DNA of 35,174 nt, taken from positions 1 through 35,174 of the forward strand of contig PLTJ01000385.1 in NCBI GenBank assembly GCA_003164455.1, read 5' to 3'. Below are positions 1 through 35,174 of the stretch, one piece after another. Both the position numbers and the translations under genes were made by a program. A model generated the notes under the pieces. That model was not told the DNA's origin. It made no database searches and was given only the letters and a program-made list of their open reading frames with translations. Each line of letters starts with the position of its first letter. Position 1 is the first letter of the stretch. The DNA is from Acetobacteraceae bacterium. GTDB taxonomy: Bacteria; Pseudomonadota; Alphaproteobacteria; Acetobacterales; Acetobacteraceae.

Positions 1-75
1 GAGCAACCCGGCCGCCTCGGTCTCAACCCGTTCGACAACAAGCCCGCACGGTGCGAGCGACAGATCGCGGCCCAT
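1..75 (-). pseudogene. ISL3-family transposase N-terminus, running off the window edge
   Basis: Minus-strand ORF MGRDLSLAPCGLVVERVETEAAGLL resembles the N-terminal motif of ISL3 transposases (LLPxGLxVExVexea..). Only 25 codons visible. Confidence 0.35.
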
Positions 76-484
76 GATCGACATCCTTCATCAGAATGCC
101 GCCCATCCTCGGCTCGAATTGCACCAACATTGAGTCAGAGCCACTATTGCGCGCAATTTCACATGAATGGGACCGGGTCTGCGGACTTCCATCAGGGCCA
201 GCGGCCATGTGCGCCGCATCAGTAGGCCGGACACATGAGCGCTTCCCGACCATGCGCCAGAACGTCAACAACAGCCCTTGCCACGCGGGCGCCGTCCACA
301 CATGAGCGTGGGAAGAGTAGATTTTTTTGCTCCTGATGCGGCGAGAGGGGAAAATTTATATCAACCAGGTGTCGAAAACGATGAAAATGAGCCCGCAATT
401 TCCATACCAGCTGGGCTAAAATCCTTTATGCATTTGAAAGTTATGTAAAAGGATCTGATCGCTCGTAACTTTTTTCAGGAGGAG

Positions 485-727
485 ATGATGTCTGGCCAAA
501 CTGGACAGGTACGCTCAAAGGAAGAGAGGAGTCGCACGGCTTTGGCTTCAGCCGAAGTCGAATGGTCTCCCTACATATTCTGGAGCCATTTTATGGATAC
601 TGACCTTGATGCCGGTGATATTATCGGTCAGGCCGATTATTGCGCTACTACCCTAGACTTGGATTTTGTCAAGGCGATGCCGAACGGTGTTTATTGTGCC
701 GAAGACTGGGGAGCAGTCGCTGAGTAG
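485..727 (+). CDS. hypothetical small protein (80 aa)
   Basis: Strong Shine-Dalgarno-like AGGAGGAG just before ATGATG; overlaps/precedes the next ORF; no recognised family. Confidence 0.35.
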   Translation: MMSGQTGQVRSKEERSRTALASAEVEWSPYIFWSHFMDTDLDAGDIIGQADYCATTLDLDFVKAMPNGVYCAEDWGAVAE

Positions 728-749
728 AGTTGGAACTAGTAATGTCAGT

Positions 750-2078
750 ATGTTTCCTTGCCACAAACAGCTATCCGGGAGTGCTAAAGTGAAGACGTTT
801 TGGGCCGATTACATCCGCTTATTGCGCCGAAATGTCGTGCCGGCGCTGGGGTGCACGGAGCCGATCGCAGTTGCCCTCGCCAGCGCCCACTGCCGCACGA
901 TGCTGGGGCGGCTTCCAGAGCGCATTACCGCGTGGGTGAGCCCCAATATCTACAAGAACGGGATGGGCGTGGGTATCCCGGGGACCGGTATGGTTGGTCT
1001 GCGTGCCGCCGCGGCAATCGGCGCGGTGGCAGGGGATCCCGAAGCCGGCCTACAGGTGCTGCGGAACGTACGGCCGCAACACATTCCGGTTGCCAACGCT
1101 TTGTGCGGCTGCATCAGCGTGGCAGTCAAGGAAGTGGACGATCCGCTGTATGTCGAAGTGCTGGCGGAAGCGGCGGGCGATGCGGCACGGGTGGTGATCT
1201 GTCACGAGCACACGCACATCGTGCTGAAGGAGCACAACGGCATCGCGGTGTACACGGACACGTCGAACCCCGGCGATCCTGCTGTGGCGCCAATGCCGCC
1301 GATGACGCTGGAAGAGCTGGTGGACTTCGCAACCAATGTGCCGTTGGGCGAGATCGAGTTCATGCAGGAGGCGGTTGACCTCAACTGCGCCTTGTCCCAG
1401 GAGGGGCAGAATGGGAAATACGGCCTGCAGATCGGCACCACGCTCTACGCGCAGGTGCAGCAAGGCATACTGGCGGACGACCTGATGACGCTTGCCATGC
1501 GGCTGTCTTCCGCGGCGTCGGACGCACGAATGGATGGCGCCATGCTGCCGGCAATGTCGAATTGTGGCAGCGGCAACCAAGGGATTTCCGCCACCATGCC
1601 GGTGGTCGCCGCGGCCCGGTTGGTGCATGCCGGAAGGGAGCAGATCATCCGGGCAATCACGCTCAGCCATATCGTGGCGATCTACATAAAGTCCCACCAG
1701 GAATCGCTCTCCGCGCTGTGCGCGGCGAGCACCGCCGCGATGGGTTCCGGCGCCGCCATCACCTGGTTGCTGGGCGGCGATCAGAAGGCGATCGGGTACT
1801 GCGTGCAGAACATGATCGGTGACATCGCCGGCATCATCTGTGACGGCGCCAAGGCCAGTTGTTCGATGAAGGTGTCGACGGCCGCCTCTGCCGCGGTCAA
1901 GGCGGCGCTGCTGGCCAAGAGCGGGATCCGGGTGAGTTCGGAGCAGGGAATCGTGGCGGAAACGGTGGGGCAAAGCATTGAAAACCTCGGCAGCCTAAGC
2001 CGCGAAGGGATGGTGGAAACCGATCGTCAGATCGTCAGCATCATGCTGGCAAAGCAAGAGCCTCGCATTCAAGGGTGA
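750..2078 (+). CDS. UPF0597 / CdsB-YhaM(CyuA)-type L-cysteine desulfidase (serine dehydratase alpha-like)
   Basis: Motifs PALGCTEPIAVALA, GIPGTGMVGL, LNCALSQEGQNGKYGL, ASDARMDGAMLPAMSNCGSGNQGISATMPV, ICDGAKASCSMKVSTAASAA match the family. ORF open from 666; ATG at 750 or GTG at 789 are plausible starts. Confidence 0.9.
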   Translation: MFPCHKQLSGSAKVKTFWADYIRLLRRNVVPALGCTEPIAVALASAHCRTMLGRLPERITAWVSPNIYKNGMGVGIPGTGMVGLRAAAAIGAVAGDPEAGLQVLRNVRPQHIPVANALCGCISVAVKEVDDPLYVEVLAEAAGDAARVVICHEHTHIVLKEHNGIAVYTDTSNPGDPAVAPMPPMTLEELVDFATNVPLGEIEFMQEAVDLNCALSQEGQNGKYGLQIGTTLYAQVQQGILADDLMTLAMRLSSAASDARMDGAMLPAMSNCGSGNQGISATMPVVAAARLVHAGREQIIRAITLSHIVAIYIKSHQESLSALCAASTAAMGSGAAITWLLGGDQKAIGYCVQNMIGDIAGIICDGAKASCSMKVSTAASAAVKAALLAKSGIRVSSEQGIVAETVGQSIENLGSLSREGMVETDRQIVSIMLAKQEPRIQG

Positions 2079-2219
2079 CGGAAGGGTCCTTCGCGGATTG
2101 TAAGCGCCGGAGTGAAAATCCCTCATTGACGCGGCCGGATGGTATGGCTTTGCCGGAGTAAAATTCCGGCAGCAGGAATCTCTTTGCGTTGAATGCTAAG
2201 GGCTGGGGGATGAAGGGCA

Positions 2220-2575
2220 TGGAGCTGTATGCCAAGATCCGTTACGCGGTTCGGATTGAGGGGATCAGTGGGCGGGAGGCGGCGCGTCATTTTGGCATCG
2301 ACCCCCGGACGGTGGCGAAGTCGCTGTCATTCTAGCTGCCGCCGGGATACCGGCGCGTCCGAAGCTGGATGCGTCTTTGGCGAGGCGCTTGCGGTGATCG
2401 GCGGGGTGGCATGGAAGGTCCACTTTTTTGCGGTGGACCAGCTGCACAGCGACGCCGGGTTTGTGCAGGCCTATCCGGCGGAGACGATGGAGACGTTCTG
2501 CGCCGGGCATGTCGCGGCGTTCGACTTCATTGGCGGGGTGCTGGCGTCGATCCTGTATGACAATCTATGGACGCC
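2220..2575 (+). pseudogene. IS21-family IstA transposase remnant (frameshifted, truncated)
   Basis: MELYAKIRYAVRIEGISGREAARHFGIDPRTVAKSL in one frame, then GEALAVIGGVAWKVHFFAVDQLHSDAGFVQAYPAETMETFCAGHVAAFDFIGGVLASILYDN in another: IstA N-terminal HTH and DDE-core segments with an internal deletion. Confidence 0.75.
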
Positions 2576-2594
2576 TCCCGCCGCAAGGTGATTC

Positions 2595-3042
2595 CAGGTT
2601 TTCGAGCGCGCGGTGCTGGCCCATGAGGTGGTTTTCGCCGCCAGGGAAGACAGTCGCCGGGTCCGCACGACGATCTGCTCGCCATCACGAGCCGCCACGA
2701 CGACGGCGGTCGCCCGGTTGTAGTGCTCCAGCGAGATCTGCGGGCTGTGGCCGAGCACCACGGGCACGTCCAGCGCCGCCCCTGGGGGGAGGTCAGGACG
2801 GCGGTGGTCAGGCAGTGCCGGAAGGCGTGCGTCCCCATCTCGTGTCCCAGGAGCTGGCGGGTGCGCGCCCGCACCGCCCTATCCACAGCTCGCGCACAAA
2901 GCGACTCGCCACGCACGTTGACCCAGACGCTGGCGTGCCCGGCCATGCCCAGCAACTCGCGGCGCTCGACACCAAGGTAGCGGTCCAGGATCGGGGTGAC
3001 CTGGTTCGGAAACTCACCCTCCAGAAGGTTGCCCTCCTTCAT
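2595..3042 (-). pseudogene. tyrosine recombinase/phage integrase C-terminal fragment, frameshifted
   Basis: LLGHEMGTHAFRHCLTTAVLTSPQG (HxxR box) in one frame continues as VVLGHSPQISLEHYNRATAV (LGH...Y box) in the adjacent frame, the break lying at a G6 run (~2784-2789). Confidence 0.7.
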
Positions 3043-3413
3043 ATCCGGGCGGTCGTCGCGTAGCCGACGGCCCAGGAACGGAGCCGGTCCACGTTCAGCA
3101 ACGCCTCCGCGAGCACCCCTGCCGCCTCACGACGGGGATCCGTCGGCTCTGCCATCGTCCTTGCATCATCGTGGGAAGACACGCCGGACATTGCCGCGAC
3201 AGCCTCGCCACATCCTCGTTCGATCTCACCAAGCGCGGTCGCCTGCGCGTCGAGCGCCGGAAGCGACGGAGAAAGCGCCTGAGCAATGCTGGCCTGCGCG
3301 ACTTCCATGGCGGCGAAGGCGGCGTCCGCCAGAAGCTTCTTGTCCGGCGATACGGCGATCTTCGCCGCAGTGATTGCGGCACAGAGATCTGTGTTCCTGA
3401 CCCACATAATCAT
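3039..3413 (-). CDS. hypothetical protein, possibly the N-terminal part of the recombinase locus
   Basis: 124-aa ORF whose stop overlaps the next minus-strand ATG (ATGA); no recognised domain. Confidence 0.25.
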   Translation of the reverse strand: MIMWVRNTDLCAAITAAKIAVSPDKKLLADAAFAAMEVAQASIAQALSPSLPALDAQATALGEIERGCGEAVAAMSGVSSHDDARTMAEPTDPRREAAGVLAEALLNVDRLRSWAVGYATTARI

Positions 3414-3419
3414 GTGGGT
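3400..3419. repeat. perfect inverted repeat ACCCACAT-AATC-ATGTGGGT
   Basis: Read directly; another short palindrome CACAGAGATCTGTG lies at 3380-3393. Confidence 0.6.
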
Positions 3420-3622
3420 TCCCCGCGGGATCGGGAGACCAGACGGGGGGGCCCGGGACGACGGCCGGGTAGCTTCGACCGCGGCATTCGGGTTCTGCTG
3501 TGGTTCTCTCGGCCGTGCGTGCTCGCCGTGTCGCGCTGTGCCGACTCGAGATCGGCTTCGACCTCATTCTGAAGCGTAGCGGCGTTGTTCGCGGGCGAGC
3601 AGTCTGATGGCGGCCCGCATCG

Positions 3623-3945
3623 TTGGACAGCCGCGGCGCGGCGGCGATGGATGAAGCCTCACGCAGCGGCTGGTGCCGCGAGCAAGGGCTGTATCCGACG
3701 CAGCTGGAGGCATGGAAGCAGGCCGCGATCGTCGGGTTTGGCGAGCCGCGGGCTGGCGGAGCGGCAGACGCCAGGCAGGAACCGCCGCCGGATCAAGGAA
3801 TTGGAGCGGGAGCTGCATCGCAAGGACAAGGCATTGGCCGAAACGGCCGCCTTGCTTGTGCTGTCAAAGAAACTCTTAGCGGTCTTCCACATAGGTGAGG
3901 ACGTATGACCCGCCTGGAAGACCGCCAGACCCTGGCGGCAAGGCG
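3623..3945 (+). pseudogene. IS3-family transposase OrfA remnant with start of OrfB
   Basis: SGWCREQGLYPTQLEAWKQAAIVGFGEPRA in one frame, then RRRIKELERELHRKDKALAETAALLVLSKKLLAVF in another (OrfA helix/leucine-zipper pattern), then MTRLEDRQTLAAR resembling an OrfB N-terminus before a stop. Confidence 0.7.
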
Positions 3946-3999
3946 TGGCTGACTCAAGGGGGGGAACTCGATCGATGGCCGACCACCGCGATTGGCTCA

Positions 4000-4331
4000 A
4001 TGCCTCGGCGCTGCCGGCCGGCGATGGCGCACCGAAGGACGCAACCTGGGCATCCGGCGTGGCGAGCGCGGAAGCGCCGGACGTAGTAACCGACGCAATT
4101 CGCAACGCGCCGGTCAACAAATCGTGTTCATCAACGGCAACGTTGCCGATGCTCAGCTCCTGGCGGCTGGGTTCAGGCTGGCACGCCGTCGAAAGCGATG
4201 GATCGGACACGCGTTGGCGTTGGACTACCGGAGATGCCGAGCTTTTGCTTGAGGGCAGCAGCAGCCTCGACGTCGTCATGACCGCACGCTATTGGATCGA
4301 CAGCGGGGACCGACGCCAGCGCGTCGCTTGA
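4000..4331 (+). pseudogene. remnant of a DUF4347/Hint-domain-associated protein
   Basis: QIVFINGNVADAQLLAAG in one frame and GSGWHAVESDGSDTRWRWTTGDAELLL...RYWIDS in another resemble pieces of larger secreted proteins; multiple frame changes. Confidence 0.35.
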
Positions 4332-4339
4332 CGCCGCGG

Positions 4340-4460
4340 CTAAGCAGGCCGCATCGGATCGCCTGCTGGGACACAGCCGGACGGGCCGCCGCCGACCACC
4401 AGCACATCGCAGTCGCGGAACACCCGCACGTCGCGCGCCGGTTCGATGATCGTGCCCAGG
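4340..4460 (-). pseudogene. FAD-dependent oxidoreductase N-terminal remnant
   Basis: Minus-strand reading ARDVRVFRDCDVLVVGGGPSGCVPAGDPMRPA* contains a Rossmann GGGPSG motif followed quickly by a stop. Confidence 0.55.
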
Positions 4461-4694
4461 TCAGCGCGCGGTCGGCGCGGCGACCGTCGGTACATCGGGC
4501 ACCAGGGCGGACCTGCCGGCCGTTCCCACCCCGATCGCTCGCAGCTGCCCGCTGCCGCGATACGGAACGTGGGTGAGCTTCACTTGCGCCATCGCCGCGA
4601 ACAGTGCGCCGCTGAGATGGGAGATGGAGCCGATACCGGCCGAACCGTAACGGACCTGGCCGGGCTTCGCGCGAAGCCCCACCTTCCTTCGATT
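4461..4694 (-). pseudogene. TctC/Bug-family tripartite tricarboxylate transporter substrate-binding protein remnant
   Basis: KPGQVRYGSAGIGSISHLSGALFAAMAQVKLTHVPYRGSG...LRAIGVGTAGRSALVPDVPTVA matches Bug motifs; internal deletion between VPYRGSG and LRAIGV. Confidence 0.7.
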
Positions 4695-6166
4695 CACTCG
4701 ATGCCCCCGCCAATTGCCGGAGGCTTCCCCGATCGCGGCTGCACCAGCCATGATTGCGGGAGGACAATGCGCAGCAGACCGGCGGCACTCGACAGGCTTT
4801 GGATCGACCGGCGTGCTTCCAGCATCAGATCGCGTACCAGCAGCTTGTCGGTGGTTCCCGCGGCTTCCTGCACGAATGAGAGACGATGCAGGGAATACAG
4901 GCCGACCACACACGCAAGGCCGAAGAAGAATGTCCAGGAATGAAAATTGAGCACCTGAACGGTGACCGTACCGACGCCGCCCGTCCAGGTGAAGGCGAGC
5001 GTGAGCTCTCGTGCGGCAAAGAAGTCGGCACAAAGGCCGCCGATGATTGGCGCAATGGCGCCGCAGGTCGCACTCACCACGCTGCTGGCCGCAAGGAAGG
5101 CGGTCGCTTGCCCGGCCGGCGACAGCTTCATGACAATGTTGCCCGAAGCCAGGGCCACGCCGGCCGTGGCGATGCCCATCAGCACATGGATGACCACCAG
5201 CAGGTAGAGCGTCGCCGAGCCGAGCCAGGCGAGGCCGGTAAAGGTCCAGCCCAACGTACAGACAAGGAACAGCGGCGCCGAGATTTGCAGCACGCCCTTG
5301 TTGCTGAACCGGTCGATCAGATTGCCCCACAGCCCAAGCGCGGCGATATTGCTGAGCTGGCTCGCCATCGTCAGTGCGATGATCGTTGTCATCGCGTAGC
5401 CGAGCGTCTTAAGCATATAGACGGCAAAGAATGGGGCCGCGAGATTGGCGGCAAAGTTCCACGACGACAGGAACACCATCAACCGGCGGAAATTCCGATC
5501 GCGGAATGGCGTGATCAGTAATGTGAATACTTGGGTGCGCTGCGTGACCGGCGGCATCGGCTGCTCCGGCGTGATCGACAGCAGCCAGACCCCGCAAAAA
5601 CCGAACGCCGCGCTGGCCACGAACAAGGCGGAGTAGGCGATTGCCGGATCCCCCGGCACGTGCCGCTTCCAGCCATCGATCAGCAGACCGCCGAGCAGCG
5701 CGACGGCGGTCGCGAGCGCGGTCGTCGCCGTGGAACGGCGGCCGAAGAAGCGACCGAAGTCGGTTTCGGGAACCAAGTCGCGCATCCAGGAATTCCACGC
5801 GCAACCGGCAATGGCGGCCAGTGCCTGATACAACGCCACCGCCCCAACCAGCACGGCGATCGCGACGTTCGCGCCAAGGAATGGCGCCGCGGCGGCGGCA
5901 AGCAGGAACGACCGGCCGATCGCCGCTGCCCAGGCGCAAATGGCGCGTCTTGCGCGGATGCGCTCGACCAGGACCACCGCCGGCAACTGCAGAAACTGAA
6001 CGGAAAAGGGAACCGCCGCCAGCAGGCCGATGGCGAGATTGCTGGCGCCGAGCTGCACCATAAAGCCGGCCAGGAACACGCCGGTCGTCAGCGTGCCCAT
6101 GGCTTCGCTGGCGAGCGCGTCGTACAGCACCAGCCGAAATGTTCTCTCGAGGTTGCTAGCCGCCAT
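4694..6166 (-). CDS. MFS transporter
   Basis: 490-aa multi-TM ORF with MFS-like organisation (GLLAAVPFSVQFLQLPAVVLVERIRARR; LIDRFSNKGVLQISAPLF). Confidence 0.8.
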   Translation of the reverse strand: MAASNLERTFRLVLYDALASEAMGTLTTGVFLAGFMVQLGASNLAIGLLAAVPFSVQFLQLPAVVLVERIRARRAICAWAAAIGRSFLLAAAAAPFLGANVAIAVLVGAVALYQALAAIAGCAWNSWMRDLVPETDFGRFFGRRSTATTALATAVALLGGLLIDGWKRHVPGDPAIAYSALFVASAAFGFCGVWLLSITPEQPMPPVTQRTQVFTLLITPFRDRNFRRLMVFLSSWNFAANLAAPFFAVYMLKTLGYAMTTIIALTMASQLSNIAALGLWGNLIDRFSNKGVLQISAPLFLVCTLGWTFTGLAWLGSATLYLLVVIHVLMGIATAGVALASGNIVMKLSPAGQATAFLAASSVVSATCGAIAPIIGGLCADFFAARELTLAFTWTGGVGTVTVQVLNFHSWTFFFGLACVVGLYSLHRLSFVQEAAGTTDKLLVRDLMLEARRSIQSLSSAAGLLRIVLPQSWLVQPRSGKPPAIGGGIE

Positions 6167-6479
6167 CGCTGCGCCAGACCATGTTCACGCCTCAGCCGCG
6201 GTCTCCATGCTCCCCGGGCGCTTGCACGGCAAGCCGGCCATGGCAAGCCGGGCTGACCGAGGCGTATGCAATCGAGCATCGACAGCGAGCCTCTGGCCAC
6301 CATCGGCAGGCACCTTGCCGGCCCCACCAGGGACAACCAGTACTCCCGCCTTCGCAACGGCTTCGCCAACCTCCAGCGCCTGGCGCGCTGCGACAAGCCG
6401 CCCTGGGTCAATCCGGAGCCTCGATAGTCCCGGTCACTGGCATCGCCAGCCAGACCATTGGCGAGTTGCGCACGGCGCA

Positions 6480-7104
6480 GGTGTTCGGCGCCAGTTCCGG
6501 CATCGGCGGAAATCCTGACGGCGCTGGCGTCAAAGTCGCCGATCCACTTCACCCCTGGCGTGCCATGGCAATAGTACACCGGCAGAAGCCACTCGCCGTT
6601 GTCCAGCACCGCGATCGGATGGCGGATGAAAATGCCGGAAGTTCCGTGTGCGTCGAACATGGTCTCAATGGGGCCCCAGCTATGCCCGGCGTCGTCCGAG
6701 ATCCGGCGCCGCACGATGGCGGTGTCCTGATTGCCGGAGATCTGCGCCGTCCACAGCAGCCACAGCCGCCCGTCGGGAGCGGGGAACAACACGGGGTTCT
6801 GTTCCGATCGCGCCGGATCGTCCGACAGCTTCACCGGCTGCGACCATTGGCTCGTGCCGGCCGCGAGGCGAGAGACATAAATCGACACGTCCGGGGTACC
6901 CTCTTGCGTGCCACCGAACCACACGCAGGCCAGGTCGCCGTTCGGCAGCGGCATGATGTTGGCAGCATGGTTCTGCACACAGACGGTGGGGAGATAGGCT
7001 TCGGCCCGGGCCATGTCGTCAGCGGCGGCCGCAATCCGGCCGGAACTGTCCAAAACTGGGGTCTCTGCGGCGACGGCGGCCTTGTTTGCCAGCCGAACAG
7101 CCAT
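6480..7104 (-). pseudogene. sialidase (BNR-repeat/exo-alpha-sialidase family) with disrupted C-terminus
   Basis: MAVRLANK...LPTVCVQNHAANIMPLPNGDLACVWFGGTQEGTPDVSIYVSRL...SDDAGHSWGPIETMF...FIRHPIAVLDNGEWLLPVYYC; recognisable similarity is lost after ~6480 although the frame stays open. Confidence 0.65.
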
Positions 7105-8290
7105 TCCAGCCCGATCACGAGAATCGGGGTCGCGGAGGCGATATACATGTTGTTCACGCCGTACGGGTCGCCGAGGGCATACCAGATCGTCGTCGCAACA
7201 GCGGCCGCCAGCAGGCCGACCGTGGCGCCGCGGTTGCTGCGGAACATCGGCAGATAGAACCCAATCAGCGCAACGATCGAGATCGACAGGCGCAGCGCCC
7301 GGGTGAAGAACGACAACTTCAGGATTGCCGGCACGAAGAACACGAACACCAGAGGCGCCACGCCGATGGCGAGCGAGAGGAGGCGGGTCGTCTTGAATTC
7401 CTGCTCTGGGGTGGGGTGGAAGTAGGGCACGTAGAAGTCGCGGACGATGAGCGAGGCAATCGCCAGCGCGACCGTGCTCACGCTGACGAACACCGAGGCG
7501 ATCAGCGCCGTCGTCACCACGCCGGCCAGGAACGGGTTCATGCCCTGCAGGAACACCGGTAATGCATACAGGCTGTTCATCGTCGGGTGCAGGACCCTGG
7601 CGGCGACACCGATCAGGCCGAGGGCGATGCCGAGCGGCAGGCACAGCGCCGCGGCATAGAAAGTCGAACGCCGCGCCTTGTTGGCGCTGCTGCTGCCGGA
7701 GATGGCCTGCACGATGAACTGGGTGGAGAAGATGGCGCCCATGGTGCCGGCCGTCCATGCGATGATCGTCGCGACACCGATCTTGCCGTCCCAGGTGAAG
7801 TAGCTGGGCGGCAGGCTTTCCACCATCGGTCGGATCCCCCCGGTCGCGGTCAGCGCCACGCCCAGGATGAGGCCGAGGCCCGTCACCATCATGGCGGTGT
7901 GCAGGAGCGTGACATTGGCCACCCCCTTCAGTCCGCCGAACACGTAGTAGAACGTGCTGACGACTGCGATGATGCAGATGGCCACGGGAAGGTTGATCTT
8001 CATGACCGTGGAGATCGCCGCGGCGCCGCTGATGTAGTTGCCGACATTCACCAGCAGCAGCGCATAGATCATGATGATCGATACGGTCAGCATCGTCGAC
8101 TTGCCGTATTTCTGCGCGATCGCTGCGGAGACCGTGTACTCACCGGAGCCGTACAGCTTGCGCACGAAGAACAGCCCGAACAGCAGGAAGCCGATTGACG
8201 CGCCGAACACGGCCCAGGCCGCTGCAAATCCGGAGTTGAACGCTTCCTGCGCGGTACCGACCGTGGACTTTGCGCCCACGAATGTGAATA
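7080..8290 (-). pseudogene. sodium:solute symporter (SSS family), N-terminally truncated
   Basis: FTFVGAKSTVGTAQEAFNSGFAAAWAVFGASIGFLLFGLFFVRKLYGSGEYTVSAAIAQKYG... multi-TM SSS-like; the usual N-terminal segment is missing and IS21-like sequence abuts. C-terminus overlaps the sialidase frame. Confidence 0.65.
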
Positions 8291-8399
8291 CGCACCGAAC
8301 CAGGACCCCACCCCAAAGCGGCAGCACAAAGCTGAATTTGCAGCCGGATTCGGCAAACAGGTGGGGTCCCGTCGGCATGCCGGATCACACTCGAGTGCG

Positions 8400-8640
8400 C
8401 GCCGAACTTCCAACCGGGCAATGGACGGCAGCCCTTCCGGCAGCAAAACGGAGGCCGGCACCAGACGGTCGCGCAGAGCTCCGGTCATCTTCGCGTGGCC
8501 GGACACGCCGGGCCATTCGCCGGATTCCAGGTTCGTCGTCATGATCACCGAGGTCTGCTGGTAGAGGCGGCTGACCAGGCGGAACACGCGCGCTCCGCCG
8601 GTTTGGGCAAGACGCGACCCTTCGCCACAACGGACGACAG
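8400..8640 (-). pseudogene. IS21-family IstB ATP-binding protein C-terminal remnant
   Basis: RLVSRLYQQTSVIMTTNLESGEWPGVSGHAKMTGALRDRLV corresponds to the IstB motif (..R.YERxSxIxTTNLxFxEWPxVFGDxKMTTALLDRL). Confidence 0.75.
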
Positions 8641-8791
8641 GGTGGGTGGACATGACACGCCTGGTGAAGGGCGACCCCCGTGTCAGAAGTCGCGCCATGA
8701 ATTTTTCTCGTGAAATTGATAAATAATAATATTTTGTATAACATGCCCGTTTGTGCTCAGCTTACTCTCGAAACTTCGGTGGGAGGACAAA

Positions 8792-9595
8792 GTGAAGGTA
8801 TCATTGGTTCAGATAAATTCGCAGGGCAACAAGACCGCGAATATATCTGGGGCTGTCCGGCTGATAGAGGATGTGGTTGGCAAAGAGCACCCCGATCTTG
8901 TCGTCCTTCCTGAATATTTTGCTTTCCTTGAGGGGGGAGCAGAGGAAATGCACAGGAGCGGTGAAGTGTTTCCCAATGGGGAAGCTTATACGGCGCTCTC
9001 AGGATTGGCCAAGAAGCTCGGCGTGACAATTCACTCAGGCAGCATGGTCGAACAGGACGGTGACCGCTTTTACAACACGACCGTGGTGTTCGGTCCCGCT
9101 GGCAAGGAAATTGCGCGTTATCGCAAGATCCATCTGTTCGACGTGGAAATCCCCGGCTCGGTCTATTACCGGGAATCCGATAATGTTGCCCGCGGCAAGG
9201 ATATCGTCACCTACAAGGTTGGCGACGTCACCGTCGGAGCGTCTATCTGCTATGATCTCCGGTTCCCCGAATTGTTTCGGGCGCTGAGGGACAAGGGTGC
9301 CCAAGTCATCGTGCTTCCTGCCGCCTTCACTCTGATGACCGGCAAGGATCACTGGGAAGTTCTGGCCAGGGCGAGGGCCATCGAAACCCAGACCTATTTC
9401 CTTGCGATCGGCCAGACCCAGTCTCATGACGCCGGCAAAAACTGGTGCTGGGGGCATTCGATGGTGATCGATCCATGGGGGCTTATCATGGCTCAATGCT
9501 CCGATGGGGTCGGCACCACCAGCGCGCGGCTGGATATGAAATACCTCGACCATGTGCGCGCCAATGTTCCAGTCGCCAATCATCACGTGCTTTGA
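8792..9595 (+). CDS. carbon-nitrogen hydrolase (nitrilase superfamily, Nit/omega-amidase-like)
   Basis: GTG start after GGGAGGA; catalytic motifs LVVLPEYF, YRKIHLFDVEIP, GASICYDLRFPELFR (Glu-Lys-Cys triad). Confidence 0.92.
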   Translation: MKVSLVQINSQGNKTANISGAVRLIEDVVGKEHPDLVVLPEYFAFLEGGAEEMHRSGEVFPNGEAYTALSGLAKKLGVTIHSGSMVEQDGDRFYNTTVVFGPAGKEIARYRKIHLFDVEIPGSVYYRESDNVARGKDIVTYKVGDVTVGASICYDLRFPELFRALRDKGAQVIVLPAAFTLMTGKDHWEVLARARAIETQTYFLAIGQTQSHDAGKNWCWGHSMVIDPWGLIMAQCSDGVGTTSARLDMKYLDHVRANVPVANHHVL

Positions 9596-9612
9596 GTGTA
9601 GAGGGTAGAGTG

Positions 9613-10281
9613 ATGTTTACGCTTGGAAAAATGCCCCAGCAAATCAGCCCGGACCTGGTTGCGCTGCTTGAGCGTGTCGAGGTGGCGACTACGGGTCATG
9701 TTCTCCATTCCGGGTTCGTCGACAGGGCCATTTGTGCCGTACTGCCGGGCAAGCGAGTCGCCGGCACGGCCGTGACGCTACGTATTCCGCACGCGGACTC
9801 AACGCTGCTGCACTACATCACCAAGCTGGTACGGCCCGGCGATATCGTGGTGATCGACCGCTGCGGCGATGACCGTCATGCCTGTTGGGGTGGCGTCATC
9901 ACCAACGCCATGAAGCTGGCGGGGGTCAAAGCCGGAGTCATCGATGGTCCGGCGACCGACATCGGCGAGATCGTCCGGGTTGATATGCCCGTCTGGTGCC
10001 GCGGCCCGTCGCCGATCACCACCAAGCTGCTCGCCGCCGAGGGCCAGTTCAACGTGCCGGTGACCGTTGGCGGCCAGGTGATCCATCCCGGCGATGCCGT
10101 TCTTTGCGACGAAAGCGGCGTGGTGGTGATGCATCCCGAGGACGCCAAAGCAGTCGCCGAACGGGCCATCGGCATGCAGGAAGCCGAGGTGGTGCTGCTC
10201 AACCGCTTGCGGGCGGGCGAGAAGTTGCCCGACATCAGCGGAGCGACTACCATGGTCGAAGCAGACGCCAAATGGATTTAG
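9613..10281 (+). CDS. RraA-family protein (HMG/CHA aldolase-like / regulator of RNase E activity A superfamily)
   Basis: GTAVTLRIPHADSTLLHYITKLVRPGDIVVIDRCGDDRHACWGGVITNAMKLAGVKAGVIDGPATDIGEI; PGDAVLCDESGVVVMHPEDA. Confidence 0.88.
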   Translation: MFTLGKMPQQISPDLVALLERVEVATTGHVLHSGFVDRAICAVLPGKRVAGTAVTLRIPHADSTLLHYITKLVRPGDIVVIDRCGDDRHACWGGVITNAMKLAGVKAGVIDGPATDIGEIVRVDMPVWCRGPSPITTKLLAAEGQFNVPVTVGGQVIHPGDAVLCDESGVVVMHPEDAKAVAERAIGMQEAEVVLLNRLRAGEKLPDISGATTMVEADAKWI

Positions 10282-10419
10282 CGGTTTCCGCCGCACTTCG
10301 AACCGCCGCTCATTGGCCCACCGGCCCGTTTCGGTTGTGCCGCCTGTCACGGGGCTTTGTGCTCAAAAGCGCCGTGACAGGAAGCGGGCGCCAATGGTTT
10401 GGCGGCTATCATTTTCCCT

Positions 10420-11007
10420 ATGCTGACTATCGGGTCCCTGGCCGTGGATGTTAAGTACTCATCTATTTTTCGGCGGGATATTTTGCTCCTAAGCATTTTC
10501 GTCGTGCTAATGTGGGCTGTAATGCTGTTTGTTTTTGGCGGCGTGGTGAACTCTATCCCCGATCTGCGCACGAAATGTATCGTCGGTGGGTCGGGCATAG
10601 CTCTGGTTGCTTTTTCAACGAGCGCCATGATTGCGGTATACATTCATTTGAAGAAAAATGGAAACGCTCTCTATAATGAAGAAGTCAATGGATGTGCAGA
10701 CGAAACGCAGAGTAGCCAGAGCGATAGGATGTTGCATAAGAACGAGAGGCGCACGACTAAAAATGCCATCGTCGAGGTATTTGATGTGGTATTCATTATG
10801 GTCCTGTGTTTCGGGACGCTATTAACGTCGATGCTTCTGCAAGGAAAGGTCATTATTGGTTCTGGAGAAACTGGTAATTTTGATTATAATTTCAGCATTC
10901 CATTATTTTTATTGACATTGGCAACATTCTTTGCTTTTTTATTATATGTTTTGCCTCGATCTAACACTGAACTTAGATCGATGATCGATCGCATGTACAA
11001 GAAGTAG
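10420..11007 (+). CDS. hypothetical 4-TM membrane protein
   Basis: Four hydrophobic segments, low-GC ORF; no recognised family. ORF can extend to a TTG at 10399. Confidence 0.6.
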   Translation: MLTIGSLAVDVKYSSIFRRDILLLSIFVVLMWAVMLFVFGGVVNSIPDLRTKCIVGGSGIALVAFSTSAMIAVYIHLKKNGNALYNEEVNGCADETQSSQSDRMLHKNERRTTKNAIVEVFDVVFIMVLCFGTLLTSMLLQGKVIIGSGETGNFDYNFSIPLFLLTLATFFAFLLYVLPRSNTELRSMIDRMYKK

Positions 11008-11027
11008 AGATTGCTGGGAACAACGAA

Positions 11028-11159
11028 ATGCTTTGGACCGTTATCAATTGGTCGGCCTGGGGGCTATCAGCCCTGCTGGCGGTCGTTATGTTGTCCGACT
11101 TCTGCAGGGTGGAAAAATCCATAAGAGAACAAAGGCGTTCGCCTTTTGGGAAACGCTGA
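11028..11159 (+). CDS. 43-aa single-TM microprotein MLWTVINWSAWGLSALLAVVMLSDFCRVEKSIREQRRSPFGKR
   Basis: Not in the ORF track (too short). ATG-initiated; stop TGA ends 3 nt before the APC permease ATG (11163); one TM helix plus basic cytoplasmic tail. Confidence 0.55.
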   Translation: MLWTVINWSAWGLSALLAVVMLSDFCRVEKSIREQRRSPFGKR

Positions 11160-11162
11160 AAT

Positions 11163-12578
11163 ATGCCTGAATTGACGGTAGAAAAATCTGGATTGGCGCT
11201 GGAAAAAAAAGAACGAACCACAGACGCTCGCTTGGTGAAGGTTCTGGGGCCTGTTCACATCTGGGCTTTGGGTGTCGGGATTGTCCTGGTTGGCGAATTC
11301 ATGGGCTGGAATTTTACCGTTTCAAAGGGCGGTACTCTTGGCTCACTGATTGCGTGTTGGGTCGTCGGACTGTTGTTCATTTCCCTGGTCATGGTCAATA
11401 CCGAGATAGGTTCGGTGATCCCCGAGGCCGGCGGGCAATACGCAATGGCCAAGTACCTGTTGGGGCCCCTGGCGTCTTTCAATATCGGCCTCATGCTTGT
11501 CTTTGAATACGTGATGCTTGCCGCAGCCGACGCCCTGGTCGTTGGCGCAATTCTGCACTCTATCAACCCGGAAATTCAAAGCCTCCCATTTGTGATTCTA
11601 ACGCTGCTATCGTTCACCTACCTGAATTACCGAGGTGTCTATGCCACGCTGACGTTTAATTTTGTCATCACGGCAGCTTCTTTTGTAACAATTATATATC
11701 TGTTGTTTGCCACCAATTTCTACGACCCTTCGCGAAGCATTCTGCGTTTGGCGGAGCATGGCAATGGCCTTCCCTATGGGTTCATCGGAATTATCGCGGC
11801 GATGCAATTCGGTGTCTGGTTTTTCCTTGGCATCGAAGGCACGGCGCTCGCCGCCGAGGAGTGCCGTTCGACCGGCCGCTCTCTGCCCGTCGGTTCGATG
11901 GTGGGGATGATTTCCCTGATTATTGGGGCAACGTTGACATGGTTCGTTTGCTCAAGCCTGATCGACGCCGGAACACTGGGTTCATCGGTTTATCCGTTGT
12001 ATGATGCTGCCCTGGCAACCGGGATGCCGATCGTCATCTGCGTGCTGTTCCTGGGGACCATCCTGTCCTGTCTTGCCAGCGCCAACGGCTGCGTCAACGA
12101 TGCCAGTCGTGCGTGGTTCGCCATGTCGCGGGACAAATTGATACCGGGGGAATTCGCTAAAGTTCACCCGAAATACAAAACCCCGTATCGGGCGATACTC
12201 TTTCTAATGCCGATTTCCCTGGCCTTTGGCTATACGGGTCTGCTCGACCAGGTAATATCATTTTCGATTCTTTCTGCCATTCTTGTATATATACTAATGG
12301 CATATATGATGTTCAAGTTTCGCCGGATGTACCCCCTGGGCTATATAAAACGGGGATATGTCGCACCATGGCATCCAATACCGGCCATCGTGCTCTTGGT
12401 TCTCTCATTGACCACGCTTTTCGGCATGTTTTTCGGCTATTGGGTGAATCTGATGGCCGGATTTATCTTTTATTTCCTGGCCTCCCTTTGGTTTACCTTG
12501 CATCGGTACAGATTTCTCGATGAAGACAGCTTCCTCGCTGCCAGCGAGGGTCACTGGCCTTGTCCGAAGAAGTACTGA
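11163..12578 (+). CDS. APC-superfamily amino acid permease
   Basis: 471-aa ~12-TM ORF; IWALGVGIVLVGEFMGWNF, EAGGQYAMAKYLLGPLASFNIGLMLVFEY, GIEGTALAAEECRSTGRSLPVG. Confidence 0.88.
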   Translation: MPELTVEKSGLALEKKERTTDARLVKVLGPVHIWALGVGIVLVGEFMGWNFTVSKGGTLGSLIACWVVGLLFISLVMVNTEIGSVIPEAGGQYAMAKYLLGPLASFNIGLMLVFEYVMLAAADALVVGAILHSINPEIQSLPFVILTLLSFTYLNYRGVYATLTFNFVITAASFVTIIYLLFATNFYDPSRSILRLAEHGNGLPYGFIGIIAAMQFGVWFFLGIEGTALAAEECRSTGRSLPVGSMVGMISLIIGATLTWFVCSSLIDAGTLGSSVYPLYDAALATGMPIVICVLFLGTILSCLASANGCVNDASRAWFAMSRDKLIPGEFAKVHPKYKTPYRAILFLMPISLAFGYTGLLDQVISFSILSAILVYILMAYMMFKFRRMYPLGYIKRGYVAPWHPIPAIVLLVLSLTTLFGMFFGYWVNLMAGFIFYFLASLWFTLHRYRFLDEDSFLAASEGHWPCPKKY

Positions 12579-12859
12579 TGGGAGAGCCTTACCGGAACGG
12601 GGCCCCGTGGAAGAGCGTTGGAATCGTCCTCCTGGCGCTCGTTTTGCCTTCCGCCGGTCATGTTTTCCTGGGGAAAGCGCGCCGCGGGCTGATTTTGCTG
12701 TTTTGGATAATCGCCTTCGGTCTTCTGACCCAGAAGCTTGCGAACCCAGGCGTGTCCTTCTGGGGGCAATATGCCGGCGGTTTGGCCGTCTGGGCCTTAT
12801 CGGTTGTTGACGCAGCCGGACTTGCCAGAATCAGGTTCAATCCTCCACCGAAGATCTGA
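12578..12859 (+). CDS. small membrane protein (TM2/DUF6677-like)
   Basis: TGATG overlap with the APC permease stop; hydrophobic PSAGHVFLGKARRGLILLFWIIAFG resembles the G-x-GHFYLGRxxRG motif of TM2-like proteins. Confidence 0.55.
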   Translation: MGEPYRNGAPWKSVGIVLLALVLPSAGHVFLGKARRGLILLFWIIAFGLLTQKLANPGVSFWGQYAGGLAVWALSVVDAAGLARIRFNPPPKI

Positions 12860-12880
12860 TCCACGGCGGAGGATTGAACC
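12834..12880. terminator. long hairpin between convergent genes
   Basis: GGTTCAATCCTCC (12834-12846) and GGAGGATTGAACC (12868-12880) are perfect 13-bp inverted repeats; an extra CCG/CGG pairing inside. Lies between stops at 12859(+) and 12889(-). Confidence 0.55.
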
Positions 12881-12888
12881 GACCATCG

Positions 12889-13653
12889 TCAGCGAGCCAC
12901 AGCCGCCATTTCGCTAGACAGTTTTTCGGTAAGAGTCCAGGCCTCGCGCAGACCAGCCGCCAATGCTCCATGCTCCATGGTCAGCGTCAGATGGTAGGCA
13001 TTATTTGCCAAGGCGAATTTCTTCTCCTCCACGCTCCAGGCGGGAAGAAGCCAGCGTTTGCCGGCCGCAGCCGCGGCGTCTGCCACATGCTTGAGATCGG
13101 CGAAGTCCTTATCCGACCGTTTGTAGGCGCCACGTCCCCGCCGCAACGACAGGTCGCTGGGTCCGACATAAACCCCGTCAACGCAATCGAGGGCCAGGAT
13201 ACCTTCGATTTCCTCGATCGCGCCGGCATCCTCGACCATCGGATAACATTTGGTTTTCCGATCCTGCTCCTTGACCCAGGCATCGTCCGCCGCGCCGAAT
13301 GCAACGGTGCGCCCGCCCGCGAAGCTGCGGTCGCCGAGAGGCGGGAATTTAGCGAAGCCGCAGATCTGCTTGGCGTGTTTCGCACCAAGGATGTGCGGAA
13401 TAACCACAGCATCGGCGCCAAAGTCGAGCGCCTCCTGAATGGGGCCGCGTTCGGCGGCCAGGACCTTGGCTATCACCTCGTGGCCTAGCCCTTTCAGGAG
13501 TGGGATGAAGCGGTCGAGTCCTTCCAGATCGAAACTGCCGTGTTCGATATCGAGGACAACCGACCGGTACCCGATGAGCGCAGCGATCTCAGCCGCGGCG
13601 ACGTTGCAACTCGATAGCCAAAAGCCATATCGGCCATGGTCTTCGTTTTTCAT
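12889..13653 (-). CDS. HpcH/HpaI-family aldolase (2-keto-3-deoxy acid aldolase type)
   Basis: IGYRSVVLDIEHGSFDLEGLDRFIPLLKGLGHEVIAKV...EALDFGADAVVIPHI...YPMVEDAGAIEEIEGILALDCVDGVYVGPSDLSL. Confidence 0.88.
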   Translation of the reverse strand: MKNEDHGRYGFWLSSCNVAAAEIAALIGYRSVVLDIEHGSFDLEGLDRFIPLLKGLGHEVIAKVLAAERGPIQEALDFGADAVVIPHILGAKHAKQICGFAKFPPLGDRSFAGGRTVAFGAADDAWVKEQDRKTKCYPMVEDAGAIEEIEGILALDCVDGVYVGPSDLSLRRGRGAYKRSDKDFADLKHVADAAAAAGKRWLLPAWSVEEKKFALANNAYHLTLTMEHGALAAGLREAWTLTEKLSSEMAAVAR

Positions 13654-14062
13654 GAGCACACCTCCATGGAAAGTAAGCCAGCCTGATGGCCGGCCAACGA
13701 AAAGTTCAGACATATAGACTGCCGCTCGGAAACGCGGATCGACCGACGGAGTCTCCAGCAGGTTGCGTTGCCGGGATCGACCAGACCGACCGGGACAAGA
13801 GCACGGAAGCGAAAGAGACAACATCGCCCGACCGGGGTGTTCGGCGCCCCGAAATCGGCACGACCATCGCTCCATTTCCGTGCATCAACAACACAAGCTA
13901 AGTGTACACGACAACACTACCGGCGTCCACCTTCACTTCAGTCAAATGCCCTGATGATCTTTATGCCAGGCGCTCGCCCGGCGACGCGGCTGCCCCCGGA
14001 GTGATGGTGTGTTCAACGGAGTCCGATTGCCCGGCCCCAGGCACCATCGGTGAACGGCCACA

Positions 14063-14488
14063 ATGAGACCGTACGGGATTTCCCCCGGGGTGCTTGGTGT
14101 TGCGTCATATCGCAAGAACGACCAAGCCTGGGTCGTGCAGAAGAGCGACGCCTTGGTCAGGCACGTTGTCGGCGATTATCGCTTTGAAGTTCTGAAAACC
14201 GCGACAGCACGGGCGCGTTTGTGTTCGGTCTTGCGGCGGTTCGTGAATTTCCTCCAGCCATCCTTTGGGTTGGCTGAGAAAACGGCGAACGGAGCAAAGC
14301 TCAGAAAGCGTTATCACCTGCCGGCCGCGCCTTATCGGCGTCTGCTGGTAGGCCCGCGGGCGAGCGATGAGCTGCGGCGGCGCGGGGAAGCGATGAATTC
14401 CATGCTGCATTCGCTCCGCCTGCCGAGGGAACTCCGCTGGGCACAGCAGCAACCCGTTGAGATCGCGGACTGCGTGGCAGGGCAGTGA
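14063..14488 (+). pseudogene. DDE/integrase-core transposase C-terminal remnant
   Basis: RRFVNFLQPSFGLAEKTANGAKLRKRYHLPAAPYRRLLVGPRASDELRRRGEAM...RLPRELRWAQQQPVEIAD resembles the C-terminus of integrase-core transposases; N-terminal catalytic domain missing. Confidence 0.6.
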
Positions 14489-14943
14489 GGCTCGTCGCGT
14501 CAGTCGGCCGCAGGGAAGAACAAAGAGGGCGGCATCGTCCCGGCCTGCTTGTTGCGGTAACGCCAAACGTGCGCTCCCGATTCGAGGCCGTGCCGAGGCA
14601 AACGCGCATCCCGATCGTTTGCACCGGACGAAAGCCGGGCGAGTTGATGCGACAGCATGGCCATTCGTGGATGAGGCCATACGACAACCACCGCGATCGT
14701 CGCCACACATCCGGGAACACAGGATACCGGCGCGTCACTCCGTTGATTTCTTGGACCCGGCGCCGCCATGGTGACGAACCACAGCCGTGCCCCCTTGGAA
14801 AATCGCAAACGTACGTCAGCGAAGGCACCCGACGATATAACTATCAGATTGTTATGCAGTAGCCATCTAGGCAATTTCGGCATACCTTGCTGACGTGGTA
14901 TTCTGTTATTCTATCGTCTTATGGCAAAGACGTCGGAAATCGC

Positions 14944-16314
14944 ATGCCCTATCGCCATGACCTCGCCGGAACCCGCTACGTGTTCCCGGACCTGAAGACA
15001 TTGCTCGCCCGCGCCACCCCGTTCCGCTCCGGCGACGCGCTCGCCGGCGTCGCCGCCGCCTCGGCTAGCGAGCGCGTGGCAGCGCAGATGGCGCTCGCCG
15101 ATCTGCCGTTGCAAACGCTGTTGGAAGAGGTGGTCATCCCTTACGAAGACGACGACGTCACCCGCCTTATTCTCGATCGCCACGACATCGCCGCCTTCGC
15201 TCCGATCGCCCACCTCACCGTGGGTGGGTTCCGTGACTTTCTGCTGGCTGAGGCCACGCCGGAGATCCTGACGGCGCTGCGCCTTGGCCTCACGCCCGAG
15301 ATGGTGGTAGCGGTAAGCAAAATCATGCGGCTGCAAGACCTGATAGCTGTGGCGGCGAAATGTCGGGTCACCACCGCATTCCGCAACACCATAGGCCTGC
15401 CCGGGCGGCTTTCGGTCCGGTTGCAGCCCAACCACCCGGTGGACGACCCGCATGGGGTGGCCGCCTCCACCCTCGATGGGCTGCTGCTTGGCGCCGGCGA
15501 CGCGGTCATCGGGGTCAACCCGGCCACCGACAGCGTTGCTGCCACGACCACCCTGCTGCACTTGCTCGATGCGGTGCGCGACCGCTACGCTATCCCCACC
15601 CAGACCTGCGTGTTGGCCCATGTCACCACCACGCTGCGCTGCATGGCCGCAGGTGCGCCGGTGGATCTGGTGTTCCAGTCGATCGGCGGCTCCGAAGCTG
15701 CCAACCGCTCGTTCGGCATCACGCTTTCTCTGCTGCATGAAGCCCACGAGGCGGCGCTGGCGCTACGGCGCGGCACGGTCGGGCAGAACGTGATGTATTT
15801 CGAGACGGGCCAAGGCAGTGCGCTTTCCGCCGAGGCGCATCACGGGGTCGACCAGCAGACGATCGAGGCGCGCGCCTATGCGGTGGCGCGCGTTTTTTCG
15901 CCGCTGCTGGTCAATACCGTCGTCGGCTTCATCGGCCCGGAATACCTGTACGACGGGAAACAGATTATCCGCGCAGGAATGGAAGACCACTTCTGCGGCA
16001 AGCTGCTGGGCCTGCCGATGGGAGTAGATATCTGCTATACGAACCACGCCGAGGCCGATCAGGACGACATGGACACGCTGTTGACGCTGCTGGGTGTCGC
16101 CGGTGTCACCTACATCATCGGCGTGCCGGGAGCGGACGATGTGATGCTTTCCTATCAGAGCACTTCGTTTCACGATGCGCTTTTTCTACGGGGCATGCTC
16201 GGCCTGCGGCCGGCGCCCGAGTTCGAGATCTGGCTGGAGCGCATGGGCATCGCCGCGGGAACGGCGGAACGCATTCCGGCGAAGTTGGCGCCTGCTCTGG
16301 TTGGGCTGGCATGA
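14944..16314 (+). CDS. eutB: ethanolamine ammonia-lyase large subunit
   Basis: KIMRLQDLIAVAAKCRVTTAFRNTIGLPGRLSVRLQPNHPVDD, VIGVNPATDS, QSIGGSEAANRSFGI, MYFETGQGSALSAEAHHGVDQQT, GADDVMLSYQSTSFHDA. Upstream start 14887 also possible. Confidence 0.96.
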   Translation: MPYRHDLAGTRYVFPDLKTLLARATPFRSGDALAGVAAASASERVAAQMALADLPLQTLLEEVVIPYEDDDVTRLILDRHDIAAFAPIAHLTVGGFRDFLLAEATPEILTALRLGLTPEMVVAVSKIMRLQDLIAVAAKCRVTTAFRNTIGLPGRLSVRLQPNHPVDDPHGVAASTLDGLLLGAGDAVIGVNPATDSVAATTTLLHLLDAVRDRYAIPTQTCVLAHVTTTLRCMAAGAPVDLVFQSIGGSEAANRSFGITLSLLHEAHEAALALRRGTVGQNVMYFETGQGSALSAEAHHGVDQQTIEARAYAVARVFSPLLVNTVVGFIGPEYLYDGKQIIRAGMEDHFCGKLLGLPMGVDICYTNHAEADQDDMDTLLTLLGVAGVTYIIGVPGADDVMLSYQSTSFHDALFLRGMLGLRPAPEFEIWLERMGIAAGTAERIPAKLAPALVGLA

Positions 16315-17069
16315 GCGTGCCCGTGCTCTGGCGCGACCTGCGCCGGTTCACTCCGGCACGGGTGGCGTTGGGACGGGTCGGCAACGGATTGCCCACCGAC
16401 GCGCAGCTCGCGTTCCAGGCCGCCCATGCCGCCGCCCGCGACGCCGTGCAGGCCGTTCTCGATATTCCCGCTCTTCAGGCCGACCTGCGGCAGGTTGGGC
16501 TCGCGGCCAGCGTGGTGCACAGCGCCTGCCCGGATCGGCGTACGTTCCTGCTCCGCCCCGATCTCGGCCGCCGCCTGCGCGATACCGCTGGCCTGCCGCT
16601 GGCCCCGGGCTGCCTGGCCATCCTGCTGTGCGACGGGTTGTCGGCCGCCGCCGTGCAACGCCACGCCCCGCCGCTGCTCGGTCACCTGGCCGGACGGCTG
16701 GAGCGCATGGGACCGATTGCCATTGCCGTCCAGGGGCGCGTCGCCCTCGGTGACGAAGTAGGCGATGCGGTCGGCGCCGAGGCCATCCTGGTGCTGATCG
16801 GCGAGCGACCCGGCCTGACCGCCCCGGATAGTCTCGGCGCCTATCTCACCTGGCAGCCGAAGCGCGGCTGCACCGACGCCGAGCGCAACTGCGTGTCCAA
16901 CATCCGGCCCGACGGGCTGCCGACGGCGGCGGCGGCGGACAAACTGCTGTGGCTCATCATGCGCATGCGCGCACTCCGGCTGAGCGGTGTTGGGCTGAAG
17001 GACGAGCAGCCGGCAATAAGCCAAGCGGGACTGGATCAGGGCAGGTCGATCCCGGCGGTCGGCCCGTAG
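16311..17069 (+). CDS. eutC: ethanolamine ammonia-lyase small subunit
   Basis: ATGA-type overlap with eutB; CDGLSAAAVQRHA, LIGERPGLTAPDSLGAYLTWQPKRGCTDAERNCVSNIRPDGL. Confidence 0.95.
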   Translation: MSVPVLWRDLRRFTPARVALGRVGNGLPTDAQLAFQAAHAAARDAVQAVLDIPALQADLRQVGLAASVVHSACPDRRTFLLRPDLGRRLRDTAGLPLAPGCLAILLCDGLSAAAVQRHAPPLLGHLAGRLERMGPIAIAVQGRVALGDEVGDAVGAEAILVLIGERPGLTAPDSLGAYLTWQPKRGCTDAERNCVSNIRPDGLPTAAAADKLLWLIMRMRALRLSGVGLKDEQPAISQAGLDQGRSIPAVGP

Positions 17070-17288
17070 CCGGTCCAACCGCACAACGGCGGCGCGGCAG
17101 AACCCGACCACGGACGCAACCATGACACCGTCGACAGGATGATCGCCCCTGGGACGGACGAATGGCCTCGGATCGAACAAAAGAATGGGCTGTTGGATTA
17201 TTCTGGAGCTTAACTTCCAACGGCCCATTACGGAAGGAGCGTGCCGTCTATCTGGCCCCGCGCAGCAAAAGGCCCTACCCTTCCAGTG

Positions 17289-19178
17289 TCAGAGGAAACC
17301 GGTCGATATCCAAGGCACTGCCGCGATAACGATGATACCGATCATCAGTGCCAACAAATAACCCCAGATCGGTTTCATGCCCTCGTCCGGATTTACCTTT
17401 CCGATGGCGCAAGTCATGTAGTATCCCACACCGAACGGTGGCGCAAACAATCCCATTCCCATCGCCAGAATGACGACGATTGCGTAGTGCACTTCATTCA
17501 CACCGACCTGGGCGGCAATCGGGAACAGCAGCGGCCCGAACAGGACGATAGAGGGAATTCCTTCAAGCACGCTGCCCAGAACAAGAAAGGCGACAATCGA
17601 GATGGCAAGGAATGTCGTGCTGCCACCGGGCAGATCGGTCATCATGTCGGCCAGACTGTTGGAGAACCCGGATTGTGTCAGCGACCATGCCATGGCCGTG
17701 GCGGCGCCGATGATCAACAGGATGGTCCCCGACAGGGCGGAGGCCTGCACCAACATCGGCATGACCCTGTGCCAGTCGAACCGTCTATAGACGAACACAC
17801 CGAGGATGATCGCATACGCGATACCCACCGTTGACACTTCGGTGGCGGTTGTAATACCGGCGACGACCGCAATCCGAATGACAAAGGGAAGAAGCAATGC
17901 CGGAAAGGCAATCAGGAATGAGCGGAATATCTCGCGTCCGCCGACATGTTTTACGTCGCTCAGATCGTCGTGCCGGTAACGCCTCCACACGATGAAGCAG
18001 AGCGAGATGGCGAGCAAGAATCCCGGCAAAAGGCCGCCCGTGAAAAGGGCCTGAATGGAAACCCCGGTTACTGATCCGATGGTAATCAGCACCAGACTGG
18101 GAGGAATGGTCTCCGTTTGCGCCCCCGTCGCCGCCAACAGTGCGATAAGGTCGCCCGGTTTGGCCCCGCGCTTTATCATCTCGGGAAACAGGATCGGCGC
18201 GACAACGGCCTGGTCGGCGGCCTTCGCTCCCGAGATGCCGGAAACGAGATACATGGCAGCGATCAGCACATAGGAGAGGCCGCCTTTGACATGACCGAGC
18301 AGGGACACCAGGAAGCGGACCATCACCTCCCCTATCCCACTCATCTCCATGATATAGCCAAGGAACACGAAAAGAGGCACCGCGAGGAGAATCAGGTGGG
18401 ACATCCCCTCGTCCATCCGGCTGATCACGATTGTCAGAGGAAAATCGGTTGTAAACGACAAATAGGCGACGGTGGCGAGACCAAACGAGAACGCGATCGG
18501 CACGCCGGCGAAAACGGTGGCAGCCGTGACCACGACGAAATACAAGACAAGATTCCACGATCCCAGATCGCCGAATAACGGGTTTATCGCGAAAAAAAAG
18601 ATAATCGCCGCTGCGCCGATGGCAATTGTGGCAAAAAACGTGAAACGCGTCGCCTGTTTTAAAAGATGCAAAATAGCGCTCAGTGCCATCAGCCCGAAGC
18701 CGACGGGCATAGCGGCGGCCCGCCAAACGGCCTGGATCTCCAGCCCGGACGTCGTAATGAGCCGTTCCTGATTGGCGTGTTCGAAGGCCGACGGGATAAC
18801 GAGAACCAGGAACAACAAGGACCCAGCGATGGCAACGATTTGCAGCACGGCCTGGGCTTGCGCACCAGCCTTCTTGAGGAAGAAGGTCATGCGCATGTGC
18901 TCGCCACGGCGAAACGCTACGACGGCACCCAACATCGCCAACCAAAGAAACAGCAGCTCGGCGAGTTCGTCGGACCATACCAACGGTGCTTCGAACACGT
19001 AGCGAGCCGTCACCCCGACCAACAGGATGAAGACTTCCGCCACCAGGATGGCCGAGACGGCTAGTTCCACAGCCTTTCCCAGGCATCCATCGATGGCCGC
19101 CAACCACGCCACGCCACGCAGAGCGAGGGCTTTGCCCCTCGCTCCTTGCCTGGAATCACCACTATCGGCCACTAGCAT
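17289..19178 (-). CDS. TRAP transporter fused small/large permease (DctQ-DctM)
   Basis: 629 aa: DctQ-like N-terminus (VEVFILLVGVTARYVFEAPLVWSDELAELLFLWLAMLGAVVAFRRGEHMRM) followed by DctM (PLFVFLGYIMEMSGIG...GLSYVLIAAMYLVSGISGAKAADQAVVAPIL). Starts by TGATG overlap with dctP. Confidence 0.93.
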   Translation of the reverse strand: MLVADSGDSRQGARGKALALRGVAWLAAIDGCLGKAVELAVSAILVAEVFILLVGVTARYVFEAPLVWSDELAELLFLWLAMLGAVVAFRRGEHMRMTFFLKKAGAQAQAVLQIVAIAGSLLFLVLVIPSAFEHANQERLITTSGLEIQAVWRAAAMPVGFGLMALSAILHLLKQATRFTFFATIAIGAAAIIFFFAINPLFGDLGSWNLVLYFVVVTAATVFAGVPIAFSFGLATVAYLSFTTDFPLTIVISRMDEGMSHLILLAVPLFVFLGYIMEMSGIGEVMVRFLVSLLGHVKGGLSYVLIAAMYLVSGISGAKAADQAVVAPILFPEMIKRGAKPGDLIALLAATGAQTETIPPSLVLITIGSVTGVSIQALFTGGLLPGFLLAISLCFIVWRRYRHDDLSDVKHVGGREIFRSFLIAFPALLLPFVIRIAVVAGITTATEVSTVGIAYAIILGVFVYRRFDWHRVMPMLVQASALSGTILLIIGAATAMAWSLTQSGFSNSLADMMTDLPGGSTTFLAISIVAFLVLGSVLEGIPSIVLFGPLLFPIAAQVGVNEVHYAIVVILAMGMGLFAPPFGVGYYMTCAIGKVNPDEGMKPIWGYLLALMIGIIVIAAVPWISTGFL

Positions 19179-20227
19179 CAGCCGAGGTTTCCTACATATT
19201 TCTCAAGAAGCGTCCATGCTTCTTCGCCAAATTTCGCCTTGCTGTCCGCATAGAACGTCGTTTTCTTGAGCGCCGCGCGGAAAGCCTCCTGGTCCGGATC
19301 GTTGAAGATCATCCCTTTCCCCGTCAGGAAATCTCTCGACGTTTCCCGTTCGAGTTTTGCGATATCGGCACGTTCGGCCAGCGCCGCTGCGTTGACGTGC
19401 TTCGCAACAATTGTCTTCACGTCATTGGGGAGGCGCTCCCACCCGCGGCGGCTCATGATTGTCCAATGCCCGGTCCACAAATGATTGGTTATTGAGCAAT
19501 ATTTCTGCACTTCGTAAAGTTTGGCCGTCACGATAAGAGAGAGCGGATTTTCCTCGGCATCAACGATTTTCGTCTGCAAGGCCGTATAGGTCTCGTTCCA
19601 TTCGACGGTCGTCGGAGAGGCGCCGAGCGCCTTGAACATTGCGAGCCAAAGCGGGGTAACTGGAACGCGAATCCGGAGATTCTTCAGATCATCCGGCGTT
19701 TTAATCGGCTTTGTGCTGGTCGTAATCTGGCGGAAACCGAGATCCCACCCCTTTTCCATCGTCAGGATATTCGCTTTCTCGAGCAGTCCGCGAACGTAGG
19801 CGCCCAGATCCCCATCCAGAGCGTTCCAGATAGTTTTATAGTCCTTCCAGACAAATCCGAGGCCATCGATCGCGACGTTCGGCACGTAAGTGGACATCAC
19901 CGTCGAAGCGAGATTAGCCATATCGAGGACGCCGGTCCGAATCTGGCTCAACATGTCGGAATCGGCGCCCATCTGATTGGAGGGGAAGATTTGCAGCACA
20001 ACTTTCCCGCCTGTTTCAGCTTTAATATGATCCGCTGCCTCCTTTGCCCGAATGAGTTCAGGATGGTCGAGGGACAAATTGCAAGCCCACTTGATAGTAA
20101 AATCAGCTGCGTTAGCCGGTCTCGTGCAGATATTCGCCGCCACAATCAACCCAGAAGTGGCGGTTCCCCGCAAAAGTGTGCGGCGAGACAGCCATTTACT
20201 CGATAGTTTACTTTTCATTCTATTCAC
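19178..20227 (-). CDS. TRAP transporter substrate-binding protein DctP, twin-arginine-like signal
   Basis: SRRTLLRGTATSGLIVAANICTRPANA signal; DPELIRAKEAADHIKAETGGKVVLQIFPSNQMGADSDMLSQIRTGVLDMANLAS; GFRQITTSTKPIKTPDDLKNLRIRVP. Confidence 0.93.
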   Translation of the reverse strand: MNRMKSKLSSKWLSRRTLLRGTATSGLIVAANICTRPANAADFTIKWACNLSLDHPELIRAKEAADHIKAETGGKVVLQIFPSNQMGADSDMLSQIRTGVLDMANLASTVMSTYVPNVAIDGLGFVWKDYKTIWNALDGDLGAYVRGLLEKANILTMEKGWDLGFRQITTSTKPIKTPDDLKNLRIRVPVTPLWLAMFKALGASPTTVEWNETYTALQTKIVDAEENPLSLIVTAKLYEVQKYCSITNHLWTGHWTIMSRRGWERLPNDVKTIVAKHVNAAALAERADIAKLERETSRDFLTGKGMIFNDPDQEAFRAALKKTTFYADSKAKFGEEAWTLLEKYVGNLG

Positions 20228-20389
20228 CCTCCCTAAAATTTCCCTCTACCCCTGGGCAGGGTTGGGAAATCGTATTGTGCCATGTTTCATGGGCCGTGTC
20301 GGCGCCGATTGGCAGACAACGACCACATCAATCCCTGGAAGCGGTGTATCTGAGCGTTCGGCCTCATCGTTTCCTCCTCTCCTTGGACG

Positions 20390-20445
20390 GATTGGGCAGC
20401 GCCCATGCCGGCCTCGGGCAGATTGAGCAGCGCCTATGCCGGTCT
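20390..20445. promoter_or_regulatory. two imperfect 25-bp direct repeats, 31-bp pitch, upstream of the TRAP operon
   Basis: GATTGGGCAGCGCCCATGCCGGCCT (20390-20414) and GATTGAGCAGCGCCTATGCCGGTCT (20421-20445). Confidence 0.4.
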
Positions 20446-20527
20446 ATATCCACCTGCCAGCATAATTATCGGAAATGAACTACCATGGTGTCCAATTCGA
20501 AAAATTGATCCAGCCGATAAAAATCCT

Positions 20528-21448
20528 TCATGAGGAAACCGGCCAAGCAATCAACGGATCAGTCGCCCGGCAGTACTCGATGGCCGTGTCCCTCGCGAGT
20601 TCTGCGAGCAAGCCCCGCTGCGGCTCGGAGATCAAGTCCTGGTAGACGGCGTGACATGCAAGGGGCGGAAGAGTTTGCCGCACATTGAGCAGAATGAGCG
20701 TTCCATCGGCGATTTCACGTGCGATAGTGGCCACTGGCAGCGTGGCAACCCCCAAGCCATCGCTGGCCAGACGAATCAGCGTCGCCAGAAATGCCGTATA
20801 GACGCATAAGTCCTCTTTCATGAAGTTCGGGAAGCTGTCAATCATGGCTTTGTACGGTTTGGAATTGCGGGGAAAGGAAAGAAGCGGATACTTGATCAGA
20901 TCCGATATTTCGATTGGGCCTGCCGGCATCCCGAGTTTTGGACTCGCCACCCACGCACAGGCAAAGGAGCACAGGTTGACCGTCACGACAGCAGGTCCTT
21001 CAACCGGTCCCATCAGCAGCCCGAGATCGATCCGGCTGGCGAGCATATCTTCGGCCAACGCGAGGCTCGTGTCGTTGGAGAGTTCGAGAGCAATTTGGGG
21101 ATAGGTACGGTTGAGCCGGTTGATGAGTTGCGGAAGCCATGAAAACGCAATGGTGTCGATGATACCAATGCGTACCGTGCTTCTTATGGCTTTGGGGTCG
21201 CTCAATCGCCGGCAGAAGTCGGCTGTCGAGTGAACGATATGCTCGGCCTGGTCAAGAGCGTTGACGCCTTGCAGGGTCAGACGAACATCGTGGGTCCCGC
21301 GCTCGAACAGGCGCACGCCGAGTTCCCGCTCTAGGGTGGCGATACGATGAGAGATCGCAGCCTGAGTTGTGTTGAGCTTTTCCGCGGTGGCACTGAAACT
21401 CTTCAGTCTCGCCACCCACACGAATGTCTCGAGAAACCGCAGATTCAT
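20528..21448 (-). CDS. LysR-family transcriptional regulator
   Basis: MNLRFLETFVWVARLKSFSATAEKLNTTQAAISHRIATLERELGVRLFERGTHDVRLTLQG - canonical LysR HTH. Confidence 0.95.
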   Translation of the reverse strand: MNLRFLETFVWVARLKSFSATAEKLNTTQAAISHRIATLERELGVRLFERGTHDVRLTLQGVNALDQAEHIVHSTADFCRRLSDPKAIRSTVRIGIIDTIAFSWLPQLINRLNRTYPQIALELSNDTSLALAEDMLASRIDLGLLMGPVEGPAVVTVNLCSFACAWVASPKLGMPAGPIEISDLIKYPLLSFPRNSKPYKAMIDSFPNFMKEDLCVYTAFLATLIRLASDGLGVATLPVATIAREIADGTLILLNVRQTLPPLACHAVYQDLISEPQRGLLAELARDTAIEYCRATDPLIAWPVSS

Positions 21449-21494
21449 CGTCGCTACCTAATGTTGCCGCGCTACTCCCAGTTCAAAAGGTGCC

Positions 21495-21861
21495 GTCGTA
21501 GATGTGGTGGAAATTGAGGCGGCGTAATCTCCGGCTTGTGCAACGAGCCGAGCCCGGCATTGACGCTCCGGGGGAGATCGCGCGATGGACGAAGACGACG
21601 CGACGGCCCCCGATGCTGGATCGCTGTTTGACGGGGAAGCTTGGTTTGATCTGATCGAGGCCGTGCTGCCAGCCGTCGAAACCACGGCGATGCTGTTCTG
21701 GGCGCAGCTCGCCTCCGGGCAGATCGTCATGCGCAAGGTCAACGGTTCGCAGAGCCTCGCCGAGAGGCCGTCCGAACAGTTGGTTGGCCTCGCAGCCTAA
21801 CACGTTCACCCTCGACTCCCACCCGAGATGTCATTCAGCAATTTCCACCACATTTGCGACG
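21495..21861 (+). mobile_element. internally deleted IS (IS256/Mutator-like?) with inverted terminal repeats
   Basis: GTCGTAGATGTGGTGGAAATTG (21495-21516) versus reverse complement of CAATTTCCACCACATTTGCGAC (21840-21861): 20/22 identical. Contained ORF 21585-21800 looks like a transposase N-terminus (SLFDGEAWFDLIEA) joined to a C-terminus (LASGQIVMRKVNGSQSLAERPSEQLVGLAA). Confidence 0.55.
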
Positions 21862-22168
21862 ACGCCGTCCAAAAAGCAAGTTGCCATTTATCCCCAGATG
21901 CCCGGTTGCGATCTTGTGAATTTGTTGCGGACTGGCCGCCAACACCGTCGTTGCCACGTGTTGCCGGCGCGACCTCGACAAGTCGTAAAGTTCCGCCAAT
22001 GCGTCGTTGCCAGGGCCGGCAACGATGGCGCGGTAAAACAGGCAGTCGCGTTCCGTATGCGCAAGCCACCAATCCTCAGCAGGATAAAAGGGGCAGGGGT
22101 CCCATTGCTGAACGTCGGCCTTGATCTTGCGCGCCGCTCAAATGACCGGGCCGCCCGGCGTCAAGCCT

Positions 22169-23056
22169 TCACGGCTTGTCATCGTGTTCGAGCGCCGCGA
22201 TGGCTTGCGCCAGCGCCACCAGCCGGTGCGCACTCTCGACGTGGAGATTCTCGATCAGCTTGCCATCGACGAGCACGATGCCCTTGCCGGCCGCGACGGC
22301 TTCGCCATGGGCCACAATGACGCGGTGTGCCCACGCGACATCATCGGGCGAAGGCGCGAAGGCTGCGTTCGCGGCGGCGATTGTCCTGGGATGAATCAGG
22401 GTCTTGCCGTCAAAGCCGAGCTCCCGCCCTTGCCGGCAGGCCGCGATAAAACCTTCATCATCAGCGAGGTCGAGGTAAACGCCATCGAGAATCGCGAGCT
22501 TATGCGCGCGCGCCGCCAGAAGACAGTGTTCAAGCGCCATCAGCAACGGCAAGCGATCGCGCGTGTGCTGCGCCCCGAGATCCTTGGCGAGGTCGGACGT
22601 TCCCATGACGAGCCCGCCGACACGCTCGCTCGCCGCGGCGATTTCCTCGGCATGCAGAACGCCGCGCGGTGTCTCCACCATGCACCAGATGGCGAGATGC
22701 CTGGGCGCTCCGGCCTCCACAAGCAAAGCCTCGGCCTCGCAGACGGTACCGGCGCACTCGACCTTCGGCAGCAGCACGGCATCGATCGGCATGCCGGCCG
22801 CCGCGACGAGGTCGGCGTGGCCCCAAGCGGTCGCGGGAGCGTTGACGCGCAACAGCACCTCCCGCCCGCGATAGCCGCCGTGGGCCAGCGCCTGGGCAAC
22901 CGCCACGCGGGCCGCATCCTTCGCGTCGGGAGCGACGGCATCCTCCAGGTCGAAGATGAAGCCATCGGCGGCAAGGCTACGCGCTTTCTCAAGCGCACGC
23001 GGGTTGGCCCCTGGCGTATAGAGAACGGAGCGGCGCGGGCGCGACGGAGCGGGCAT
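22169..23056 (-). CDS. HpcH/HpaI aldolase/citrate lyase beta-like CoA-ester lyase
   Basis: RRSVLYTPGANPRALEKARSLAADGFIFDLEDAVAPDAKDAAR, REVLLRVNAPATAWGHADL, LPKVE, MVETPRGVLHAEEIA, GTSDLAKDL, FDGKTLIHPRTIAAANAAFAPS. Confidence 0.92.
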   Translation of the reverse strand: MPAPSRPRRSVLYTPGANPRALEKARSLAADGFIFDLEDAVAPDAKDAARVAVAQALAHGGYRGREVLLRVNAPATAWGHADLVAAAGMPIDAVLLPKVECAGTVCEAEALLVEAGAPRHLAIWCMVETPRGVLHAEEIAAASERVGGLVMGTSDLAKDLGAQHTRDRLPLLMALEHCLLAARAHKLAILDGVYLDLADDEGFIAACRQGRELGFDGKTLIHPRTIAAANAAFAPSPDDVAWAHRVIVAHGEAVAAGKGIVLVDGKLIENLHVESAHRLVALAQAIAALEHDDKP

Positions 23057-23449
23057 ACGTGTGGATTCCTGCTGGAATTGACTGGCGCGGAACTATAGTG
23101 GGGGCTCTCTGGGAGCGTTCTGCGGTCTCAACGGTGAGGGTCGGTTGCGACGAGCCAGCCGGTCCGGAGCAGAAGCGCCCCGGTGACCGTTGCGACCGGA
23201 TTGATGAAATCCAACCTAGCCCAGCCCACGGGGCATGACAAGAAAGCCGGACTGCGCTATCCATCACGGCAAAATCCGATGCGCGGCTCGCCCGCCTGTC
23301 AGGCGGATGATCCACTGGGCGGCCGGCTGCAAACGAAACAGGACCTCACCATTTTCGCATGCAAAGGAAGGCCCCGCCCTCCGAGCATAGCTGAATGACG
23401 ATTAACACGCAACGCGCCAGTCCACATCCGTGATTGTTGATTAGTACCC

Positions 23450-25627
23450 ATGACGTCAGACTGGACTAATCAGGAGAAGCCCGTGGCCGCAATTGCTAAG
23501 GAATTCCAGCTCGGGTCCGATTTCCCCAGGATTGATTACCCGACATGGCAAGAGGAGGTTGAAGCTAAGCTCAGGGGTGCGCCATTCGCCAAGCGCATGA
23601 TCTCCCACACCTATGAAGGGATCGACCTGCAGCCGATCTATACCGAAGAGATATATGCGACGGCGCACGATCCGGCCGGGCTGCCGGGCTATCCGCCGTT
23701 TCTGCGGGGTGCGCAGCCCTTGGGCAATATGCTGGCCGGCTGGGACATCCGCCAGGAGCATGCGCACCCCGATCAGGCGGTTGCCAATGCGCAGATTGCT
23801 GAGGACCTGAATGGCGGCGTGACCTCGATCGACCTGCGGCTCGATGGCGCGGCGTCACAGGGCCTGGATGCCGATGACCCCCGTGCCTCCGATCTGGCCG
23901 GCAGGGACGGCGTCAGCGTATCCTGCGTTGCCGACATCGAACGTCTCGCCCAGGGAGTGAGGCTTGATGTCGCCGGGTTTTACCTCGATCCGGGGGCGGC
24001 CTTCCTGCCGCTCGCGAGTCTCTATGTCGTCGCCGCGAAGAACGCCGGTGTGCCAGTCGGCGATTTGCTCGGCGGCTTCAACGCCGATCCGCTGAAGGCG
24101 CTGGTGCGCGACGGCGCCTTGCCGGTGCCGCTGGATACCGCACTCGCCGAGATGGCCGACCTGGCTGCGTGGACCGCGCACAATGCGCCGCACATGACCT
24201 CGGTCGAGGTCTCGACCTCGCCATACCACAATGCGGGCGCTACCGCCGTCGCCGACGTCGCCTTCGCGGTCGGTACCGGGCTCGCCTATCTCCGGGTCCT
24301 GACGGGTGCCGGGCTGGATGTGGAAACCGCGGCGCGGCAGATCACCTTCAGCATGGCCCTGGGCTGCCGGTTCTACCTGGCGATTGCCAAGATCCGCGCG
24401 GTCCGCACGTTGTGGGCAGACGTGATCGCGGCCAGCGGCGGTAGCGTCGAGGCCCGGAAGATGCGCCTGCGCGTCTCAACCGGCCGTCGCGTACTGACCA
24501 CGCGCAACCAGTCGCTCAACATCCTGCGCAACACCGTCGCCTGCTATGCCGGCGCGGTGGCGGGGGCGGACATCATCACCACCACCCCGTTCGACGCCCC
24601 GACCGGCCTGCCGAGCGAGGTAAGCCGCCGCAACGCACGCAACACGCAGCTTATCCTCGCCGAGGAATGCCACCTTTCGCAGGTGATCGACCCGGCCGGC
24701 GGCGCCTGGTACATCGAGTGGTACACCAACGAGATCGCTAGGCGGGCATGGTCGGTGCTGCAACAGGTCGAGGCACAGGGCGGCATGATCAAGGCCGTGC
24801 TCAGCGGCTGGGTAACGGAGCAAATCACGCCCACGGAAGCGGCGCGTGAGAAGGATATCGCCGTCCGCAAGGTCGCCGTCACCGGCGTCAGCGAGCATCC
24901 GATCCTGACCGAGAACCGTACCGAGCAGGAACGGGCCGCCTACGACCAACTCACCATGGCGGCGTCCCGGCGGCTGTCCGACTGGCGCCGTCAGCACCAG
25001 CAAGGTCGCGAGGTTGCACTCGATGCATTAGGCGCCGTGTCCGCGATCGGCAGCGGCGTGGCCACCGCGGCGGCGATCGTCGCGGCGGAGGCCGGGGCCA
25101 CACTGGGTGAGATCGCGAGGCGCCTGAGCCCCGCAGGCGGCGAGCCGGCGGTGATGGCGCCGCTTGCGGTGCATCCGTACGACGCCGCGTTCGAAGAGCT
25201 GCGCGATGCCGCCGAGGCGTTCGCGAGCAAGCACGGCAACCGCCCACGCGTGTATCTCGCTGGTGTCGGCAGCATCGCCGAGCAGGTCGCGCGCAAGAAT
25301 TATTCACGCAACTTCTTTGAAGCCGGCGGTTTCGAGGTGCTGGCACAGGAGGCGAGGTTCGATGTCGACAAAGCGGCGTCGGGGTTCGCCGCCAGTGGGG
25401 CAAAGATCGCGGTAATCTGTTCGACCGACAAGCAATATGCGAACGTGGTGGGCGAACTGGCGCCGAAGCTCAAGGCCGCCGGGGCGCGCACCGTGGTGCT
25501 CGCCGGCCACCCGGGTCAATCGGAGACCGCTTACCGGGCAGCCGGTGTCGACCGCTTCATCTTCGTCCGATGCGATGTCCTCGAGGTGTTGTGGTCGCTG
25601 TTGCGTGCGGAGGACGTGCAGTCATGA
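23450..25627 (+). CDS. mutA: methylmalonyl-CoA mutase small (beta) subunit
   Basis: ORF paired with the large subunit by ATGA overlap; MCM fold motifs ([78 protein letters not shown]) but no DxHxxG B12 motif in the C-terminal domain. Start 23450 or GTG 23483. Confidence 0.93.
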
Positions 25628-27816
25628 ACAAGATCCCCAATTTCGCCGACATCCCCTTCGCCGCGGCCGCGAACGCGGCTGACCTCGAACAATGGCGCAG
25701 CGACGCCGAGCACAGCGCGCTCAAGCCGCTGTCCGATCTGACCTTGCAGACCGCGGAGGGCATTGGGGTCAAGCCGCTCTATACGGCCGCCGACCGCGCT
25801 GGCCTGGAGCATCTCGACAGCTTTCCCGGCTTCGCGCCGTTTGTCCGCGGCCCGTATGCCTCGATGTATGTGACGCGGCCGTGGACGGTCCGCCAGTATG
25901 CCGGCTTCTCGACCGCCGAGGCCTCGAACGCCTTCTACAAAAAGAACATGGCGGCCGGCCAGAAAGGTCTCAGCGTTGCCTTCGATCTGCCGACGCATCG
26001 CGGCTATGACAGCGACAATGCCCGCGTACTGGGTGATGTCGGCATGGCCGGCGTGGCAATCGACAGCATTCTGGACATGCGAATCCTGTTCGACGGCCTT
26101 CCGCTCGGCCAGATCAGCGTGTCGATGACAATGAACGGCGCGGTGCTGCCGATCCTGGCGATGTACGTCATCGCCGCGGAGGAGCAGGGCGTCGAGCAGA
26201 AGAAGCTGTCAGGGACCATTCAGAACGACATCCTGAAGGAGTTCATGGTCCGCAACACGTTCATCTATCCGCCGACGCCCAGCATGCGTATCGTCGGTGA
26301 CATCTTCAGCTACACTGCCCAAAACATGCCGTCGTTCAACAGCATCAGTATCTCCGGATATCACATGCAGGAGGCTGGGGCGACCGCCGACCTGGAGCTT
26401 GGCTACACGCTTGCGGACGGGTTGGAATACCTGCGTACGGGCGTCGGCACCGGCATGTCGGTGGACGACTTCGCGCCAAGGCTGTCGTTCTTCTGGTCGA
26501 TCAGCGAGAACGTGATGATGGAGACCGCCAAACTGCGGGCGGCCCGCATGCTGTGGGCCAAAATCGTCAAGATGTTCGACCCCAAGAACCCCAAGAGCCT
26601 GTCGCTGCGCACCCACAGCCAGACCAGCGGCTGGAGCCTGACGGCGCAGGACGTGTACAACAACGTAACCCGCACCTGCATCGAAGCGATGGCCGCCACC
26701 CAAGGTCAGACGCAGAGCCTGCACACGAACTCGCTGGACGAGGCACTCGGGCTGCCGACGGAGTTCTCTGCCAGCATCGCGCGCAACACGCAGTTGTTCC
26801 TGCAGGAGGAGACCGACACCGACAACGTGATCGATCCCTGGGGCGGCAGCTATTACGTGGAGGCGCTGACCAACGAACTGGCGCGCAAGGCCTGGGCGCA
26901 CATTGTCGAATGTGAAGAGCACGGCGGCATGACCAAGGCGATCGAGGCGGGCCTGCCCAAAATGCGCATCGCCGACGCCGCCGCGCGCACCCAGGCGCTG
27001 ATCGACGTTGGCCGGCAGACCATCGTTGGGCTCAACAAATACCAGCCCATGACGGACGACCCGATCAACGTGCTGAAGATCGACAACACGGCAGTGCGCG
27101 AGTCGCAGATCAAGCGCTTGCAGGATCTGCGGGCGCAACGCAACCAGGTGGATGTCGATGCGGCCCTGGACGCGCTGACCGAGTGCGCTCGCGGTGGCGA
27201 GGGCAATCTGCTCGATCTCTCGATCAAGGCCGCGCGGCTGAAGGCGACCGTGGGCGAAATCAGCTTTGCGCTGGAGAAAGTCTATGGCCGGTTCCAACCG
27301 ACACCACAGCTCGCCGTCGGTGTCTATGCCAAGCAGGTTGGCGACACGATGACCGCCATCAAGCGCGCGCGTGACAGGGTCGAGGCGTTCGTGAAGGCCG
27401 AAGGGCGGCGGCCGCGCATCCTGATCGCCAAACTGGGACAGGATGGGCACGATCGCGGCCAGCAGGTGGTGGCCTCGGCATTTGCCGACATCGGCTTCGA
27501 CGTGGATGTCGGCCCTCTGTTCCAGACCCCCGAGGAAGCCGCTCAGGAAGCCGCGGACAACGACGTGCATGTGGTCGGCGCCAGTTCCCTGGCCGCCGGG
27601 CATCTCACGCTGATCCCGCAGCTCAAGCGGGCGCTGGTGGGACTTGGGCGCGACGACATTCTGGTCATTGCCGGTGGCGTCATCCCGCCGCAGGACTACG
27701 ACGAACTTTACGCCTACGGCACTGATGCCATTTTCGGACCCGGGACGGTGATCTCGGACTCGGCGATCAAGATCCTCGACGTGCTGCTCGGGCGGATCGC
27801 CGGCAAAGCGGCCTGA
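25624..27816 (+). CDS. mutB: methylmalonyl-CoA mutase large (alpha) subunit
   Basis: [77 protein letters not shown]12 motif [28 protein letters not shown]. Confidence 0.97.
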
Positions 27817-27840
27817 TCAGCACACGGCACGGCGACGTCG

Positions 27841-28899
27841 ATGAGCGGTAATTGGGCGCCTGGGCGCGACTACGGGGCAGGTCGGCCGTTGGCGCGTATG
27901 ACGGTGGACGACTACCTGCAGGGCGTGCTCGCGCGCAATCGCGGCGTGCTCGCGCGGGCCATCACCCTGATCGAGTCTTCGCGCCCCGACCAGCAGGAGA
28001 TGGCGCGCGAACTGGTGAATCGGATTTTGCCGCACGCCGGAAAATCGATCAGGATTGGCCTGACCGGCGTACCCGGTGCAGGCAAGAGCGCATTGATCGA
28101 GGCCTTCGGCGGCTTTCTTACGACGCGCGATCACCGGGTGGCGGTGCTGTCGATCGATCCGTCCAGCGCACGGTCCGGCGGCAGCCTGCTGGGCGACAAG
28201 ACGCGGATGATCAAGCTCAGTTGCGATCCCAACGCCTTCATCCGGCCTTCGCCTAGCGGCATGGTGCTGGGCGGGGTGGCACGGCAGACGCGCGAGACCG
28301 TGCTGTTGTGCGAGGCAGCGGGCTACGACGTCGTCATGATCGAGACGGTGGGGGTTGGCCAATCGGAAGCGACGGTCGCCGAGATGACCGACTTCCTGAT
28401 GGTGCTGATGCTGGCCGGAGCCGGCGACGAGTTGCAAGGCATCAAGCGCGGCCTGCTGGAGCTGGCCGACCTGATCGCCATCACCAAAGCGGATGGCAAC
28501 AACGTCATGCCGGCAAGACAGGCGGCATCCAAGTACGCCTACGCCATGCAGCTGCTGTCCGATCCGGACCACGGCAAGGCCCCGGTGGTCACGTGCAGCG
28601 CGGTGGAAGGCACTGGGCTGGCTGAGATATGGCAGATCATTTCCGACCGCACCGCCGAACGCGTGCGCACCGGTTATCTGCGCCAACGGCGCAGTGAGCA
28701 GAACGCCAACTGGATGTGGTCGCTCGTCGATCAGCAGATCCACGATATGCTGCACCGGCAGCCGGAGGTCAGCGCGATCGCGGAAGGCGTCGCCGGGCAG
28801 GTGCGAGACGGGACGTTGTCCGCGGTGATGGCCTCCGAACAGATCATCGCCGCGCTATTTGCCAGTGCGGTTCCGGATGTCGGCAAAGCCAAGCCATGA
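27841..28899 (+). CDS. meaB: MeaB/ArgK-type G3E GTPase, methylmalonyl-CoA mutase chaperone
   Basis: RIGLTGVPGAGKSALIEAFG, VLSIDPSSARSGGSLLGDKTRM, IETVGVGQSEATVAEMTDFLMVLMLAGAGDELQGIKRGLLELADLIAITKADG. Confidence 0.96.
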   Translation: MSGNWAPGRDYGAGRPLARMTVDDYLQGVLARNRGVLARAITLIESSRPDQQEMARELVNRILPHAGKSIRIGLTGVPGAGKSALIEAFGGFLTTRDHRVAVLSIDPSSARSGGSLLGDKTRMIKLSCDPNAFIRPSPSGMVLGGVARQTRETVLLCEAAGYDVVMIETVGVGQSEATVAEMTDFLMVLMLAGAGDELQGIKRGLLELADLIAITKADGNNVMPARQAASKYAYAMQLLSDPDHGKAPVVTCSAVEGTGLAEIWQIISDRTAERVRTGYLRQRRSEQNANWMWSLVDQQIHDMLHRQPEVSAIAEGVAGQVRDGTLSAVMASEQIIAALFASAVPDVGKAKP

Positions 28900-28953
28900 G
28901 TCAGCTTCTCCTCCCAGAGCTGACGGCCAAAAGAGCTGTGGCGCTGAGTTGCC

Positions 28954-29691
28954 GTGCCGTCTGACTTGTTCCTGGTACGGCACCACGCGCAGTTGGATTC
29001 GACGAACGAGGAAGCCAAACGGCTGGCTGCAAGCGGATGCGCGCACGGCACGGTGATCTGGGCGGACGAGCAGACCGCCGGACATGGGCGATACAACCGG
29101 CCCTGGCATAGCCCGCCGGGCAATCTGTTCGTGTCGGTCGTGCTGCGTCCCTCGGCGCGGGCATCGCGGGGAGCCGAGTTGGGCTTTCTTGCTGCCGTGG
29201 TTGTGGCCGAGTGTGTCGTCGGGTTGTTGCCGCGTCCCGATCCCGTCGCGCTGAAATGGCCCAATGATGTGCAGATCGACGGCGCCAAGGTGGCGGGAAT
29301 CCTTCCAGAGGCACTGAGCGGCGGCGAAAGACTGACGTGGGCCGTGCTCGGTGTTGGCCTCAACCTGGCGGATGCCCCCACGGATACGCCCTATCGTGCA
29401 ACCAGCCTGCGCGCGCATGGTGCGACGGTCACGCCGGAAGGCGGATTGCAGGCGTTCCTGATGCTTCTCGGGCAATGGCTGCAACGTTGGGAGGGCGCCG
29501 GGTTCGCTCCGGTACGGACCGCCTGGCTGGCGCGCGCGCAGGGGCTTGGACAGGAAGTGACCGTGACGCTGGGCAACCGTCAGGAACGGGGCATCTTCCG
29601 CGATCTCGACGCCGACGGAGCGATGATCCTGGAGACCGGTAACGGCCCCCGGCGGATCACCGCCGGGGATGTCGCATTTGGCGCGGCCTGA
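28954..29691 (+). CDS. birA: biotin--[acetyl-CoA-carboxylase] ligase (short form lacking an HTH domain)
   Basis: DSTNEEAKRLAASGCAHGTVIWADEQTAGHGRYNRPWHSPPGNLFVSVVLRP, LKWPNDVQIDGAKVAGIL, GVGLNLADAP. Confidence 0.94.
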   Translation: MPSDLFLVRHHAQLDSTNEEAKRLAASGCAHGTVIWADEQTAGHGRYNRPWHSPPGNLFVSVVLRPSARASRGAELGFLAAVVVAECVVGLLPRPDPVALKWPNDVQIDGAKVAGILPEALSGGERLTWAVLGVGLNLADAPTDTPYRATSLRAHGATVTPEGGLQAFLMLLGQWLQRWEGAGFAPVRTAWLARAQGLGQEVTVTLGNRQERGIFRDLDADGAMILETGNGPRRITAGDVAFGAA

Positions 29692-29699
29692 CGGCGGCG

Positions 29700-29721
29700 A
29701 AGGCGCGACGAGCGCGGCCTT
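29700..29721. terminator. putative bidirectional hairpin between convergent birA and decarboxylase beta genes
   Basis: AAGGCGCG-acgag-CGCGgCCTT stem with one bulged G, filling the 31-nt gap between the two stop codons. Confidence 0.4.
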
Positions 29722-29722
29722 C

Positions 29723-30847
29723 CTACTGCAACAGCGCCAGCATGATGCCGCCGGACAGCGCCGTGCCGAACACGCCGGCCAGGTTCGGCCCCATCGCATG
29801 ATAGATCAGGAAGTTTTCGCGATCGTCCTGCAGGGCCACCATGTGCGCCACACGGGCGGCGATCGGAACTGAGGCAATTCCGGCCGATCCCAGCAGCGGA
29901 TTGATCTTTTCCTTGAGGAACAGGTTCATCACTTTCGCTCCGAGCACGCCCGACCCGGTGCCGAATATGAAGGCCACCAGGCCCAGCAGGATGATCTCGA
30001 GCGTAGTGCCGGTCAGGAACCGGTCGGCTGACATGGTGGACCCGATGGCGATGGTGAGCATCACGATGACGACGTTCATCACCTCGTTCGCGGCGGTCTT
30101 GGCGAGGCGCTCGGTCACCAGCACTTCCTTGAACAGGTTGCCCAACATCAGCATGGTGATCAGCGGCGCCACCGGCGGCAGCAGCAGGTTGACGACGATG
30201 CCGATGATGATCGGGAAGGCGATACGTTCCACCCGGGTCACGACGCGCATCTGTTTCATGCGGATCATGCGCTCCCGCTTGGTCGTCAGCAGCTTCATGA
30301 CGGGCGGCTGGATCAGCGGCATCAGCGCCATGTAGGAATAGGCGGCCACCGATATCTGCGGCAGCAGGTGCGGCGCCAGTTTCATCGTCATGAAGATCGC
30401 CATCGGCCCGTCGGCGCCACCGATGATGCCGATCGCGCCGGCCTCGTAAATGGTGAAGCCAAGCAGTTTGGCGCCGATCAGGGCGACAAATATGCCGAGA
30501 TGTGCTGCTGCCCCCAGGATGACCAGCTTGGGGTTGGCGATCATCGGCCCGAAGTCCGTCATCGCGCCGACGCCAAAGAAGATCAGCGGCGGCAGGATCA
30601 GCAACTGGACGCCTTCATAGGCGTAGTGAAACAGCCCGCCCGGCAACACCAGGTCGGCACCGGGAACGTTCGATATGATGCAGGAGAAGCCGATCCCCAC
30701 CAACAGCAACGGTTCATATTTCTTGATGACTGCAAGCAGGATCATCGCGATGCCGATCGCGATCATCACGACGTTGCCCCACCAGATCTGCGCGAGGCCG
30801 GTCTGCGCACCCATCGCGGCAACGAACGACATCATTTGGTCGAACAT
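29723..30847 (-). CDS. Na+-translocating decarboxylase beta subunit (MmdB/OadB/GcdB family)
   Basis: PLLLVGIGFSCIISNVPG, IFFGVGAMTDFGPMIANP, GAIGIIGGADGPMAIFM, YSYMALMPLIQPPVM, GSAGIASVPIAARVAH, AMGPNLAGVFGTALSGG. Confidence 0.96.
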   Translation of the reverse strand: MFDQMMSFVAAMGAQTGLAQIWWGNVVMIAIGIAMILLAVIKKYEPLLLVGIGFSCIISNVPGADLVLPGGLFHYAYEGVQLLILPPLIFFGVGAMTDFGPMIANPKLVILGAAAHLGIFVALIGAKLLGFTIYEAGAIGIIGGADGPMAIFMTMKLAPHLLPQISVAAYSYMALMPLIQPPVMKLLTTKRERMIRMKQMRVVTRVERIAFPIIIGIVVNLLLPPVAPLITMLMLGNLFKEVLVTERLAKTAANEVMNVVIVMLTIAIGSTMSADRFLTGTTLEIILLGLVAFIFGTGSGVLGAKVMNLFLKEKINPLLGSAGIASVPIAARVAHMVALQDDRENFLIYHAMGPNLAGVFGTALSGGIMLALLQ

Positions 30848-30882
30848 GATCGAGTAGCCCTTTCCCTGCGTGCCGACGGCGG

Positions 30883-31041
30883 TCAGTGACCGCGACGCAT
30901 GCTCTTCTCGTCCAGTTTGCCGAGGCGATTCAGGCGGGGAAGCAGGCTAAGAATCAGGCCGATCCCTGAAATCATCACCATGCTGAGAAAAAAGTCGATC
31001 ACGCTGAGCAGTACCGAAAACGTGACGGTATCTTTTTCCAT
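30883..31041 (-). CDS. 52-aa single-TM protein inside the decarboxylase operon
   Basis: MEKDTVTFSVLLSVIDFFLSMVMISGIGLILSLLPRLNRLGKLDEKSMRRGH; GCAGGAGATTGCA upstream supplies an SD; lies between biotin carrier and beta subunit genes on the same strand. Confidence 0.6.
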   Translation of the reverse strand: MEKDTVTFSVLLSVIDFFLSMVMISGIGLILSLLPRLNRLGKLDEKSMRRGH

Positions 31042-31164
31042 TGCAATCTCCTGCAAGAGGCGGTGTCGGTGGAAGCGCCGGCAGTCCGTGAAGGGGATAT
31101 CGTAGGCGATGGATGACCGCGTGATGTGTTGGCCAGGCAACGCAGGCGAATCAGGGGCGGCAGC

Positions 31165-31557
31165 TCATTCCACGGTCATCAGCACCTGCCCGGTTTCCAC
31201 GCTCTCGGCCACATTGACCGCGATACTTTTGACCGTGCCGGCAACCTTCGACATCACCTCGGTCTTCATCTTCATCGCCTCGATGGTCGCGACCTTGTCG
31301 TTCACGGCGACGTTCTGGCCGACCGCCACATCGATCGAGAATACCACCCCACCCAACGGGGCGACGATGGTACCGGCGCCTGCCTCCGCAGCCTGAGCCG
31401 CCACGGGGTGCGATGTCGGTGCGGCTGCCGCCGCGGGCGCGGCATGGACAACGGACACGGCAGGCACGAAGGCGGGAGCTGTGGCCGGTTGGTCAAGATC
31501 CTCGACCGCCACATCGTAACTGCGGCCATCCACCGTGATCCGGAAGTTCTTGATCAT
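31165..31557 (-). CDS. biotin carrier subunit (gamma; biotin/lipoyl attachment)
   Basis: Ala/Pro linker then biotinyl domain with EAMKMKTEV motif; 130 aa. Confidence 0.95.
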   Translation of the reverse strand: MIKNFRITVDGRSYDVAVEDLDQPATAPAFVPAVSVVHAAPAAAAAPTSHPVAAQAAEAGAGTIVAPLGGVVFSIDVAVGQNVAVNDKVATIEAMKMKTEVMSKVAGTVKSIAVNVAESVETGQVLMTVE

Positions 31558-31581
31558 AGCTTGATTCCTGAAGACTCTTCG

Positions 31582-31923
31582 TTAGCCGAGATTATGAGAG
31601 GTCTGGTGCATCCAGCGACCTTCGAGCGCCCAGACCTGAGGCGCGTTGCTGGTCTCGATGTGAACGATGCGATGGGCACCCAACATCGCGTGGACCGCCG
31701 CGGCGATCACAACGATGTCCTCGGGCGAAGGTGCCTCAGGGGCTGCTGGCTGGGCCAGGAGTGGTGCCGGTGCGGCGGCGGGTGCCGCCAGCGCGTTCCG
31801 GGGACCGCGGGAGCGGTGCTGAAACGCGGCAATGAGCCGCCACGCCAGGTACATCAGGCCAACGGTGATGACGATACCTGCCCAATTGTGCAACGGGCCG
31901 CTGCCGTGCATGATGTCATACAT
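31582..31923 (-). CDS. OadG/MmdD-like delta subunit
   Basis: Single N-terminal TM (NWAGIVITVGLMYLAWRLIAAF), Ala/Pro linker, SPEDIVVIAAAVHAMLGAHRIVHIE C-terminal module as in delta/gamma subunits. Confidence 0.8.
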   Translation of the reverse strand: MYDIMHGSGPLHNWAGIVITVGLMYLAWRLIAAFQHRSRGPRNALAAPAAAPAPLLAQPAAPEAPSPEDIVVIAAAVHAMLGAHRIVHIETSNAPQVWALEGRWMHQTSHNLG

Positions 31924-31950
31924 GGCGTGTTGCCGACCTGTCCTGGCGCG

Positions 31951-33504
31951 TCACAGCGGAATGTTCCCGTGCTTCTTCGGCGGCCGCATCTCGCGCTTGC
32001 CCCGCAGTTTGCGCAGTGCCAGCCCGATGGTCCAACGCGTTGCCGCGGGCTCGATGACGTCGGTTATGTAACCGGCACCCGCCGACAGGTAGGGCGAGGT
32101 GAACTCCGCACGGTAAGCCGCCGCCAGTTCGGCCACCCTGGCATGGTGATCCGGCGCTCCCTTCAGCTCCTTGCCGTGCAGAACGTTGACGGCCGCCTCG
32201 GCGCCCATGACCGCAATCTCTGCCGACGGCCAGGCGAAAACGAAATCAGCCCCCAGCTCCTGGTTGCACATCGCGACGTAGGAGCCGCCATACGCCTTGC
32301 GCAGAATGACCGTGATCTTTGGCACTGTCGCCGAGGCATACGCGAACAGAAGCTTGGCGCCATGGCGGATGATGCCGCCACGCTCCTGTTCGATACCCGG
32401 CAGGAAGCCGGGCACGTCGACCAGGGTGACCAGGCTGATGTTGAAGGCGTTACAAAAGCGGATGAAACGCGCAGCCTTGTCGGAAGCATCGATATCGAGC
32501 GCCCCGGCCCGCACCGCCGACTGGTTGGCGATCACACCAACCACCATGCCGTGGATACGCGCGAAGCCGACGATGATGTTCTCAGCGAAGCTGGCGTGGA
32601 CCTCAAGGAAGTCGCCGCCGTCAACCAGCCGCGTGATCACCGCGCGCACATCCATCGGCCGCATGTTGTCGTCCGGGATCAGCGCGTTCATTGTCTCGTC
32701 TGGGCTTTCGTCGATATCGGCGCTGAGCCGATGCGGCGGTTCCTCGGAGTTGTTTGTCGGCAGGAAGCTCAGCAGACGCTGTACGAGCTGGACGGCGTGC
32801 GCGTCGTTTTCGGCGAGAAAGTGCACGTTGCCGCTGACTGTGGCATGCATCACCGCGCCGCCAACCTCGTCCATGGTTGTCGTCTTGCCGGTCACCGCCT
32901 TGATAACCTCGGGGCCGGTAATGAACATCTGAGCGTGCGACTGCGTCATGATCACGAAGTCCATCAGGGCCGGCGAGTAGGCGGCCCCGCCGGCACAAGG
33001 CCCGCAGATCACCGCGATCTGGGGTACCACGCCGGACAGCAGCACATTCTGGTAGAACACCTCGGCGTAACCGGACAGTGCGTCCACCGCTTCCTGGATG
33101 CGCGCCCCTCCGGAATCGTTGAAGGCCACGATCGGCATACCGGTATGTGCCGCGGTTTGCATGGCGCGAACGATTTTCGATGCATGCATCTTGCCGAGCG
33201 TGCCGGCGGCGACCGTAAAGTCCTGGCTGAAGGCAGCAACCGCGCGACCGCCGACATAGCCCGTCCCGACTATGACGCCGTCCGCCGGTAGGTCTTTCTG
33301 GTGGGCGACGCCCGCCTGGCGGGCGCTGCGGATGTGCATGCCGATTTCCTGGAAGGTGCCTTCCTGGAACAGCGCGGCGAGGCGTTCACGCGCGGTCATG
33401 CGGCCCTGATTGTGGCGAGCGCGGGCCTTGTCCTCACCGCCACCAACGAAAATCCTGCCCCGTCGGTCACTCAGGTCTTTGAGGATCTTGGCATCCAGTG
33501 TCAT
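31951..33504 (-). CDS. mmdA: methylmalonyl-CoA decarboxylase/carboxyltransferase alpha subunit (MmdA/PccB family)
   Basis: ARARHNQGRMTARERLAALFQEGTFQEIG, FNDSGGARIQEAVDALSGYAEVF, CGPCAGGAAYSPALMDFVIMT, TLVDVPGFLPGIEQERGGIIRHGAKLLFAYASATVPKITVILRKAYGGSYVAM. Confidence 0.95.
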   Translation of the reverse strand: MTLDAKILKDLSDRRGRIFVGGGEDKARARHNQGRMTARERLAALFQEGTFQEIGMHIRSARQAGVAHQKDLPADGVIVGTGYVGGRAVAAFSQDFTVAAGTLGKMHASKIVRAMQTAAHTGMPIVAFNDSGGARIQEAVDALSGYAEVFYQNVLLSGVVPQIAVICGPCAGGAAYSPALMDFVIMTQSHAQMFITGPEVIKAVTGKTTTMDEVGGAVMHATVSGNVHFLAENDAHAVQLVQRLLSFLPTNNSEEPPHRLSADIDESPDETMNALIPDDNMRPMDVRAVITRLVDGGDFLEVHASFAENIIVGFARIHGMVVGVIANQSAVRAGALDIDASDKAARFIRFCNAFNISLVTLVDVPGFLPGIEQERGGIIRHGAKLLFAYASATVPKITVILRKAYGGSYVAMCNQELGADFVFAWPSAEIAVMGAEAAVNVLHGKELKGAPDHHARVAELAAAYRAEFTSPYLSAGAGYITDVIEPAATRWTIGLALRKLRGKREMRPPKKHGNIPL

Positions 33505-33543
33505 GGCAATTGATCCTTTGCTGTCAGGGTCGCGCAGGCCGGG

Positions 33544-33948
33544 TCAGATCTGCTGCAATTCCACCAGGCAGCCATTAAGGTCCTTCGGGTGAAGGAACAG
33601 CACCGGCATATCGTGTGCCCCGATCTTCGGCTCGCCGTTCCCCAGCACGCGCAACCCCTTGGCCTTGAGCGCGTCGCGGGCGGCGAGAATGTCGTTGACC
33701 TCATAGCAAAGGTGGTGGATGCCCCCGGCCGGGTTTCTCTCGAGAAAGGCCTTGATCGGGCTTTGGTCGCCCATCGGCAGCAACAGCTCAATCTTGGTGT
33801 TCGGCAGCTCGACGAACACCACGGTTACGCCATGCGCCGGCTGCGCCAGCGGCGCGGACACCTTCGCACCGAGAATGTCGCGATACACAGCGGTGGCTTT
33901 GTCCAGGTCGGGGACAGCGACGGCAACGTGATTCAGTCTTCCGATCAT
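33544..33948 (-). CDS. mce: methylmalonyl-CoA epimerase
   Basis: MIGRLNHVAVAVPDLDKATAVYRDILGAKVS...GGIHHLCYEVNDI...LFLHPKDLNGCLVELQQI - VOC/MCE fold motifs. Confidence 0.94.
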   Translation of the reverse strand: MIGRLNHVAVAVPDLDKATAVYRDILGAKVSAPLAQPAHGVTVVFVELPNTKIELLLPMGDQSPIKAFLERNPAGGIHHLCYEVNDILAARDALKAKGLRVLGNGEPKIGAHDMPVLFLHPKDLNGCLVELQQI

Positions 33949-34164
33949 GGGGGGCTCCTGTAAGCGGGGCTGGCTTAGGGCAGGAAAATGCGCCGGGGGC
34001 GGCAGTCATTGCGAATCAACAACGCAAGCGCTGCAAACATCGATCAGTGCGTGATGCGCGCATCGTGCACCGCGCCATCGTCGGCATCGACGAAGATCTT
34101 TTACTGTAACCCATTGTGCAGAGTAGATTTTTTGAAAAAACGGGAGTCCGCCAACGGATACAAC

Positions 34165-34524
34165 AGGTCCCCATGACCTGCCTAATTCCCAATTAGGCTA
34201 ACAGCTTTGTGATGATGGTCAACGGGCGGCTGGTTGGCATCCCCGCATGGCTGGCATCCCTCATTTCGGGATGCCGACTGGTCTGGGTGCGTTAGCACCC
34301 CGATGGGGGCAGCTAACCAATGATAGCCGACATGGTACAGTGTCGGTGTTTCATTCCGTGAGATGCCTCCGGCAAGCCGTTGAATGGATGGCCTTGTGGG
34401 TAGTGGCCTCTGTCGCGGTAGGGGCGCGGGGTGACCCGCGTCCCTACCGCGACAGAGGAGTGGCTGGACTACCCTGCCGTTCGCCGTTACAAGGGGCCGC
34501 TCTTCGGGGCGCCCTTATCTTTTT
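34165..34524 (+). ncRNA. candidate structured noncoding RNA (several consecutive hairpins ending in a terminator-like stem-loop)
   Basis: Hairpins read by eye: AGGTC/GACCT 34165-34179; GCCTAATT/AATTAGGC 34180-34198; GGCATCCC/GGGATGCC 34253-34275; GGGTGC/GCACCC 34285-34300, alternative to GTTAGC..CCCC/GGGG..GCTAAC 34291-34317; CCGACA/TGTCGG 34327-34346; 24-bp stem 34407-34458 with GTGA loop; terminator 34491-34524. Strand assigned from the T-tract. Confidence 0.4.
34491..34524 (+). terminator. putative Rho-independent terminator
   Basis: AAGGGGCCGCTCTTCGGGGCGCCCTT (stem with a bulge) followed by ATCTTTTT. Confidence 0.5.
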
Positions 34525-34598
34525 GGACTCCTGGTTGAGACTATACCGAGACTAAGGGTTTCCGGCCTAGCCAAAAAACCCAATAAAAACAAAAGATC

Positions 34599-34673
<75 letters not shown>

Positions 34674-34774
34674 GCAATAAACTGAAATCGTTAGATTTTC
34701 TTCGGCTCCGGTGTTTGCGCCGGGAATTTCCGCGAAAAATGTCCGCAGTGTGTCCGCAAATGAGGGGACAAACG

Positions 34775-35059
34775 ATGCCTGAAGAGATACCTGACAAATG
34801 TAAGACCCCGATCGTCATCTGTGGCTACCGCCCGGGGGCGGACTGCTCGCAGGAGCTTCAGTTTCGCTATTTGGTGAAGGGCCAGGACGGCAGGCAATGG
34901 TTGTGCGCCGTCGATCAGCCGTCCTGGGACTCAGGCGGGAAGCCAGGACAGGCATTCCTTGTGGACCGTTCCTGCCTTCGCCTGCTGCCTGCGAAATATG
35001 CGGATCGAGAGCTTTGGATTTATCAGCCCGGAGGCTTCCCGGCGGCCGATCAATCATAG
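34775..35059 (+). CDS. hypothetical protein (94 aa)
   Basis: Open frame MPEEIPDKCKTPIVICGYRPGADCSQELQFRYLVKGQDGRQWLCAVDQPSW...; no recognised family. Confidence 0.4.
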   Translation: MPEEIPDKCKTPIVICGYRPGADCSQELQFRYLVKGQDGRQWLCAVDQPSWDSGGKPGQAFLVDRSCLRLLPAKYADRELWIYQPGGFPAADQS

Positions 35060-35174
35060 AGCCGGGCCGCCCGGGATCAGCACCGCTCGCCCGCCAGCCC
35101 GGCGGCGGACACGGCGCGCGGACACGACAAGGGCAGCCCGGCGTCGTCCCGCTCGGCCAGATCACCGCACGCCT

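Follow-up and report, generated by a model that had tools for sequence, protein, structure and literature searches.

What occupies the 650-base gap that separates a VOC-type gene (33544-33948, minus strand; Pfam match Glyoxalase_4) from tRNA-Thr(CGT) (34599-34673, plus strand) in this Acetobacteraceae genome? The window, that is, the whole 35,174-nucleotide stretch of DNA that was analysed, had been given an initial annotation from its letters and reading frames, and the array of stem-loops in this gap had been proposed to be an independently transcribed structured RNA. Our analysis suggests that 34136-34524 may encode an undescribed RNA, and the best single reading, to which we would give a probability of about 0.47, is an orphan, lineage-specific, stand-alone structured ncRNA gene on the plus strand that carries a palindrome acquired later. 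It is a sound candidate rather than a proven RNA, and we infer its transcription, its strand and its function from the DNA.

The stems crowd 34139-34516, in the middle of the gap, and the structured unit begins at about 34139 and not at 34165, where it had been placed at first, while the originally proposed end at 34524 is retained. A coding reading of 34136-34524 was rejected, since the two longest frames overlapping it have no match in Pfam or PHROG, in agreement with the first impression that the stretch holds no convincing CDS. The structure ends sharply at both borders, the fold z-scores of the flanks being -0.81 (34020-34140) and -0.86 (34516-34600). None of the covariance models of Rfam 15 fits the unit, in line with the earlier remark that no hallmarks of tmRNA, RNase P, 6S or SRP were recognised, and in that scan the tRNA alone reaches its gathering cut-off; the microRNA-type matches that appear at permissive thresholds are generic long hairpins far below their cut-offs and were discarded. 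No convincing sigma-70 promoter was found for the candidate RNA. The features of the locus are as follows.

34136-34524 (about 390 bases), plus strand: candidate structured ncRNA unit, a proposed transcript with predicted ends (fold z-score, unstructured flanks, no Rfam or coding family)
34139-34143 / 34484-34488, plus strand: possible closing helix, AACGG/CCGTT (pair probability 0.50 for an RNA that stops at the T-run)
34143-34149 / 34525-34531, plus strand: competing pairing, GGAGTCC/GGACTCC (0.93 if the RNA extends beyond the T-run)
34165-34179, plus strand: hairpin 1, AGGTC/GACCT (MFE fold)
34180-34198, plus strand: hairpin 2, GCCTAATT/AATTAGGC (MFE fold; pair probability 0.96)
34203-34252, plus strand: hairpin 3, a long irregular stem that may pair alternatively with 34269-34280 (MFE fold)
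34253-34275, plus strand: hairpin 4, GGCATCCC/GGGATGCC (MFE fold; the repeat at 34231-34243 competes for its 3' strand)
34281-34304, plus strand: hairpin 5, GTCTGGGTGC/GCACCCCGAT (MFE fold)
34305-34370, plus strand: hairpin 6, a long stem with internal loops (MFE fold; inner pairs 0.97-0.98)
34372-34397, plus strand: hairpin 7 (MFE fold; pair probability 0.91-0.95)
34398-34474, plus strand: hairpin 8, GGGTAGT/ACTACCC, with the palindrome inside its loop (MFE fold)
34402-34406 and 34459-34463, plus strand: left and right copies of the direct repeat AGTGG, abutting the palindrome on both sides
34407-34458, no strand: 52-bp palindrome with GTGA loop, probably inserted (copies in genus relatives; likeness to intron ends)
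34492-34524, plus strand: terminator-like stem with C(UUCG)G loop, then ATCTTTTT (MFE fold)
34599-34673, plus strand: tRNA-Thr(CGT), the downstream gene, outside the candidate unit (ARAGORN)

The proposed RNA would start near 34136 and end at the UUCG-capped terminator before tRNA-Thr, with about eight hairpins arranged around a weak closing helix, the 3' strand of which lies just ahead of the terminator-like stem. As described at the outset, this end consists of a bulged GC stem (34492-34502/34507-34516) followed by the T-run (34517-34524); the loop of the stem is C(UUCG)G. In the centre, two direct repeats (34231-34243 and 34248-34260) compete for a single partner, 34268-34280, and the energy gap between the two computed folds, 34253-34260/34268-34275 versus 34231-34242/34269-34280, is 1.6-1.7 kcal/mol for the full-length RNA and 6.8 kcal/mol for the isolated segment. 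By computation, then, the central part of the candidate RNA is predicted to be bistable, and 34203-34281 could switch between two pairings of nearly equal energy. As to function, a trans-acting RNA or an RNA-protein scaffold would be conceivable.

The density of hairpins noted in the initial annotation is borne out by the energies: 34130-34545 folds at -215.9 kcal/mol, compared with -162.1 ± 6.2 for shuffles (z = -8.74), and the tiles at 34301 (z = -9.7) and 34401 (z = -6.3) rank as the top two among the 350 tiles of the window. Much of this extreme z-score is supplied by the long hairpin of the palindrome, without which it is about -4 to -4.5. When the palindrome and one of its flanking repeats are removed, the resulting empty site (332 nt) has a folding energy of -148.8 kcal/mol, whereas its shuffles average -124.3 (z = -4.48; 0 of 300 reach it). 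It contains eight hairpins of at least 5 bp; among 112 window tiles of equal length the average is 2.3 and the highest count 6. A fold more stable than shuffles, as is generally expected of an ncRNA gene, is thus found both with the palindrome and without it. The terminator segment alone (34459-34525) is as stable as its shuffles (z about 0).

Folding leaves the strand unsettled, because the plus-strand excess of G-U pairs is that expected from shuffles and the energy difference between the strands is equalled in 19 of 150 shuffles. The minus strand of the empty site folds nearly as well (z = -3.1), and for 34305-34405 the z-score is -3.2 on the plus strand and -1.3 on the minus strand. G-U bias was accordingly rejected as evidence for the strand, being explained by composition.

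The most conspicuous hairpin appears to have a history of its own. Its stem (34407-34430/34435-34458) has 24 bp with 96% complementarity, a single G-T pair and the loop GTGA, just as had been read from the letters (a stem of about 24 bp with a GUGA loop and one G/U-compatible mismatch). The palindrome is copied in genus relatives, where the rest of 34136-34524 has no copies; an exact-pattern search found four palindromes, at several unrelated sites, in three of the seven genus genomes, and when 100 family genomes were sampled, the pattern occurred in none but the two that belong to the genus. On one strand, each of the four palindromes carries a tetraloop of GNRA type, GTGA or GTAA. One copy in genome G001 is intergenic and follows a frame identified from its translation as TraG/VirD4-like. 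Two copies in G001 (locus L003, about 56-104; locus L009, about 1498-1548) have common flanks, CGTCATCCTCAT and CTACGTTCGGGA, and their centres are reversed, TCAC versus GTGA, as if inverted in place. The 24-bp GUGA hairpin therefore probably did not belong to the original fold and is a dispersed palindrome in its own right. The mobile-element remnants that the initial annotation had offered as its main alternative are for this reason probably the right explanation of the hairpin, and they apply to that one hairpin; the proposal of an independent structured RNA loses it as its main exhibit and keeps the structure, the sharp borders and the terminator-like end.

How the palindrome came to lie here is suggested by its immediate surroundings. 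AGTGG stands directly on both sides of it, and the chance of such a 5-bp match is about 0.001. Deletion of the palindrome with one repeat restores GGGTAGT-GGCTGG-ACTACCC, a perfect 7-bp hairpin with a 6-nt loop (empty-site sequence GGGTAGTGGCTGGACTACCC). Because the palindrome sits in the loop of this 7-bp hairpin between the AGTGG repeats, the fold would seem to be the older of the two, and the palindrome was likely inserted later into the loop of hairpin 8; likely and not proven, because no direct repeat is evident at its other copies.

The origin of the palindrome may be sought in group II introns, the hallmarks of which are a domain V and a domain VI whose branch-point A is bulged, in most cases together with a reverse transcriptase. 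In its 3' arm and loop the palindrome is similar to the terminal part of domain VI, with blast matches in three loci (L004, L006 and L007, about 1501-1545), and in L006 a reverse-transcriptase-like frame is followed by a domain V-like hairpin and then by GTGCGGGGGGCGTGTGGTGACACGCGTCCCTACCGCGAT. At gathering score Rfam calls no intron in these loci, and the naming of domains V and VI therefore rests on our own reading. In the window palindrome the 5' arm complements the 3' arm almost throughout; the would-be branch-point A is therefore paired, and the palindrome is not a working domain VI. The genus palindromes in L003, L009 and L010 likewise combine a 3' arm and GNRA-type loop as in the putative intron ends with a perfectly complementary 5' arm. 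Judging from these arms, the genus palindromes might derive from group II intron ends as fold-back copies.

Relatives of the remaining unit were sought widely. With blastn at E up to 1, 34130-34405 gave only short, weak matches among the 398 genomes of the family, the best at 0.0018 across 36 nt. Covariance models had to be derived from the one sequence and are weak for that reason; no credible match came from samples of 250 genomes of the family, 338 of the order, 386 of the class and 399 of the phylum, or from 40 relatives searched with laxer filters. For two of these models, R1 (34160-34304) and R2 (34277-34404), the only other match, in G1060 (E = 0.017), spans ribosomal protein genes and was dismissed as chance, and the loci with palindrome or intron copies likewise gave nothing credible. 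Phage and E. coli collections held no relative and plasmids gave matches at chance level only, while neither translated-frame pattern scans for DNA relatives in the genome and viral contigs nor searches of viral contigs for exact 19-20-mers returned any. The position upstream of tRNA-Thr, to which the initial annotation had looked for homologues, is not conserved in the genus: the DNA upstream of the same tRNA in G002, G003 and G006 is unrelated to the unit.

The flanks match genus relatives (72-76% identity for the VOC gene, up to 99% for the tRNA region), which does not mark the contig as foreign in any obvious way. The VOC-gene and tRNA loci of G003 lie about 880 kb apart, and the junction between them is therefore particular to this lineage. 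In genome G000, contig C28 carries at 2560-2610 (L048, 1501-1551) a stretch of 51 bp that repeats the 3' part of tRNA-Thr(CGT) with 98% identity and adjoins a minus-strand gene reading like a tyrosine-type phage integrase; the tRNA thus appears to be an integration site. The unit would probably lie in acquired or rearranged DNA beside this site and have received the 52-bp palindrome at a later time, within the hairpin 8 loop.

The same setting lends itself to a reading at the level of DNA, in which mobile-element remnants, recombination sites and palindromes have gathered in a gap beside a tRNA integration site and the hairpins amount at most to cruciforms or plain terminators with no dedicated RNA. 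We regard this as a real possibility, since one hairpin is demonstrably a dispersed palindrome, the tRNA has its copy next to the integrase-like gene, the gap is rearranged relative to G003, both strands fold similarly and nothing is conserved; however, neither the genome nor the relatives contain copies of the remaining hairpins, and scattered remnants agree poorly with the sharp borders of the structure and its terminator-like end stem. The ncRNA gene is ranked ahead of it. It draws support from the lack of a CDS match, the fold excess, the sharp borders, the terminator-like end, the genus origin of both flanks, the separate distribution of the palindrome and the lack of a known family, and it has against it that no homologue, and hence no sign of selection, was found, that the minus strand is nearly equal, that no convincing promoter was seen and that the terminator segment resembles shuffles.

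The T-run ends 74 bases upstream of the tRNA on the same strand, and with two competing folds within 1.7 kcal/mol the unit could also be taken for a leader or attenuator, the 5' part of a pre-tRNA whose bistable centre or terminator sets the amount of tRNA-Thr(CGT). This we consider improbable: the terminator stem takes part in neither of the competing folds, and a required leader is unlikely because in the three relatives the same tRNA does without this upstream DNA.

Less probable still, and hardly to be expected, is an RNA partner of a lost or unassembled reverse-transcriptase or ribozyme system, be it retron msr-msd-like, a defence reverse-transcriptase RNA or a group II fragment. In that case the 7-bp GGAGTCC/GGACTCC pairing that encloses the array would correspond to a1/a2 and the long hairpin, with its likeness to domain VI, to the copied part; retron msr-msd RNAs do join an enclosing pairing to one very long hairpin. 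Such an RT-linked RNA is unlikely, given that no RVT_1 match occurs in the genome assembly, which is 80.7% complete, and the retron reading was rejected for want of an adjacent reverse transcriptase. Moreover, the Rfam group II and retron families do not score, and the long hairpin is a separate dispersed element. In circularly permuted group II RNAs domains 5 and 6 lie at the 5' end (PMC8637638). The likeness of our candidate to the ordinary or permuted form is limited to the 3' arm and GNRA-type loop of 34407-34458, but no domain V-like motif is visible and the branch-point A is paired, so that both forms were rejected, as was a CsrB-like titration RNA, the hairpin loops not being GGA loops.

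Among described systems, GOLLD and ROOL are large, hairpin-rich RNAs often found near tRNAs in phages and prophages, GOLLD often exceeding 800 (PMC12286853). Our candidate shares with these and with OLE its non-coding nature, many hairpins and a locus of its own, but it is shorter (about 330 nt without the palindrome), has no Rfam match and no homologues, and no phage genes were identified beside it. RNA candidates from intergenic screens have homologues to support them, and in many cases covariation as well (PMC6429828, PMC2864571); the locus is like them in being a long structured intergenic region without CDS, but it has neither. The palindrome recalls REP-like elements, being short, present at several extragenic sites of the genus and marked by GTAG near the stem base, but it differs in having only four copies in seven genus genomes and in its domain VI likeness. 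The candidate is a plausible addition to the broad kind of structured bacterial ncRNAs. That it represents a new class, a bistable RNA of about 330 nt that is rare, is spread by mobile DNA near tRNA genes and tolerates an intron-end-derived palindrome in a loop, seems to us rather unlikely. Should it be transcribed, it would add another member to the tail of rare bacterial RNA classes that have structure but no known relatives and are overlooked by homology-based screens. The palindrome, placed within a hairpin loop that already existed, would offer a modest natural experiment on the tolerance of such an RNA.

Three other parts of the window deserve mention. At 12838-12880, in its third most structured tile (z = -5.5), a strong palindrome (GGTTCAATCCTCCACCG...CGGCGGAGGATTGAACC) follows a frame ending near 12858 and looks like a bidirectional terminator. 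The intergenic tile at 10280-10405 is also strongly structured (z = -4.5) and contains inverted repeats nested in one another, for instance CCTGTCACGG...CCGTGACAGG. Finally, the genes of 23450-33948, which match methylmalonyl-CoA mutase, a sodium pump of the oxaloacetate-decarboxylase-beta type, a biotin carrier, a carboxyltransferase and the VOC family, are consistent with a methylmalonyl-CoA decarboxylase gene group.
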